Shown here piece after piece: positions 1 to 59,958 of a stretch of 59,958 nucleotides of DNA. Both the position numbers and the translations under genes were made by a program. The notes under the pieces were generated by a model. It was not told the DNA's origin, searched no databases, and saw only the letters and a program-made list of their open reading frames with translations. This DNA is from Bacteroidota bacterium (GTDB taxonomy: Bacteria > Bacteroidota > Bacteroidia > UKL13-3), in contig JAAFJM010000005.1 of NCBI GenBank assembly GCA_013298895.1, positions 170,229 through 230,186 of the forward strand, read 5' to 3'. Numbering within the stretch: position 1 is the first letter of the stretch; every line of letters starts with the position of its first letter.

Positions 1-19
1 AAAATACTGCCAATGCTAG

Positions 20-133
20 TTGAAACAAGAATTCAAAAGTTTTTTAATTGATAAAATTACAATTATTAACAAATCAAAATTACCTTTAAAATTAACTCCA
101 GGTGGAGGAACTGCCATTAGTATTATAGCACAA
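20..133 (+). pseudogene. possible 3' remnant of an unidentified gene
   Basis: An open frame without a start codon ends at a stop at 131-133 and would encode a tail reading KLTPGGGTAISIIAQ. The Gly-rich ending resembles the C-terminus of some secreted glycosidases, but that is only an impression. The same frame has a TAG at 17-19, and the other two forward frames stop at 21-23 and 49-51, so no intact gene enters from the left edge in this frame. A terminator-like hairpin follows at 158-192, which fits a former gene end. Confidence is low. Confidence 0.25.
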
Positions 134-157
134 TAATTAAAAATAAATAGAACCATT

Positions 158-192
158 AAAAGCCCGTTAGCATTATCGTTAATGGGCTTTTT
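158..192 (+). terminator. rho-independent terminator
   Basis: AAAAGCCCGTTA is followed by a nine-base loop and TTAATGGGCTTTTT, giving a stem with one G-T wobble and a T-run on the + strand. It lies just behind the remnant reading frame that ends at 133. Confidence 0.6.
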
Positions 193-260
193 GTGAAAAA
201 AATTTAGAATATAATTGTTTAATAATGTAAAAAATTATTCACTTTATTCTCGAACTTTTT

Positions 261-470
261 AGTTGGCCATAAATTATAGCATCACCCTTTATAATTGGTT
301 CAATAATTGGCTTAATTATTTACGTCAATTTTTAAACTAAATCAAGCCTTTTTGTTGCTTTTTCCTTTGGTATACTAGGATTAATTATCTGAATAATTTA
401 GGCTACATTAATTTGAAAAAACAAGGAACAACCTTTTTCCTTTCCAAAATTTTCCATGGAAAAAATCAAA
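261..470 (+). pseudogene. decayed small membrane-protein gene
   Basis: From 273 the frame reads SPFIIGSIIGLIIYVNF, then a stop at 333, then a second hydrophobic stretch ending FGILGLII, then stops at 390, 399 and 414. From 416 another frame continues as KKQGTTFFLSKIF. The stops are explained by simple damage: AAA to TAA, GGA to TGA, TGG to TAG, and loss of one G from a TGG codon, which both makes TGA and shifts the frame. Restored, the segment would encode two transmembrane helices and a basic loop. I recognise the general look of a small Bacteroidota membrane protein but cannot name the family. The rest of 1-682 (about 193-260 and 471-682) shows no gene I can support. Confidence 0.5.
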
Positions 471-682
471 TATTACAATATTTCATCTCTCATGTAGCTG
501 GTTACCAACATTAATTAAACCAATTGTTCCATATAATCAATTAGAAATAATTAAAAAAACAATAAAACTTTTTTTATTCCTTAAATAAATTGCAGATGGG
601 GTAATAGTTTAATTTTTATGAAAAAGATTTCAATTTAATTATATTTTTAAATACTTAATTTGCCTGCCTAAATTTAAATTGA

Positions 683-2023
683 ATGGATATTTTTTTTTTA
701 ATAATCGGCTTATTGTTTGGTTTTTTTACAGGTTGGTTATTTAATAAAAATAAATCAAAACAAACTGATGAAGGTGCTGATAATTTGGCTAATTTGCAAC
801 AACAAATACTAACTGAAAGTAACCAAAAATCATCGTTTCAATCGGAAAATAATTTATTAAAAGCCGACTTATCCAACGTTAAAAACGAGAATAAAATATT
901 ACAAGAAGAAATACTTAACTTATCGAAAAAATTAACAGCCCAAATCAGCGATAACGAGAATTTACAGCAAAGGTTAATTGAACATAAGGCTGAAATTACT
1001 ACTTTAAACGAAAAATTTACTAAAGAATTTGAAAATTTGGCTAATAGGATTTTTGATGACAAAAGCCAAAAATTCACAGAACAAAACAAAACCAATATAG
1101 GCGAATTATTAAATCCCCTTGGAGAAAAAATAAAAGATTTCGAAAAAAAAGTAAATGATGTTTATGTAACCGAAGGCAAAGAGCGAGCATCACTAAAAAA
1201 TCAACTAGAAATGCTTCAGCAACTTAACCAACAAATGAGTAAAGAAGCCAATAATTTAACTAAGGCTTTAAAAGGCGAAAACAAAACCCAAGGCAATTGG
1301 GGTGAATTCATTTTAGAAAGTGTTTTAGAAAAATCAGGGTTAGTAAAAGGCAGTGAATACAAAGTGCAAGAAAGTTATACTAACGAAGAAGGCAAGCGCC
1401 TGCAACCTGATGTTATAATTAGTTTACCCGAAAATAAAACTTTAATAATTGATAGTAAAGTTTCATTGAATGCCTATGAACGTTTCTCATCGGCCGAAAG
1501 TGATGAGGAAAGGATACAAGCAGGAAAAGAACATATTCTTTCATTGCGCGCACATTTAAAAGGTTTGAGTGGCAAATCATATCAAAATATTCATCAGATT
1601 CAAAGCTTAGATTTTGTATTATTATTCATTCCAATTGAACCCGCTTTTGCACTAGCTGTTCAAAGTGATCCGGGTTTATTTAACGATGCTTTTGAAAAAA
1701 ATATTGTGATTGTTAGCCCAACAACACTGCTAGCTACTTTAAGAACCGTAGCCAGCATTTGGCGTAATGAAAAACAAAGTGCAAATGCAATTGATATTGC
1801 AAAAAAAGCAGGTGATTTATACGATAAATTTGAAGGCTTTATTAAGGATTTAATTGAAGTTGGAAAGAAAATAGATCAAACTAAATCGAATTATAGCGAT
1901 GCCATGAATAAGTTAGTAGATGGCAAAGGAAATATAATTAACCGTTTTGAAGAATTAAGAAAATTAGGTGCAAAAGCCGATAAACAATTGCCTCAATCGC
2001 TAGTAGATAGAGCAGAAAAATAA
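683..2023 (+). CDS. rmuC: DNA recombination protein RmuC
   Basis: The protein has 446 residues, usual for RmuC. An N-terminal membrane segment lies at about residues 4-21, a long coiled coil at about 35-190, and the RmuC nuclease-like domain at about 200-410. Within that domain PD at 242-243 and DSK at 257-259 fit a PD-(D/E)xK active-site pattern. RmuC proteins limit inversions at short inverted repeats in E. coli and are thought to be membrane-tethered nucleases. The conserved GNWGE and FIPIEPAFALA segments support the family. It starts a run of three same-strand genes, with only 11 bp before the lipid kinase at 2035. Confidence 0.93.
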   Translation: MDIFFLIIGLLFGFFTGWLFNKNKSKQTDEGADNLANLQQQILTESNQKSSFQSENNLLKADLSNVKNENKILQEEILNLSKKLTAQISDNENLQQRLIEHKAEITTLNEKFTKEFENLANRIFDDKSQKFTEQNKTNIGELLNPLGEKIKDFEKKVNDVYVTEGKERASLKNQLEMLQQLNQQMSKEANNLTKALKGENKTQGNWGEFILESVLEKSGLVKGSEYKVQESYTNEEGKRLQPDVIISLPENKTLIIDSKVSLNAYERFSSAESDEERIQAGKEHILSLRAHLKGLSGKSYQNIHQIQSLDFVLLFIPIEPAFALAVQSDPGLFNDAFEKNIVIVSPTTLLATLRTVASIWRNEKQSANAIDIAKKAGDLYDKFEGFIKDLIEVGKKIDQTKSNYSDAMNKLVDGKGNIINRFEELRKLGAKADKQLPQSLVDRAEK

Positions 2024-2034
2024 CCTGATTTTAC

Positions 2035-2913
2035 GTGATAGTTAAACAAAAAATTCATTTCATTATCAACCCCATTTCGGGCGGATTAAGTAAAACCCAT
2101 ATACCTGATTTAATTTTTAAAATCTTAGATAAAAACCAATTTGACATTCAAATTTTTTATACCCAAGGACAAGAAAGCAATCATCATTTGGCTGCCGCAA
2201 GTGCTATGGAAGCTGATATTGTAATAGCTGTTGGTGGCGATGGTACTATAAACAATGTTGCGCAATATTTAGTAAATACCAATAAAATTTTTGGAGTAAT
2301 TCCTATGGGTAGTGGCAATGGATTAGCAAGAGAATTGGCTATTCCAACTAATCCCGAAAAAGCTCTACAACTTATCAATCAACAAAAAATCAAAGTCATT
2401 GATACCTGCAAAGCCAATAATCAGTTTTTTATCAATATTGCGGGTGTAGGTTTTGATGCACATATTGCAGACTTGTTTTCAAAAGCCAAATCAAGAGGGT
2501 TTAAAACGTATACCAAAATTACACTAAGGGAATTTGCGAACTATAAAAGCAAAAACTACACTTTACACTATAACGACCAACAAACCAATGTAAATGCATT
2601 TATGGTATGTATTTGCAATGGAACTCAATTTGGTAATAATGCCTATGCCGCTCCCAAAGCCATTTATAATGATGGTCTTTTTGATATTGTGATATTCAAT
2701 TCATTTAAAATATGGCATGTGCCTTTAATTGCTTATAAATTATTTAAAGGCGATGTAAGCGACTTGCCATTTGTACAAACATTTAAAACCAACCAAATAA
2801 GTATAACCCGAACCATCAAGGAAGTTGCAAATATAGATGGAGAAGCAATGCTACTAGAAAAAGACATTCATTTTAAAATATTTAAACATAGTTTGAAGGT
2901 TTTTGCCAGCTAA
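2035..2913 (+). CDS. diacylglycerol/lipid kinase family protein (YegS/DgkB type)
   Basis: The 292-residue product has the hallmarks of the DAGK catalytic family: an N-terminal FIINPISGG segment, the nucleotide-binding GGDGT at residues 67-71, and GSGNGLAR starting at about 92. Such enzymes phosphorylate diacylglycerol or related lipids at the inner membrane. The best start is GTG at 2035; no ATG fits better, and the INPISG motif sits close behind it. It is 11 bp downstream of rmuC and 48 bp upstream of glycyl-tRNA synthetase, so the three may be co-transcribed. The exact lipid substrate cannot be read from the sequence. Confidence 0.88.
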   Translation: MIVKQKIHFIINPISGGLSKTHIPDLIFKILDKNQFDIQIFYTQGQESNHHLAAASAMEADIVIAVGGDGTINNVAQYLVNTNKIFGVIPMGSGNGLARELAIPTNPEKALQLINQQKIKVIDTCKANNQFFINIAGVGFDAHIADLFSKAKSRGFKTYTKITLREFANYKSKNYTLHYNDQQTNVNAFMVCICNGTQFGNNAYAAPKAIYNDGLFDIVIFNSFKIWHVPLIAYKLFKGDVSDLPFVQTFKTNQISITRTIKEVANIDGEAMLLEKDIHFKIFKHSLKVFAS

Positions 2914-2961
2914 AATTCAAACATCATTTTAAAAAGATTTGCTTATTTTGCAGCCCAATTT

Positions 2962-4437
2962 ATGAGCGAAGAAGTATTTAAAAAAGTAGTATCGCATTGC
3001 AAGGAATATGGTTTTGTATTTACCAGCAGCGAAATTTATGATAATGGTTTGGGCGCGGTGTATGATTACGGCCAAAATGGAGTAGAGTTAAAAAATAATT
3101 TACGCCAATATTGGTGGAAATTTATGGTGCAAATGCACGATAATATTGTAGGCCTTGATGCTGCTATTTTTATGCATCCCAAAACATGGAAAGCCAGTGG
3201 CCATATTGATGGTTTTAGCGACCCTATGATTGACAATAAAGATAGCAAAAAACGCTACAGAGCTGATAATTTATTAGAAGATAAAATTGCTAAATACCAA
3301 AAAGATGGCAAAACCAATAAAGCTGATGAATTACAAAATGCTTTAGATGCTGCTTTACTAGCAAATGATTTGGCACAATTAAAAACCTTAATTGAGCAAC
3401 ACGAAATAGCTTGCCCAATCAGTGGAACTCGCAATTGGACTGATGTGCGCCAATTTAACTTAATGTTTAGCACCGAAATGGGTGCCATGGCCGAAGATGC
3501 AGATAAAATTTACCTGCGTCCGGAAACAGCTCAAGGTATTTTTGTTAATTTTTTAAATGTTCAAAAAAGTGGCAGGATGAAAATTCCGTTTGGAATTGCA
3601 CAAACTGGTAAAGCATTTAGAAACGAAATCATTGCACGCCAATTTATCATGCGTATGCGTGAGTTCGAACAAATGGAAATGCAGTTTTTTGTTCGTCCAG
3701 GAACACAAAAACAATGGTTTGAATATTGGAAAGAAGCACGTTTAAAATGGCATTTAGCACTTGGTTTTGATAAAGCCAATTACCGTTACCACGACCATGT
3801 GAAACTAGCACATTATGCCGATGCAGCAGTTGATATTGAATTTGATTTTCCTTTTGGTTTTAAAGAAGTAGAGGGTATTCATTCTCGTACCGATTTTGAT
3901 TTAAAAAGTCATCAAGATTTATCAGGCAAAAAAATGCAGTATTTTGATGCCGATTTAGATGAAAATGGTAAACCTTACGGCAATTATATTCCTTACGTAA
4001 TTGAAACCAGTATAGGTTTAGACAGGTTGTTTTTATATACACTTTGTGCTAGTTACAATGAAGAAGAAGTAGGAGAAGGTGATAAAAAAGATACCCGCGT
4101 AGTATTGGCTTTACCTCCAATTTTAGCACCATATAAAGTGGCTATTTTCCCGTTAACTAAAAAAGATGGTTTGCCAGAAGTAGCTCGTAAAATAATTGAT
4201 GATTTGAAATTTGATTACAATTGTTTTTACGAAGAAAAGGATGCTATTGGTAAGCGTTACCGCAGACAAGATGCATTGGGAACCCCTTTCTGTATTACTG
4301 TTGACCACGAAAGTATAGAAAACCAAACGGTTACTATTCGCCACCGCGATTCAATGCTTCAAGAGCGAATTCCAATTGCTGAAATCAAATCTATTTTGGA
4401 TAAAGCCATTAGTTGGAAAGATATATTAAGTAAATAA
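2962..4437 (+). CDS. glyQS: glycine--tRNA ligase (single-chain type)
   Basis: This class II aminoacyl-tRNA synthetase of 491 residues charges tRNA-Gly. RPETAQG at about 186, then KAFRNEI and FEQMEMQFFV are conserved motif 2 region sequences of the single-chain (alpha2) enzyme found in Bacteroidota, archaea and eukaryotes, distinct from the alpha2beta2 bacterial form. The C-terminal anticodon-binding domain begins near ALPPILAPYKVAIFPL at about residue 382. The length is normal for the family and no damage is seen. A strong terminator follows at 4461-4497. Confidence 0.96.
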   Translation: MSEEVFKKVVSHCKEYGFVFTSSEIYDNGLGAVYDYGQNGVELKNNLRQYWWKFMVQMHDNIVGLDAAIFMHPKTWKASGHIDGFSDPMIDNKDSKKRYRADNLLEDKIAKYQKDGKTNKADELQNALDAALLANDLAQLKTLIEQHEIACPISGTRNWTDVRQFNLMFSTEMGAMAEDADKIYLRPETAQGIFVNFLNVQKSGRMKIPFGIAQTGKAFRNEIIARQFIMRMREFEQMEMQFFVRPGTQKQWFEYWKEARLKWHLALGFDKANYRYHDHVKLAHYADAAVDIEFDFPFGFKEVEGIHSRTDFDLKSHQDLSGKKMQYFDADLDENGKPYGNYIPYVIETSIGLDRLFLYTLCASYNEEEVGEGDKKDTRVVLALPPILAPYKVAIFPLTKKDGLPEVARKIIDDLKFDYNCFYEEKDAIGKRYRRQDALGTPFCITVDHESIENQTVTIRHRDSMLQERIPIAEIKSILDKAISWKDILSK

Positions 4438-4460
4438 TTAAAAAATAAATTTATAAATAA

Positions 4461-4497
4461 CCCCCAATAGGTAAATAACTTATTGGGGGCTGTTTTT
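4461..4497 (+). terminator. rho-independent terminator of the glycyl-tRNA synthetase gene
   Basis: CCCCCAATA and TATTGGGGG form a perfect nine-base stem around an eleven-base loop, followed by a T-rich run. It lies between two convergent genes. Confidence 0.8.
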
Positions 4498-4511
4498 ATA
4501 ACAAAACTGGC

Positions 4512-4934
4512 TTAGGCGTTAAGTAAAGTTTGAATATCAAATTTTTTCATTTTCATGAATGCTTCAACTACTCTTGGAGCCTTTTCAACATTACACATTA
4601 ATGAACCTAAAATAGTTGGAACTACTTGCCACGATACTCCAAATTTATCTTTTAACCAACCACATTGACTTTCTGTTCCACCTTCTGTTAGATTTTGCCA
4701 ATAATAATCTATCTCATCTTGTGTATCGCAGTCAATTACAAATGAAACAGATTCGTTAAACTTAAATTTAGGCCCACCATTTAAAGCCATAAATTTTCGT
4801 TCATTTAATTCAAAAATAGTTACCATAGGGTTAACCGAAACAATTTGAGAGTTTTTAAAAACTGAGCAATAAAATTGAGCCGCCTCTTGCGCTTTACCAT
4901 CAAACCAAAGGCAAGTATAAATGGGATTTTTCAT
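4512..4934 (-). CDS. VOC family protein (PhnB-like)
   Basis: The 140-residue protein fits the PhnB / '3-demethylubiquinone-9 3-methyltransferase' domain of the vicinal oxygen chelate superfamily. It begins with YTCLWFDGKAQEAAQFYCSV, has a central FMALNGGPKFKFNESVSF segment, and ends with a WLKDKFGVSWQVVP segment typical of this group. The family is widespread and its biochemical role is usually unknown; the old methyltransferase name is misleading. It stands alone, convergent with glycyl-tRNA synthetase. Confidence 0.85.
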   Translation of the reverse strand: MKNPIYTCLWFDGKAQEAAQFYCSVFKNSQIVSVNPMVTIFELNERKFMALNGGPKFKFNESVSFVIDCDTQDEIDYYWQNLTEGGTESQCGWLKDKFGVSWQVVPTILGSLMCNVEKAPRVVEAFMKMKKFDIQTLLNA

Positions 4935-4981
4935 AGTTATTTAAGGAATTAAAATTTGTACTTAATGATTCAAATATAATA

Positions 4982-6613
4982 TCACTTAACCTTAATACCT
5001 CCTAAAAACACTTGTTTGGGTTTTAGGTTTCTTATTTTTAGTAAATCTTGTTCGGTTAGTAAATCAGTGTCGGTTATAATAAAATCAGCAAATTTCCCTG
5101 TTTCTATACTGCCTTTTTCGTTTTCTTCAAATGCAGCTTTTGCGGCCCAAATAGTTATGCCTTTTAATGCTTGTTCCCTTGTTAAAGCATTCTCCATATT
5201 AAATCCTGAAGTTGGTATTCCATTGGCATCCTTTCTTGCTACAGCTGCATAAAAAGTGTAAAATGGCGAAACATATTCAACTGGAAAATCGGTTCCTAAT
5301 GGCAACCAATTATTTTGTTTTAACAGCATTTGGTAGGCGTAAGCAAATTTTAAACGTTGGTTTCCTAATCTATCTTTAGCCCAAACCATATCGCTAGTGG
5401 CATGAGTTGGTTGTACCGAAGGAATGATAGAATGCTTCGCAAATAATTCAAAATCGCTGCTATCAATTACTTGTGCATGCTCAATTCTCCAGCGTCTATC
5501 ATTGTTTTTGGGTAACACTTTGCTGTATAAATTTAATACAAATCTATTGCCCGAATCGCCAATGCAATGGGTGTTTAACTGAAACTTACTATTGGCAATT
5601 TGCAACACATAAGCCCTCATTTTATGAATATCAGTTAGTAAAAATCCATGATTGTGTGTATCATCATTGTACGGTTTTGTTAAACATGCACCTCTGGAAC
5701 CAAGTGACCCATCAGCATACATTTTAAAGCTCGAAACATTTAATTTTTCGGTTTTATAAACACCAATTTTTAAAGCTTCTTGTAAGTTATGGTTATTTAA
5801 ACTTACCATGGCATAAACACGCATGTTGAGGGTTCCGCTTTGTTGCAAACTATCAATTAAATGAATAATAGGAAGGTCTAAACCTGCATCGGTTACGCTT
5901 GTTAAACCATATTCATAACAATGTTGTTGCGCTAATTTTAAAGCTTTTACTTTATCGGATAATGAAATTTCAGGAATAACTGCCTCGGCTAAATCAACTG
6001 CATTGTCAATTAAAATGCCTGTTGGTTTATTGTTTGCAGTAATTACCAAACCGCCATTCAGTTTAGTATTAATATTTATATTGGCTAGTTTTAGTACATA
6101 ATCATTTACCAGCGCTGCATGACCATCTACACGTTTTAACATTACAGGAATATTGCCAAATAACTCGTTCAGTTTTTCATTAGTAGGAAATTTTTTATCT
6201 GCCCAAATATTTTGATCCCAACCACGGCCAAGTAAAACCGATGGTTTGTGTAAAGCATAAAATTTTTGACAACGCTCCACACATTCATCCCAACTTTTAG
6301 CACCAGTTAAATCAACCATTTGCATAAAATTACCTAAGCCGTAAAAGTGGCTGTGAGCATCTATCAATCCGGGATACACAATTTGCTGATGCAAGTCTAT
6401 TTTTTGTAAAGATTCAAAATTCGAGTTTATGTATTCGTTGGTACCTACACCTATAAACTTTCCATCTTTTATGGCAAAAGCTTCATTTACTGCCATGTTT
6501 GAATCAACAGTATTTACTTTTCCATTAAAAAAAATAAAATCAGCTTTTTGTTTTGAAGTGCAAGCAGTAAAAAGAATTACTATAATTGTAAAGAAAATGG
6601 TTTTAGTTGTCAT
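4982..6613 (-). CDS. lipoprotein amidohydrolase (YtcJ-like)
   Basis: The 543-residue protein starts with a lipoprotein signal whose Cys is residue 18 (LFTACTS), so it is probably anchored in an envelope membrane. The rest is an amidohydrolase-superfamily metal hydrolase of the YtcJ/AepA-like type. The HxH metal motif is at H87 and H89 (LIDAHSHF), with NTHCIGDSGN, WRIEHAQ and LGTDFPVE further on supplying further His and Asp ligands. Substrates of this subgroup are mostly unknown; many are annotated as exoenzyme-regulatory proteins or N-substituted formamide deformylases. No partner gene is evident. Confidence 0.87.
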   Translation of the reverse strand: MTTKTIFFTIIVILFTACTSKQKADFIFFNGKVNTVDSNMAVNEAFAIKDGKFIGVGTNEYINSNFESLQKIDLHQQIVYPGLIDAHSHFYGLGNFMQMVDLTGAKSWDECVERCQKFYALHKPSVLLGRGWDQNIWADKKFPTNEKLNELFGNIPVMLKRVDGHAALVNDYVLKLANININTKLNGGLVITANNKPTGILIDNAVDLAEAVIPEISLSDKVKALKLAQQHCYEYGLTSVTDAGLDLPIIHLIDSLQQSGTLNMRVYAMVSLNNHNLQEALKIGVYKTEKLNVSSFKMYADGSLGSRGACLTKPYNDDTHNHGFLLTDIHKMRAYVLQIANSKFQLNTHCIGDSGNRFVLNLYSKVLPKNNDRRWRIEHAQVIDSSDFELFAKHSIIPSVQPTHATSDMVWAKDRLGNQRLKFAYAYQMLLKQNNWLPLGTDFPVEYVSPFYTFYAAVARKDANGIPTSGFNMENALTREQALKGITIWAAKAAFEENEKGSIETGKFADFIITDTDLLTEQDLLKIRNLKPKQVFLGGIKVK

Positions 6614-6679
6614 GGTGCGAAACTAAAAATTTTGTGGGCATTTTAAACCATTTTTAAACTTTACCCTCTAAGTTCTGAT

Positions 6680-7759
6680 TTGAAAAACACATTACTCATA
6701 TTTTTATTAATTGCTGCAATGAGCAGCATTGGCTTTGCGCAAGATTCATTGAAGCGAAAACAATTACCCAGAGAATACTTTATTACTGATATTTCGGATA
6801 AACTCAATGTTTCTTTATTTTTTTTAAATAATAAAAACGATTTTGCTTTAACAGGAAATAAAAATGTTAAATTGAACTATTCGCCAAACGATTACGGTGT
6901 TTTGGGTGTAAGTGTTAGGCTGCATTGGCTAGGTTTGGCTTTTGGTTATGCGCCCAAAAACCTTCAAGAAAACTTTAAAGGCACAACTTCGTATACCAAT
7001 ATTAAGTTAAGTAGTTATGGCAAAAAAATGGGTTTCGATATTTATTATTTAGATTATTCGGGCTTTTTTTTAGACAATACCAAAGAGCTTTTTGGCCCTG
7101 ATTACCAAGCTAGGCATTATATACGCCCAGATTTAAATACCTTAAATATTGGAGCAAATTATTACTATATTTTTAACCATAAACGCTATTCATATAGAAG
7201 TACTTTTATACAAAACGAAATTCAAAAACACAGTGCGGGTAGTTTTATGATTAACGCCTCCATTAATTATTTCAATTTAAATGCCGACTCATCCATAGTG
7301 CCAAAAGGAATTGATGAAAATAAATTTAGTCCAGAAGCAAAAATTAAAAAAGGAGATTTTTACAACTTAAGTTTAATGCCGGGCTACGGACATACTTTTG
7401 TAGCTAAACAAAAGATGTTTTTAACGCTATCAGTTTATGGTGGAGTAAATGCCCAACAACAACATTATACCAGCGAATTGAAAAATTTTAATCAAAAAGT
7501 ATTTGATGCTTTTGAGCTAATACCTAGGGCAATGGGCCGAATTGGAATAGGTTATAACTCGCAAAAATTTTTCACAGGTATAAATGCGGTAATGGATGTT
7601 TATAATCTTCCTTTGGGTAAAAATGAGCGCGTAATATACAGCGTGGGTAGTGCTTCCATTTACTTGGGTTATCATTTTAGTTTGCCTAAATCGGTTACTA
7701 AATATACCGATTACATGAAAAAATTCCCCAATCTTAATTTTCAAAAAGCTAGTTATTAG
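6680..7759 (+). CDS. DUF4421 family outer-membrane-type protein
   Basis: The product of 359 residues starts at TTG 6680, giving MKNTLLIFLLIAAMSSIGFAQ, a clean signal peptide. The body is rich in alternating aromatic and polar residues, as in outer-membrane beta barrels. The pattern YSPNDYGVLGVSVRLHWLGL is characteristic of DUF4421 proteins of Bacteroidota as I remember them. The function is unknown. Its 3' end overlaps the convergent acyltransferase gene by 11 bp. Confidence 0.72.
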   Translation: MKNTLLIFLLIAAMSSIGFAQDSLKRKQLPREYFITDISDKLNVSLFFLNNKNDFALTGNKNVKLNYSPNDYGVLGVSVRLHWLGLAFGYAPKNLQENFKGTTSYTNIKLSSYGKKMGFDIYYLDYSGFFLDNTKELFGPDYQARHYIRPDLNTLNIGANYYYIFNHKRYSYRSTFIQNEIQKHSAGSFMINASINYFNLNADSSIVPKGIDENKFSPEAKIKKGDFYNLSLMPGYGHTFVAKQKMFLTLSVYGGVNAQQQHYTSELKNFNQKVFDAFELIPRAMGRIGIGYNSQKFFTGINAVMDVYNLPLGKNERVIYSVGSASIYLGYHFSLPKSVTKYTDYMKKFPNLNFQKASY

Positions 7760-8633
7760 TAGTTGATAATTTGCGCTTGTGTTTCCACCTGCGGTGGCTC
7801 CAAAGCCATATTTCGGGTTGCGCTTTTATGTCTTCTTCTAGTTTTTTGTTAAATAAATCGGTAATATAATTATCTGGTGTTTCTTTAGGGTTCATAGTTA
7901 GCACTTCTAGTGTTACTTCATAGTAACCGCGTTTAGGTTTTTTTACGGCAGCATAAACCACAGGATAATCAAACTTTTTAGCAATTTTTTCAGCACCTGT
8001 GTGCACAGGAGTATCTTGGTTTAAAAACTGAATCCAATAAGCATTTTCAGCACTCGGTGTTTGGTCTGATAAAAAACCTGTACCAGTAATTTTGTTTTTA
8101 TTGGCAAGCATGCCTCTTAAAGTATTTTCCATAGTAATCATTTGTATGCCAAATCGCTCGCGCATACGCTTGGTAAACCATTCAAAAAATGGATTACTTA
8201 GTTTATGGTAAATACCAACAATATCGGCCTTTCCTTCAAAATGCCAAATGGTAGGAAGCCATTCCCAATTGCCTAAATGTGAAGTTACAATAACAAAACT
8301 TTTCTTTTGGCTAATTATTTCATCTAACACTTCCATGTTCAAATATTTGCCATGTTTTTTCAATTCGTTAGCGCTAATTGATTGCATTTTAAAAGTTTCT
8401 AAAAAGATATCAATTAAGTGTTTGTAAAACTTTTTGGCAATGACATCTATTTCAGCTTCGGTGTATGTGGGGAAAGCGTTTTGCAAGTTTTCGTAAACTA
8501 CTTTTTTGCGGTAACCAATTATATTAAAAGCTAAAAAACGCAAACCATCGCTTAGTAAATACAACAAAGGAAACGGCAATAACGAAAGGCCATACAAAGG
8601 CAAGGCATAAATTGGATATAGAATTTTTTTCAA
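7749..8633 (-). CDS. lysophospholipid/lauroyl acyltransferase family protein (LpxL/HtrB-like)
   Basis: The protein has 294 residues, normal for LpxL-type acyltransferases, with an N-terminal hydrophobic segment at about residues 7-27. The catalytic HX4E motif is H119 and E124 in SHLGNWEW. A later GFLSDQTPS segment and a C-terminal WLWSHRRWK motif are also family hallmarks. Such enzymes add secondary acyl chains to lipid A on the inner face of the inner membrane. The start is TTG at 8633, which gives the expected MKKILYPIYALPLY beginning. The specific acyl donor and position cannot be told. Confidence 0.88.
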   Translation of the reverse strand: MKKILYPIYALPLYGLSLLPFPLLYLLSDGLRFLAFNIIGYRKKVVYENLQNAFPTYTEAEIDVIAKKFYKHLIDIFLETFKMQSISANELKKHGKYLNMEVLDEIISQKKSFVIVTSHLGNWEWLPTIWHFEGKADIVGIYHKLSNPFFEWFTKRMRERFGIQMITMENTLRGMLANKNKITGTGFLSDQTPSAENAYWIQFLNQDTPVHTGAEKIAKKFDYPVVYAAVKKPKRGYYEVTLEVLTMNPKETPDNYITDLFNKKLEEDIKAQPEIWLWSHRRWKHKRKLSTTNN

Positions 8634-8717
8634 TTTTTTGATGTTTGCTTCAAATGTATAAGATTTGAACTATTTTTCGTTTTTTACAGATAATTGTGTA
8701 ATTTTAAATTTAATAAC

Positions 8718-9335
8718 ATGAAAATTTTAAATCAAGCCAAAGGCATGGCACTTACAAAACTACTAAGCCTAATTTTTATAATTATGCTTACTCAAAGTTG
8801 CTCCAAAGATACCAGTTGTGGCAACACAAACGATATTGTTAACAATTACAATATTTCTGATGATGACAAAAGTAAAATTCCTTTTAAAGGAAATGACACC
8901 CTAATTTACATTAGCGATGCAGGAGATACAGCAACCCTTATTGGAACGGGAAAAAAGGTATATATAGACCAAGTTAGAAAAGATATTTCAGGAAATGCTG
9001 ATTGTCCTAAATATAATTTAGATAATAAAGAAACCATTGGCATTGAATATTATGGAGATAATACTGAGTTAAATAGAATTAAATATAAAATTTATGGTAA
9101 CCAAGAGAGAACAGAAATTGAGTTTACATTTAATACTTATTATGGAATAACTTATCCTTATAACCTTAACTCACCTATTTTTTACACAGATTCAGTAAAC
9201 ATAGGAAATAAATTTTATTTAGGCAGACCTCTAGGTTTAAGTAGCTCTAATTATAAAGCATTATATAATTTTAACTATGGTTTTTTAAAAATACAATTTA
9301 ATGGAGGCAAAGCATGGTATTTAAAACTAAATTAG
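8718..9335 (+). CDS. hypothetical lipoprotein
   Basis: The gene encodes 205 residues from ATG 8718; an upstream in-frame TTG at 8694 would add eight polar residues before the signal and is less likely. The N-terminus has a hydrophobic stretch followed by LTQSC, a lipobox with Cys at about residue 28. The mature part begins with a polar SKDTSCGNTN linker. No motif was recognised in the remaining part, which is rich in Tyr, Asn and beta-prone residues. It stands alone between divergent and same-strand neighbours with its own spacing. Confidence 0.7.
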   Translation: MKILNQAKGMALTKLLSLIFIIMLTQSCSKDTSCGNTNDIVNNYNISDDDKSKIPFKGNDTLIYISDAGDTATLIGTGKKVYIDQVRKDISGNADCPKYNLDNKETIGIEYYGDNTELNRIKYKIYGNQERTEIEFTFNTYYGITYPYNLNSPIFYTDSVNIGNKFYLGRPLGLSSSNYKALYNFNYGFLKIQFNGGKAWYLKLN

Positions 9336-9413
9336 AAAACGGTACTCACTTACATCTTGCTAGTGAAGGCTATATATTTAAACTATGTTTCTATGTTCTA
9401 TGCGGTTAATTAA

Positions 9414-9421
9414 TACCTTTG
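9414..9421 (+). promoter_or_regulatory. -7 promoter element (TACCTTTG) abutting the start codon
   Basis: TACCTTTG matches the Bacteroidota -7 consensus TAnnTTTG and ends one base before the ATG at 9422. Transcription would then begin about at the second ATG (9428), implying a leaderless or nearly leaderless message. No clear -33 TTTG was found. Confidence 0.4.
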
Positions 9422-10105
9422 ATGTTCATGTCTGCCTCCAATAAACTCAAACCCAAAAAAGTATTTTTAACTGATGCTGTTATTGAAACTTTTAACAGTG
9501 CAAAAAACGGAAAGTTATTGGTAGAAATAGTGGGCGGAAAATTGATGTTAAATACCCGCAATGCCAATCAATCTTTTGATGGTTTGCACCAATTGTTTCA
9601 ATTAATATTTGCCGATTTAAAGTCCGATTTAGCTAATATTAACCAAGTTTTATGTTTGGGTTTAGCCGGTGGAAGTGTGGTTCATATTTTACGAAACGAA
9701 TTGCAATTGCTATGCAAAATTACTGCGGTAGAATACGATGAAGTAATGGTGCAAATTGCCCAAAAACATTTTGGTTTACAGCAGTTTGATAACCTAAATG
9801 TAGTTATTGCCGATGCGTTTACTTATACCGAACAGCAAGCTTTTAACCAAATTTTCGATTTAATTTTGGTTGATTTATTTGAAGACAATAAAGTAGCTAA
9901 TGGCATTTTTAATCCTCATTTTAGTGAACAATTATTAGAAATGTGTCCGCATGGAATGATGGTTATCAATACCATTTGTAAAAACAAAGTGCAGGAAAAA
10001 CAAATCAATAGGTTGGTGGATTTTTTTAAACAAAAACAGCTTATCTGTAACTTGAAAATATATGATATAGCGCCAACCAATAAGGTTTTGGTGGTTTATA
10101 CTTAA
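9422..10105 (+). CDS. spermidine-synthase-like class I methyltransferase-fold protein
   Basis: The product has about 227 residues from ATG 9422 (a second ATG lies at 9428). A Rossmann-type nucleotide-binding segment VLCLGLAGGSVVH lies at about residues 76-88. It is followed by acidic AVEYDEVMV, then DAFTY and DLILVDLF, the order seen in spermidine synthases and related fused proteins. The N-terminal part is short and lacks the full polyamine-binding domain, so the activity may be something other than aminopropyl transfer. It is not in an obvious operon. Confidence 0.72.
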   Translation: MFMSASNKLKPKKVFLTDAVIETFNSAKNGKLLVEIVGGKLMLNTRNANQSFDGLHQLFQLIFADLKSDLANINQVLCLGLAGGSVVHILRNELQLLCKITAVEYDEVMVQIAQKHFGLQQFDNLNVVIADAFTYTEQQAFNQIFDLILVDLFEDNKVANGIFNPHFSEQLLEMCPHGMMVINTICKNKVQEKQINRLVDFFKQKQLICNLKIYDIAPTNKVLVVYT

Positions 10106-10122
10106 TGGTTTTCTTCCCCTAT

Positions 10123-10193
10123 CTCCCGCAAGTGTTTATCACGCCTAGCGTAAGTCACTTGTGGGATTAAGTAAGCAAAGTTTGTAACTTTGC
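10123..10193 (+). repeat. left REP-like end of transposase element (two hairpins)
   Basis: The first hairpin has arms TCCCGCAAGTG (10124-10134) and CACTTGTGGGA (10156-10166), with an inner ACGC/GCGT stem at 10141-10151. The second is a perfect stem, GCAAAGTT (10175-10182) with AACTTTGC (10186-10193), and a TGT loop. The right end at 10764-10830 repeats this design in inverted orientation. Confidence 0.75.
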
Positions 10194-10214
10194 TATAATA
10201 AAAACCCAAAAAAA

Positions 10215-10763
10215 ATGAGCCTTGCTTATAAATTTCATAACCCCGATGGATTGTATGTTGTAACCTTTGCCACCATTGGCTGGATTGATGTTTTCACAAG
10301 AAATATGTACAAAAATATTTTGTTAGAAAGCATTCAATTTTGTCAAATAAATAAAGGTTTAGATTTAAATGCTTGGTGTTTAATGACGAATCACCTTCAT
10401 TTTATTGGTAGTGCAAGAGAAAGATTTTTAATGTCGAACATATTGCGCGATATGAAAAAGTTTACCAGCAAAAAGATAATTGAGGTTATTGCAAATAATG
10501 AACAAGAATCGAGAAGAGAATGGATGTTGGCCATTTTTTAGAACGCAGGTAATTACAATATTAATAATAAAGATTTTCAATTTTGGCAGCAGGATAACAG
10601 ACCTATTGAACTTAGGAGTAATGAAGTTATTCAACAAAAACTCATTTATATCCATAATAATCCTGTAGCAATGGGCTTGGTAGATGAATCTTGGCATTGG
10701 AAATACAGCAGTGCAATAGATTATGAAGGCGGTAAAGGTTTACTTGATTTGATTATGATTTAG
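10215..10763 (+). pseudogene. REP-associated tyrosine transposase-like (Y1/HUH) gene with in-frame TAG
   Basis: The frame of 183 codons is broken only by TAG at 10539-10541. The first 108 residues carry MTNHLHFIG with the HUH pair H60 and H62, and ESRREWML, as in Bacteroidota RAYT / IS200-like transposases. After the amber codon the same frame continues as NAGNYNINNKDFQFWQQDN and then IHNNPVAMGLV and WHWKYSSA, the normal C-terminal half of the family. One AAG-to-TAG change would explain the break. Some relatives have a tyrosine where this protein reads MKKFTSKK, so the catalytic Tyr is uncertain. REP-like hairpins flank the gene on both sides. Confidence 0.85.
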
Positions 10764-10830
10764 ATTAAAGTTGCAAACTTTAATTATTTAGCCTCACAAG
10801 TGAAGCTTCGCTTAACACTTGCGAGAGCGG
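10764..10830 (-). repeat. right REP-like end of transposase element (two hairpins)
   Basis: A perfect stem ATTAAAGTT (10764-10772) with AACTTTAAT (10776-10784) is followed by a longer hairpin. The longer hairpin has arms CTCACAAGTG (10793-10802) and CACTTGCGAG (10816-10825), with an inner AAGC/GCTT stem. Read in reverse complement it matches the left end at 10123-10193 in order and structure. Confidence 0.75.
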
Positions 10831-10878
10831 GGTGTACAAGGCAAAAAAGGCATTGCCAGCACCATAACAACAAATGTT

Positions 10879-10917
10879 AGCCTAGAAAACAAATACCATT
10901 TGTTGGCTTTTATTTTT
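10879..10917 (+). terminator. possible terminator behind the transposase element
   Basis: AACAAAT (10888-10894) and ATTTGTT (10898-10904) pair around ACC, with an outer AGCC/GGCT extension, followed by a T-rich run. The rest of 10764-10964 holds no gene that I can see. Confidence 0.45.
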
Positions 10918-10964
10918 ATCTCCATTGTCTAGTAGTTCTAAGTGTAATAGATAAAAGGAAATAA

Positions 10965-11321
10965 TTAGAACAAATCCCTCATCCTAATTTTTGTTGGAGT
11001 AACTGTGATAAACTTATTTAAAAGGTTGTGCTGTTTTTCCTTAATCAATTTTACCAATATATTTGTTATTTCAGATAATTCAGAAAAATGATACCGCAAA
11101 AATATTACACTTATTCCTGTCACATGATGAGAAAAAATCCATTCTCCAAAATCTTTATCTTCGGTTAAAATAATCGCGTTGGACTTTTGTTTTGCTAGAT
11201 TAATAATGCTAAAATCATCTATACCACGAAATTCATCATAAATATAAATTACCTCTACCCCAAGCAAACGCAATGATCCTGTTATACTTCTTGGAATATT
11301 TTCATCCGCGATAATTAACAT
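10965..11321 (-). CDS. DUF5615 family PIN-like protein (putative toxin)
   Basis: From ATG 11321 the product has 118 residues; the frame is open further upstream but that part overlaps the partner gene and adds nothing conserved. It begins MLIIADENIP and carries GIDDFSI and TEDKDFGEW, the acidic motifs of DUF5615 PIN-like nucleases. These are generally paired with DUF433 proteins, as here: the upstream DUF433 gene ends two bases before this start. A role as an RNase toxin is likely by family association, but not shown for this protein. Confidence 0.8.
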   Translation of the reverse strand: MLIIADENIPRSITGSLRLLGVEVIYIYDEFRGIDDFSIINLAKQKSNAIILTEDKDFGEWIFSHHVTGISVIFLRYHFSELSEITNILVKLIKEKQHNLLNKFITVTPTKIRMRDLF

Positions 11322-11323
11322 AA

Positions 11324-11545
11324 CTATTCCAAAATTAATTCGTTTGAAATTACATCCGAAGCATAAGCCAAACAAGCATATATTTGTTCATTGTTCAAGC
11401 TTGGATACATTTCAATAATTTGCTTAGTTGAAGCTCCTTCTGATAGTTTTTTCAAGATCAACTCTACTGTAATTCTAGTTCCTTTAATTACAGGTTTTCC
11501 TAACATAATGGTGTGATTTGATTCAATATAATCCTGAAATTTCAT
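11324..11545 (-). CDS. DUF433 family protein (putative antitoxin)
   Basis: This small protein of 73 residues contains the DUF433 signature KPVIKGTRITVELILKKLSE and a helix-turn-helix-like segment ASTKQIIEMYPSL. The family is typically an antitoxin or DNA-binding partner of DUF5615/PIN-domain proteins. It is first in a two-gene unit, and its stop codon is two bases from the start of the DUF5615 gene. The short length is normal. Confidence 0.82.
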   Translation of the reverse strand: MKFQDYIESNHTIMLGKPVIKGTRITVELILKKLSEGASTKQIIEMYPSLNNEQIYACLAYASDVISNELILE

Positions 11546-11659
11546 AAGTCAAATATAATTAATTATTGAATTCATTTCCTATAAAATAACCACTCAAAAA
11601 ATGAAATGTGTGGTTTCCAAATTTTAAAATAAATTCGCAGTTACAATTTTCTTTTGATT

Positions 11660-12952
11660 ATGTATAAATACAGCCCTATAAACAACGAACTTTTTAAGTT
11701 AAATCGTGCCAATTTTGTTAAGCAATTAAAGGCCAATAGCATTGCTATTTTTAACTCAAACGATGAGCATCCTTGGAATGGTGATGCTACCCATAAATTT
11801 AAACAAAACAGCGATATTTTTTACCTTAGTGGCATTGACCAAGAGGAAAGCATTTTGGTAATTTATCCCAATAGCCCAACTCCTGAATTACGCGAAGCCT
11901 TGTTTATTAAACAAACCAGCGATTTAATGGTAACTTGGAATGGTTATAAACTTACTCAAGCGCAAGCACAAGAAGTAAGCGGAATAGCCAATGTATTTTG
12001 GTTAGACGATTTTGAAGCAAAAATTCGCCAAGCTATTAATTATGCGCAAAACATTTATTTAAGTTTAAATGAAAATGACCGCAGCACTGTAACTACTCCT
12101 TACAAAGATTTGCGTTTTGCGCAAACCATGCGCGAAAAATATCCTTTGCATAATTTTGAACGTGCAGCGCCAATTGTACAACGTTTGCGTGCTATTAAAT
12201 CTAAATACGAATTAGAGTTGATGAATGTAGCTGTTGGTATAAGCGAAAAAATGATTAACCGTCTGTTCAAATTTGTAAAACCGGGCGTTTGGGAATACGA
12301 AATAGAAGCCGAAATTATTCATTCATATATTAGTAATCGTGCTAACGGACATTCGTTTCAACCTATTGTAGCAAGTGGACAAAACTCGTGTATTTTACAT
12401 TATAACAATAATAACCAACAATGTAAAGATGGCGATATCATACTCATTGATAGTGGTGCTGATTATGCCAATTATGCCAGCGATATGACTAGGGTAATTC
12501 CAGTAAATGGCAAGTTTACAGCTCGCCAAAAACAAGTTTATAATGCCGTATTGCATGTAATGAATGAAGCAAAAAAACTATTGAAACCAGGCGTTATGCT
12601 TATGGAATACCAAGCACAAGTAGGTTTAATTATGGAAGAACAATTGATAAAATTAGGCTTACTTACTGCTGACGATATTGCGAAACAAAATCCAAATTGG
12701 CCAGCTTACAAAAGGTATTTTATGCATGGAACAAGCCACTTTTTAGGTATTGATGTGCATGATGTAGGTATGCGTTATGAACCAATGAAAGCAGGCATGA
12801 CATTTAGCTGTGAACCGGGTATTTATATTAAAGAAGAAGCCATTGGAATTAGGTTAGAAAACGAAATACTAATTACTGAAAATGGTTGTTTAGATTTAAT
12901 GAGCCATATTCCAATTGAGGCGGATCATATTGAAGAGTTGATGAATGGTTAG
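11660..12952 (+). CDS. aminopeptidase P family protein (Xaa-Pro aminopeptidase)
   Basis: The product has 430 residues from ATG 11660 (a TTG two codons upstream is less likely). It has an N-terminal creatinase-type domain with SGIDQEESILVIYP, then the pita-bread metalloprotease domain. The five expected dinuclear metal ligands are present: D264, D275, H360, E385 and E402, in DSGADYANYASDMTR, HGTSHFLG, CEPGIYI and ENEILIT. It removes N-terminal residues preceding proline and is probably cytoplasmic, as no signal peptide is seen. Confidence 0.93.
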   Translation: MYKYSPINNELFKLNRANFVKQLKANSIAIFNSNDEHPWNGDATHKFKQNSDIFYLSGIDQEESILVIYPNSPTPELREALFIKQTSDLMVTWNGYKLTQAQAQEVSGIANVFWLDDFEAKIRQAINYAQNIYLSLNENDRSTVTTPYKDLRFAQTMREKYPLHNFERAAPIVQRLRAIKSKYELELMNVAVGISEKMINRLFKFVKPGVWEYEIEAEIIHSYISNRANGHSFQPIVASGQNSCILHYNNNNQQCKDGDIILIDSGADYANYASDMTRVIPVNGKFTARQKQVYNAVLHVMNEAKKLLKPGVMLMEYQAQVGLIMEEQLIKLGLLTADDIAKQNPNWPAYKRYFMHGTSHFLGIDVHDVGMRYEPMKAGMTFSCEPGIYIKEEAIGIRLENEILITENGCLDLMSHIPIEADHIEELMNG

Positions 12953-12954
12953 CA

Positions 12955-13200
12955 ATCATTTCGACAAGCTCAATGACCAATATGCAATTAGCAAAATAAA
13001 ATGATATTGAGCGATCATGTCTAGCGGAGTCGAGACATTTATAGCGGGTTCTCGTCCGATAGCTATCGGACTTTTCTCGAACTGACTGTATAATTGGCAA
13101 TAAGCAATTGGCAACAGGCAAATAATATCTCCACAGATTGCGTTAATTTACGCAGAAAAAATCTAAGCAAATCTGCGTAATCTGCGGGACAAAAAGTAAA
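12955..13200. repeat. intergenic cluster of structured repeats
   Basis: This 250-bp gap holds no gene. It contains a TTTCGACAAGCTCAATGACC segment, an AGCGGAGTCGAGACA segment, and a perfect 18-base palindrome at 13054-13071 (GTCCGATAGCTATCGGAC). A second unit at about 13130-13190 has TTACGCAGA (13148-13156) inverted with TCTGCGTAA (13172-13180), plus an outer CCACAGATT/AATCTGCGG pair. These resemble dispersed intergenic repeats I recall from other Bacteroidota genomes. Copy number cannot be judged from one window. Confidence 0.55.
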
Positions 13201-13203
13201 AGC

Positions 13204-14028
13204 ATGATAGACATAGACAAAGCATTTAACGATAAAAACCCTAGGCTATATAAATTATTGCCTGGCTTTTTTATTAATTGGATAAAACGAATTGTTCATC
13301 AAGAAGAAATAAACCAATTTGTAAAAGAAAGTGAAAACGGCACTGCTATTCAGTTTGGAGCTAATGCAGTTACTGCGTTAGGCGCTAAAGCTGAATCGAT
13401 AGGATTAGAAAATATTCCAAAAACTGGCGGGGTAATTATAGCTGCTAATCATCCATTAGGTGGTGCAGATGGTTTGGCTTTAATTGGTGAAGTAGGCAAA
13501 GTGCGCAACGATTTAAAGTTTATTGTAAACGATTTGTTGATGCAATTCAAAAAATTGGAAGGCGTTTTTGTGCCCGTAAATAAACATGGAACAAATACCA
13601 AACAAAACTTGCAGCGTATTGAACAACTTTATGGCGAAGGACATTGTATTTTGATATTTCCAGCAGGTTTATGCAGCCGCAAACAAGATGGAACAATAAT
13701 GGATTTACCTTGGCAAAAAAGCTTTATTAGCCAAGCAGTAAAACATAATTTGCCCATTGTTCCAACTTTTATTGATGCTTATAACAGCAACTTTTTTTAT
13801 AATCTAGCTAATATTAGAAAAAAGCTTGGTATTAAAGCCAATATTGAGATGTTTTTTTTGGCAGATGAAATGTTTAAACAAAAGGGCAAAACCATAAAAT
13901 TTACTTTTGGACAACCCGTTTTGCCAACTACATTTAATAAAACCAAAAATGTGTATGAATGGGCACAAGCTTTAAAGAGGTTTATTTACAAGCTAAAGGA
14001 AAATCCAAAAGCCATTTTTGAAAAGTAA
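13204..14028 (+). CDS. PlsC-like acyltransferase, probable GlsA/OlsA O-acyltransferase
   Basis: The 274-residue protein has the lysophospholipid acyltransferase core: NHPLGGADG with H83 and D89, and FPAGLCSRK further on, a variant associated with aminolipid O-acyltransferases rather than standard PlsC. In Bacteroides such a protein (GlsA) acylates the hydroxyl of N-acyl-glycine to make glycine lipids; OlsA does the same for ornithine lipids. The next gene (14195) is a GNAT-type N-acyltransferase of the matching family, which supports this role. Glycine or another amino acid as head group is inference. Confidence 0.8.
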   Translation: MIDIDKAFNDKNPRLYKLLPGFFINWIKRIVHQEEINQFVKESENGTAIQFGANAVTALGAKAESIGLENIPKTGGVIIAANHPLGGADGLALIGEVGKVRNDLKFIVNDLLMQFKKLEGVFVPVNKHGTNTKQNLQRIEQLYGEGHCILIFPAGLCSRKQDGTIMDLPWQKSFISQAVKHNLPIVPTFIDAYNSNFFYNLANIRKKLGIKANIEMFFLADEMFKQKGKTIKFTFGQPVLPTTFNKTKNVYEWAQALKRFIYKLKENPKAIFEK

Positions 14029-14194
14029 TAATAGTATCAAAAATAGCAGTACTGCTCTATATAGCTTAATTACAAATAGATACAAAAATGCTAATTATTT
14101 AACATGCTCACATTACAACTTATTTTATTATTTTTTTAGGTTTTGCTAACAAATTGCAAATATTTTTTACATCTTGCAACTATTATACGATTTA

Positions 14195-15133
14195 ATGCAG
14201 CCAATAGTTGACAAAATAGATAGAGCCCTCCTAAAAAGTGAACTTACAGCCGAAAGGTTTGTGAGGCCAACTAATAATATTACCAACCAAATTTATATTT
14301 TTGATGGAAATAGTGCACCAAATTTAATGCTTGAAGTTGGGAGATTACGCGAAGTTTCGTTCAGAGAAGCAGGCGGAGGATCAGGCAAAAATGCTGATAT
14401 TGATGAACACGATACAGGAAAATATATTTATAAGCAACTTATTGTTTGGAACCCAGAAGATGAAGAAATTGTGGGTGGTTATCGTTATGCTATTTGTAGC
14501 GATGTAGAAGACGAAAATGGAATTTACCATCTTTCAACTGCAGAAATTTTTGAATACAGCGAAAAACTAAAAAAAGAGTATTTTCCATATACTATTGAAT
14601 TAGGAAGAAGCTTTGTTCAACCTCAATACCAACCTTCGTTAGATAATAGAAAAGGATTATTTAGTTTGGATAATTTATGGGATGGATTAGGGGCGTTAAC
14701 TGTTTTGCACCCGCACATAAAATACTTTTTTGGTAAGGTAACCAACTATCAGCATTTTAGTAAGGAAGCGAGGGATTATATTTTAGCTTTTATGGATTAT
14801 TATTTCCCAGAAAATGAAGGGTTGATCAATATTCCAAATCCACTTAAAACTGAAACTGATTGTACCGAATTTTTAAAAAATATAAAAGGACTTCCATTTA
14901 AAGAAGGACATTTGTATTTAAATAAAACTGTTCGTTCGTTAGGAGAATATATTCCGCCTTTATTTAACAACTACATGAACTTAAGCCCAACCATGAAAAC
15001 GTTTGGCACTGCGGTAAATAGTCACTTTGGTTATGTGGAAGAAACCGGAATTATGGTTACTATTGCTGATATCTACCCAACAAAAAAAGACCGACATATC
15101 AATAGTTTTATTGAGTTTTTAAAAAACAAATAG
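14195..15133 (+). CDS. GNAT-fold N-acyltransferase, probable GlsB/OlsB
   Basis: From ATG 14195 the product has 312 residues; an in-frame TTG at 14174 would add seven. A TACATCTTGC promoter-like stretch overlaps that TTG, which favours the ATG. RFVRPTNN, GRLREVSFREAGGG and DIDEHDTGKY are hallmarks of the OlsB/GlsB or 'hemolysin-like' N-acyltransferases that transfer a 3-hydroxyacyl chain from ACP to an amino acid. It follows the PlsC-like gene by 166 bp, the partner expected for the second acylation. Together they probably make an aminoacyl lipid of the membrane. Confidence 0.78.
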   Translation: MQPIVDKIDRALLKSELTAERFVRPTNNITNQIYIFDGNSAPNLMLEVGRLREVSFREAGGGSGKNADIDEHDTGKYIYKQLIVWNPEDEEIVGGYRYAICSDVEDENGIYHLSTAEIFEYSEKLKKEYFPYTIELGRSFVQPQYQPSLDNRKGLFSLDNLWDGLGALTVLHPHIKYFFGKVTNYQHFSKEARDYILAFMDYYFPENEGLINIPNPLKTETDCTEFLKNIKGLPFKEGHLYLNKTVRSLGEYIPPLFNNYMNLSPTMKTFGTAVNSHFGYVEETGIMVTIADIYPTKKDRHINSFIEFLKNK

Positions 15134-15140
15134 TTGTAAT

Positions 15141-16127
15141 TTACTTAAGAATTAAATACTCAAACTTAGGAGTACCTTTTACACCATTATTATTGAAATC
15201 TAAGAAACGAAGTTTATAGGTTTCGTGTGAATGCCAATCTCTAATAATATAATTAACTTTGGTACGAGCTACATACTGTCCGGTTGTAAAATTATACACT
15301 TTCCAATCGTAACCCATTACATCACGTAAATTAGAGTAATGACAATTATTTTCAGCATATATTGGGGTAATAGCCTCAAAATTAATTGTACTATCTATAG
15401 CTACATCATTTTTAAATGTATTTATAAAAATCCCTCTTACCACATATTTTACAATAGGGTCATTTTCGTAAAACACATAACGGTATTTTAAGAAACAAAA
15501 ATCCCAGTCATCTTTTTTAGGTTCAAAGTTTATGTAAGTTGTAGGTGTAGTAAAACTAAAATATACATTTTGTTTCGATGGATCTTTATCTAAAATAATA
15601 CTTACTATAGCATTAGGATTATCAAGCGTAGCATATTCAAATTTATAACTGTTTTGGTTAACATCTATAAATCTAATTTGAAAATACCTATCTGTTTTAT
15701 AATAACCACCTCTGTCTAAAATATAAATTTTATCGCCATTTTCAAGCCAACGGTTAATGGCTAACGAGTCGTAACAACCACAAGGCGAATCCCATTTATA
15801 ATTAAAAGTATCTGGCTTGCTACTTCTAATAAATTTACGTGAATTAACCTTAGCAGCATACATATCCATTCCACCATTAATGGTTATATTATAACCAAAT
15901 TGTGAGGCATCAAAAGCTAAATCCCAACTATTGATATTAACAAGAGTTATCTGACTATCTTTTAAATTAAAAAAAGCTTGTTTCTCAAAATCTTTACCCA
16001 AACTATCAATTACAATAAACGAGGTATTGCCACGAGCAGGTAATTTTATAGTTGGTTCATCCTTTTCACATGCTGTAATCACAAATGTTATGACAAAAAG
16101 AAAATAAGCTAGTTTATTAATATTCAC
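15141..16127 (-). CDS. HmuY-like lipoprotein (putative heme-binding)
   Basis: The product has 328 residues from a GTG start at 16127. The N-terminus is a lipoprotein signal with Cys at residue 20 (FVITACEKD). The mature protein has HmuY-like segments: FFNLKDSQITLVNINSWDLAF near residues 57-77, and later YFSFTT... then DDWDFCFLKYRY and GYDWKVYN. HmuY proteins of Bacteroidota bind heme at the cell surface and hand it to a TonB receptor. It is the last gene of a three-gene operon, 16 bp behind the receptor gene. The gene at 18241 encodes a protein with the same two-part pattern. Ligand identity is inferred from family and context. Confidence 0.72.
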   Translation of the reverse strand: MNINKLAYFLFVITFVITACEKDEPTIKLPARGNTSFIVIDSLGKDFEKQAFFNLKDSQITLVNINSWDLAFDASQFGYNITINGGMDMYAAKVNSRKFIRSSKPDTFNYKWDSPCGCYDSLAINRWLENGDKIYILDRGGYYKTDRYFQIRFIDVNQNSYKFEYATLDNPNAIVSIILDKDPSKQNVYFSFTTPTTYINFEPKKDDWDFCFLKYRYVFYENDPIVKYVVRGIFINTFKNDVAIDSTINFEAITPIYAENNCHYSNLRDVMGYDWKVYNFTTGQYVARTKVNYIIRDWHSHETYKLRFLDFNNNGVKGTPKFEYLILK

Positions 16128-16143
16128 GTTTGTTTTTTATTAT

Positions 16144-18219
16144 TTAGTTAACTACTGAGTCCTGACCTTTATTTGAGGTAAGAAAATCTAAGCTTATTTT
16201 AAGCGATACAAAATAGGTTCTACCCATGGCGATTAAAGCACTATTACTATTTGATGCATGTGGACCACTAATTAAATTAGCATTCACATTTATCGTGTTT
16301 AGCAAATTTTTTGAACCTAACGTAACATTCAATTTTCGTTTTATAAAATATTTGTTTACTGTAATATCTAATAAATCAAATTGGTTCATACCACCTAATA
16401 CTATACTATTATCAGTTAAGTTGTATTGGTAATATTGCATGGCACCATTAAACTTGTAAAACAGGCTAATGGTGGCCTCACATTTTGTAAAAGTGTAGCT
16501 ACTATTTACTCTAAATTCGTTGGTGTAAAAATAAGTATTTGAATTTGATTGTGCCAAAATAGAATTTTGACGAGCACTAAATGCATAGCCTAACTGTAAA
16601 GTTACGGTATTACTAACAACACCTGTATTAAAGTTAAAGCCAATATTTTCAAAATTGGCAATATTATTATACTGTGCAGCAACTGTTATTGTATTTAACC
16701 TAACCAAATCAATCATGTTATTGATATTGTTGTAAAACAACATAGGCTCAATAGTTAAATTATAGTTTTTGTAAATTTTATTGGAGCGTGTAAAAGCCAA
16801 TTGGAAATTATGGCCTGTTTCTGCTTTCAAATTTTCATTTCCTAAAACATTGTGCTGTGGATCAACAAAAGCCAAATGCAATTCCTTTAATGAAGGAGCT
16901 CTGAAACCACGCGTGTAAGATGCTCTAGCAGACCAATTGGTATTAAAATCGTATTTGATATTTAACGAAGGAATAATTGGTGCTGTAAACTGAGTATTGT
17001 AAATAATACGTGCTGCTGGCCTAACCACCAATTGTTTATTTACTTTTATTTCGGCTCCAGCAAATAATCCATAATCACCAATTGATGCATAACCATTATT
17101 GATTTTAGAACCAGTTACCTCATCAATATTTATTTCGTAGCCAATTTGATAGCTCAATTTTTTATTTATTCCTCCGCGGTTCGTTAATATACCGCGACTC
17201 ATGTATAGGTTAAAATTATTGGTATCTTGCATTTCTGCATCCTCAACTAATTTTTCTATTCTATTAAAAAGGTCGTTTGTAATTGACCTTCTAATTCTTC
17301 TATAACTTTGATAAGTAGCTACTACATTCAAATTCCAGTTTTTACCGAATTTTTTATCGAAAAACAAACTACTTCCTAATCTTCTTGTATAATAATATTC
17401 ATCCAAAGCTGTGGCTTCAAACGAATTGATGTTTGGTTCTCCTTTATTAGATACTTTTTCATCGAAAAAACTATTGTTTAATCGTATAGTCCCATTTTTT
17501 ATAAAATAAGATAAATTTAAATCCGCCAAGTATTGGGTTCTTGGTTTCCAAGTTTTAAAACGTAATGAGTTATCATTATTAAAACCTTCAAAAAAGTTAC
17601 GTTGAAAATTGGTTTGGATTCCAAACTTTTTAAATCCTGTGGAAGCTTGAATATCGAAATTATACTGACCAATTGATTCAGCATAACTTCCTGCAGATAA
17701 ACGCGTATGGTTTTTTACAGCTTTTTTTGTGATGATATTAATAACTCCACCCATTGCATCTGAGCCATAATTAACTCCCATAGGCCCTTCCACCATTTCT
17801 ATTCGCTCTACACTCGATAAGTTAATTTGCGTCAAATCAATATTTCCTCCTTCACGACCAATTACAGGCACTCCATCTATCATTACTTTTATATTTTGGC
17901 CTGAAATGCCCTGTAAACTTATACTGTTACCCATCATAGGGTCATAATTAATTCTTACATTCAGTTCGTTTGCCAAAAGCGATGGTAAATTATAAGCACC
18001 CTGTAAATTTATACGCTTGATATCAATTACCTTTACCTTTAAAACAGAGTTTTTTTGAGTACACTCCCCTATTTGTCCTGTAATAATAATTTCACCTAAA
18101 CCTCTACTTTTAGTGGTATCTTGGTTTTGAGCAGTTAAATTAAAAACACCAACAACCATAAACATGGTAACCATTACCATGTTTATAGTTTTAAGAAATA
18201 TATTGGTGATGTTTTTCAA
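16144..18219 (-). CDS. TonB-dependent receptor, probable heme receptor
   Basis: The 691-residue outer-membrane protein has a signal peptide, a plug domain (IKVMIDGVP, VEGPMGVNYGSDAMGGVINI at about residues 110-165) and a 22-strand-type barrel to the end. A FRAP box (GFRAPSLKELHLAF, about residue 438) is followed by a HNVLGNENLKAE stretch in place of the NPDL box, with histidines between, as in HmuR-type heme receptors. The start shown is TTG 18219; ATG 18180 is an alternative with a shorter signal. It sits between two HmuY-like genes with gaps of 21 and 16 bp, so heme uptake driven by TonB is likely. Confidence 0.86.
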   Translation of the reverse strand: MKNITNIFLKTINMVMVTMFMVVGVFNLTAQNQDTTKSRGLGEIIITGQIGECTQKNSVLKVKVIDIKRINLQGAYNLPSLLANELNVRINYDPMMGNSISLQGISGQNIKVMIDGVPVIGREGGNIDLTQINLSSVERIEMVEGPMGVNYGSDAMGGVINIITKKAVKNHTRLSAGSYAESIGQYNFDIQASTGFKKFGIQTNFQRNFFEGFNNDNSLRFKTWKPRTQYLADLNLSYFIKNGTIRLNNSFFDEKVSNKGEPNINSFEATALDEYYYTRRLGSSLFFDKKFGKNWNLNVVATYQSYRRIRRSITNDLFNRIEKLVEDAEMQDTNNFNLYMSRGILTNRGGINKKLSYQIGYEINIDEVTGSKINNGYASIGDYGLFAGAEIKVNKQLVVRPAARIIYNTQFTAPIIPSLNIKYDFNTNWSARASYTRGFRAPSLKELHLAFVDPQHNVLGNENLKAETGHNFQLAFTRSNKIYKNYNLTIEPMLFYNNINNMIDLVRLNTITVAAQYNNIANFENIGFNFNTGVVSNTVTLQLGYAFSARQNSILAQSNSNTYFYTNEFRVNSSYTFTKCEATISLFYKFNGAMQYYQYNLTDNSIVLGGMNQFDLLDITVNKYFIKRKLNVTLGSKNLLNTINVNANLISGPHASNSNSALIAMGRTYFVSLKISLDFLTSNKGQDSVVN

Positions 18220-18240
18220 TATTTTAATTTTTATAAAAAA

Positions 18241-19536
18241 TTATTGTTTTATAAATTTAACTGTTTCGTTGCCGTTATTAGTAGAAATAGTTAATAAGTA
18301 CATACCCATTGGTAAGCCACTTATATCCAATTTATCATCAGCAGTAATTTCACTACTAATTAAAGCTTTTCCACTTAAATTGCTAATTGATACTTTCGCT
18401 TGTTTTACATTTGAGTTTAAAGATACAAAAATATTCTCGTTAGCAGGATTTGGATATAAACTCACTTCCAATTTATTTTTAATTGTTTCGTTTACGCTTA
18501 AACCAGCGTAATCAGTTTTATTAAACACAATGCTTTGTCTGTCTTGTCCAGCATAGTAGCTAGTAAATTTGATTTTATTGATTTTATTAGCAACACGAGT
18601 AAAATAAGCCATTGAATCTTTTATTGGCCAAGCACCTGGAGCGGTAGTAATTACCTTCCAATCCCAATCAATGGTTCTAATTTTAGACACAAATTGTAAC
18701 GTATCATAATTAAGACTATTAGCGTTTTCGCCTTGCACTTTGTATGCCATTGTATTATTATTTTGTAATACACCAGCTACTGGATACATAATAGTAGTAG
18801 GACCTAATGTCACTAATGCTTTGTAACGGGTAAATAATAAGTTCCAATCTTTTGCAACTACTGGCTCTCTGTCAATAACAGTATTGGTATTCATGTTATA
18901 ATAAGCAAATAATTTACCAGCAAAATCTTTTTTCTTGATAGTAACAGTGTTGCTATCAGTTCCGTCTAATTTACTAATAGTAAATACCCACATGGTGTCG
19001 TATGCAATTTTTTGGATAGAAACTTTTCTAAAGCTTGTTGGAGCTCCAAATGGATTTTGAGCATTATCAACAGCAATTAAAAACACTTTTGAACCAGTTA
19101 CATCGCGCGAGGTCATATCATAAGTACCCCAACCATAATCAAACGGATTTGAAAGGCTTCTGTTTTTGTTAAAAGCACCAATATCCCAAGTAGAATCACT
19201 GTTGAAAGAAGCTGGCCAAGTTTTCCAACCTGTAGTATCAAAAGTGCTCCAATTTGCAAATGATTGGTTCGATTCGTATATCGAAACTCCACGACCTTCA
19301 TTAATCAAAACGGAAGCAGCTTGCATAGTTTTTAAAGGTGGTTGAGCATTGCGTACTGCAAAAGCTAAATGCCAATTTCTGTTTGATACAGTATCCTTTT
19401 TACCTGTAGTTAAATTGTAAAAAACATCTACCGATGTTCCAACGGTCATACTAACTGAATCCACATTAGTTGTCTGCGAAAACACAGAGTTAGCAATAAA
19501 AGCTAAAAATAGAATTGTAAAGATTTTTTTATTCAT
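18241..19536 (-). CDS. T9SS-sorted HmuY-like secreted protein
   Basis: The product of 431 residues has a signal peptide (FIANSVFSQ) and two HmuY-like halves: DVFYNLTTGKK with NWHLAF (about residues 34-60), and KLFAYYNMNTN with DWNLLFTRYKAL and DWDWKVI (about 208-305). The last ~75 residues are a type A T9SS sorting domain: SLYPNPANENIFVSL, VSISNLSGKAL, LPMGMYLLTI and a KFIKQ end. It is therefore exported by T9SS, whereas its paralogue at 15141 is a lipoprotein. It is the first gene of the operon. A hemophore-like role is inference. Confidence 0.75.
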   Translation of the reverse strand: MNKKIFTILFLAFIANSVFSQTTNVDSVSMTVGTSVDVFYNLTTGKKDTVSNRNWHLAFAVRNAQPPLKTMQAASVLINEGRGVSIYESNQSFANWSTFDTTGWKTWPASFNSDSTWDIGAFNKNRSLSNPFDYGWGTYDMTSRDVTGSKVFLIAVDNAQNPFGAPTSFRKVSIQKIAYDTMWVFTISKLDGTDSNTVTIKKKDFAGKLFAYYNMNTNTVIDREPVVAKDWNLLFTRYKALVTLGPTTIMYPVAGVLQNNNTMAYKVQGENANSLNYDTLQFVSKIRTIDWDWKVITTAPGAWPIKDSMAYFTRVANKINKIKFTSYYAGQDRQSIVFNKTDYAGLSVNETIKNKLEVSLYPNPANENIFVSLNSNVKQAKVSISNLSGKALISSEITADDKLDISGLPMGMYLLTISTNNGNETVKFIKQ

Positions 19537-19579
19537 GATTTTTTTTCTTTCGAGTTTGCGAAAGTCGATACACTTACGG

Positions 19580-19619
19580 AATAAACCTTATGACGTATCT
19601 CAAAAATAACCCTTATGAC
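19580..19619. promoter_or_regulatory. direct repeat upstream of the HmuY/receptor operon
   Basis: AATAAACCTTATGAC (19580-19594) and AATAACCCTTATGAC (19605-19619) match at 14 of 15 positions, with starts 25 bp apart. They lie 44 bp upstream of the operon's first start codon, in the divergent gap to the methyltransferase at 19722. They could be an operator for an iron or heme regulator; no regulator gene is nearby. Confidence 0.4.
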
Positions 19620-19709
19620 TGTATTTTGACAATAAAAAAATAAATATTGCCATGCATCAAAATTGAAAGTGACTAATGTTAGTATTTTAGCCTATTTCAA
19701 GCAAAATAT

Positions 19710-19717
19710 TACTTTTG
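19710..19717 (+). promoter_or_regulatory. -7 promoter element (TACTTTTG)
   Basis: TACTTTTG fits TAnnTTTG and ends four bases before the ATG at 19722, so transcription would begin about at the start codon. Confidence 0.4.
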
Positions 19718-19721
19718 CTTT

Positions 19722-20372
19722 ATGAGTTTTGAATTAATTCCAGAAGATTTACAAGCATATTGCGATAATCACTCAAGCCAAGAAAATGAGGTTTTAAAAA
19801 ATTTAAACCGACATACCAATGCTAATATTTTACAACCCCGCATGATTAGTGGTCATTTTCAGGGTCGATTTTTAAGCATGATTAGTAACATGATTAAGCC
19901 TAAATACATTTTAGAAATAGGAACTTATACTGGCTATTCGGCCCTTTGTCTTGCAGAAGGTTTGCAAGAAAATGGAAAACTATTTACAATTGATGTTAAT
20001 CCCGAAAATGAAGATTTGGTAAACGAATACATTGAAAAAGCAGGCATGAATTCCAAAATTAGGCATATTATTGGCGATGCTTATCAAATAATTAGGACTT
20101 TAAACCACCATTTTGATTTGGTTTTTATTGATGCCGACAAGCCTAATTACGAAAGATATTATGATTTGGTAATGGAAAATATTCCTTCGGGAGGCTATAT
20201 TTTGCTGGACAATGTGCTTTGGAGTGGAAAAGTATTAAACGAAAAAGCGCTAGAGAAAGATAAAGACACCAAAATTTTACACCATTTAAACCAAAAAATT
20301 AGAGCAGATAATAGAGTAGAAAATATTCTATTACCTCTTAGAGATGGATTAATGCTAGTAAGAAAACTATAA
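19722..20372 (+). CDS. O-methyltransferase (caffeoyl-CoA OMT-like)
   Basis: The protein of 216 residues is a class I SAM-dependent methyltransferase of the CCoAOMT/MdmC type. LEIGTYTGYSALCLAEGL (about 66-83) is the SAM-binding motif I, and LVFIDADKPNYERYYD contains the metal-binding acidic residues. YILLDNVLWSGKV matches the later conserved segment. Length is normal. The natural substrate in Bacteroidota is unknown. A possible promoter abuts the start, and rbfA follows 84 bp later with its own promoter-like element. Confidence 0.9.
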   Translation: MSFELIPEDLQAYCDNHSSQENEVLKNLNRHTNANILQPRMISGHFQGRFLSMISNMIKPKYILEIGTYTGYSALCLAEGLQENGKLFTIDVNPENEDLVNEYIEKAGMNSKIRHIIGDAYQIIRTLNHHFDLVFIDADKPNYERYYDLVMENIPSGGYILLDNVLWSGKVLNEKALEKDKDTKILHHLNQKIRADNRVENILLPLRDGLMLVRKL

Positions 20373-20431
20373 TTTTTAAAGAATATAAAAACCATTATTT
20401 AGTAAAAATAGCTATTTCACATTTGGCTGCT

Positions 20432-20439
20432 TATATTTG
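20432..20439 (+). promoter_or_regulatory. -7 promoter element (TATATTTG) of rbfA
   Basis: TATATTTG fits the Bacteroidota consensus and lies 17 bases before the rbfA start. No convincing -33 element was found. Confidence 0.35.
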
Positions 20440-20456
20440 TAGCTATTATTTTAGTT

Positions 20457-20819
20457 ATGGGTATTCGTCAAGAAAAGTTTGCAGGTATTATACAACAGCA
20501 TTTGGCTGATATATTTTTAAAAGAAAGTGGTTCGTTTAATAATGCATTTATTACCATAAGTAAGGTGGAAATTTCGCCCGACTTAGGTTATGCAAAAGTG
20601 TTTTTAAGTTTTTTAAATACTGCCAATAAAACAGAATTGCTTGATTTAATAAACTTTAACAACAAAGAAATTAGACGAAGATTGGCCTCCAAAATTAAAA
20701 ACCAAGCGCGTATTGTTCCTGAACTTACTTTTTTTGTTGACGAAAGTTTAGATTATGTTTTCCATATGGAAAAGGTAATGCAAAAAGTAAAAGAAGAAGA
20801 CGAGAAAAAAGGAAAATAA
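20457..20819 (+). CDS. rbfA: ribosome-binding factor A
   Basis: This small protein of 120 residues matches RbfA, a KH-fold protein that binds the 30S subunit during late 16S rRNA maturation and helps growth in the cold. The N-terminal RQEKFAGIIQQHLADIF, the central ISKVEISPDLGYAKVFLSF and the C-terminal ELTFFVDESLDYVFHMEKVM follow the family pattern. The C-terminal tail is Lys/Glu-rich. Length is typical. The methyltransferase at 20856 follows by 36 bp and may be co-transcribed. Confidence 0.93.
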   Translation: MGIRQEKFAGIIQQHLADIFLKESGSFNNAFITISKVEISPDLGYAKVFLSFLNTANKTELLDLINFNNKEIRRRLASKIKNQARIVPELTFFVDESLDYVFHMEKVMQKVKEEDEKKGK

Positions 20820-20855
20820 AATTAATTATAAAAATATACACAGCATTTTAGCCTA

Positions 20856-21659
20856 ATGAATTACGATCCAATAAAAAAAGACCTAGGAATTGTATTTAAC
20901 AAATTCACCATTTTACGTAAAATATTTTACAGCCTTTTAGATTTATTATTACTTCGCAGTTGGCATATTCACCGCGAGTTAAAAACATGGTTGAATAATA
21001 ATCCTAAAGCTATGATTTGCGATGCAGGCTCAGGTTTTGGTCAATACAGCTATTTTTTAGCAAAACATAAAAATAAATATACGATTGATTCATTGGATGT
21101 AATGGAAAAACAAATTGCTGATTGTAATGAGTTTTTTGGAAAAGTAGGTTTAAGCAATGCTAAATTTCAATTTGCCGATTTAACAAAACCTTTTGCTACC
21201 AACAAATACGATTTAGTTCTTTGTGTTGATGTAATGGAGCACATTTTAGAAGATGTGGATGTATTTACTAATTATCACCAAGCTATGAAACCAGGCGCTA
21301 TGCTTTTAATTAGTACACCAAGCGACCAAGGTGGAAGCGATGTGCACGAAGAAACAGGCGAAAGCTTTATTGGTGAGCACGTTCGCGATGGTTACCCTGT
21401 AGCTGAAATGGCCGAAAAATTGAAAAAAGCAGGTTTCGAAAAAATGGAAATACTTTACAGCTATGGTAATCCGGGTAAAATAGCTTGGAAACTAAGTATG
21501 AAATACCCAATGTTAATGCTTAATGCAAGCAAAATTTTCTTTTTAGTTTTACCGTTTTATTATATCATAACTTTCCCTATCAGTTTTATATTAAATTATT
21601 TAGATACCAATATGAAACACAGCACTGGAACAGGTTTAATAGTAAAAGCTTGGAAGTAA
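20856..21659 (+). CDS. class I SAM-dependent methyltransferase
   Basis: The protein has 267 residues with a SAM-binding motif DAGSGFGQYSYFLA at about 50-63, then DVMEKQI, and LVLCVDVMEHILEDVD with the post-motif typical of UbiE/Coq5-like methyltransferases. The C-terminal 50 residues contain a hydrophobic segment (FFLVLPFYYIITFPISFIL) that suggests membrane association, so a lipid or quinone-like substrate is possible, but this is inference. It lies behind rbfA and ends at a strong terminator. Confidence 0.82.
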   Translation: MNYDPIKKDLGIVFNKFTILRKIFYSLLDLLLLRSWHIHRELKTWLNNNPKAMICDAGSGFGQYSYFLAKHKNKYTIDSLDVMEKQIADCNEFFGKVGLSNAKFQFADLTKPFATNKYDLVLCVDVMEHILEDVDVFTNYHQAMKPGAMLLISTPSDQGGSDVHEETGESFIGEHVRDGYPVAEMAEKLKKAGFEKMEILYSYGNPGKIAWKLSMKYPMLMLNASKIFFLVLPFYYIITFPISFILNYLDTNMKHSTGTGLIVKAWK

Positions 21660-21684
21660 ATAATTATTTATAAAAGAATTCAAT

Positions 21685-21722
21685 AAAAAAGCCATTACAA
21701 AATTATTGTAATGGCTTTTTTA
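21685..21722. terminator. bidirectional terminator
   Basis: AAAAAGCCATTACAA and TTGTAATGGCTTTTT form a perfect 15-base stem with an AATTA loop. It serves the convergent genes ending at 21659 and 21739. Confidence 0.85.
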
Positions 21723-21738
21723 TTGAGTGCGATTAAAT

Positions 21739-24525
21739 TTATTCCACTACTATTTTTCTAATAATTGATTTACCATCAATCATTGCTTTTAGTACAAAAA
21801 TTCCTTTAGAGGGAATTGCAATTGAATTGGTTTTATTCAATTCATCTTTGATAATTAATTTACCTGTAACATCCAATATTTCGAATGAAGCATGTTGTAA
21901 ATTCAAATCAGTGGTAAAGAAAATAGTTCCATTACTTGGATTAGGATAAATGTTAAAATTAGCGTTTGAAACTTCGTTTACACCAATTGAAGGCTGGATG
22001 GTAAAGGTAGCGCTGCTATCTTTTAAATTTCCGTCAATTTCATTAATAAATATTTTAGCATTTGCTGTATTTGCGAAAGGAACAGTTAAAGTATAACTTC
22101 CTTTACTTGCCAATTCCTTTTTCTTCCATAATTCAGTAACACCATTTATTACAAGTTTAACAGAAACAGAATCTACAAAAGTACTTTGCCAAGTAATTGT
22201 TTTAACTTCGGTTTCTTTCCAAATATCGTTTGCAACTGGAGTTAACAATTTTAAAGTAGGAATATTAATGGTAAAGTTAGCATTGCTTAAATCAGAGTTA
22301 GCATTATCTAAAGTTGTAATTTTAATTTTTGCAGTAGTTGTAGCAATAGCAGGAACAGTCCATGCATAAGTTGCAGTACTTGCATTAACAGAATCAATAA
22401 AAATAAAGTCAGTTCCATTGGTGGTGTATTCTAATTTTACCTTACCGCTAATATTTGCAGCTAACCATGTAATATTGGTAGATTTTCCTGCTACTAAATT
22501 TTCGCCTCCATTAGGTGTATTAACTGCTAAAACTCGGGTTTGAATTAAAGTCATTGATTTAAAATCAATCAAGTTAGCCCAACTAGGATTATCAATAAAT
22601 GGATTACGGTTTTTTTGAACTGAAGCTATGTATTCGTGGCGAGCAATTTCTTCTTCACTTGGTGGATCTTGTTGATGCCATTTCATTAAAACTGCTAAAC
22701 CTTGATCAGCAGGTAAAGTCCAAACATTTCCGTTTATGCCATTATAACTAACCGACATATAAAACAATGCCCTGGCTAAATCACCTTTTTGCGTATCTTT
22801 TGGTTCATAAACAGTGTTGCCATTTGCATCTTTTCCTAATTTACCAAAACCCGAAGGCGAAGTAGACGTAACAGTTACACACTCGCCAAAAGGATTATTG
22901 GAACGAGGTGCATTGGCCAATGTTTGATGAGCTGGGAATAAATTATGCAAATCATTGTATTCAGGTAATTCAAAGTTTGATGGACTACGAGGCCAATTAG
23001 GGTTTTGCGTTGCATTGTTACTTGGCATAGTACTTTGGGCACGAGTATGTTCTCTTGTTAATATTCCTGTATTACCACTTGCATTCCAAACAAAAGGTTC
23101 GGCATAAATATAAGGTAGTCCGGTATAAACACAATTTACTACTTTTTTGCCTAAAGTTGTATCTCTTGTTAAAAAATTATTGATTACAGTTGTTATATAA
23201 TTACTGTAAAAAACAGTATCATGAACATTTACCTTGGCACTTAAATTAGTTATAAAGGTGCTAGAAGCAGGATCAATATTGTTATAATAATTTCCTGGAT
23301 TTCCGCTTAATGATTGCGTAGAGCCTGAATTAACATTACTTGTTAAATAATTTTCGAAGGTAGCTGGTCCGTTAAATGAAAAAACCGAATAACTGTAATT
23401 GTTATTTGCCAAAATATATGTTGGTTTAAATGTTCCGATTTTTCCAACATAAGCTACTTGCGCATCACCTATATAATCTCCCCTTTGATAGGTAACTCCA
23501 TCTACTGGAACTTCAGAAATTGTTCCATTTCTTTTACGTAAAACTAAATAATTTTCAGTAGTTGAATTGGTATCCTCTATCGTTACATTCATTCCATAAG
23601 CTGTAACGTTTGTAAAGCTTATATTGGTTGATTTGAAACTAGGTTCGGTAGCTAAATTTCCCCCAATACCATATAAATTTATAATGAATTTTGATTTATC
23701 AAGATCATTGTTAAAGATATTAATAGCTGCTATTTTACTTCCTTTTCCAATTGTGTCTAGAACACAATTTAAAAAAAATGAATCTTTAGCTGCAATCTTG
23801 ATAGGCAATGGATTAGAGAAAGAGTATTCCGTTGCATTAATTCCTGTAAAACTTACACTATCAATTGTTAAAGTATCAGCCAAACCCAAATTTTTAATTT
23901 TAAACGAAAAATTAGCATTATTTCCAACCACATTTTGCGAATTGTTCGCAATAATTGTGTTATTTCTACTTATTTGAATAGTTGGGGTAGTTGCTGCAGA
24001 TGCTGGTAAAATCAAAACACTATCCAAAGCAATATTTCCACCAGGAACACTGGCACTACCTCCTGCTATTTTAGTAGTAAAGAAAAACCTAACAAATCTT
24101 GTGGTTTGCTTTAAATTAGAATCGGAGTACTTACCTCCTGTAAAGTTTGTGGTTGTAGTGGCTTTTGAGGTAATAGAACGAACATTACTCCATGTTGTTC
24201 CATTATCACTTTCTTGAATATCAAATTGACCTGCCCATGGATTACCTGCATTTTGAGGACTTAAATAATAACTTAAAACACCTGGTTTATCTGCTATATT
24301 GATTAATACATATTCACCGGCAGCATCCAATCTACAAGAAATAGCATCTCCAACACCAAAACCATATGTTAAATTACCATTTGTTCCTAAGCCTAATGTC
24401 CAACCAACTGGAACAGCAGAACTAGATGGGGTTGAAAAATTCCATGATGTAGGAAGCAATGCTTGTGCTTGTGATGCAATAGCAACTGCACAAAAACCTA
24501 AGTTGAGTAAAATTTTTTTAAACAT
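21739..24525 (-). CDS. secreted endonuclease I family protein with T9SS sorting domain
   Basis: From ATG 24525 the product has 928 residues; the frame extends nine codons further, but MFKKILLNLG begins the signal peptide. After an N-terminal beta domain (about 25-165) and an ASH/DUF1573-like domain (about 175-285) comes an endonuclease I module at about 430-660. It shows LTREHTRAQS (the REH catalytic segment), DLHNLFP, and KGDLARALFYMS. Two Ig-like PNGGE...W domains follow, then a type A T9SS domain (NIYPNPSNGTIFF ... KIVVE). It is probably an extracellular nuclease for DNA scavenging or matrix turnover. Confidence 0.87.
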   Translation of the reverse strand: MFKKILLNLGFCAVAIASQAQALLPTSWNFSTPSSSAVPVGWTLGLGTNGNLTYGFGVGDAISCRLDAAGEYVLINIADKPGVLSYYLSPQNAGNPWAGQFDIQESDNGTTWSNVRSITSKATTTTNFTGGKYSDSNLKQTTRFVRFFFTTKIAGGSASVPGGNIALDSVLILPASAATTPTIQISRNNTIIANNSQNVVGNNANFSFKIKNLGLADTLTIDSVSFTGINATEYSFSNPLPIKIAAKDSFFLNCVLDTIGKGSKIAAINIFNNDLDKSKFIINLYGIGGNLATEPSFKSTNISFTNVTAYGMNVTIEDTNSTTENYLVLRKRNGTISEVPVDGVTYQRGDYIGDAQVAYVGKIGTFKPTYILANNNYSYSVFSFNGPATFENYLTSNVNSGSTQSLSGNPGNYYNNIDPASSTFITNLSAKVNVHDTVFYSNYITTVINNFLTRDTTLGKKVVNCVYTGLPYIYAEPFVWNASGNTGILTREHTRAQSTMPSNNATQNPNWPRSPSNFELPEYNDLHNLFPAHQTLANAPRSNNPFGECVTVTSTSPSGFGKLGKDANGNTVYEPKDTQKGDLARALFYMSVSYNGINGNVWTLPADQGLAVLMKWHQQDPPSEEEIARHEYIASVQKNRNPFIDNPSWANLIDFKSMTLIQTRVLAVNTPNGGENLVAGKSTNITWLAANISGKVKLEYTTNGTDFIFIDSVNASTATYAWTVPAIATTTAKIKITTLDNANSDLSNANFTINIPTLKLLTPVANDIWKETEVKTITWQSTFVDSVSVKLVINGVTELWKKKELASKGSYTLTVPFANTANAKIFINEIDGNLKDSSATFTIQPSIGVNEVSNANFNIYPNPSNGTIFFTTDLNLQHASFEILDVTGKLIIKDELNKTNSIAIPSKGIFVLKAMIDGKSIIRKIVVE

Positions 24526-24660
24526 AATTTTGCCATTTAAAAAGCTTGGCAATGTAAAACTTTTAATACTATAAAAATAATATGGTATTGTAAATTAATC
24601 GTTAGCATTTTTTAACTTAAATAAAATACAATATTTATATCTTGCCATATCGAAATTTAT

Positions 24661-25935
24661 ATGAAAGAAGATTTATTACATTTTATTTGGCAAAGCAAGA
24701 TTTTACTCAAGCAAAACCTCCTATTATCAGATAAAAATCCTATTGAAATAATAAGTGTTGGGACTTTAAACCATGATGCAGGACCAGATTTTTTTAATGC
24801 TAAAATAAAAATTGACAATGAAATTTTAGTTGGAAATATTGAAATTCACATCAAAGCAAGCGATTGGCTTAACCACAAACATACCGGAGATAAAAAATAC
24901 GAAAATGTAATTTTACATGTAGTTTATGAAAACGACAAACCCATTTTTGACCACCATAATCTTCCATTGTTAACTTTGGAACTTAAAAATTATTTAGACC
25001 CTGAATTGCTAAATAAATATCAAATACTTCAGCAGCAAAAAAATGAAATTCCTTGCGAACCCATATTTAATTTACCGAATGAATTTAAATTAAACCATTG
25101 GCTTCATAGGTTGGTATTTGAGCGATTGGAAAATAAATGTGGCAGAATTGAAACATTGCTCAAAGCGAATAACAACAATTGGGAACAAACTTTTTATATG
25201 CTAACAGCACAATATTTTGGACAAAAAACCAATGAACAAGCATTTGAATGGTTGGCCAAAAATTTACCTTTACAAATAATTGCAAAACACAAAGACAAAC
25301 TAAGTCAAATAGAAGCATTGGTGCTTGGTACTGCAGGTTTTTTTGATAAAGAGCTAAAAGATGATTACTTAAAATTTTTACAAAAAGAGTACTTTTACCT
25401 CCAAAAAAAATATGACTTAGTGAGTATTGATAAATCTATTTGGAAGTTTGGAAAAATGCGTCCAGGTAATTTCCCAACTATTAGGCTGATGCAATTTGCC
25501 GCACTCCTATACCAAAGCAGTCACTTGTTTTCAAAGATTTTAGCCGTTGAAACCATCAAAGATTTACAAAGCTTATATCAGCTAAAACACATCCATTTAA
25601 TTCATTTAAGCGAGTTAAGTAACCATGATTTTGATGCCATAAAAACCGACTTGGGTAAATCCGCTATCAATACCATTATTATCAATACAGTTGTACCTAT
25701 TGTTTTTTTATATGGTAAGCTCCGATTTGATGAATCAAAATGTAATAAGGCTGTGGCTTGGTTAGAGCAAATTATACCTGAAAAAAATAGCATCATTGAA
25801 TTTTGGGAGACTTTAAATATAAAACCTCAAAATGCTGCACAATCACAAGCATTATTACAATTAAAAAATGAATATTGCGCCAATAAAAAATGTTTAAATT
25901 GTGAAATTGGATTTCATATTTTGAATAATAATTAG
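24661..25935 (+). CDS. DUF2851 family protein
   Basis: The product has 424 residues and matches the Bacteroidota family DUF2851: it begins MKEDLLHFIWQ and contains NHDAGPDFFNAKIKI, VGNIEIHIKASDW and ENVILHVVYEND. The C-terminal half holds KFGKMRPGNFPTIRLMQ, also typical. No catalytic residues are known to me for this family. The protein ends with a Cys pair motif (CANKKCLNCEIGFHIL) that could bind metal. No signal peptide is seen. The next gene begins 11 bp later. Confidence 0.85.
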   Translation: MKEDLLHFIWQSKILLKQNLLLSDKNPIEIISVGTLNHDAGPDFFNAKIKIDNEILVGNIEIHIKASDWLNHKHTGDKKYENVILHVVYENDKPIFDHHNLPLLTLELKNYLDPELLNKYQILQQQKNEIPCEPIFNLPNEFKLNHWLHRLVFERLENKCGRIETLLKANNNNWEQTFYMLTAQYFGQKTNEQAFEWLAKNLPLQIIAKHKDKLSQIEALVLGTAGFFDKELKDDYLKFLQKEYFYLQKKYDLVSIDKSIWKFGKMRPGNFPTIRLMQFAALLYQSSHLFSKILAVETIKDLQSLYQLKHIHLIHLSELSNHDFDAIKTDLGKSAINTIIINTVVPIVFLYGKLRFDESKCNKAVAWLEQIIPEKNSIIEFWETLNIKPQNAAQSQALLQLKNEYCANKKCLNCEIGFHILNNN

Positions 25936-25946
25936 CCCATTTGTTT

Positions 25947-26492
25947 ATGAAAAAAACTCTATTAAACGTTATCATTATTTTACTTTTCTGTAGCCAAATT
26001 TTTGCTCAAAAAAGTTTGATTTTTTTGAATACAAAAACCAACGAAACCATTGAGGTAAGCGTTGGTCAAACACTTTCAATTAAATTTAAAGGCTATAACA
26101 ATCAGCTATTTTATGTAAAAAATATTGTAACAGAAATCAGTGATTCCAACATAGTTTTAGGACATGAGGCCGATGAACCACCCGTTTGGGCTCAAAAACT
26201 AAGTAAAAAATTTGAACCTAATTATAGAGTCGTTGATATCAAAGATATTGTGGCTTTTAGGCGAATTACCGCAGGTAGAACTTTAGGAAAAAGTTTTTTA
26301 TCTTCTACTATTATGTTAGGTACATTTTTTGGCACCATCGATTTGTTCAGGAATACCCAATTAGAAACTTGGCAAACAGTGTTCCTTTCCTTAGGAATTG
26401 GAATGGCAACTTCAGTGATTAATGCATTTGTTTTACCCGAAAATCCAAAGAATAAAATTTCGGATAATTGGGTAATAACTGTAAGGAATTAA
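25947..26492 (+). CDS. hypothetical exported membrane protein
   Basis: From ATG 25947 the product has 181 residues. A signal peptide or N-terminal membrane segment (TLLNVIIILLFCSQIFAQ) is followed by a soluble beta-rich part to about residue 110. A C-terminal half follows with two hydrophobic segments (SSTIMLGTFFGTIDLF and VFLSLGIGMATSVINAFVL). I do not recognise a family. It lies 11 bp behind the DUF2851 gene, so the two are probably co-transcribed, and it ends one base before the convergent pyrF stop. Confidence 0.65.
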   Translation: MKKTLLNVIIILLFCSQIFAQKSLIFLNTKTNETIEVSVGQTLSIKFKGYNNQLFYVKNIVTEISDSNIVLGHEADEPPVWAQKLSKKFEPNYRVVDIKDIVAFRRITAGRTLGKSFLSSTIMLGTFFGTIDLFRNTQLETWQTVFLSLGIGMATSVINAFVLPENPKNKISDNWVITVRN

Positions 26493-27293
26493 CTAAATAT
26501 ATTCGCTCATTTCTAAAGCCATTTTCTTTGCTTCTGCTTTGGCAGCATCAGCAAAATCAACTCCATTGCTTGCATAAATAATACTTCTAGAAGCATTGAT
26601 TAACAAACCAATTTCATCGGTTTTTCCATACTTCACCACTTCAGCTAAACTACCTCCTTGTGCACCCACTCCTGGAACCAACAAAAAGTGTGAAGGAGCA
26701 TGCTTTCTAATTGTGGTAAAATCTTGAGGTTTGGTAGCACCAACTACAAACATTAACTGTTCATCGGTAGCTAATTTGCAAGTGTTTTTTATTACATGTT
26801 CGTATAAAAATTCACCTTCAATTGTTTGTTGTTCATAATCGGAGCTTCCTGCATTACTGGTTAATGCCAACACAATACCCCATTTGTTTTTATGTTCAAA
26901 AAATGGTGCTAAACTATCATTACCCATGTAGGGCGCAAGCGTTATAGCATCAAAGTTCATTTTTTCGAAAAATGCTTTTGCATACATATTGCTTGTGTTA
27001 CCAATATCTCCACGTTTTGCATCTGCAATTGTTAAAATATTTTCAGGTATATAAGCCAATGTTTTAGCCATACTTTGCCAACCACTTATTCCTTCAGCTT
27101 CATAAAAAGCAGTATTAATTTTATAGCTTACACAATAATCTTTTGTGGCATCAATAATGGCTTTATTGAACTCAAAAATTGGATCCTCGGTGGTTAATAA
27201 ATGCTTCGGGATTTTAGTTAAATCACTATCTAACCCTACACATAAAAAACTTTTCTTTAACTTAATTTGCTGAATGAGTTCTTGTTTAGTCAC
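26493..27293 (-). CDS. pyrF: orotidine 5'-phosphate decarboxylase (type 2)
   Basis: The enzyme of 266 residues performs the last step of UMP synthesis. LCVGLDSDL at the N-terminus and IADAKRGDIGNTSNMYAKAFF with the catalytic D-K-D arrangement identify it. LAPYMGNDSLAPFF and VPGVGAQGGS are typical of the longer subfamily 2. The start is GTG at 27293. It lies 16 bp behind an outer-membrane protein gene on the same strand and shares no intergenic space with the convergent gene that ends at 26492. Confidence 0.95.
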   Translation of the reverse strand: MTKQELIQQIKLKKSFLCVGLDSDLTKIPKHLLTTEDPIFEFNKAIIDATKDYCVSYKINTAFYEAEGISGWQSMAKTLAYIPENILTIADAKRGDIGNTSNMYAKAFFEKMNFDAITLAPYMGNDSLAPFFEHKNKWGIVLALTSNAGSSDYEQQTIEGEFLYEHVIKNTCKLATDEQLMFVVGATKPQDFTTIRKHAPSHFLLVPGVGAQGGSLAEVVKYGKTDEIGLLINASRSIIYASNGVDFADAAKAEAKKMALEMSEYI

Positions 27294-27309
27294 TTTATTA
27301 ATTATAATT

Positions 27310-27990
27310 TTAAAATAGTAAGTTCACTTCTAATAAAATATTGTTCATATTTTGTCCTTTGTTCTTGGGGGTAGCCTCTGCCAATAAACCATCATTGATA
27401 TTAACAAAACCAAACTTAAATACACTTTGAATTGACACATGCCCAAGCCTAATTTGATATCCTGCACAAGCTAAAATATCATGATTAACTAAACTAGGCT
27501 CTTGATTATAGGCCAAATTTGAAGTCCCTTTATATAAGGATGATGAGAGCAAATAAGAAAATTGAGGCCCTACTAAAACTTTCTGGTTTTGGTCTTTTGT
27601 TAAATTCACAAAAAGATAAGTTGGCAAATCAACATAAACTAATCGCAAAGCACTGTAATCATCTTTGGTTGAATTATAATTACTGCCACGTAAACTTCCA
27701 TTTAATTCAATTTGATATCCCCACTTTTCATTCTTGAATTTTTTTCGCACATACAACCCTCCGTTCACCCCAAATCTCAGGGTATTGTTTTCATTCTCTG
27801 CACCAATAATAGTACTAAATTGTCCCCCTATTTTTATACCAAATTTGTACTTATCATCTGGTAAAACTTTAACTGGTCGTTCTTCATCATCTGCAATTGT
27901 TGAATCAATAATATCCTCTTGTTGCGCCTGAAGTGCAGGTGTAATTGCTAATAAAATAAGCAGTATTAAAAGTTTGATTAGTTTTAGCAT
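27310..27990 (-). CDS. PorT-like outer-membrane beta-barrel protein
   Basis: From ATG 27990 the product has 226 residues, with a signal peptide (LLILLILLAITPALQAQ). The mature part shows KFGIKIGGQFSTIIGAE, GVNGGLYVRKKF, WGYQIELNGSLRGS and a final NILLEVNLLF strand, the pattern of the PorT-family OMP_b-brl_2 barrels of Bacteroidota. An upstream in-frame TTG (28005) is less likely. No substrate or partner is known. It precedes pyrF on the same strand and may be co-transcribed by proximity only. Confidence 0.75.
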   Translation of the reverse strand: MLKLIKLLILLILLAITPALQAQQEDIIDSTIADDEERPVKVLPDDKYKFGIKIGGQFSTIIGAENENNTLRFGVNGGLYVRKKFKNEKWGYQIELNGSLRGSNYNSTKDDYSALRLVYVDLPTYLFVNLTKDQNQKVLVGPQFSYLLSSSLYKGTSNLAYNQEPSLVNHDILACAGYQIRLGHVSIQSVFKFGFVNINDGLLAEATPKNKGQNMNNILLEVNLLF

Positions 27991-28026
27991 ATTAATTAGA
28001 TGCAATAATAGTAAAATCAGGGCAAA

Positions 28027-28055
28027 AAAAACGCACCGAATTACGGTGCGTTTTT
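28027..28055 (-). terminator. rho-independent terminator of fumC
   Basis: AAAAACGCACCG and CGGTGCGTTTTT pair around an AATTA loop. It lies 18 bp behind the fumC stop codon. The sequence is symmetric, so it could act on both strands. Confidence 0.8.
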
Positions 28056-28073
28056 ACATATAAATTTTTCTAA

Positions 28074-29468
28074 CTATAAATTTCCAACCATATTTTCTGG
28101 TTTAACCCAAGCTGTAAATTCTTCGCTGGTTAAGTAACCCAATTCCACTGCTGCTTCGCGTAAAGTTTTGTTTTCTTTATGTGCTTTCTTAGCAATTTTA
28201 GCTGCTTTTTCGTAACCAATATGAGGGTTTAAAGCGGTAACCAACATCAATGAATTTTCTAAATGACGTTGAATAATATCGTTGTTAGCTTCAATACCAA
28301 TTGCACATTTATCGTTGAACGAAACGCAAGCATCGCCAATTAAACGTGCACTCTGCAATACGTTAGCTGCCATTACAGGCTTGAAAACATTTAATTCAAA
28401 ATGTCCGTTCATACCACCAACAGTAACTGCCACATCGTTACCAATTACCTGAGCGCAAACCATGGTCATTGCTTCTGGTTGTGTTGGATTCACTTTTCCT
28501 GGCATAATTGATGAACCTGGTTCGTTATCAGGAATAATAATCTCGCCAATTCCACTTCTTGGACCAGATGATAACATACGAATATCGTTAGCAATTTTCA
28601 TTAATGAAACTGCTGTACGCTTTAACGCACCGCTTAATTCAACCATGGCATCGTGTGCAGCTAATGCTTCAAATTTGTTTGGAGCAGTAACAAATGGATA
28701 ACCTGTAAATTCTGCAATTTTTTTAGCTACCAATACATCATAACCTTTTGGAGCATTTAAACCAGTTCCTACCGCAGTGCCACCCAAAGCCAATTCTAAT
28801 ATCATGGTCAATGCGCTATTGATGCATCTAATAGAGTTGTCTAATTGTTGCACATAACCACTAAACTCCTGACCCAAAGTTAAAGGCGTAGCGTCCATAA
28901 AATGGGTTCTACCTGTTTTAACAATATTCTTAAAATCTTTTGCTTTTTTATCTAATGTATTGCGCAATAAAGTTAAACCTGGCAATGTTATTTCAACCAC
29001 CTGTTTGTATGATGCAATGTGCATAGCAGTTGGGAAAGTATCATTACTTGATTGAGATTTATTTACATCATCGTTTGGATGTAAAACTTTATTTTCGTCT
29101 AATAAATTACCACCATTTAAAACATGTGCGCGGTTAGCAATTACCTCGTTTGAGTTCATGTTACTTTGTGTTCCACTTCCAGTTTGCCAAATTACCAATG
29201 GAAACTCTCCATCGTGCATGCCAGTTAAAATTTCATCACAAACTTTGCTAATCAAATCACGTTTTTCAGCAGCTAATACACCTAAATCGGTATTAGCATG
29301 TGCAGCGGCTTTTTTTAAGTAAGCAAATGCGTGAATAATTTCCTTTGGCATGCTGGCCTCAGGACCAATTTTAAAGTTATTGCGGCTACGCTCTGTTTGT
29401 GCACCCCAATATTTTTCGGCAGGCACTTGCACCTCGCCCATGGTATCGTGTTCTATTCTATATGTCAT
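28074..29468 (-). CDS. fumC: fumarate hydratase class II
   Basis: The enzyme of 464 residues interconverts fumarate and malate in the TCA cycle. [30 protein letters not shown] and the catalytic loop [16 protein letters not shown] (about 317-332) are all intact, as is the normal length. The C-terminal [18 protein letters not shown] segment is the tail domain of the fumarase/aspartase superfamily. It is transcribed alone, with a terminator at 28027-28055 and a repeat-rich upstream gap. Confidence 0.97.
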
Positions 29469-29469
29469 A

Positions 29470-29595
29470 TTCTTTTTTTAGCCTCTGGCAGCTGGCTTCT
29501 GGCAGCTAGCCTTAGGTTGTTTTCTTAAATGTTTTACTTTACTAATATTAAAATATTTTTTGCTAGAGGCTGGTGGCCAGCAGCCGAAGGCTAAC
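29470..29595. repeat. imperfect inverted repeat between fumC and pgk
   Basis: GCCTCTGGCAGCTGGCTTCTGGCAGC near 29482-29508 contains two direct CTGGCAGCT-like units. It is loosely inverted relative to GCTAGAGGCTGGTGGCCAGCAGCC near 29561-29584. Such GCTGGAGGCTGG-type strings look like dispersed intergenic repeats. No gene is seen here. Confidence 0.4.
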
Positions 29596-30805
29596 CATTA
29601 ATCGCAGCTATTCCCGGAAGTTCTTTCCCCTCAAAATACTCCAATAATGCACCACCACCAGTACTTACATAACTTACTTGGTCTTCAAAACCAAATTTAG
29701 CAACTGCAGCAGCACTATCGCCACCACCAATTAAGCTAAATGCACCATTTTTAGTAGCTTCAACTACTGCAATGGCAACGCTTTTTGTTCCATTCTCAAA
29801 ATTGCTCATTTCAAAAACGCCCATAGGACCATTCCATAAAATAGTTTTTGAGTTTTTGATTACATCGGCAAAAGTTTGGCTAGCTTCTGTTCCAATATCT
29901 AAACCCATCCAACCTGCTTCTATTTTATGATTGCTACAATTTTTAAAGTTTGCATCATTGCCAAATTTGTCAGCAACAACTGAATCGGCAGGCAATAAAA
30001 GTTTAACACCTTTAGCTTCTGCTTTTTTCAATAAATCTAAACAAAGTTCTAATCTATCATCTTCGCAAAGCGATGAACCAATTTCGTAACCTTGTGCCTT
30101 TAAAAAAGTATAAGCCATTCCACCACCAATAATGATATTATCAACGCTATTGATTAAATTTTCGATGATTAATAATTTATCAGAAACCTTAGCACCACCT
30201 GTAATGGCAGTGAATGGACGCTCTGCATTTTTCATTACTTTTTCGGCATTGGCAACTTCATTTGCCATTACGTAACCAAAACATTTTTCAGTTGGGAAAA
30301 ACTGAGCAATAATAGCTGTACTAGCATGTGCACGATGAGCAGTTCCAAATGCATCGTTTACATACACATTTCCAAGCTTACTTAACTTTTCAGCAAAAGC
30401 TACATCACCTTTTTCTTCTTCTTTATAAAAACGTAAGTTTTCTAATAATAAAATTTCGCCTGCTTTTAAATTATGGGCCTTGTCAATAGCCTCTTGACCG
30501 ATACAATCGTTAGCAAACTGAACATTTACACCAAACAATTCAGAAGCAGTAGCAATTACATGTTTTAACGAGTGTTTTTCAAAATCAACAGTTCCGTCTT
30601 CCTTTAATTTTTTAAGTGGACGACCTAAATGACTCATCAAAATACAAGAACCACCATCGGCCAATATTTTTTTAATAGTTGGCACTGTAGCACGTATGCG
30701 CGCATCGTCAGTTACTGCAAGTGTTTGTTTGTCTAAAGGCACATTAAAATCAACACGGACAAGTGCTTTTTTACCACTAAAATTTATTGAATCAACTGTT
30801 TTCAT
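29591..30805 (-). CDS. pgk: phosphoglycerate kinase
   Basis: From ATG 30805 the enzyme has 404 residues, normal for Pgk; the frame is open 32 codons further but that part is hydrophobic and unrelated. Conserved segments are [59 protein letters not shown] and GGGDSAAAV. It transfers phosphate from 1,3-bisphosphoglycerate to ADP in glycolysis. A TATTTTCG promoter-like element lies about 20 bp upstream on the minus strand. Confidence 0.96.
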
Positions 30806-30963
30806 GTATTTTATATTTTTTACGTTGCGAAAATAGGATTTATACAAAAAAAAACTTACGACTAAAATCAGTAAATGGCATTTTAAAAATACATTCGGCA
30901 AAATGTGATTAATTGAAAATATTTAGACACAAACTAGTAAATTTAGATTTTTTGCATCAACTA

Positions 30964-31662
30964 TCAGCATATTATCATCAACCTTATTTCTCCTGCTTTT
31001 TCCTTTGGTGCTCTATGCACACATGCAAGCACTTTGCTTTCAGGATGGTCAATTGCTAATCGCCATAAATTACCAAGTCCTAAACTAATGGGTTCTGCAT
31101 TTGGTTTTTCTTGGTAATGTAAATCAAAAAAGTGCTCACTTAAAAATGCTTCAAATCCCTCTTCTGCTCCTTCATATAGTTTTTTGAGTTCATTGCGAAT
31201 TTCTGGAATAAGAATTTTTTGTTGCGCTTGCTCATTAGGTAATATTTGGCTTGGTTCGCCATAATACGTGCATAAAAAGGTATCTACAGCTATTGGAGAC
31301 CTATCTACATGATATGAATAAACATCGGTTGGAAAGAAAAGAAAATCATCATCTCTATCATAATATTTAATCAAATTTAGTGTTGGCAATGCACCATGAG
31401 CTTTTAACAGCGTTAAATCATCAGTAAGTATTTGGCGAGCAAAATGCCCTTGTTCACTTAATATAAGTTCGTTTAAATCGGCTTCATCAATAGCTACTAT
31501 ATTATCTTTAAAGACTATCTTATTTACTATTTCCGAAAAATTTCCAACTAAATTTCGTTTCCAACAAATAGCATTTATGTTGCCTTGGAAAGGTGTTAAA
31601 GTAAGTTCTTGAAAATTGGCAAAACAATGAATTTGATTGTAAGCCTGAGATAAATTGAACAT
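30964..31662 (-). CDS. DUF1826-like protein
   Basis: The 232-residue cytoplasmic-looking protein has a central YHVDRSPIAVDTFLCTYYG segment and a C-terminal LACVHRAPKEKAGEIRLM segment. Both resemble the HVD...LCTY...HRSPP pattern I associate with DUF1826, a family with some link to 2-oxoglutarate-dioxygenase-like folds. I could not verify this. No signal peptide or membrane segment is seen. It is separated from pgk by 158 bp without a clear terminator. Confidence 0.6.
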   Translation of the reverse strand: MFNLSQAYNQIHCFANFQELTLTPFQGNINAICWKRNLVGNFSEIVNKIVFKDNIVAIDEADLNELILSEQGHFARQILTDDLTLLKAHGALPTLNLIKYYDRDDDFLFFPTDVYSYHVDRSPIAVDTFLCTYYGEPSQILPNEQAQQKILIPEIRNELKKLYEGAEEGFEAFLSEHFFDLHYQEKPNAEPISLGLGNLWRLAIDHPESKVLACVHRAPKEKAGEIRLMIIC

Positions 31663-31873
31663 AATGATTTAAAATAAATAATGAAACGAAAGTAGTTGAA
31701 CAATTGCATAAAAATATTGAATTAAAATAAATACCAACCATAAATTTTTTAATTAAATATTACTTTAGGTTCAATTTAAGCACAAAAAATTTGTCATTAT
31801 TGATTAACTGATATTTGTCCCTTTTTATATGGAATTAGTTCTTTAAACTTGAAAGTTAAATTAAAAAAGAACA

Positions 31874-32596
31874 TTGAAGGCTATAATTACATTTTTCTTA
31901 CTTGCAATTGGACTTTACGGCTATGCGCAGCAAAACTTTATAAATGTTCCCTCAGCCGAAGTTACTACCAAAAAGAAACTGTTTTTTCAGCAGCAAGTAA
32001 ATATTAACGAAATAATTCAAACTAACAGCACCTTGGCTTATGGATTAGGAAAAGGTTTTGAAATAGGTGTTAATGTATTGGGCTTAAACTTTAAAACAAA
32101 TCAACAATTTTTTATTGAAAACGATAGCTTTGATAAAGACCCATATAATCCTTTAATTTTACTGAATGGATTAAAGAGTTTTAAAATTAATAACCAACAA
32201 TCCATTGCGCTTGGTACTCAAGTTGGCTTTAATTATACAGAAAGAAATAGCAACAAGCCCGCATCATTAACTTATTTAAATTACAGAATTACTGATTTGT
32301 TTTTGAAGCATAGTGTTTTTGTACTTGGCAGTTATTACAATACTTTGCATTATGGTGGCGAAGGCGATAGAATAGGCTTTTGGCTTGCTTCAGAAATAGT
32401 GTTAACCGAAAAATTTCACGTGATGGCCGAGAGTGTTATGGGCAAAAATGCTTTGGCCTATACCTCACTTGGGGTAATATATTATCCTTTAAAATATATG
32501 CCTTTAACCTTTGGTATCCAAATTCCAAACACCGAAAATAATGCTTATTCATTTGTATTTGAATTAACCTTATTGCCTTTAAATAGTGAGAAATAG
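31874..32596 (+). CDS. hypothetical exported beta-barrel-like protein
   Basis: The product has 240 residues from a TTG start at 31874, beginning MKAIITFFLLAIGLYGYAQQ, a good signal peptide. The mature part has alternating hydrophobic and polar strands (GLGKGFEIGVNVLGLNF, LAYTSLGVIYYPL, FVFELTLLPL), like a small outer-membrane barrel. I cannot name a family. It ends directly at the stop of the convergent gene at 32597. Confidence 0.62.
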   Translation: MKAIITFFLLAIGLYGYAQQNFINVPSAEVTTKKKLFFQQQVNINEIIQTNSTLAYGLGKGFEIGVNVLGLNFKTNQQFFIENDSFDKDPYNPLILLNGLKSFKINNQQSIALGTQVGFNYTERNSNKPASLTYLNYRITDLFLKHSVFVLGSYYNTLHYGGEGDRIGFWLASEIVLTEKFHVMAESVMGKNALAYTSLGVIYYPLKYMPLTFGIQIPNTENNAYSFVFELTLLPLNSEK

Positions 32597-33238
32597 CTAG
32601 CGTTTCCGTTGTTGCCACCAAATGTAAAAATCGAATAGAATGAGTATGAGAATTGAAGTTAATCCAACCCAATAACCCCAAAGTTTTTCGCCAGAAATAT
32701 CAAATAAAATATTGGCATGATATAAAAATAAGGCAGCTATCACTTCTAAAAACAGAATGGTTTTAAAAGCGGATTTATCTAAAAATTTCCCTGCCAAACT
32801 AATTAATAAAAATAATACGGATAAAAAGGTTCCAAATTGAAAAACATAAGGCAATGCATTCATGCTCATTCCTATTCCTGTGTAAACATTAGGCTCGGGA
32901 TTCAAAAAAATCTTTAGGAAATGATATTTTTTTGTAAGTATTGCAGAGAGATATTCCTCTTTATTATTTGAATTATCAGCGTCATTTTGGTTAGGACTAT
33001 TTCCAATTGCAGAGGTATCAATATGGCTGGTATCAATAAAAGGTGTTTCAATTGTATCAGGTTCAATACTCATCAACGAATCCATTTCACGAGTGGCTTT
33101 AGCTATAGAATCTGCTTGACGTTGTGCTTCTTGTTTTGCTTTTTCTTCAGCACTTGGTCCACCACATCCACTTTGAAAAAAAGGAAGGAAAAAGGTACAT
33201 AAAACCAAAACATGCAAAAAGCGAGAGTATTTTATCAT
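32597..33238 (-). CDS. hypothetical lipoprotein with C-terminal membrane segments
   Basis: This protein of 213 residues has a lipoprotein-like signal (FLPFFQSGCGGPS; Cys about 25), then a charged Ala/Glu/Gln-rich helix (EEKAKQEAQRQADSIAKA). An acidic linker follows, and in the second half three hydrophobic segments (about 125-145, 155-175 and 185-205). The mix of lipobox and several membrane helices is unusual. The final WWQQRKR is basic. No family is recognised. It abuts the convergent barrel-like gene without a gap. Confidence 0.6.
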   Translation of the reverse strand: MIKYSRFLHVLVLCTFFLPFFQSGCGGPSAEEKAKQEAQRQADSIAKATREMDSLMSIEPDTIETPFIDTSHIDTSAIGNSPNQNDADNSNNKEEYLSAILTKKYHFLKIFLNPEPNVYTGIGMSMNALPYVFQFGTFLSVLFLLISLAGKFLDKSAFKTILFLEVIAALFLYHANILFDISGEKLWGYWVGLTSILILILFDFYIWWQQRKR

Positions 33239-33314
33239 TGTGGTTAAAGAATATTGTTAAACCTTATTTATGCTTTTGCCACTTCGCATTCCGCACTCCG
33301 AACTCCGCATTATC

Positions 33315-35393
33315 TTAAATGCTTCCGTTCCATTTTCTAATAAACCACTCCATGCTCAATAACAACAAAATAATAAAGAAAATCCATTTGTTATTGATTA
33401 ACTCATCTAGCTTTGAATTAGTATAACTAACTGCTTGAATATTTTCATTTGCAGTAATATTTTCTGATATTTTATCCATATTGGCATATGTGTAAAATTG
33501 GCCTTTGGTATCGTTTGCCAAGGTATTCAATAATTGATAATCAGCGCGCGTTTGGGTTAATTCAGCTTGCAATGCTTGTACTATAAAATTACCCGATTTT
33601 GTTTCTTTTTGATTAATGCTTTTAGCACTGTAAGTATAAGTTCCCACAGGCAATTGACCTAAATTAGCAGTATATGATTTATCCGTTTTACTAAAGCTGT
33701 AATCAAACTGTTTGCCTTGCGCATTTTTTATAATTAACGAAATGTCTTCAGTGTTTTGTAACTCATAACTTTGATTGTAAATCTGCGCATCAAAAACTAT
33801 GTTTTCGCCTTCATCAAATTTTTGTTTAATGGGTTTTACTTTAAAAAAACTTTTATCGGCTTTTAAAGCTATGGATTGAATAACCTTGGCTATTAAATCG
33901 CTGGTTATTACTTGCGAGTTGTTTTTATCAAAATCAAACAAACGCCATTTCCAAAATCCTTCACCCATTAAAAACGCCAAATTACTAGCATTGTCAATGC
34001 TTAACATAGGCTCGTTGGTTAACACATAACCAATTTGTTGTTTTAAAACCAACTGCGATTGTGCATTTAAACTGTATTTTCCATAAGCAACTTGCAAAGG
34101 AGGAAAATCTGCAATTTGTTTAGCTGTTGTTTCATCAAAATAAAGTGAACTGTTAGCTGCATTAAACCCTGCTGTGGCAGAAGTAGAAGTAATTTGTGGG
34201 GCGGAAAATTGCAAACTGTTTTGAAGTTGATTCAACTGCGCAAATCCTGTGCGATTGGTCAATACAAAAAAGCAAGGTGTTTTGCTATCTATCATGTATT
34301 TTACCAAAGGCATGGCTTCGTTCCTAAATCCAGGTAATTGATGGGCAATTACCACATCGTATTTTTTTATCAAATCATTGCTTGCTTCATTGAATAATAC
34401 AATGCTTGCTTCGTAATTTTGATTTTGATTGATAGCTTGTTTTAAAGCACTTAAATCAGGATGCGGACACAAGCCCACTATCAATATTTTTTGTTTCGAT
34501 TTGATTACTTCCACAAAAAAATCAAACTGATTATTTACATAACTAATTTCATTATTTTGTTTGGTAATAGTTACCGTAAAATGTTGTGAACCTTCTGTGC
34601 TAGTGGGTAGTTTGGCTTTTATGGTTTTAAAAAATGTTTTATTATCAATGGTAATATTTTGCTTAAAAACATTTTGTCCTTTATGGCTAATTTGAACCAA
34701 ACTAGGTTGATTCAAAAAATCGAAAGCAGCCAAATCAATTTCCACCTCAAACTCATTTCCAGCAAAAACTATTTGGTTATAACGTACATTTTTGATCAAT
34801 GCATCGCGCTGTTGATTGCTATCGCCTAATGCTACCGTATAAAAAGGAACTTTTAAGTTTTTAGCACTTTCAAGCGGACTATTTCCTTTGGTATAAATTC
34901 CATCGGTTGCCATTATTACTGCACCTAAATTTTGGTTGCTGTAGTTGTTTTCAATTTCATTGAGTACAGCTTCTAAATTACTTTGTTTTTGTTTAAAAGT
35001 TAAAGCATAATCAGGTTGAATTTCATTACCAAAAGCAATGGTTTTAACCTCGTAGTTATCTTTTAAATTATTGACCAACTGGTTAATTTTATTTTGCAAA
35101 TTGGCCTTGTATTCTGCACCAAATTTATTGGTAATAATAGATTCGCTATTATCGGCAGCTATTACTACTATTGGTTTTTTTACTTGCTTGTTGGTCGATT
35201 TAATTAATATCCCTAACAATAAAAAAAGTAACATAAAAACACTCAAAAAACGAAGTCCATTTAAACTCCATTTTATCCATTTGTTTTCAATATTTAAAGG
35301 ATTTTTATAATATAAAAACCACGATATACCCGCAGCCAAAGCAAGGCATAAAGGAATAAACCAAAGTGAAAATTCTGTGCTTAAATTGTACAA
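33315..35393 (-). CDS. VWA-domain-like membrane protein
   Basis: The 692-residue protein starts at TTG 35393. Two N-terminal membrane helices (about 9-27 and 48-66) precede a von Willebrand A-like region that begins IVVIAADNSESI, a MIDAS-type DxSxS variant, and includes GAVIMATDGIYTKG. A receiver-like middle (KILIVGLCPHPD) and a beta-sandwich precede a last helix (WIFFIILLLLSMEWFIRKW). This layout matches Bacteroidota BatA-like or 'glutamine amidotransferase-like' envelope proteins. The DNSES reading suggests partial MIDAS conservation. Function unknown. Confidence 0.75.
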   Translation of the reverse strand: MYNLSTEFSLWFIPLCLALAAGISWFLYYKNPLNIENKWIKWSLNGLRFLSVFMLLFLLLGILIKSTNKQVKKPIVVIAADNSESIITNKFGAEYKANLQNKINQLVNNLKDNYEVKTIAFGNEIQPDYALTFKQKQSNLEAVLNEIENNYSNQNLGAVIMATDGIYTKGNSPLESAKNLKVPFYTVALGDSNQQRDALIKNVRYNQIVFAGNEFEVEIDLAAFDFLNQPSLVQISHKGQNVFKQNITIDNKTFFKTIKAKLPTSTEGSQHFTVTITKQNNEISYVNNQFDFFVEVIKSKQKILIVGLCPHPDLSALKQAINQNQNYEASIVLFNEASNDLIKKYDVVIAHQLPGFRNEAMPLVKYMIDSKTPCFFVLTNRTGFAQLNQLQNSLQFSAPQITSTSATAGFNAANSSLYFDETTAKQIADFPPLQVAYGKYSLNAQSQLVLKQQIGYVLTNEPMLSIDNASNLAFLMGEGFWKWRLFDFDKNNSQVITSDLIAKVIQSIALKADKSFFKVKPIKQKFDEGENIVFDAQIYNQSYELQNTEDISLIIKNAQGKQFDYSFSKTDKSYTANLGQLPVGTYTYSAKSINQKETKSGNFIVQALQAELTQTRADYQLLNTLANDTKGQFYTYANMDKISENITANENIQAVSYTNSKLDELINNKWIFFIILLLLSMEWFIRKWNGSI

Positions 35394-35485
35394 TGTGTTA
35401 TTGAATTAATTTTAAGTCATTGCGAATGATAATTATTTGAAATATCAATTTGAAATGATAAGTGATGTTTATTTTAAAAAATTTG

Positions 35486-35546
35486 AACCACATAGACACC
35501 TAGAAAACATAGCTTAACACTATGTAACCTATGTAACTATGTGGTT
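35486..35546. repeat. intergenic inverted repeat (ACCACATAG type)
   Basis: AACCACATAG (35486-35495) and CTATGTGGTT (35537-35546) are perfect inverted copies, with ACATAG/CTATGT pairs inside. It resembles a dispersed Bacteroidota intergenic repeat I have seen in other genomes; copy number cannot be judged here. Confidence 0.5.
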
Positions 35547-35584
35547 TTAAAATTCATGAAAATAATTTGTTATGTATTATAAAA

Positions 35585-36331
35585 CTACATCACCATACCA
35601 CCGCAAACATTAATAGTTTGGCCGGTAATATAGGCTGAAAGTTCGCTTGCTAAAAATGCAACACAATTGGCTACATCTACTGTGCTTCCACCACGTTTTA
35701 AAGGAATTCCTTTAATCCATTCTGCTTTTACATCAGCATTTAAGGCATCAGTCATTTCGGTTTCAATAAAGCCTGGAGCAATCGCATTGCAACGGATATT
35801 GCGGCTTCCTAATTCCTTAGCTACCGATTTGGTAAAACCAATCATACCTGCTTTTGATGCAGCATAATTAGCTTGACCCGCATTGCCAGTAATTCCAACC
35901 ACCGAAGTAATATTGATAATAGAACCTTGTTTGGCTTTCATCATATATTTGGTAGCAGCTTTGGTCATGTTAAATGCCGATTTTAAGTTGGTGTCTAACA
36001 CTTCGTCCCATTGTGCTTCGCTCATGCGCATTAATAAGGTATCGCGGGTAATACCAGCATTGTTAACCAATACATCAATTTTACCAAATTCTTTTACTAC
36101 TTCGTCTACCAAAGTTTCGCTAGCAGCAAAATCGGCCGCATTACTTTGATATCCTTTTGCTTTAACGCCTAAAGCATTTAATTCTGCCTCAAAAGCATTG
36201 GCTTTTTCAACCGAACTAGCATAAGTAAAAGCTATATCTGCACCTAAATTAGCTAAATAAGTGGCTATTCCTTTGCCAATTCCACGACTAGCACCAGTAA
36301 TTAAAATTGTTTTGTTTTGTAATGTTAACAT
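35585..36331 (-). CDS. fabG: 3-oxoacyl-[ACP] reductase
   Basis: This short-chain dehydrogenase of 248 residues has the NADPH-binding TGASRGIGKGIA at about 11-22, NNAGITRD, the catalytic Ser in ITSVVG and YAASKAG with the Tyr-Lys pair. It ends ITGQTINVCGGMVM, the usual FabG C-terminus. It reduces 3-oxoacyl-ACP in fatty acid elongation. Several SDRs share this pattern, but length, TRDTLLMRMSEAQWDEV and the C-terminus favour FabG. A good promoter lies directly upstream. Confidence 0.92.
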   Translation of the reverse strand: MLTLQNKTILITGASRGIGKGIATYLANLGADIAFTYASSVEKANAFEAELNALGVKAKGYQSNAADFAASETLVDEVVKEFGKIDVLVNNAGITRDTLLMRMSEAQWDEVLDTNLKSAFNMTKAATKYMMKAKQGSIINITSVVGITGNAGQANYAASKAGMIGFTKSVAKELGSRNIRCNAIAPGFIETEMTDALNADVKAEWIKGIPLKRGGSTVDVANCVAFLASELSAYITGQTINVCGGMVM

Positions 36332-36357
36332 AAAAATGAGTTTCTATAAAAATTGAG

Positions 36358-36384
36358 CAAATATATTAAACTGTTTTAAAGCAA
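36358..36384 (-). promoter_or_regulatory. fabG promoter (TTG-N16-TATATTTG)
   Basis: On the minus strand TTG (36384-36382) is followed after 16 bases by TATATTTG (36365-36358), close to the Bacteroidota -33/-7 consensus. The fabG ATG is 26 bases further on. Confidence 0.55.
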
Positions 36385-36539
36385 TTTATAATTCATAAAA
36401 ATAGCTCCAGATGAAAACATAATACATTGAAATATTGAGCATTATAGTTTAATCTTTTCAATTCAAGAACTATTATCATATTAGTATAATTTTTTTTGAG
36501 TGGTTCTATTTGTTGTTTATTGTTTTTTATATTGCTGCC

Positions 36540-38207
36540 ATGATTTATTTAAAAAATATGCTTTCAAAAGTTAAAAGGTATAAATTAGTAATTGCATTTG
36601 CATTTTTAGGGCTTATTTCATTTAAAGCTACCGATACTTATTTTGAAATATCAAAAAATATGGACTTGTTTTCATCGGTTTTCAAAGAAATAAATACGTA
36701 TTATGTGGATGAAATAGATGCAGGTAAGTTAACCAAAAAAGCGATTGACGAAATGTTAAATACGCTTGACCCTTACACCAATTATATTAGCGAAGCTGAA
36801 GCCGAAGATTTCCGTTTTCAAATGACAGGTCAGTACGGTGGCGTAGGCGCACAAATTGGCATGAAAGGCGATTATGTAGTTATTACCGATCCTTACGAAG
36901 GTTATCCTGCACAAAAAGAAGGCTTATTGCCGGGCGATATTATAGTAGAAATAGAAGGTAAAAGCAGCAAAGGCAAAAGCACTTCCGAAGTTAGTAAATT
37001 ACTTAAAGGCCAAGCCGGTAGCAAAGTAAACATTACCATTAAACGCAATGAGGTTGAAATAAAAAAATCGATTTTACGCGAGGAAATTAAAGTGAAAAAT
37101 GTGCCTTATTATGGCATGGTAAACAGCGAAACTGGGATTATTAAATTAACAGGCTTTACCAACGATGCAGGCAAAGAAGTGCGCGATGCTTTGTTGGAAT
37201 TAAAGAAAAATAACAATCTTAAAAATGTAATTTTAGACGTGCGTGGCAATCCGGGTGGTTTGTTACAAGAAGCAGTTAATATTGTAAACATATTTATTCC
37301 GCAAGGGCAAGAAGTAGTATTTACCAAAGGCAAAGTAAAAGAATGGGAAAAATCGTACAGAACTTTAAACCCAAGCACTGACGAAAATATTCCTTTAGTA
37401 GTTTTAACCAATCATGGTTCGGCTTCGGCTTCCGAAATTGTAAGTGGTAGCATTCAAGACCTAGATAGAGGAATTGTAATTGGGCAAAAAACTTTTGGAA
37501 AAGGTTTGGTTCAATCAACAAGGCCATTGAATTACAATGCCCAAATAAAAATTACTACAGCAAAATATTACACACCAAGTGGCAGATGCATTCAAGCATT
37601 AGATTATTCGCATAGAAACGAAGATGGCAGCGTAGGCAGTGTAGCTGATAGTTTGAAAAAAGCATTTAAAACCAAAATAGGCCGCAAGGTTTTAGATGGT
37701 GGCGGTGTGGACCCAGATATTAAAGTAGAACAAAAGCCATTATCAAAAATTGCTGAAAGTTTAATTTACAAACAACTTATTTTTGATTTTGCTACGCAAT
37801 TTAGAAACAAAAATTCGAGCATTGGCGATGCCAAATCGTTTAAACTAAAAGAAAGCGATTTTGCCGATTTTAAAGCATTTATAGCTAACAAAGATTATGC
37901 CTACAACACTGCAACTGAAACTGCCTTGCTTGAAGTAAAAAAGAAAGCTGAAGAAGAAAAATACTTTGACGCTATAAAAACACAATACGAGGCCATGAAA
38001 CAAAGTGTTAACCACGATAAAGCGGCCGATATTGAAAAAAATAAAACCGAAATAATTGAGCTTTTAGAAGAGGAAATAGTGAGAAGGTATTTTTATCAAA
38101 AAGGTAGAATTGAAGCAGGTTTTGATAACGACCAAGATGTGCAAGAGGCCTTAAAAGTATTTGCAGATAAGCAGCGCTACAACCAAATTTTAACTACTAT
38201 AAAATAA
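36540..38207 (+). CDS. S41 family C-terminal processing peptidase
   Basis: From ATG 36540 the protein has 555 residues (ATG 36558 is also possible). An N-terminal membrane anchor precedes a PDZ domain at about 85-160 (YGGVGAQIGMKGDYVVI) and the S41 protease core. The Ser in GSASASE is S296 and the Lys in TFGKG is K321, the 25-residue spacing of tail-specific proteases. A helical C-terminal extension follows. CtpA-type enzymes trim or degrade periplasmic proteins. It is followed by 19 bp and then a TSUP transporter gene. Confidence 0.93.
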   Translation: MIYLKNMLSKVKRYKLVIAFAFLGLISFKATDTYFEISKNMDLFSSVFKEINTYYVDEIDAGKLTKKAIDEMLNTLDPYTNYISEAEAEDFRFQMTGQYGGVGAQIGMKGDYVVITDPYEGYPAQKEGLLPGDIIVEIEGKSSKGKSTSEVSKLLKGQAGSKVNITIKRNEVEIKKSILREEIKVKNVPYYGMVNSETGIIKLTGFTNDAGKEVRDALLELKKNNNLKNVILDVRGNPGGLLQEAVNIVNIFIPQGQEVVFTKGKVKEWEKSYRTLNPSTDENIPLVVLTNHGSASASEIVSGSIQDLDRGIVIGQKTFGKGLVQSTRPLNYNAQIKITTAKYYTPSGRCIQALDYSHRNEDGSVGSVADSLKKAFKTKIGRKVLDGGGVDPDIKVEQKPLSKIAESLIYKQLIFDFATQFRNKNSSIGDAKSFKLKESDFADFKAFIANKDYAYNTATETALLEVKKKAEEEKYFDAIKTQYEAMKQSVNHDKAADIEKNKTEIIELLEEEIVRRYFYQKGRIEAGFDNDQDVQEALKVFADKQRYNQILTTIK

Positions 38208-38226
38208 CATTTAATTACTTTCAAAA

Positions 38227-39063
38227 ATGTTATCAATTACAGATTTTATCATTCTATTTTTATTTGGATCTTTAGGTGGTTTTATGTCAGGATTTTTAGG
38301 AATTGGTGGCGGCATTATTTATGTACCCATTCTTGATTATTTTCTTTCAAAATATTTTGGTACAAGCAATGAATTGGTAAAAGCAGTCTTAGCCAATTCA
38401 TTATTTATCATCATATTTTCGGCAGCAGTAGCCAGTTATAAGCAATTTAAAATGGGCAATTTCTTTTTTAAAGAAACCCTACAAACCATGTTGCCTGGAA
38501 TAGTAAGTGTAATAGTTTTACATACTTTAATAAACAATGGAACATGGTATAGCCGCAGTGTATTTTTATATTTTTTCCTTACCATGTTAATTTTTGTAGT
38601 GGTAAAAATGTTTATGCCAAAACCAAAAGTGGAAGCTATTAAAGAAGCAAAAACAAACAATTACAAATACAATATTACAGGAGCATTCGCGGGTATTGTA
38701 ACAGCTATGTCGGGCTTAGGAGGCGGAGTTATTATGACTCCCGTTTTTACAGAATGGATAAAGCTAGATATTAAAAAAGCGAGTGCCATTTCTACAGGTG
38801 TTATATTTGGTTTTGCCATTGTAATTGGCATTTTAAACTTAAACGCCAAACCCCAAACTTATATAAGCAATTGGCAATTTGGATACATATTTTTACCCAT
38901 TGCCTTGCCGTTAATAGCAGGTACTTTTCTTTTTGCCCAATTAGGAGTTAAAACTGCTCAAAAATCAAAATCACAAACCATCAGAATTACGTTTGCGAGT
39001 TTCGCATCCATTATTTTAATAAAAGTTATCTATGAAATACTTTGTCTCAATTCTATTATTTAG
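38227..39063 (+). CDS. TSUP family (TauE/SafE) membrane transporter
   Basis: The 278-residue protein has about eight hydrophobic segments in two homologous halves. Each half begins with a Gly-rich signature: GGFMSGFLGIGGGIIYVPIL (about 18-37) and GIVTAMSGLGGGVIMTPVF (about 154-172). This is the DUF81/TauE family, linked to export or uptake of sulfite, sulfoacetate or related anions. The actual substrate cannot be read. Its last 32 bp overlap the M28 peptidase gene, and it follows the S41 peptidase by 19 bp. Confidence 0.88.
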   Translation: MLSITDFIILFLFGSLGGFMSGFLGIGGGIIYVPILDYFLSKYFGTSNELVKAVLANSLFIIIFSAAVASYKQFKMGNFFFKETLQTMLPGIVSVIVLHTLINNGTWYSRSVFLYFFLTMLIFVVVKMFMPKPKVEAIKEAKTNNYKYNITGAFAGIVTAMSGLGGGVIMTPVFTEWIKLDIKKASAISTGVIFGFAIVIGILNLNAKPQTYISNWQFGYIFLPIALPLIAGTFLFAQLGVKTAQKSKSQTIRITFASFASIILIKVIYEILCLNSII

Positions 39064-40708
39064 TGCATTCGGCAATGTTTTTGCCCAAAAAATTATCAAA
39101 TCGGATGAGGATATTATCAACTCGCTTGAGCAAAATTTGAGCTATTTGGCCAGCGATAGACTAGCAGGCAGACTAATGGGTAGCCATGGTGAAAAACTAG
39201 CCTATGAGTTTTTAATTGATAATTTTCAATCGTTGGGTTTAATAGGAAAAGGCAATGATGGAAGCTTTTTACAAGCATTTACTTTAAATAAATTATCGTT
39301 CAATAATGTTTCGTTTGCCATGAGCAAAAAGAGCTTTGAACTAACTTTAAGTGGTATAAATCCTACCAATTTTTACCCATTAAGTCAAAGTAATGTGGGT
39401 AAAGTAAAAGGTAAAACCATTTGGTTAGGAGCAGGCAATCATGCTGATTATGTAAATAAAAAAAGCTTAGATGGCAAAATATTGGTTTACAAATTGGCTG
39501 ACCCAAATAGCGAAAACAATAAGGTAAGTTTAGAGAATAAAATAGATACAGCCATAGCTTTAGGGGCCAAAGCAGTAATTATTATTAACCAACATCAAGA
39601 AGTGCTAGAGCCTGATTTTAAGCCATTTTTCAAGGCTAATTTTTATAAAATTCCGGTTTATTTTTTATCGCATTTAAACAAACTAGATACACTTAACTTT
39701 GATAATGCTTCGGTTGAATTAAATATTGATACCATCACCAGAACGTTAACTGGCCATAATGTAATTGCATTTTTAAACAATAAAGCACCGCAAACAGTAG
39801 TAATTGGTGCTCATTACGACCATTTGGGGTATAACGAGTTAGGAGGTTCAACTTACCGCAAAACCGAAAACGAAAAACCACAAATTCATAATGGAGCTGA
39901 TGACAATGCCAGTGGAACTGCTGCATTGATTGAATTAGCCGAAATTATAAAAAAAGCCCATTTAAGTAAATATAATTATTTATTCATTGCCTTTAGTGGC
40001 GAGGAAGAAGGCCTTTTAGGTTCTAACTATTTTTGCAAACATCCAACGGTTGATAGCACTAAAATTAATTACATGATTAACATGGATATGCTTGGCAGAT
40101 TGGATAGTACTAAAAATACTTTTGCCATTGATGGTGTGGGTACTTCGCCAACTTGGAACACTGCTTTAGCTAAAATAAATATTGATGGAATAAAACCCAA
40201 AACATCAGAAAGTGGCGTTGGTGCTAGCGATCATACTTCGTTTTACAATATTGGTGTACCTGTACTTCACTTTTTTACTGGCACACATTACGATTATCAC
40301 AAACCAAGTGATGACGACCACCTAATAAATTATAAAGGCGAATTAGCTGTTTTAAAATACATTTATAACCTAATTTATAATTTAGAGGAAGAACCAAAAC
40401 TGGTATTTACCAAAACCAAAGATACTCATTCAACAACTGGCGGGGGGGCTGGTTTTAAAGTTACTTTGGGCATTATGCCCGATTATTTACACGAAGGGAA
40501 AGGAGTTAAAATTGATGGCGTTACTGAAGGGAAACCTGCTTCATTAGCTGGCTTAAAACGTGGTGATTTATTGATAAAGCTTGGAGCAGATGAAGTTGCA
40601 GACATGCAAGCCTACATGAAATGTTTGGGCAAATACAATAAAGGTGATAAAGTAAAAGGTTTAGTAGTTAGAGATGGAAATGAAATGGAAGTAAATATTA
40701 CCTTTTAA
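39032..40708 (+). CDS. M28 family zinc aminopeptidase with PA and PDZ domains
   Basis: The 558-residue exported protein has a signal peptide (MKYFVSILLFSAFGNVFAQ), a PA-like insert at about 90-230 and the M28 core with H261 and D263 (GAHYDHLG). Further on are ADDNASGTAALIEL (D about 290-291), FSGEEEGLLGS, and INMDMLGRL, and THYDYHKPSDD supplies the last His. A PDZ domain covers about 480-556 (GLKRGDLLIKLGADEV). It likely digests peptides in the periplasm or outside. It overlaps the transporter gene by 32 bp. Confidence 0.92.
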   Translation: MKYFVSILLFSAFGNVFAQKIIKSDEDIINSLEQNLSYLASDRLAGRLMGSHGEKLAYEFLIDNFQSLGLIGKGNDGSFLQAFTLNKLSFNNVSFAMSKKSFELTLSGINPTNFYPLSQSNVGKVKGKTIWLGAGNHADYVNKKSLDGKILVYKLADPNSENNKVSLENKIDTAIALGAKAVIIINQHQEVLEPDFKPFFKANFYKIPVYFLSHLNKLDTLNFDNASVELNIDTITRTLTGHNVIAFLNNKAPQTVVIGAHYDHLGYNELGGSTYRKTENEKPQIHNGADDNASGTAALIELAEIIKKAHLSKYNYLFIAFSGEEEGLLGSNYFCKHPTVDSTKINYMINMDMLGRLDSTKNTFAIDGVGTSPTWNTALAKINIDGIKPKTSESGVGASDHTSFYNIGVPVLHFFTGTHYDYHKPSDDDHLINYKGELAVLKYIYNLIYNLEEEPKLVFTKTKDTHSTTGGGAGFKVTLGIMPDYLHEGKGVKIDGVTEGKPASLAGLKRGDLLIKLGADEVADMQAYMKCLGKYNKGDKVKGLVVRDGNEMEVNITF

Positions 40709-40882
40709 GAATTAATATAGTTATAAACTACGCAACTAACCTTTATATACATAACTAAATTTTTTTACTTGTTATTTAACTTTAGACCTAAAAGTAAAAG
40801 GACTTAAAAAATCAACCAAATATCAACACGCTTTTAAGTGTCTAATAAAATACTCACATTGCAGCCAACTAATTGAATAAAA

Positions 40883-42250
40883 ATGAGTAAAATTTTAATT
40901 ATTGATGATGAAAAGGCTATTCGCAATACACTTAGAGAAATACTAGAATATGAAAGCTACCAAGTTGATGAAGCTAGTAACGGAGAAGAGGGTTTAGAAA
41001 AACTAGAAGTAGGTGAGTATGCAGCTGTACTTTGTGATATAAAAATGCCTAAAATGGACGGCATAGAAGTTCTTACTCGAGCTCAGGAAATGGATGATGA
41101 TATTCCATTTATAATGATTTCGGGAAATGGGACTATCGAAACAGCAGTTGAAGCTACAAAAAAAGGCGCATACGATTTTATTTCAAAACCACCTGATTTG
41201 AATCGTTTATTAATTACACTTCGTAATGCCATTGATAAAAAGTCGTTAACTGTTGAAACAAAGGTTTTGCGCAGAAAAGTAACGAAAACTCGCGAAATTA
41301 TTGGCGACAGCCCTGCAATTCAAAACATTATGAGTACTATTGATAAAGTAGCACCTACTGATGCAAGAGTGTTAATTACAGGCGAAAACGGCACTGGTAA
41401 AGAATTGGTAGCTAGATGGATTCATGAAAAAAGCAACCGAGCTAAAAATATGCTTGTAGAGGTTAATTGTGCTGCAATTCCAACAGAGTTAATTGAATCA
41501 GAGTTATTTGGACACGAAAAGGGAGCATTCACATCGGCTATTAAACAGCGAATAGGCAAATTTGAGCAAGCTAATGGTGGCACATTGTTTTTAGATGAAA
41601 TAGGTGATATGAGTTTGGCTGCACAAGCTAAAGTGTTACGCGCATTGCAAGAAGGAAAAATAACTCGTGTTGGTGGCGATAAAGATATAGATGTAGATGT
41701 AAGAGTTGTTGCAGCTACTAATAAAAATTTATTACAAGAAATTGAACGCGGTAATTTTCGTATGGATTTATATCACCGATTAAGTGTAATTTTAATTCAT
41801 GTACCATCACTAAACGACAGGAAAGAAGACATTCCTAATTTAGCCGAAAAGTTTATAAAAGAAGTTTGCGAAGACAATAATTTTCCTAGAAAAATGTTTT
41901 TACCACAGGCCTTAGATGAACTCAAAAAATTAGATTATTATGGTAATATTCGTGAATTGCGAAATGTGGTTGAACGTCTAGTTATTTTAGGCCAACAACG
42001 TATTACTATTGAAGATGTAAAAAAATTTGCTAGTCCATTAAGTGCGCGTGAAGAAGAGAAAAATATTTATGAACGCTTCAGTACTTTGCAAGATTTTAAG
42101 GAATATGTAGAGCGCATTTTTATTGAGGAAAAGCTAAAGAAAAATGGTTGGAATGTGGCTAAAACAGCCCTAGAAATTGATATACAACGTAGTCATTTAT
42201 ATAACAAAATAGAAAAATATACACTTAAACGGGGTGAATATATTGACTAG
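40883..42250 (+). CDS. sigma-54-dependent response regulator (NtrC family)
   Basis: The 455-residue protein has a receiver domain (D8, D9, phospho-acceptor D52 in LCDIKMPKMDG), an AAA+ domain with Walker A GENGTGKE at 167 and Walker B LFLDEIGDM. A Fis-type HTH closes it (WNVAKTALEIDIQRSHLYNK). The sigma-54 contact loop reads GAFTSA rather than the usual GAFTGA at about 214. It activates sigma-54 promoters on phosphorylation. No histidine kinase is nearby, so it is an orphan here. The target genes are unknown. Confidence 0.94.
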   Translation: MSKILIIDDEKAIRNTLREILEYESYQVDEASNGEEGLEKLEVGEYAAVLCDIKMPKMDGIEVLTRAQEMDDDIPFIMISGNGTIETAVEATKKGAYDFISKPPDLNRLLITLRNAIDKKSLTVETKVLRRKVTKTREIIGDSPAIQNIMSTIDKVAPTDARVLITGENGTGKELVARWIHEKSNRAKNMLVEVNCAAIPTELIESELFGHEKGAFTSAIKQRIGKFEQANGGTLFLDEIGDMSLAAQAKVLRALQEGKITRVGGDKDIDVDVRVVAATNKNLLQEIERGNFRMDLYHRLSVILIHVPSLNDRKEDIPNLAEKFIKEVCEDNNFPRKMFLPQALDELKKLDYYGNIRELRNVVERLVILGQQRITIEDVKKFASPLSAREEEKNIYERFSTLQDFKEYVERIFIEEKLKKNGWNVAKTALEIDIQRSHLYNKIEKYTLKRGEYID

Positions 42251-42253
42251 TTT

Positions 42254-42303
42254 AAAAGAGGATAAAAAAAGAGGTTTTATAACCTCTTTTTTTATCCTCT
42301 TTT
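42254..42303. terminator. bidirectional terminator with a perfect 23-base stem
   Basis: Arms at 42254-42276 and 42281-42303 are exact reverse complements around TTAT. Both sides are rich in A and T runs. It lies between the convergent response-regulator and menC genes. Confidence 0.85.
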
Positions 42304-42311
42304 ACAGGTTA

Positions 42312-43364
42312 TTAATTATTTATTTCATTGCCAAACAAATCTAAATCCCATTGTTTTTGTAAGTCATAACTTATAAATCCATTGCTTACAGTAAGCGGGC
42401 TATCAATATTATTTTTATATAAACTTCCTGTTCCCAAACCTTGCGGCATTTCAGTATTTAGGCTACTACAAAACTGGGCAATTGCATTTAAACCAATATT
42501 ACTTTCTAAGGCTGAAGTAACCCACCACCCAATTCCTAATTCATTGGCCTTTTCTATAAAAAAACTACTATTAACCAAACCGCCTAATAAGGTAGGTTTT
42601 ATAATGATATAATGTGGTTTTATAAATTGTAATAGTGGTTTAACTTGTGCTTTGCTCAAACCAATTAATTCTTCATCTAATGCAATTTTTATAGGCGATT
42701 TAGCACACACTTCTTGCATCATTTCTGGTTGCTTTGTTTTAATTGGCTGCTCTATACTATGGAGGTCAAAACGCTTTAATTCTTTTAGTTTTTCAAATAC
42801 ATCAAAATTACCAAAAGCGCCATTTGCATCAACTCTAATTTCCAATTTAAAAGCATTGTATCTTTTCCTAATTCTTTCAAGTAATCTGCATTCTGCATCA
42901 AAATCCAAAGCGCCAATTTTAAATTTTATACAATTAAAACCTGCTTCTACTTTCTGAAAAGCTTCCGTTTCCATTTCATCTATTTGGTTCATCCAAACCA
43001 AACCGTTTATGGAAATAGGTTTATTTGTTATAAAACCGTTCTCACAAATTTTACGAGAGCCGCCATATTTTAAATCCGACAAAGCTGTTTCTATACCAAA
43101 TTGAATAGAAGGCCAAGGTTCTAAATCAACCTGAAGAGTATTGAATCCATTATTTAACTGAGTCAAAATTAAATTTAAGTGGTTTTCAAAATCATCAACT
43201 GCATCAATACTCAAGCCTATTAATGGAGCGGCTTCGCCAATACCCATTTTTAAGCCATCTTTCTCTTTTTTAATTATGTAATAAACCGTATGTGTTTGCA
43301 TACTACCGCGGCTTGTATTTGCAGGCTTATTAAATTTTAAAACATGTTTTTTATAACTGAACAT
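42312..43364 (-). CDS. menC: o-succinylbenzoate synthase (enolase superfamily)
   Basis: The protein of 350 residues is an enolase-superfamily enzyme with KFK at K147-K149, metal ligands D179 (RVDANG), E205 (SIEQP) and D230 (ALDEE), and K256 (IIKPT). This layout fits MenC, which dehydrates SHCHC to o-succinylbenzoate for menaquinone. Related N-succinylamino acid racemases and dipeptide epimerases share it, so the name is likely but not certain. No other men gene is in the window. No signal peptide is present. Confidence 0.78.
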   Translation of the reverse strand: MFSYKKHVLKFNKPANTSRGSMQTHTVYYIIKKEKDGLKMGIGEAAPLIGLSIDAVDDFENHLNLILTQLNNGFNTLQVDLEPWPSIQFGIETALSDLKYGGSRKICENGFITNKPISINGLVWMNQIDEMETEAFQKVEAGFNCIKFKIGALDFDAECRLLERIRKRYNAFKLEIRVDANGAFGNFDVFEKLKELKRFDLHSIEQPIKTKQPEMMQEVCAKSPIKIALDEELIGLSKAQVKPLLQFIKPHYIIIKPTLLGGLVNSSFFIEKANELGIGWWVTSALESNIGLNAIAQFCSSLNTEMPQGLGTGSLYKNNIDSPLTVSNGFISYDLQKQWDLDLFGNEINN

Positions 43365-43471
43365 TAGTTTTTTATTTATAGTTCAATATTAACACGTTGT
43401 TTAATTAAATCATAAAACAAAATTATGGAACTATTTGCGGCACTCGCTGGATGTGAGCGAATGTATGTGCA

Positions 43472-44047
43472 CTAAATTTTTTTTCCATTAAACCCAACAA
43501 GTGTAAATTCTAAATTTGGTGTGTTAACGGAGTTTCTAATTTCCAAAGGTAGAGATTGGTCATAGAACACTTCCTTGAGATTCTTGAATTGTTCAAGGGC
43601 AGTAATAAGTTTTCTACTATCACTATATTTAACACTTTGAAGCGTTAACTTTTTAATTGGTAAGTCTTTTAAATCAATCAAATTATCCAGATTTGCATCT
43701 CTAAGTGTTAACGATTCTATTTTTTTTAAATTGATTAAAGAAATTGTTGGGATTATGAAGTTTTCAATTTCCCCCAAAGTGTCTTCCATGCAATTACCTT
43801 GAAAACCAACGAACTTCACTTCATGTAAATTTTTCTTTATCCCAATAGGTAAATCAACCTCACTAAATTTAGGAAATACAAACAGGTTGAATGGTATACC
43901 ATCCTGACCAATGAGGATAGCATTTGAGCCACGAAATAATACTTTTATTCGATTCGCATCTGAATTTGAATCTATAACAATCATTACAGAATCCGTAAGA
44001 TCGGATATTGGGATTTCCTCCGATAAAATTGGTTCATTTTTTTTCAT
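43472..44047 (-). CDS. hypothetical leucine-rich protein
   Basis: The 191-residue protein has no signal peptide or membrane segment. Its middle has LRR-like spacing (ISLINLKKIESLTLRDANLDNL, then LPIKKLTLQSVKYSD), with regularly spaced Leu and Ile that suggest a short leucine-rich repeat stretch. I do not recognise a family. It is isolated, with 107 bp before menC and 283 bp after. The upstream gap (44048-44330) holds a near-palindrome GTCCGAAAGCTTTTGGAC and no visible gene. Confidence 0.55.
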   Translation of the reverse strand: MKKNEPILSEEIPISDLTDSVMIVIDSNSDANRIKVLFRGSNAILIGQDGIPFNLFVFPKFSEVDLPIGIKKNLHEVKFVGFQGNCMEDTLGEIENFIIPTISLINLKKIESLTLRDANLDNLIDLKDLPIKKLTLQSVKYSDSRKLITALEQFKNLKEVFYDQSLPLEIRNSVNTPNLEFTLVGFNGKKI

Positions 44048-44300
44048 TTGATTATTAGGATAAAGTATTATATTAGGAGTTAATGCTAAAATTAAATATC
44101 ATTCAAACAAATATAACTCCATTATCCGTATAGTTAGCGAAGCCTTCTTTCAACAACAAATATAATTAAACGAATTACAGTCCGAAAGCTTTTGGACCCT
44201 ATACTTAGGCTTGGCTTCAGACTACGGCTAGTTGGTTAAAAATTCAATAATAACATATCCTTTTTAAAACACCACCTATTTTATTAGACCAAATAAATAT

Positions 44301-44308
44301 TATATTTG
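44301..44308 (+). promoter_or_regulatory. -7 promoter element (TATATTTG)
   Basis: TATATTTG fits the Bacteroidota consensus and lies 22 bases before the ATG of the secreted small protein at 44331. It would drive that gene and the propeller gene behind it. No clear -33 element was found. Confidence 0.45.
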
Positions 44309-44330
44309 AGTTAAAATAACTGATTTTTAC

Positions 44331-44786
44331 ATGCTTAAAAAAATTATACTCTTGTTCATGGGTGTGTTCTTAATGAAAATAAGTAATACACAAGCTCAAA
44401 CCACTAAATACTTGGCTGAGGACTACAAAAACAAACCATTATGGATAGATATGATGGAGGACACCACTGCCAATTATTACGAAGCTGTTAAAGCATTTGA
44501 TGTATACTGGGTAGGTAGACTAAAACCTATGGAAGAAGAAGATATTATAAGTGAAATAATGTCGAAAAAAGAAGAGCGTGAAAGAGAAAAAAATGAAAGA
44601 AAAATAGCAAAACTAAAACCTGCACAAAGAGCCGAATTTGACAGAATGAAATATGAAACAAAACGCTTTGAAAATTGGAAGAGGGAAGTATTTCCTTTTG
44701 TTCAAGAAAATGGGCGAATTCTCACACCTTATGAAAGGCAAGAAATTTGGAAAAAACAACAAATAGAAATTGAAAATCAAAAATAG
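44331..44786 (+). CDS. small exported charged protein, partner of the propeller protein
   Basis: The 151-residue product has a signal peptide ending near TQAQ. The mature part starts with DTTANYYEAVKAFDVYW, then a highly charged helical stretch (EEDIISEIMSKKEERERE) and KYETKRFENWKREVFPF. I recall a similar F-YEVQKAFNDYW start at the N-terminus of large secreted propeller proteins in other Bacteroidota; here it is a separate gene. The next start codon is three bases behind the stop, so the two are surely co-transcribed. A pro-peptide-like or chaperone role is speculation. Confidence 0.7.
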   Translation: MLKKIILLFMGVFLMKISNTQAQTTKYLAEDYKNKPLWIDMMEDTTANYYEAVKAFDVYWVGRLKPMEEEDIISEIMSKKEEREREKNERKIAKLKPAQRAEFDRMKYETKRFENWKREVFPFVQENGRILTPYERQEIWKKQQIEIENQK

Positions 44787-44789
44787 AGC

Positions 44790-47700
44790 ATGAAAAAAAT
44801 ATTTATTTTTTGTTTTTTAGCTTTTGTCTTTACTCAAGTTACTATTGGACAAAATGCAAATTGGAGTGCTATTTTACCAGCTAAATTCCCCACCAATGCA
44901 AGTGGTCAAATTCATGGTATAAGTAGAATTAGTCAATTAAAATTTCATCCAACCAATTCAAATAAAATGTATGCAGTTAGTGCGCGCGGTGGTTTGTTTA
45001 TATCTACCGATGGAGGCACCAATTGGACTGTTACACCGGGAACCGATTTTATGAGTTCCGCCAGATTTGCTTCAGTTTGCATTGATCACACCAACGACCA
45101 AACTATTTATATTGGAACAGGCGATCATAACTACTATTATGCTGGAAATGGGGTAATGAAATCAACCAATGGTGGAACTACCTTTACCCAAACATCATTA
45201 ACTGGAAAACTTGTTATTGATATCATAATGGATCCTAATAACAACAACACTTTAATTGCCATTACAAATACTGGCATATACAAAACTATAAATGCTGGCG
45301 TAACTTGGACGCTAAAAACAGCGTCAAGAGGATTTGATGACCTAAAACAAAAAACACCTAATTCAAGAACTTTATATGCTGCAACAAAGGACAGTGCCTT
45401 TTTTAGATCCAACGACTTTGGAGACACTTGGACTCAAATTACCACTGGTATTGTTCTGCCATCAGGCATTACCAATGGCAACGGATGCAGAATAGCAGTA
45501 ACACCTGCCGATACCAATGTTGTTTATTTAGGAATGGTAGCCAATAGTGGCATAATTTATAAATCTACAGATGGTGGTTCTACCTTTACTGGTGTTAAAA
45601 CTGCAATATCGCCTTATTTAACTTATTACGATAACTTATCAACTTCATCTGGCCAAGGAGATTACAATTTTGGAATAGGGGTTGATAGAACAAATGCTAA
45701 TATTTTGTATTTAGTGGCCCATAATAATTGGAAATCGACAGATGGAGGGGCAACATGGACACAGCTAACCAATTGGTATGCAAAATGCCATACAGATATG
45801 CATCAAATTATCACATCGCCATATAATAATTCAAATTTATACAATATGAATGATGGTGGAGTTTGGTTAAGCACAGATGGAGGAAGTAATTGGACTCCTA
45901 AAAGTGATGGAATAAATGGTTATGAAATATACCACGGCAACTGCAGCCCCACCAGAAAAGACATGTTGAGTATTGGAACACAAGACAATGGAGAACTATA
46001 TGCAAATTCTACAGGTTGGTTCACCAATAGAGGAGGTGACTGGGGTTCACAATGCGCATTTGACTACAGAGCAAATAGTTCAATGGTTTATTATTTTTCG
46101 AGCAACAAAAGACGTTTGGTTAATGGAAGTGAATCTACTTACGGCTTACCAAGTCAAGTTACCTTATTACATGATATTGCATTCCACAGAAGTAACCCTA
46201 ATTTAGCATTCGTTGCAGATTCATTTATATATCGTACCAATAACCTAACAGCAACTACCCCTACATGGACTCAAATAGCTAATTTAGGAAAAAAAATAAT
46301 GGCCATGCATTGCCATTTTGGTGATTCTAATAGACTTTATATTATTACCAATGATGGACAAATACATGTGAGCACCAATGCGCTCAGTACTACACCAACT
46401 TTTACTAGCTATACACTTCCAAACACTACAAATAACAAAGCAAGTATCACTTCCATAAAATCTAACCTAAACACCATTTACGTTACCTTAAATACCAAAG
46501 TTTATAAATCAATTAATAATGGAGTATCATGGACAAATATTACCTATAACTTGCCTTCTGTTAATCATGTAAATATTATTGCTGATGAATTTTTTTCATC
46601 AAATGAAATGGTATTTATAGCAAGTAATAATACGGTTTATTACAAAACAATTAACGCAACCACGTGGACAATTTTTAGCACTAACCTGCCTACTAGAACA
46701 GAAGCCATAGACTTATCTATTTACAACGACAGCACATCTAATACATCTCTTAGATTTGCAACTTATGGCAGAGGTGTTTGGGAAACGCCAATTAATAATT
46801 TACGAGCACTTACTGCCAATTTTATGGCTGACAATACCAATCCTTGTAACGGAGTTAGTGTAACTTTTTCTGATTTATCTACAGGTAATGTAACCTCACG
46901 AAATTGGGTATTTAATGGAGGGACTCCTTCCACTTCTACCGCTTCAAACCCGGTTGTTACTTATAATACATTAGGCAGTTTTAACGTTTCTTTGACTGTT
47001 TCAAATGGGACCTCTAATACAACTACAACTTACAATAATTATATCAATACCAATGGTGGTAATTTGCCTTTAGCAGAGAACTTTGAATCTGCCATTGATC
47101 CACCAAGTGGTTGGGTAAACAAAGACAATGGAACGGTTAATAATAAATGGGCAAAAACAGCAACGGCAGGCGGTTATGCTCTATCCTCAAACAGTATGAT
47201 GTTTGATAATTATAGTTGGAATATAACAGGTCAAAAAGATGAACTCAATACACCAAGGTTTGATTTATCAAACTACAATTCGGCAAAGATAACCTTTGAT
47301 ATTGCATACCAAGTTTATACAGGTTATTCAGATACCTTGGTTATATTGGCTTCAACAGATTGTGGCAATACTTTTACGAGAATTTACGCTAAAGGCGGGG
47401 CCAATTTATCTTCCGCTGGCAGTGGAAGTGTTAACTTTGTCCCTACTGCTAATCAGTGGAGAACAGACACCATTAACTTAAGTTCCTACTTAGGTCAATC
47501 AAGTGTTATTTTTGCTTTTCAAAATATTAATGGCTATGGAAATAAATTATACATCGATAACATAAGCTTAACCGCAACAGTTCCTGTACAAGCTGGCGCT
47601 GATAAAATTATTTGCAAAAACGACTCTGCTACCATAGGAACCAATGCCAATGCAGGAATAACTTATTCATGGACTCCAACCAATGGATTAAATTCATCAA

Positions 47701-48941
47701 CTATTAGTAATCCTTCTGCTTCCCCTGCTACCACCACTACCTATGTATTAACAAGCACTCATACTTTATCTAGAATATCAAACAAAGATACTGTGGTAGT
47801 TTATGTTAACACCCCACTTACTGCACCTAGTAATCTTTCAGTAACAACAGCTACGGAAAATTCAATTGCTTTAAATTGGCAAACTATTATTGGAGCAAAT
47901 TATTATTTATTAGACGTGTCTACCGACTCTAATTTTAGTACATTTTTAGCAGGATATAATTCATTAATCGTATCAGCCAATAGTAAAACCATTTTAGGCT
48001 TAACTCCCGGTAATTCCTATTATGCCAGGGTTAGGGCATACAATACATGTATTTCGGCATTTTCAAATAAAATTAAATTAACCACTATTTGCAGTGCACC
48101 TACTTTTCTTCCTAACAAAGTAGTATTAGCAACAAGTTTCATTATAAAATGGAATGCTGTAAATGGTGCATTGAATTATATTTTGGATGTTTCAACTACG
48201 CGTAATTTTACCACCTTTTTAACAGGATATAATTCACTGTTGGTTAATAGCGATAGTATTTTAATTAATGGATTAAGCGCTAGTACCAAATACTATTTTA
48301 GAGTTAAAGCGGTCAATTCAGCAGGAAGTTCTAGTTATTCAATTACAGATTCTATACAAACCATAAATACCGTTAATTTAAGTTTCAATTTATTCTTAGA
48401 AGGACTTTATTTAGGCAATGGAAAAATGACTACAGCGCCCTTTAATGCCGATGGAGTAAGTCCTCAAAATATAGCTGATACCATTAGCATAGAATTACAT
48501 GATACCAGTGGCTTGTTTATGAATGTTTATACAATAAAAGCATTATTAGATACCAATGGATTATGTGCAATCAATATTCCGTCATCACTTACCAATAATT
48601 GGTTCTATTTAGTTATTAAACATAGATATTCCATTGAAACTTGGAGTGCAAACCCAGTATTTATTACCAATAATGCTAGTTATAATTTTACCACTGCTGC
48701 TAATAAAGCATATGGTCTTAATTTAAAAAATGAAAGTGGAGTTTATGTAATTTATAGTGGCGATACCGACAACTCAGGAACTATTGATTCTGGAGATTTT
48801 CCTTTAATTGAATTAGACAGTTTCTTAGGTAAAAATGGATACCTAGATTCGGATATAGATGGTTCAGGTACTGTTGATTCTGGAGATTTTCCTATACCAG
48901 ATTTGAATAGCTTTTTGGGCATTTCAACTTTAAGACCTTAA
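44790..48941 (+). CDS. large secreted VPS10/BNR-type propeller protein with PKD, FN3 and dockerin-like C-terminal module
   Basis: The 1383-residue protein has a signal peptide and a sortilin/BNR-type propeller at about 25-670 with Asp-box-like STDGGTNWT, STDGGSNWT and similar repeats. A PKD domain follows at about 675-755, then a choice-of-anchor or MAM-like domain at about 758-930 (YIDNISL). An Ig-like part (932-1008) and two FN3 domains (1010-1100, 1102-1195) come next. The last 184 residues (from 1200) hold IKHRYSIETWSANPV and two EF-hand loops, DTDNSGTIDSGD and DIDGSGTVDSGD. There is no standard T9SS CTD. An adhesin or surface role is likely. Confidence 0.85.
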   Translation: MKKIFIFCFLAFVFTQVTIGQNANWSAILPAKFPTNASGQIHGISRISQLKFHPTNSNKMYAVSARGGLFISTDGGTNWTVTPGTDFMSSARFASVCIDHTNDQTIYIGTGDHNYYYAGNGVMKSTNGGTTFTQTSLTGKLVIDIIMDPNNNNTLIAITNTGIYKTINAGVTWTLKTASRGFDDLKQKTPNSRTLYAATKDSAFFRSNDFGDTWTQITTGIVLPSGITNGNGCRIAVTPADTNVVYLGMVANSGIIYKSTDGGSTFTGVKTAISPYLTYYDNLSTSSGQGDYNFGIGVDRTNANILYLVAHNNWKSTDGGATWTQLTNWYAKCHTDMHQIITSPYNNSNLYNMNDGGVWLSTDGGSNWTPKSDGINGYEIYHGNCSPTRKDMLSIGTQDNGELYANSTGWFTNRGGDWGSQCAFDYRANSSMVYYFSSNKRRLVNGSESTYGLPSQVTLLHDIAFHRSNPNLAFVADSFIYRTNNLTATTPTWTQIANLGKKIMAMHCHFGDSNRLYIITNDGQIHVSTNALSTTPTFTSYTLPNTTNNKASITSIKSNLNTIYVTLNTKVYKSINNGVSWTNITYNLPSVNHVNIIADEFFSSNEMVFIASNNTVYYKTINATTWTIFSTNLPTRTEAIDLSIYNDSTSNTSLRFATYGRGVWETPINNLRALTANFMADNTNPCNGVSVTFSDLSTGNVTSRNWVFNGGTPSTSTASNPVVTYNTLGSFNVSLTVSNGTSNTTTTYNNYINTNGGNLPLAENFESAIDPPSGWVNKDNGTVNNKWAKTATAGGYALSSNSMMFDNYSWNITGQKDELNTPRFDLSNYNSAKITFDIAYQVYTGYSDTLVILASTDCGNTFTRIYAKGGANLSSAGSGSVNFVPTANQWRTDTINLSSYLGQSSVIFAFQNINGYGNKLYIDNISLTATVPVQAGADKIICKNDSATIGTNANAGITYSWTPTNGLNSSTISNPSASPATTTTYVLTSTHTLSRISNKDTVVVYVNTPLTAPSNLSVTTATENSIALNWQTIIGANYYLLDVSTDSNFSTFLAGYNSLIVSANSKTILGLTPGNSYYARVRAYNTCISAFSNKIKLTTICSAPTFLPNKVVLATSFIIKWNAVNGALNYILDVSTTRNFTTFLTGYNSLLVNSDSILINGLSASTKYYFRVKAVNSAGSSSYSITDSIQTINTVNLSFNLFLEGLYLGNGKMTTAPFNADGVSPQNIADTISIELHDTSGLFMNVYTIKALLDTNGLCAINIPSSLTNNWFYLVIKHRYSIETWSANPVFITNNASYNFTTAANKAYGLNLKNESGVYVIYSGDTDNSGTIDSGDFPLIELDSFLGKNGYLDSDIDGSGTVDSGDFPIPDLNSFLGISTLRP
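48390..48941 (+). repeat. 3' module, copy 1 (552 bp)
   Basis: This segment matches 51343-51894 without gaps at 542 of 552 positions by hand count. All ten differences lie before 48568; the last 374 bp are identical. It encodes the shared C-terminal module of both giant secreted proteins. Confidence 0.95.
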
Positions 48942-48944
48942 ATG

Positions 48945-48967
48945 CTACATCCGTAATTAGTTGCTGG
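48945..48967. repeat. possible remnant of the DUF721 gene 3' end
   Basis: CTACATCCGTAATTAGTTGCTG here matches CTACATCTGTAATTAGTTGTTG at 52034-52055, the end of the DUF721 gene, at 20 of 22 positions. It lies right behind copy 1 of the 3' module, as the DUF721 gene does behind the last copy. Confidence 0.5.
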
Positions 48968-49020
48968 CTAGCCAAAAGCATTTTTTTATTTATTAAAATA
49001 CCTTAATATTGCATAGTTAT

Positions 49021-51894
49021 ATGAAAAAATATTTATTACTATTTGCGTTTTGTTTAATTAACATTTTGAGCACTAATGCACAAGATTTTAAATGGGCAAA
49101 GGCTACAGGAACAAAATATAATTGGAGTGGTGGTGCGCCAGTTGGAGAAGTTAGGGCAAATGCTGTTACTACTGATTTATCAGGCAACACATATATTACT
49201 GGTTTTTACAACGATTCTATTGATATAAATCCTAACCCCAATATAGTAAATAAGCTAATGGGCACTGGTGGTTTTGTGTTAAAATTAGACACATCAGGTT
49301 CGTTTGTTTGGGGTACGAAAATTACCGATGAAGGTTTTAAAATAAAAACTGATTTAGCCGGAAATACATTTGTAAGTACGGCTAATAATATTGTTAAAAT
49401 TGGTGTAAGTGGAAATATAATTTTTTCAAAAACAGTGAATGTCAGTTCAAATTATGCCAGATTTTTTTCCTTACAATTAGATGCTAATTCAAATTTATAT
49501 TTATCAGGTTCATTTTCTGGAGTGGTTGATTTTGATTTAAATCCGAGTATATATAACTTAAGTTCAAATGGTGGCTTAGATGCATTTGTTGTAAAATATG
49601 ATTCATCAGGAAATTTGATTTGGATAAATAAAATAGGTGGTACAACTAATGATGAAAGTTACAGTTTAGCTTTAGACAATTTGAATAATATTTGCTATAC
49701 GGGCTATTTTACCGGCACTGCCGATTTTAACCCCGGTTCCTCCATTTATAACTTAACATCAAACGGAGACAAGGATATTTTTATTGCTAAACTCAATTCA
49801 ACTGGTGCATTTATTTGGGCATATAAATTTGGAGGAACCTTAGAAGATTATGCAATGAATGTTGCTTTTGATTCTTATAATAATATTATTTATTCTGGAT
49901 GGTATACTACTCCTTATCCTTATACTGATTCCATTAATTTTTCTAATGATGTTTCAAGCCCAATATTTTTAAAAAACGGTAGTAGATTTATTTCTAAATT
50001 ATCCCAAACAGGCAATACCCTTTGGGCAAGAGTAGGAGGTGTAAATTCTTATGAACACCCAATGATATTAGATGCTAATAATAACATTTACTTTTCGGGA
50101 ACAAGTGATCAAAATTTTATTACTTGTGATTATTGGGCTCAACCTAAGGATCAATATACTACTTATAATGGGAATTTAATAATTTTAGATGTTTACTGTG
50201 GAGCTAAACCAAGGCAATCATTTGGATATCCTTCTGGTTATACTCCATATAGGATAGGTACATGTGCAATTACAAAATATGATACATCTGGAAGATATGT
50301 TTGGAGTAAAGATTTGACTAATGTAAACACAAAAGCCATGGCATTTGATGGAAGCGGTAATTTATTTACTGTAGGTAATTTTCGTGGATTTGCAGATTTT
50401 AATCCCATTCCTAATATAAGCGGTCCTAAACTCGGTTTATTCCCAGATACAACAACAACAACTCATTTTGAAGGCAATTGCTATTTTTTTATATCAAAAC
50501 ATAATACGAACTCAACCAAATGCAGTACTTTTCCAAAACAAAAAAATGGAGTAATTACTAGCACAAAACCTTATTTCTGTGGAGACAATTCAGGAACATT
50601 TACTATTAGTGGTGTATCGGATGCAACAAATTTTTATTGGACTTATCCAACTAATCCTTACATTAACTATCCGCAAAATGGTAGAAGTGTGGTTCAATAT
50701 CTTTTTAATAGCATCCCGCCATATACTACAGGAGCATCAGCACGTCCTTATAACGAATGTGGAAACGGAGACACTATATATCAAGCCCCTTCAACTATTG
50801 TATATCGAACAACACAAACTGTTCAAAATATTGTTTTTTCAAATATAACAGATAGTTCATTTAAAATTTCTTGGAATCCTGTTACTGGAGCTCCTTTTTA
50901 CAAATTAATTTACAAAACAATTACCTACAATGTTGTAGGTACTGATACTACTTTATCAGGGAATGCAGGAATAATTAATAATCTATCCTTAAATTGTGTA
51001 TGTGATAATCATGTAGGTAATTACGCTATAACATTAAAATGTGTACCACCAAATCCACTCTTTACAACTAATGTGCATTCATTTGGATTCAAAGCCAATT
51101 GGAGTAAATCAAATGGGTCTACCAATACGTTAATTGATATTTCAACAAACAGAAATTTCACCTCATTTACTCCTGGCTATAATTCATTAAGTATATTAAA
51201 TGATTCAAATATTTTTATCAATAACTTACAACCAAACACTAAATATTACTACAGACTTAGAGCAGTAAATTCAGCTGGAAATTCAAATTATTCAAAAATA
51301 GATTCAGTTACAACATTAACAGCTATAAAAATTACTACACAATTATTCTTAGAGGGGCTTTATTTAGGCAATGGAAAAATGACTGCTGCGCCCTTTAATG
51401 CCGATGGAGTAAGTCCTCAAAATATAGCTGATACCATTAGCATAGAATTACACGATACCAGTGGCTTATTTATGAATGTTTATACCACAAAAGCATTATT
51501 AGATACCAATGGATTATGCACAATCAATATTCCGTCATCACTTACCAATAATTGGTTCTATTTAGTTATTAAACATAGATATTCCATTGAAACTTGGAGT
51601 GCAAACCCAGTATTTATTACCAATAATGCTAGTTATAATTTTACCACTGCTGCTAATAAAGCATATGGTCTTAATTTAAAAAATGAAAGTGGAGTTTATG
51701 TAATTTATAGTGGCGATACCGACAACTCAGGAACTATTGATTCTGGAGATTTTCCTTTAATTGAATTAGACAGTTTCTTAGGTAAAAATGGATACCTAGA
51801 TTCGGATATAGATGGTTCAGGTACTGTTGATTCTGGAGATTTTCCTATACCAGATTTGAATAGCTTTTTGGGCATTTCAACTTTAAGACCTTAA
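49021..51894 (+). CDS. large secreted SBBP-type propeller protein with the same C-terminal module
   Basis: From ATG 49021 the product has 957 residues; an in-frame TTG at 49009 is less likely. A signal peptide ending STNAQ precedes SBBP-like repeats up to about residue 480 (DLSGNTYITGFY, YNLTSNGDKDIFIAKLNSTG). Tail domains with a Cys-bearing segment (about 500-680) and an FN3 domain (about 685-765) follow. The last 184 residues are almost the same as in the gene upstream, including both EF-hand loops. No T9SS type A domain is present. It begins 79 bp behind the first propeller gene and is likely a paralogous surface protein. Confidence 0.83.
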   Translation: MKKYLLLFAFCLINILSTNAQDFKWAKATGTKYNWSGGAPVGEVRANAVTTDLSGNTYITGFYNDSIDINPNPNIVNKLMGTGGFVLKLDTSGSFVWGTKITDEGFKIKTDLAGNTFVSTANNIVKIGVSGNIIFSKTVNVSSNYARFFSLQLDANSNLYLSGSFSGVVDFDLNPSIYNLSSNGGLDAFVVKYDSSGNLIWINKIGGTTNDESYSLALDNLNNICYTGYFTGTADFNPGSSIYNLTSNGDKDIFIAKLNSTGAFIWAYKFGGTLEDYAMNVAFDSYNNIIYSGWYTTPYPYTDSINFSNDVSSPIFLKNGSRFISKLSQTGNTLWARVGGVNSYEHPMILDANNNIYFSGTSDQNFITCDYWAQPKDQYTTYNGNLIILDVYCGAKPRQSFGYPSGYTPYRIGTCAITKYDTSGRYVWSKDLTNVNTKAMAFDGSGNLFTVGNFRGFADFNPIPNISGPKLGLFPDTTTTTHFEGNCYFFISKHNTNSTKCSTFPKQKNGVITSTKPYFCGDNSGTFTISGVSDATNFYWTYPTNPYINYPQNGRSVVQYLFNSIPPYTTGASARPYNECGNGDTIYQAPSTIVYRTTQTVQNIVFSNITDSSFKISWNPVTGAPFYKLIYKTITYNVVGTDTTLSGNAGIINNLSLNCVCDNHVGNYAITLKCVPPNPLFTTNVHSFGFKANWSKSNGSTNTLIDISTNRNFTSFTPGYNSLSILNDSNIFINNLQPNTKYYYRLRAVNSAGNSNYSKIDSVTTLTAIKITTQLFLEGLYLGNGKMTAAPFNADGVSPQNIADTISIELHDTSGLFMNVYTTKALLDTNGLCTINIPSSLTNNWFYLVIKHRYSIETWSANPVFITNNASYNFTTAANKAYGLNLKNESGVYVIYSGDTDNSGTIDSGDFPLIELDSFLGKNGYLDSDIDGSGTVDSGDFPIPDLNSFLGISTLRP
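51343..51894 (+). repeat. 3' module, copy 2 (552 bp)
   Basis: Second copy of the module at 48390-48941, 98% identical. The protein changes are few (for example TTAPF to TAAPF). Confidence 0.95.
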
Positions 51895-52021
51895 AGACAG
51901 TTTCTTAGGTAAAAATGGATACCTAGATTCGGATATAGATGGTTCAGGTACTGTTGATTCTGGAGATTTTCCTATACCAGATTTGAATAGCTTTTTGGGC
52001 ATTTCAACTTTAAGACCTTAA
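51768..52021 (+). repeat. perfect 127-bp tandem duplication
   Basis: 51768-51894 is repeated exactly as 51895-52021. The second copy holds the last 41 codons and stop of the upstream gene, out of reach behind its stop codon, so it is an orphan fragment without a start codon. It ends one base before the DUF721 stop codon at 52023. Confidence 0.97.
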
Positions 52022-52022
52022 T

Positions 52023-52319
52023 CTACCTTATTACTACATCTGTAATTAGTTGTTGATTGGATTCCGTATTAACCAATGCCATTATTTTACCTCTTTGGTA
52101 ATTAAGTTCATTGCGCAATGCATTGGAGTCAATTTTCAAATAAAGTATCGTGCCTCTAAATTTAATCTCGGTGGTATTTTTGGCTATTAATGCTCCAACT
52201 AATTTTTCCCAGTTATTAATAATATTTAGTTCGGCTAGTTTAGTGTCTAAATGTTGGTCGTGCAAAAAATTAGAAATGGCACTCTTCAATGTTTGTTCAT
52301 GCTCTTTTTTGGATTTCAT
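52023..52319 (-). CDS. DUF721 family protein (DciA-like)
   Basis: The 98-residue protein fits DUF721: IINNWEKLVGALIAKNTTEIKFRGTILYLKIDSNALRNEL is the typical core, with the conserved W and the LYLKI-type strand. Some family members (DciA) load the replicative helicase DnaB in bacteria without DnaC; the short Bacteroidota forms are untested as far as I know. Its 3' end touches the tandem duplication, and it may have been the ancestral right neighbour of the module. Confidence 0.82.
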   Translation of the reverse strand: MKSKKEHEQTLKSAISNFLHDQHLDTKLAELNIINNWEKLVGALIAKNTTEIKFRGTILYLKIDSNALRNELNYQRGKIMALVNTESNQQLITDVVIR

Positions 52320-52445
52320 AAATTAAACTAGCTTACTTGGCAACAATTATACTTAATTAAAAGTAATTTGTGGTATTACCCAAATAATAAAAATTTAAAC
52401 TATAAATACTTTTAATATAGGTAACTAGGTTAAAAATTTGCAAAT

Positions 52446-55391
52446 TTGCAGTTTATAGAACGTATTTTGAAAATAGCAAGCAAACTTTATATATCAATTT
52501 TAATATTTACACTTAGTTTATTTTTTTTACCCAATGTTAATGCACAAGTTATTAATTGGAAAAAACAAAACAATTGGGTAGATAGTGTTTTTGCTACCTT
52601 AAGCCCTGATGAACAAATAGCGCAGTTAATGATAATTGCAGCTTACAACACTAAAGATAAAATACACGAAAAAGATGTAGAGTGTCATGTGCGTGATATT
52701 GGTGTTGGTGGACTTATATTTTTTAAAGGTTCTCCTACCCGACAAGCATTACTTACCAATCAATACCAAAAAATTTCTAAAGTACCTCTGTTAATTGGCA
52801 TTGATGGAGAGTGGGGTTTAAGCATGCGTTTAGATAGTACACCTATTTTTCCAAGACATTTAGTTTTTGGGAGTGCAAATAAAATTGAACTTACAAAGCA
52901 ATTTGGCGTTTTAGTAGGCAAGCAATGTAAGCGGATAGGAATCAATTTCAACTTTGCTCCTGATGCAGATATCAACAATAACATGGCCAATCCTGTTATT
53001 AACGATCGAAGTTTTGGTGAAAATAAGTATATAGTTGCTAAAAACAGCATTGCTTATATGCTTGGGATGCAAAGTGAAAATATTTTAGCTTCGGCAAAAC
53101 ATTTTCCTGGACATGGCGATACCGAAAGTGATTCACATTTTGGGTTACCCATAATTAAAGGAAGCAGAAAACGCTTAGATAGTTTAGAACTTTATCCATT
53201 TAAAGAACTTATTGACAATGGAATTTCATCCATAATGACTGCTCATTTATCAGTACCAGCACTAGATACAACACCTAACATGGCTGCTTCTATTTCTCCT
53301 AAAATAATAACTGGATTACTTCGTAACGAGTTGGAGTTTGATGGCTTAATTATTACTGATGCGTTAAATATGAAAGGAGTTAGTAATTTTTATGCGCCAG
53401 GCGAAGTTGCTGCAAAAGCTTTTGCTGCTGGAAATGATTTGTTATTATTTGTAGAAGACGTTCCGCTTAGTATATCATATATTAAAGACTATATCAAACA
53501 AGGCATAATTACTTGGCAACAAGTTGAACGTAGTTGTAAAAAAATATTACTTGCAAAATATTGGTGCGGCTTGAACAAATATAAACCTATAGAACTAAAA
53601 AATTTAACTGAAGAACTTAATAGTTTTGAAAGTGAATTTTTAATTAACCAAGTGGTTAAAAACAGTGTAGTAGTTGCCCGAAATTTAGATAAAATAATAC
53701 CTATTCCCAACCCTGAAAACTACAAAATAGCTTGTATAAATATTGGGAATGCCCAGTTCAGCGAATTTCAAATGCAATTAAATAATTATTTAAAAGCCGA
53801 TTATTATGCAATAGATAAAAATGATATCCAAACTAATTTTGATAGCCTACTTTCAGTTAGTGATTACTATAATTTAGTCATAATAAGCATACACAATACA
53901 AGCCGTTTTGTGAGCAAAAATTTAGGGTTAACGCAAGTTGAAATTGATTTTATTAAAGCACTTGGTAAGCGCAATAAGTGCATTTTGGTTAATAATGGAA
54001 GTCCTTATATTTTACAGCATTTTGATATATTCAGAAACGTAATTGTGGCATATGAAGATTTGCCACTTTATAACCAAATAGCAGCCCAAATTTTAGGCGG
54101 TGGAATGGAGTCGAAAGGAAAGCTCCCTGTTTCCATACCCAATATTTATACATTAGGTACTGGTATCGCTTCAGAAGCAATACCTAAATTTAGTTATGTA
54201 TACCCTATTGAAGCGCAAGTTAACAACACTAAATTAAACAAAATTGATAGCATTATTAAAAATGCTATTGTGCAAAAAGCCATGCCAGGCTGCCAAGTTT
54301 TTATAGCAAAAGATGGTAAAGTTATTTATAATAAATCCCATGGTTTTCATACTTACGATAGTTTAAATCAAGTTAAAAATAACCATGTATATGATGTGGC
54401 CTCTTTAACCAAAATACTAAGTACTACTTTGGCTGTTATGAAGCTTTATGAAGAAAAAAAATTAAGTTTAGATGACAAAATTGGCCTTTATTTACCGTGG
54501 CTAAAAGGAAGTAACAAAGAAAAAATTAAAATTTCTGACATCCTTAGTCATCAGGCAGGACTCATTCCATTTATTCCTTTTTACAAAACTAGTTTGTTGC
54601 CCAATGGGCAATTAAATCCTATTGTTTATAGCGATAGTTTAAATAATGACTTTACCTTACAAGTGGCCAACGGAATTTTTATAAATAAGAACTATGAAAA
54701 AGTAATTTGGAAAACCATAGCAGATAGTGATTTGAAAAAACCTGGAGAATATTTGTATAGCGATTTGGGCTTTATGATGTTGCGCAAAATGGTAGAAACC
54801 ATAACCAACAAAGATTTTGAAACCTATTTACAAGAAAGTTTTTACCAACCATTAAATTTAGCGTCTATGGTATTTAATCCCAAAAAAATTGTAAATAATG
54901 ATTGGATTATTCCTACAGAATATGATTCTGTTTTTAGAAAACAGCAAATTAAAGGATTTGTGCACGACCCTGCAGCTGCTATGCTTGGTGGTATTAGCGG
55001 ACATGCTGGTTTGTTTGCAAATGCAAATGATGTTGGTATCATCATGCAAATGCTTCTAAACAAAGGATTTTATGGAAACAACAGGGTATTAAAAGCAAGT
55101 ACTGTGGAATTATTTACTAAAAAATTTAATAAAATTAGCAGAAGAGGATTGGGTTTTGATAAACCAGAAACAGATATTACAAAAGATAGCCCGACCAGTA
55201 AAATGTGTAGTGAAAGCACCTTTGGACATCAAGGATTTACTGGCACTTGCGCTTGGGTAGACCCTGAAGAAAATTTAGTATATGTATTTTTAAGCAATAG
55301 AATTTACCCTAGTGTAGAAAATAAAAAATTTGGAGAACTTAGTATTCGTACTAAAATACAAGATGTAATTTATGAAGCTATAAAAAAATAA
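52446..55391 (+). CDS. GH3 beta-N-acetylglucosaminidase-like / serine hydrolase fusion
   Basis: The 981-residue exported protein has a signal peptide ending NVNAQ. The first half is a GH3 domain with the NagZ motif KHFPGHGDTESDSH (K218, H223) and the nucleophile-type D305 in TDALNMKG. The second half (about 600-975) is a class C beta-lactamase-like serine hydrolase with S653-L-T-K656 and YSD at 771, where YSN is usual. The fusion is known in Bacteroidota and probably acts on peptidoglycan. No ATG is near; TTG 52446 or TTG 52467 are the likely starts. Confidence 0.9.
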   Translation: MQFIERILKIASKLYISILIFTLSLFFLPNVNAQVINWKKQNNWVDSVFATLSPDEQIAQLMIIAAYNTKDKIHEKDVECHVRDIGVGGLIFFKGSPTRQALLTNQYQKISKVPLLIGIDGEWGLSMRLDSTPIFPRHLVFGSANKIELTKQFGVLVGKQCKRIGINFNFAPDADINNNMANPVINDRSFGENKYIVAKNSIAYMLGMQSENILASAKHFPGHGDTESDSHFGLPIIKGSRKRLDSLELYPFKELIDNGISSIMTAHLSVPALDTTPNMAASISPKIITGLLRNELEFDGLIITDALNMKGVSNFYAPGEVAAKAFAAGNDLLLFVEDVPLSISYIKDYIKQGIITWQQVERSCKKILLAKYWCGLNKYKPIELKNLTEELNSFESEFLINQVVKNSVVVARNLDKIIPIPNPENYKIACINIGNAQFSEFQMQLNNYLKADYYAIDKNDIQTNFDSLLSVSDYYNLVIISIHNTSRFVSKNLGLTQVEIDFIKALGKRNKCILVNNGSPYILQHFDIFRNVIVAYEDLPLYNQIAAQILGGGMESKGKLPVSIPNIYTLGTGIASEAIPKFSYVYPIEAQVNNTKLNKIDSIIKNAIVQKAMPGCQVFIAKDGKVIYNKSHGFHTYDSLNQVKNNHVYDVASLTKILSTTLAVMKLYEEKKLSLDDKIGLYLPWLKGSNKEKIKISDILSHQAGLIPFIPFYKTSLLPNGQLNPIVYSDSLNNDFTLQVANGIFINKNYEKVIWKTIADSDLKKPGEYLYSDLGFMMLRKMVETITNKDFETYLQESFYQPLNLASMVFNPKKIVNNDWIIPTEYDSVFRKQQIKGFVHDPAAAMLGGISGHAGLFANANDVGIIMQMLLNKGFYGNNRVLKASTVELFTKKFNKISRRGLGFDKPETDITKDSPTSKMCSESTFGHQGFTGTCAWVDPEENLVYVFLSNRIYPSVENKKFGELSIRTKIQDVIYEAIKK

Positions 55392-55556
55392 AAGGAAGGT
55401 AAAATCATTTCTGTTTCCGACCTTTCTATGGTTTTAGCAAAACGACACCTGTATATATTTCAACTTATCTATAATTTTAACAAACCATAAAAAGATTTAA
55501 TATCAATGCAAGGTTTAGGTTACTTATAAAATAAAAATATTGAATTAAAATTGAGT

Positions 55557-56060
55557 ATGAAAAATGAAACTTTTTGGGTTTTTCTGTTGGTGAATATGCT
55601 GTTGCTCACTTCGTGTTATTCATACCATGCCCAAGTAAATAAAAGTTCGAAAAAGCTATTCAAGCAACTAAATAAACCAACTGCTTTTGTGGAAAACCAA
55701 ACCGAATTTCCTAATGAATTTAAGGTTTTAAAAAAATCAGAATTATACACCTTAACCAACGATAGCAATAGTTTGCTTAAAATTAAGCTTTATAAACAAA
55801 TTCCTGTTCGAAGGTTTAATTGTTTCACCGGGCAAGCCACCGTATTGCTCTTCACCCTAGGACAATTACCGGTAAAAACGGAAAACAATCAATATTTTAA
55901 ATTAGAAGAAATTACAAAAGATAGCTCAAAATTATTAGAATTTGAACTTAAAGTATATACAAGAACTTGGTTTTGGGATATACTATCATGGCGAAAAAAC
56001 TTTAATAATCAATTAGCTTTATCTTTACGAAACGAAAAAGTTTTACTCAACAAACCATAA
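55557..56060 (+). CDS. hypothetical lipoprotein
   Basis: From ATG 55557 the product has 167 residues. LLLTSCYSYH is a lipobox with Cys at about residue 20. The mature part begins with a Lys-rich stretch, then FKVLKKSELYTLTND, and a later CFTGQATVLLFTLGQLPV segment that is hydrophobic but short. I do not recognise a family. It ends at a bidirectional terminator shared with the pseudouridine synthase gene. Confidence 0.65.
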   Translation: MKNETFWVFLLVNMLLLTSCYSYHAQVNKSSKKLFKQLNKPTAFVENQTEFPNEFKVLKKSELYTLTNDSNSLLKIKLYKQIPVRRFNCFTGQATVLLFTLGQLPVKTENNQYFKLEEITKDSSKLLEFELKVYTRTWFWDILSWRKNFNNQLALSLRNEKVLLNKP

Positions 56061-56093
56061 AAAAAGCTGCCTTTACAAAGACAGCTTTTTTTT
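56059..56093. terminator. bidirectional terminator
   Basis: AAAAAGCTG, a mismatch, CTTT, an ACA loop, AAAG, a mismatch and CAGCTTTTT form a stem flanked by A and T runs. It lies between the convergent genes ending at 56060 and 56095. Confidence 0.75.
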
Positions 56094-56094
56094 A

Positions 56095-57777
56095 TTAGCC
56101 TAATTTAGCGGCTTTTCTTACCATTTTTAATTCTTTATCAGTTAACTCGCGCCATTCGCCACGCTTTAATTTCGATTTGGTTAAACCTGCATAAGCTACT
56201 CTATCTAGTTTATCAACCAAATAACCCATGTGTTCAAACATTCTATGTACAATTCTATTACGTCCGCTATGAATCTCAACTCCAATTACGTCTTTTCTTT
56301 CTTCTTCAGAATAGGCTACAGCATCCGGTCTAATTGGACCATCTTCAAGTTCTACTCCGCTTGCCAATTGCCACATATCGTTTTTGGTTAATGGCTTGTT
56401 TAAAGTAGCTACATACACTTTTTCTACTTCAAACTTAGGATGTGTTAAACGTTGTGCCAAATCACCATCATTGGTTAAAAGCAATACACCTGTTGTGTTT
56501 CTATCTAATCTACCTACAGCAAAAACACGTTGCGCCAATTTACCTTCTATTAAATCAAAAACAGTGCTTCTACCTTCTGGGTCTTCCATGGTGGTTATGG
56601 CATCTTTAGGTTTATTCATTAAAATATAGATTTTATCTTCTACATTTAATCGTTGACCATTGTATCTAATATCGTCACCAGCTTTTACTTTGTAGCCCAT
56701 TTCGGTAATTGCTTTTCCGTTGATGGTTACCAACCCTGCTTCAATTAAGGTATCAGCCTCTCTGCGGCTACAAATTCCAGCATTGGATATAAATCGGTTT
56801 AACCTAATTTCGCCTAAATTCAAATCCTCTTCAGCCGATTTTTTATTAACGCCTTTGTTTTTTTCTTCAACTAATTGCCTTTTTCTAACCGTTTTAAATT
56901 CGGCACTTTTCATTGGGGTTTTATTTCTGAATGATTTTGCATCTTCCGAAATTCCCTTTTTGTTAAATGTTTCCTTACTAGTTATATTTTCAGGTTTAGG
57001 CTGATAAGTTCTTACTATTTCCTCAAATTCTTCTTGCTCAGTGCGAGGCTTAGTGCCTTTTCTTAATGCAGAAGCCTTCTTTTCAAATCGGCCATTGGCA
57101 GGTTTATCTTTACTGAATGAGCGACTGTTTCCTGTTTTAGGTTTATCGGCAAATTTATCATCTCCAAACGATTTCTTTTTGTCGTATGGTTTTTTGTCAA
57201 AGCCATCTTTACTAAAACTTCCGCGTGTGCGTGGTTTGCGTGGACTGTCTGAAAATTTGTCTTCTCCAAATGATTTCTTTTTATCATATGGTTTTTCATC
57301 AAAACCGTCTTTGGTAAAACTTCCGCGTGTGCTTGGTTTGCGTGGACTGTCTGAAAACTTATCTTCGCCAAACGATTTCTTCTTGTCATATGGTTTTTTG
57401 TCAAATCCGTCTTTGCTGAAACTTCCGCGTGTGCTTGGTTTGCGTGGACTGTCTGAAAACTTGTCTTCACCAAACGATTTCTTTTTGTCGTATGGTTTTT
57501 TGTCAAATCCTTCTTTGCTAAAACTTCCCCGTGTGCTTGGCTTGCGTGGACTGTCCGAAAACTTGTCTTCACCAAACGATTTCTTTTTATACGAAGGTTT
57601 GTCATCGGCAAATTTTCCTTTACTTTCAAAAGGTTTTTTGCTTCCAAAACTTCCCGATTTACTGTAACTTGAATTGCTTTTCACTGAACCTCTTCCACCT
57701 CTTGTTGCTGTTTTTTTAGCAGTAGGCTTACTTCCCTCTCTCGAATCTCTTTTACCGCTATTGTTTTTATTTTGCAT
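56095..57777 (-). CDS. RsuA/RluB-family pseudouridine synthase with repetitive N-terminal extension
   Basis: The 560-residue protein has an S4 RNA-binding domain at about 327-375 (LNRFISNAGICSRREADTLI) and the pseudouridine synthase core with catalytic D425 in GRLDRNTTG and LLTNDGDLAQRLTHP. That core isomerises a uridine in rRNA. The first ~320 residues are extra: Lys/Ser/Gly-rich, with a 34-residue unit (KKKSFGEDKFSDSPRKP) repeated four and a half times at about residues 61-220. Such basic disordered extensions occur in Bacteroidota members and may bind RNA. Confidence 0.93.
   Translation of the reverse strand: MQNKNNSGKRDSREGSKPTAKKTATRGGRGSVKSNSSYSKSGSFGSKKPFESKGKFADDKPSYKKKSFGEDKFSDSPRKPSTRGSFSKEGFDKKPYDKKKSFGEDKFSDSPRKPSTRGSFSKDGFDKKPYDKKKSFGEDKFSDSPRKPSTRGSFTKDGFDEKPYDKKKSFGEDKFSDSPRKPRTRGSFSKDGFDKKPYDKKKSFGDDKFADKPKTGNSRSFSKDKPANGRFEKKASALRKGTKPRTEQEEFEEIVRTYQPKPENITSKETFNKKGISEDAKSFRNKTPMKSAEFKTVRKRQLVEEKNKGVNKKSAEEDLNLGEIRLNRFISNAGICSRREADTLIEAGLVTINGKAITEMGYKVKAGDDIRYNGQRLNVEDKIYILMNKPKDAITTMEDPEGRSTVFDLIEGKLAQRVFAVGRLDRNTTGVLLLTNDGDLAQRLTHPKFEVEKVYVATLNKPLTKNDMWQLASGVELEDGPIRPDAVAYSEEERKDVIGVEIHSGRNRIVHRMFEHMGYLVDKLDRVAYAGLTKSKLKRGEWRELTDKELKMVRKAAKLG
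57120..57595 (-). repeat. 102-bp tandem repeat in the pseudouridine synthase gene
   Basis: The string GCGTGGACTGTC recurs at 57238, 57340, 57442 and 57544, exactly 102 bp apart. A decayed fifth unit lies at the lower end. Each unit encodes 34 residues. Confidence 0.92.
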
Positions 57778-57799
57778 ATTATTTAAAAAAATATATTTG
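57771..57799 (+). promoter_or_regulatory. promoter (TTTG-N17-TATATTTG)
   Basis: TTTG at 57771-57774 and TATATTTG at 57792-57799 are 17 bases apart, close to the full Bacteroidota consensus. It points to the gene at 57867. The -33 box overlaps the start codon of the divergent pseudouridine synthase gene. Confidence 0.6.
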
Positions 57800-57866
57800 C
57801 AAAAGTAAGTTTATTTATAATAGTTTTGGCTAAAAGTTATCTTAGCCGCGTTTTCAAAAAAATCGA

Positions 57867-58556
57867 ATGAAAAAAAACACATTAAACAAAATTGGTCAAT
57901 ATGGTTTAAAAACCTGCTACAGCATTTTAGCTATTGCTTCGTTTTACTATTTATGTTGTTTGGTTTTACCGCTAGTACATGTAAACGGTGATTATTTGTA
58001 TAAAAACAAAGGTGTTTTGGTTTATGTGGCTGGCGATGGATTGCACAGCGAAATTATTGTTCCCGTAAAAAACGAAATAACCGATTGGGAAACAGTTTTT
58101 AATAAAGCTGATTTTGATGGAGCTGCCGAAGGCAAACAGTGGCTGTGCATTGGTTTTACCGAAAAAAACTTTTACCGCACTAACCGCAGATGGGACGATA
58201 TGAATTATTTATCGGCTTTTGGTCAGCTTTGCGGTTTTGGCGAATCGGTTATGCATGTAAGTTACGAAAATGAGTACCCTTTTGATCGTAAATTTATTCG
58301 TAAAATTTATATAGGCGAAGAGCAGTACGCAAAACTATGCGAATTTATTAAAGGTAGTTTCACCCAAAATAATGGCGAAGCACTAGCACCAATCATTAAA
58401 ACCAATAATTTTAAAAAGGAAGTTATTTACGAAGCTCATAAGGAATTCAGCTTTTTCCATACTTGCAATACTTGGACCAACAATGCATTAAAATCGTTTG
58501 GCTTTAAAACAGGCTATTGGACAGCCTTAGAAGGTGGAATAAGAGAGCAGTTTTAA
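57867..58556 (+). CDS. TIGR02117 / DUF2459 family protein
   Basis: The 229-residue protein has an N-terminal membrane helix (about 18-37) and a periplasmic domain with AGDGLHSEIIVPV and FFHTCNTWTNNALKSFG, both signatures of the TIGR02117 (DUF2459) family. The conserved His and Cys suggest a papain-like hydrolase fold, but function is unknown to me. Length is normal. It has a good promoter and a terminator that overlaps its last codons. Confidence 0.85.
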   Translation: MKKNTLNKIGQYGLKTCYSILAIASFYYLCCLVLPLVHVNGDYLYKNKGVLVYVAGDGLHSEIIVPVKNEITDWETVFNKADFDGAAEGKQWLCIGFTEKNFYRTNRRWDDMNYLSAFGQLCGFGESVMHVSYENEYPFDRKFIRKIYIGEEQYAKLCEFIKGSFTQNNGEALAPIIKTNNFKKEVIYEAHKEFSFFHTCNTWTNNALKSFGFKTGYWTALEGGIREQF

Positions 58557-58572
58557 TCGCTCTCTTATTTTA
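58538..58572 (+). terminator. terminator overlapping the end of the TIGR02117 gene
   Basis: AATAAGAGAGC (58538-58548) and GCTCTCTTATT (58559-58569) are exact inverted copies; the left arm lies inside the coding region and the stop codon is in the loop. A T-run follows. Confidence 0.75.
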
Positions 58573-58622
58573 TTTATCATCAAAAATTTTCTTTGTTAGT
58601 ATAAAATCGGATAAGTTTTCGA

Positions 58623-59510
58623 TTACTTACCATCGTTATCATAACCCCATTCTTTCAAAAGGTTATTATTATCGCGCCAGCCTTCTTTTACTTTAACAAA
58701 AGTTTGTAGGAATACTTGTTTACCAAAAAACTTTTCTAGGTCTCTACGTGCAGCTATACCCATGTTTTTGATGGCAATTCCCCCCTTACCTATCATTATT
58801 TGTTTTTGCGAATCGCGCATTACATAAATAATGGCACTTATGCGCAATAATTTTTCTTCATCTTTAAACGATTCAATTTCTACTTGAACCGAATAAGGAA
58901 TTTCTTCCTTGTAGCGAAGCAATATTTTTTCACGTAAAATTTCCGAAGCAATAAATCTTTCCGATTTATCAGTTACTTGATCGGTTTCGTAAAAAGGAGC
59001 TCCTTCGGGCAAATAAGTTAACACACTTTTTAGAAGCAGGTCAATATTAAATTTATTGCTTGCCGAAATAGGAACTACCTCTTTAAAATCGACTTGGCTA
59101 CGCCAAAATTCAATTTTTTTCATTACACCATCATTATCGCTTTCATCAATTTTATTGATAATGCAAATAAGAGGTGCTTGAATAACCTTTAAGCGCTCAA
59201 TCAGCTCAGGCTCTTCGTTTTTTTCATTAAAATCAGTTACAAACATAACCAAGTCAGCATCTTGCAAACTTTCGTTCACAAATTTCATCATACTTCCTTG
59301 TAATTTATATTTTGGTTCAATAATTCCAGGAGTATCAGAAAAAACAATTTGATACTCTGGCTGATTATAAATTCCCAAAATTCTATGCCTAGTGGTTTGA
59401 GCCTTAGGTGTTATAATAGAAATTTTTTCGCCCAAAAGGGCATTCATTAAAGTAGATTTACCAACATTAGGTTTACCTATAATACTTACAAAACCAGCAC
59501 GAAACGACAT
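58623..59510 (-). CDS. era: GTPase Era
   Basis: This protein of 295 residues has the G1 motif GKPNVGKST, G3 DTPG, and G4 NKID, followed by a KH-type domain with the IGKGG loop (about 238-245) that binds the 3' end of 16S rRNA. The switch region TTRHRILGI is typical. Era is required for 30S maturation. Length and order are normal. It ends 67 bp from the convergent TIGR02117 gene and is transcribed away from the tRNA gene. Confidence 0.97.
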   Translation of the reverse strand: MSFRAGFVSIIGKPNVGKSTLMNALLGEKISIITPKAQTTRHRILGIYNQPEYQIVFSDTPGIIEPKYKLQGSMMKFVNESLQDADLVMFVTDFNEKNEEPELIERLKVIQAPLICIINKIDESDNDGVMKKIEFWRSQVDFKEVVPISASNKFNIDLLLKSVLTYLPEGAPFYETDQVTDKSERFIASEILREKILLRYKEEIPYSVQVEIESFKDEEKLLRISAIIYVMRDSQKQIMIGKGGIAIKNMGIAARRDLEKFFGKQVFLQTFVKVKEGWRDNNNLLKEWGYDNDGK

Positions 59511-59547
59511 TTTTTTATTTTTAATTAGGTTTGCAAAGAAACAGTAT

Positions 59548-59555
59548 TATATTTG
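59548..59555 (+). promoter_or_regulatory. -7 promoter element (TATATTTG) upstream of tRNA-fMet
   Basis: TATATTTG matches the consensus and lies 95 bases before the tRNA. A TTTG at 59530-59533 is only 14 bases upstream, shorter than usual spacing. The intervening sequence has no gene. Confidence 0.4.
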
Positions 59556-59650
59556 CACTCCCAAAAACAAAAGAATTATCCTTCTAAAAGTTTAGAAATA
59601 AAACTTTGATTTTGGCTAAAAAAGACAAATTACCACATTTAACGATACAT

Positions 59651-59722
<72 letters not shown>

Positions 59723-59725
59723 CTA

Positions 59726-59753
59726 GAAGCCCAATTTATGTTGGGCTTTTTTA
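59726..59753 (+). terminator. terminator of the tRNA gene
   Basis: AAGCCCAA and TTGGGCTT pair around TTTATG, followed by a T-run, directly behind the tRNA. Confidence 0.8.
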
Positions 59754-59811
59754 TTTTATTCTGATCCATCAATTCCGTAAAATATTCGATACATATATTT
59801 TAAACTATTAC

Positions 59812-59847
59812 AAAAAAAGCCCAAAAGTTTCCTTTTGGGCTTTTTTT
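59812..59847. terminator. bidirectional terminator of the partial right-edge gene
   Basis: AAAAAAAGCCCAAAAG and CTTTTGGGCTTTTTTT are exact inverted copies around TTTC. It lies 36 bp behind the stop codon of the minus-strand gene at the right edge. Confidence 0.8.
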
Positions 59848-59883
59848 ATAAAATATACTTAAATGGTTTTAAATGTTTGTTGA

Positions 59884-59958
59884 CTATTTGTTTTTTAGTC
59901 TTTTAAAACCATAAGCTGCTCCTGCTATTGCCAATAATGCAATGCCACCATCTACTGG
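59884..59958 (-). CDS. partial gene: C-terminal PID-CTERM-like sorting signal
   Basis: Only the last 24 codons lie in the window. They read PVDGGIALLAIAGAAYGFKR and then LKNK before TAG, on the minus strand. A PxDGG motif, a short hydrophobic helix and a basic tail are the layout of the PID-CTERM protein-sorting domain that I recall from annotations of Bacteroidota proteins, analogous to PEP-CTERM. The bulk of the gene is outside. This would mark a protein processed by an exosortase-like system rather than T9SS. Confidence 0.65.
   Translation of the reverse strand, partial: PVDGGIALLAIAGAAYGFKRLKNK

What the first reader, a model, noticed from the sequence alone, without database searches (positions are those of the whole stretch)
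15141..19536. Operon with two HmuY-like proteins of different anchoring around a heme-type TonB receptor
Seen: both soluble genes encode proteins with the same two-part pattern (a Y/F-x-N...W-x-LAF segment, then a W-x-x-x-F-x-x-Y and WKV segment). One has a lipobox; the other has a T9SS type A sorting domain. The receptor between them carries a FRAP box and nearby histidines. Known: HmuY proteins of Bacteroidota bind heme and work with HmuR. Inference: a two-stage relay, with a T9SS-exported hemophore feeding a lipoprotein and then the receptor. I know of no described case where the T9SS form and the lipoprotein form are paired like this.
Basis: partly seen in the sequence, partly recalled or inferred. 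Interest (0 to 1): 0.68.

Follow-up and report, generated by a model that had tools for sequence, protein, structure and literature searches.

The report
Paired surface heme-capture gene cassette
Three neighbouring genes encode two related, probably heme-catching proteins, one exported to the outside and one lipid-anchored, together with an outer-membrane gate; the same trio recurs in many Bacteroidota and is kept in a lineage that seems to have lost the ability to make heme, so it probably supplies that essential cofactor.

Summary
Window 15141-19536 (minus strand) is a tight unit: T9SS-tailed protein, TonB receptor, lipoprotein. The two soluble proteins are homologous (profile-profile E 1.5e-45) and both models match HmuY-type structures (Z 12.2-15.1 and 10.2-13.1), although the window's own sequences miss PF14064. 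The order T9SS form, receptor, lipoprotein is kept in 82 of 83 distinct complete cassettes, and one 100/100 branch separates the two forms, so the pairing is old. Heme is supported independently: hmuTUV-hmuS and chaN in the Acidiluteibacter operon; HemB and ferrochelatase missing in 57 of 58 genomes of the window's family, while the window's genome keeps two heme-copper oxidases. FecCD permease is missing in 58 of 58, so the inner-membrane step is unknown. Relay direction and heme binding are inferred; no heme ligand pair is conserved. Near-precedents (F. columnare, P. endodontalis, P. intermedia) weaken the 'never described' claim. Verdict: new variant of the Hmu system; reading partly supported.

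The parts
18241..19536 (-). T9SS-exported HmuY-type protein (431 aa): signal peptide ~1-20, HmuY-fold body ~20-345, T9SS type A sorting domain 357-431
18241..18468 (-). region encoding the T9SS type A sorting domain (residues 357-431) plus stop
   Evidence: TIGR04183 62 bits, PF18962 54.6 bits; fold Z 12.5 to T9SS C-terminal domains 8glk (75 aligned, 1.8 A) and 8qb1 (75 aligned, 1.5 A)
16144..18219 (-). TonB-dependent receptor (691 aa), HmuR-like by context; FRAP 439-442, His448, His456, GNENL 460-464; mechanical start TTG
15141..16127 (-). HmuY-type lipoprotein (328 aa); lipobox Cys20 followed by E-K-D-E, fitting the C-X-K-(D/E)2-X surface-export signal; mechanical start GTG
19537..19721 (-). 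185-bp region shared with a divergent gene; probable promoter region; block TGTAwCGACTTTCGCA near the start codon kept in the window and five related loci
   Evidence: 6 of 6 aligned sequences; function not tested

Best explanation
This is a heme-acquisition cassette of the Hmu (HmuY/HmuR) kind with two HmuY-type proteins facing outward. The first carries a T9SS type A signal: it crosses the outer membrane, is attached to the surface or released, and catches heme outside (export signal shown by sequence; attachment and binding inferred). The second is a lipoprotein with a surface-export signature (shown by sequence), probably sitting over the receptor as a lid or docking partner (inferred). 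Heme moves from the exported form to the lipoprotein and through the TonB receptor into the periplasm (direction inferred; I give this relay step alone about 0.45). In the window's family the cassette probably makes up for lost heme synthesis (gene losses shown; dependence inferred). How heme passes the inner membrane there is unknown. The confidence below is for the heme-acquisition cassette with two outward HmuY-type proteins.
For: Homology: T9SS-form vs lipoprotein profiles E 1.5e-45; PF14064 matched at E<=0.1 by 24 of 29 lipoprotein and 9 of 28 T9SS-form homologues; the lipoprotein profile finds PDB chains 8b6a (8.9e-9) and 3h8t HmuY (1.7e-6), the T9SS-form profile the same two at 0.003 and 0.0056. 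Fold: lipoprotein model pLDDT 91.9 matches eight HmuY-type entries at Z 12.2-15.1 (for example 3h8t Z 13.2, 134 aligned, 3.0 A), next row Z 8.8, then 4.5; T9SS-form model pLDDT 86.3 matches PinO Z 13.1 (128 aligned, 3.1 A), Tfo 11.8 (161, 4.1 A), BF2707 11.7 (131, 3.8 A), BfrC 10.2 (130, 4.0 A). Context: in L138 HmuT, HmuU, HmuV and HmuS genes lie between T9SS form and receptor, and ChaN follows the lipoprotein; similar genes in L131 and L067 and in regions L163 (other strand), L177 and L179. Need: HemB and ferrochelatase each absent in 57 of 58 family genomes; in the other 39 genomes (one per family) ferrochelatase absent in 6 of 9 with a strong T9SS-form match vs 5 of 30 without, Fisher p 0.008; HemB 6 of 9 vs 6 of 30, p 0.014. 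Two heme-copper oxidases in the own genome.
Against: No His, Met or Cys apart from the lipid Cys and the start Met is kept in 70% or more of either family; the best, a His in 31 of 49 T9SS forms, is Arg144 in the window. The window proteins miss PF14064, and so does the T9SS form of L138 at E<=0.001. The receptor scores best against the B12 model and passes no heme model's cut-off. FecCD is absent in 58 of 58 family genomes, HemS and ChaN in the own genome, so the usual downstream heme steps are missing. A clade of 18 lipoprotein-type genes lies apart from any receptor I recognised. Three of the nine T9SS-form genomes outside the family keep HemB and ferrochelatase. The nine were set by my own limit (E under 1e-20); G070, counted as 'without', has a receptor and an HmuY-like gene. 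No binding, expression or localisation data.
Confidence: 0.68

Rival explanations
1. Same cassette, but no relay (a rival to the relay step, so it overlaps with the best explanation). Each HmuY-type protein delivers heme to the receptor on its own, or the T9SS form only stores or scavenges heme, and the lipoprotein is a permanent receptor subunit like BtuG on BtuB.
For: In G033 and G044 the T9SS form (doubled) is on another contig than receptor and lipoprotein (L061/L062, L063/L064). 15 of 118 distinct lipoproteins have a receptor but no same-strand T9SS form within 9 kb, some on truncated contigs.
Against: 82 of 83 complete cassettes keep the order T9SS form, receptor, lipoprotein, and the two forms have stayed distinct since one split; neither shows which way heme moves.
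Confidence: 0.35
2. The ligand is not heme but another TonB substrate, such as a corrinoid or a ferric chelate, bound by a repurposed HmuY fold.
For: The receptor's best NCBIfam model is TonB-B12 (E 1.5e-38, below cut-off); no conserved heme ligands; no FecCD, HemS or ChaN in the own genome.
Against: HmuTUV/HmuS and ChaN genes in related operons; loss of heme synthesis goes with the T9SS form; the missing FecCD would be needed for a BtuC-type B12 importer as well (BtuC models match this family); no cobalamin riboswitch at Rfam's gathering score in the window.
Confidence: 0.12
3. The system takes heme only as an iron source: iron is removed at the envelope and the porphyrin is not used.
For: In L066, L071 and L073 a CbiX-type protein with a lipoprotein-like start and a PepSY-type protein (PepSY checked by Pfam in L066 only) lie between T9SS form and receptor; CbiX-type genes also in regions L165, L171, L175, L178.
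Against: Those genes are not in the window cassette, and the window's family lacks HemB and ferrochelatase while its own genome keeps two heme-copper oxidases.
Confidence: 0.12

Closest known systems
Porphyromonas gingivalis HmuY/HmuR (Hmu system)
   Same: HmuY-type fold and receptor in one operon, heme auxotrophy (PMC12106395, abstract and passages); HmuY 3h8t matches the lipoprotein model at Z 13.2, 134 aligned, 3.0 A
   Different: There one HmuY beside HmuR and His-His heme coordination; here two enlarged forms (about 310-330 residues against about 175-200 in the solved chains), one with a T9SS domain, and no conserved ligand pair
Flavobacterium psychrophilum HfpR/HfpY
   Same: Receptor plus a divergent HmuY-like protein that binds heme 1:1 (PMC9331221, passages)
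   Different: One HmuY-type protein in the operon described, with a DoxX-family gene between; no T9SS form in the passages seen
Flavobacterium columnare HmuY (C6N29_01035)
   Same: PF14064 plus T9SS sorting domain, described as T9SS-secreted (PMC9618737, passages with table row)
   Different: No lipoprotein partner in the passages seen; its deletion gave no growth defect in the two media tested
Porphyromonas endodontalis hmu operon with POREN0001_0445
   Same: A T9SS type A protein gene upstream of hmuY, shown to be part of the hmu operon (PMC11208336, one passage)
   Different: That protein is not said to be HmuY-type in the passage; I could not test it
Prevotella intermedia hmuY locus PIOMA14_I_1196-98
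   Same: hmuY followed by a T9SS type A gene, both strongly induced by iron depletion (PMC10434189, passages)
   Different: No receptor in that small locus as described; the T9SS protein is not said to be HmuY-type
BtuB/BtuG vitamin B12 uptake of Bacteroides
   Same: TonB receptor with a surface lipoprotein (PMC10404256, search listing with start of abstract)
   Different: Other ligand; BtuG fold differs and no T9SS partner is known to me (recalled)

Membership tests
HmuY family (PF14064) | HmuY-type fold | tested here: met
   Lipoprotein model Z 12.2-15.1 to eight entries, 133-161 aligned, rmsd 2.9-3.4 A for six and 5.8-6.9 A for two; T9SS-form model Z 10.2-13.1 to four entries. PinO, Tfo, HmuY and BVU_2192 are named HmuY-type; BfrB, BfrC and BF2707 I recall as such
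HmuY family (PF14064) | The window's own sequences pass the PF14064 score | tested here: not met
   No hit at E<=1 for either protein, none in the own genome
HmuY family (PF14064) | Homologues in the same cassette position pass the PF14064 score | tested here: met
   Lipoproteins L138 66.7 and L133 53 bits, cut-off 27; 24 of 29 and 9 of 28 homologues at E<=0.1. The T9SS form of L138 does not
HmuY family (PF14064) | Axial heme ligand pair (His-His, His-Met or Met-Met) | tested here: inconclusive
   No pair kept in 70% or more; the family itself varies and some members bind heme without iron coordination (PMC12106395, abstract)
HmuY family (PF14064) | Binds heme | not testable with these tools
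   Needs protein
Hmu heme uptake system (HmuYR) | HmuY gene beside a TonB-dependent receptor gene | tested here: met
   Window; 98 of 118 distinct lipoproteins have the receptor on the same strand within 9 kb
Hmu heme uptake system (HmuYR) | Accompanying inner-membrane or heme-processing genes | tested here: not met
   None recognised in the window cassette; FecCD, HemS and ChaN absent from the own genome; present in some relatives
Heme-type TonB receptor | NCBIfam TonB-hemin or TonB-hemlactrns cut-off | tested here: not met
   80.1 of 316.85 and 89 of 323.75 bits
Heme-type TonB receptor | His between the FRAP and NPxL-like boxes | tested here: met
   H456 kept in 37 of 38; of 97 cassette receptors my motif was found in 81, with a His in 76 of those. 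No unrelated receptors were available as control, so its specificity is untested
TonB-B12 receptor (BtuB) | NCBIfam TIGR01779 cut-off | tested here: not met
   132.8 of 599.7 bits
T9SS type A substrate | C-terminal sorting domain and signal peptide | tested here: met
   62 bits over cut-off 23; fold Z 12.5; N-terminal hydrophobic stretch, read by eye and helical in the model; no signal-peptide program was run
Surface lipoprotein (LES) | Cys followed by X-K-(D/E)2 | tested here: met
   Window C-E-K-D-E. Among 78 rows: strict match 20, K at +3 69, D/E at +5 77. Signal as in PMC5080379 (passages), defined in another genus; other genera there have other signals

The most novel reading that the evidence does not exclude
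An ancient two-HmuY surface relay, split once into a T9SS-borne catcher and a lipid-anchored receiver, is the sole heme entry of a whole, probably freshwater, family of Bacteroidota that lost heme synthesis; it feeds heme into the envelope without any FecCD-type importer, so that heme reaches membrane and periplasmic cytochromes from outside by an unknown step.
Probability: 0.3. Interest if true: 0.78.

Novelty: new variant of a known kind. Interest (0 to 1): 0.6.

Why it matters
It gives the HmuY family a second, T9SS-exported branch with a kept genetic partner, and ties both to predicted heme auxotrophy in a lineage known mostly from metagenomes. Two open points become testable: how T9SS-exported and lipid-anchored hemophore-like proteins share work, and how heme crosses the inner membrane when no FecCD importer is encoded. 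It also suggests heme as a supplement for culturing these bacteria.

Tried and rejected
B12 system: best NCBIfam match of the receptor, but no cobalamin riboswitch in the window at gathering score and heme genes in relatives' operons; kept only as a rival. The direct Pfam test of the window proteins failed; homologue profiles and folds were used instead. Pfam also misses family genomes that have the cassette (G003, G010, G017, G019 without match), so 107 of 295 there is a lower bound for HmuY-type proteins. Foldseek alone gave low TM-scores (0.16-0.25 by query length) and rmsd 16.8-20.1 A for the HmuY-type rows of the lipoprotein, although they were its top ten rows, and for the T9SS form mostly tail or unrelated rows; the clear matches come from VIA-align. 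HmuY 3h8t is not among the T9SS form's 50 rows; this excludes nothing. Control receptors for the FRAP-His motif: none in the set. Papers: the pairing was sought (open-licence papers only); none of the passages I read describes an HmuY-type T9SS form paired with an HmuY lipoprotein, but most listed papers were not opened. T. maritimum papers mention only HmuYR (passages). Searches (heme auxotrophy, ferrochelatase, Bacteroidota; UKL13-3, heme) returned no papers; a freshwater culture paper names four heme-auxotrophic genera (passages of PMC12381374), and the paper it cites on aquatic heme auxotrophy is not held.

Count caveats. Loci L041-L080 were chosen by me from hits, L081-L160 by similarity to the lipoprotein, L163-L182 because one search listed long or paired PF14064 hits. 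So 82 of 83 is about order, not prevalence. In the lipoprotein-selected set 52 of 80 had T9SS form and receptor (in L126 the T9SS hit is a fragment downstream), 9 a receptor only (4 of these on contigs cut just upstream), 19 neither (a few near a contig end). The T9SS label rests on a profile of my own. The tree used 45 of 78 T9SS forms, 45 of 94 cassette lipoproteins and 20 of 20 lone ones; two of the lone ones, L075 and L088, sit at contig ends. One search used residues 70-431 of the T9SS form, so most of its weak hits are other T9SS tails. G063's ferrochelatase match has a stop inside and G092's is partial; both were counted as present.

Full report
What is there. The three ORFs lie on the minus strand in the order T9SS-tailed protein (18241-19536), TonB receptor (16144-18219), lipoprotein (15141-16127), with gaps of 21 and 16 bp, 185 bp to the divergent gene upstream and 7 bp to the convergent gene downstream. 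Receptor and lipoprotein begin with TTG and GTG in the mechanical list, so their exact starts are uncertain. The sorting domain passes two curated cut-offs.

Are the two proteins related, and are they HmuY-type? Directly they align weakly (E 1e-4), and neither matches PF14064. With homologues the picture is clear. The two profiles align over 284 columns at E 1.5e-45. PF14064 is matched at E<=0.1 by 24 of 29 lipoprotein homologues (best 5.7e-21) and 9 of 28 T9SS-form homologues (best 3e-11). Against PDB sequences the lipoprotein profile finds five chains: 8b6a (8.9e-9), 3h8t HmuY (1.7e-6), 6eu8 (0.0016), 3u22 (0.021), 4gbs (0.1); three are named HmuY or heme-binding, 8b6a and 4gbs only 'lipoprotein'. 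The T9SS-form profile finds 8b6a (0.003), 3h8t (0.0056) and an unrelated isomerase (0.21). AlphaFold models (pLDDT 91.9 for the lipoprotein, 86.3 for the T9SS form) match HmuY-type structures. Lipoprotein: eight entries at Z 12.2-15.1 (6r2h 15.1 with 161 aligned at 6.9 A; 3u22 14.0, 139 at 2.9 A; 3h8t 13.2, 134 at 3.0 A), then Z 8.8 (4ei0, DUF4466) and 4.5. T9SS form: PinO Z 13.1 (128 aligned, 3.1 A), Tfo 11.8 (161, 4.1 A), BF2707 11.7 (131, 3.8 A), BfrC 10.2 (130, 4.0 A) on residues about 16-345, and T9SS C-terminal domains at Z 12.5 on about 356-431. Both proteins are larger than the solved chains, about 310-330 residues of body against 175-200.

How old and how wide is the pairing? In the window's family (f1, 58 genomes with its own) a body match to the T9SS form is found in 57 of 58 (in G036, 70% complete, only a match of tail strength) and the lipoprotein in 56 of 58. 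A scan of one-per-species genomes with the lipoprotein found 222 relatives, of which the best 80 were kept; 52 of 80 have T9SS form and receptor nearby, 9 a receptor only, 19 neither. After removing duplicates over the fetched loci there were 118 distinct lipoproteins: 83 with receptor and T9SS form on the same strand within 9 kb, 15 with receptor only, 20 alone. The order T9SS form, receptor, lipoprotein holds in 82 of the 83; L070 is the exception. In a class-wide search PF14064 matched 107 of 295 genomes, 104 over cut-off. I fetched 20 regions picked for long or paired hits, and 18 of 20 show T9SS form, receptor and lipoprotein-type protein together; in 3 of the 18 my lipobox pattern was not found, and L179 and L180 differ. 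A maximum-likelihood tree of 110 rows separates all 45 T9SS forms from all 65 lipoproteins by one branch with 100/100 support. So the two forms split once and have mostly stayed together; they are not local duplicates.

What ligand? Three lines point to heme. First, neighbours: in Acidiluteibacter ferrifornacis S-15 (Cryomorphaceae) the order is T9SS form, periplasmic binding protein (PF01497), FecCD permease, heme-type ATPase (285 bits, over its cut-off of 261), HemS/ChuX protein (PF05171 5.1e-78), receptor, lipoprotein (PF14064 3.4e-18), ChaN (PF04187 7.6e-55). HmuS-type genes with companions also occur in L131 and L067 and in regions L163 (opposite strand), L177 and L179. Other cassettes hold a CbiX-type protein, often with PepSY, or DUF6607; 64 of the 83 complete cassettes show none of the accessory genes I had profiles for, and the window is one of these. 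Second, loss of heme synthesis: ferrochelatase and HemB are each absent in 57 of 58 family genomes; G040 alone has both. Among the other 39 genomes, each of a different family, ferrochelatase is absent in 6 of 9 with a strong T9SS-form match and 5 of 30 without (Fisher p 0.008), HemB in 6 of 9 and 6 of 30 (p 0.014); the test ignores deeper kinship, and three of the nine keep both enzymes. Third, the own genome carries two heme-copper oxidases, so heme is still needed.

What speaks against, or is missing? Apart from the lipid Cys and start Met, no His, Met or Cys is kept in 70% or more of either family, so heme binding, if present, differs from P. gingivalis HmuY; other members differ too (PMC12106395, abstract and passages). 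The receptor passes no heme cut-off and scores best against the B12 model. FecCD is absent in 58 of 58 family genomes although the same search rings in 13 of 14 control genomes; HemS and ChaN are absent from the own genome. So the inner-membrane step is open: another transporter, or use of heme at the periplasmic face, where cytochrome c is matured (recalled). The genomes are largely drafts, and those of the genome search are unnamed.

How it most likely works. The T9SS form is exported and anchored or released at the surface (signal shown; type A substrates are often attached to surface polysaccharide, recalled). The lipoprotein has C-E-K-D-E at the lipid site, fitting the C-X-K-(D/E)2-X export signal described in Capnocytophaga (PMC5080379, passages); among 78 rows K at +3 in 69, D/E at +5 in 77, strict match in 20. 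So both probably face outward, one loosely placed, one beside the receptor. A relay from outside to inside is the simplest use of such a pair, but no result here shows the direction.

Against what is known. HmuY/HmuR is known, and HfpY/HfpR in F. psychrophilum (PMC9331221, passages). A T9SS-secreted HmuY is known in F. columnare (PMC9618737, passages). T9SS type A genes beside hmuY are reported in P. endodontalis (PMC11208336, passage; also a figure legend of PMC12106395) and P. intermedia (PMC10434189, passages). What I did not find through searches is that the T9SS partner is itself HmuY-type, that the pair is an old kept cassette, or that it goes with predicted heme auxotrophy. I therefore call it a new variant of a known kind.

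Noticed in passing
L098 3668-5938 (Bacteroidetes bacterium UKL13-3); L061 5966-8278; L063 6414-8714: T9SS form with two tandem HmuY-type modules in one protein (756-770 aa); in G033 and G044 (L061, L063) it lies on another contig than receptor and lipoprotein.
   Followed up: partly
L133 7917-8978, L137 7959-8972, L116 7983-8969, L129 7986-8993 and others: A clade of lone lipoprotein-type HmuY genes (18 rows) without recognised receptor or T9SS form; in these four next to a redoxin-like gene, in three of them also near a Lon-like protease gene (both names from reading the sequence).
   Followed up: partly
G040 contig C15, 84617-85567 and 88285-89280: The only one of 58 family genomes with HemB and ferrochelatase; the two matches lie within 5 kb of each other, so the pathway may have been regained or kept there.
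   Followed up: no
L066 2702-4230, L071 9988-11522, L073 7538-9063: Within the cassette, a CbiX-type protein with a lipoprotein-like start and a small membrane protein (PepSY-type by Pfam in L066), possibly an envelope heme chelatase or dechelatase.
   Followed up: partly
L090, L094, L103, L104, L106, L107, L109, L111, L119, L120, L142, just downstream of the lipoprotein: A recurrent gene of 347-355 aa whose product starts alike (..HLKNLRQ.. or close); TolB/beta-propeller-like as I recall, not tested.
   Followed up: no
window 19537-19721: Upstream region with two GTCATAAGG copies in the window and a block TGTAwCGACTTTCGCA kept in the window and five related loci; may be a regulator site.
   Followed up: no
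window 21739-24552: Another large protein (937 aa) that by eye ends in a T9SS-like tail and looks endonuclease-I-like.
   Followed up: no
window 59651-59722: tRNA gene, the only Rfam match at gathering score in the window.
   Followed up: no
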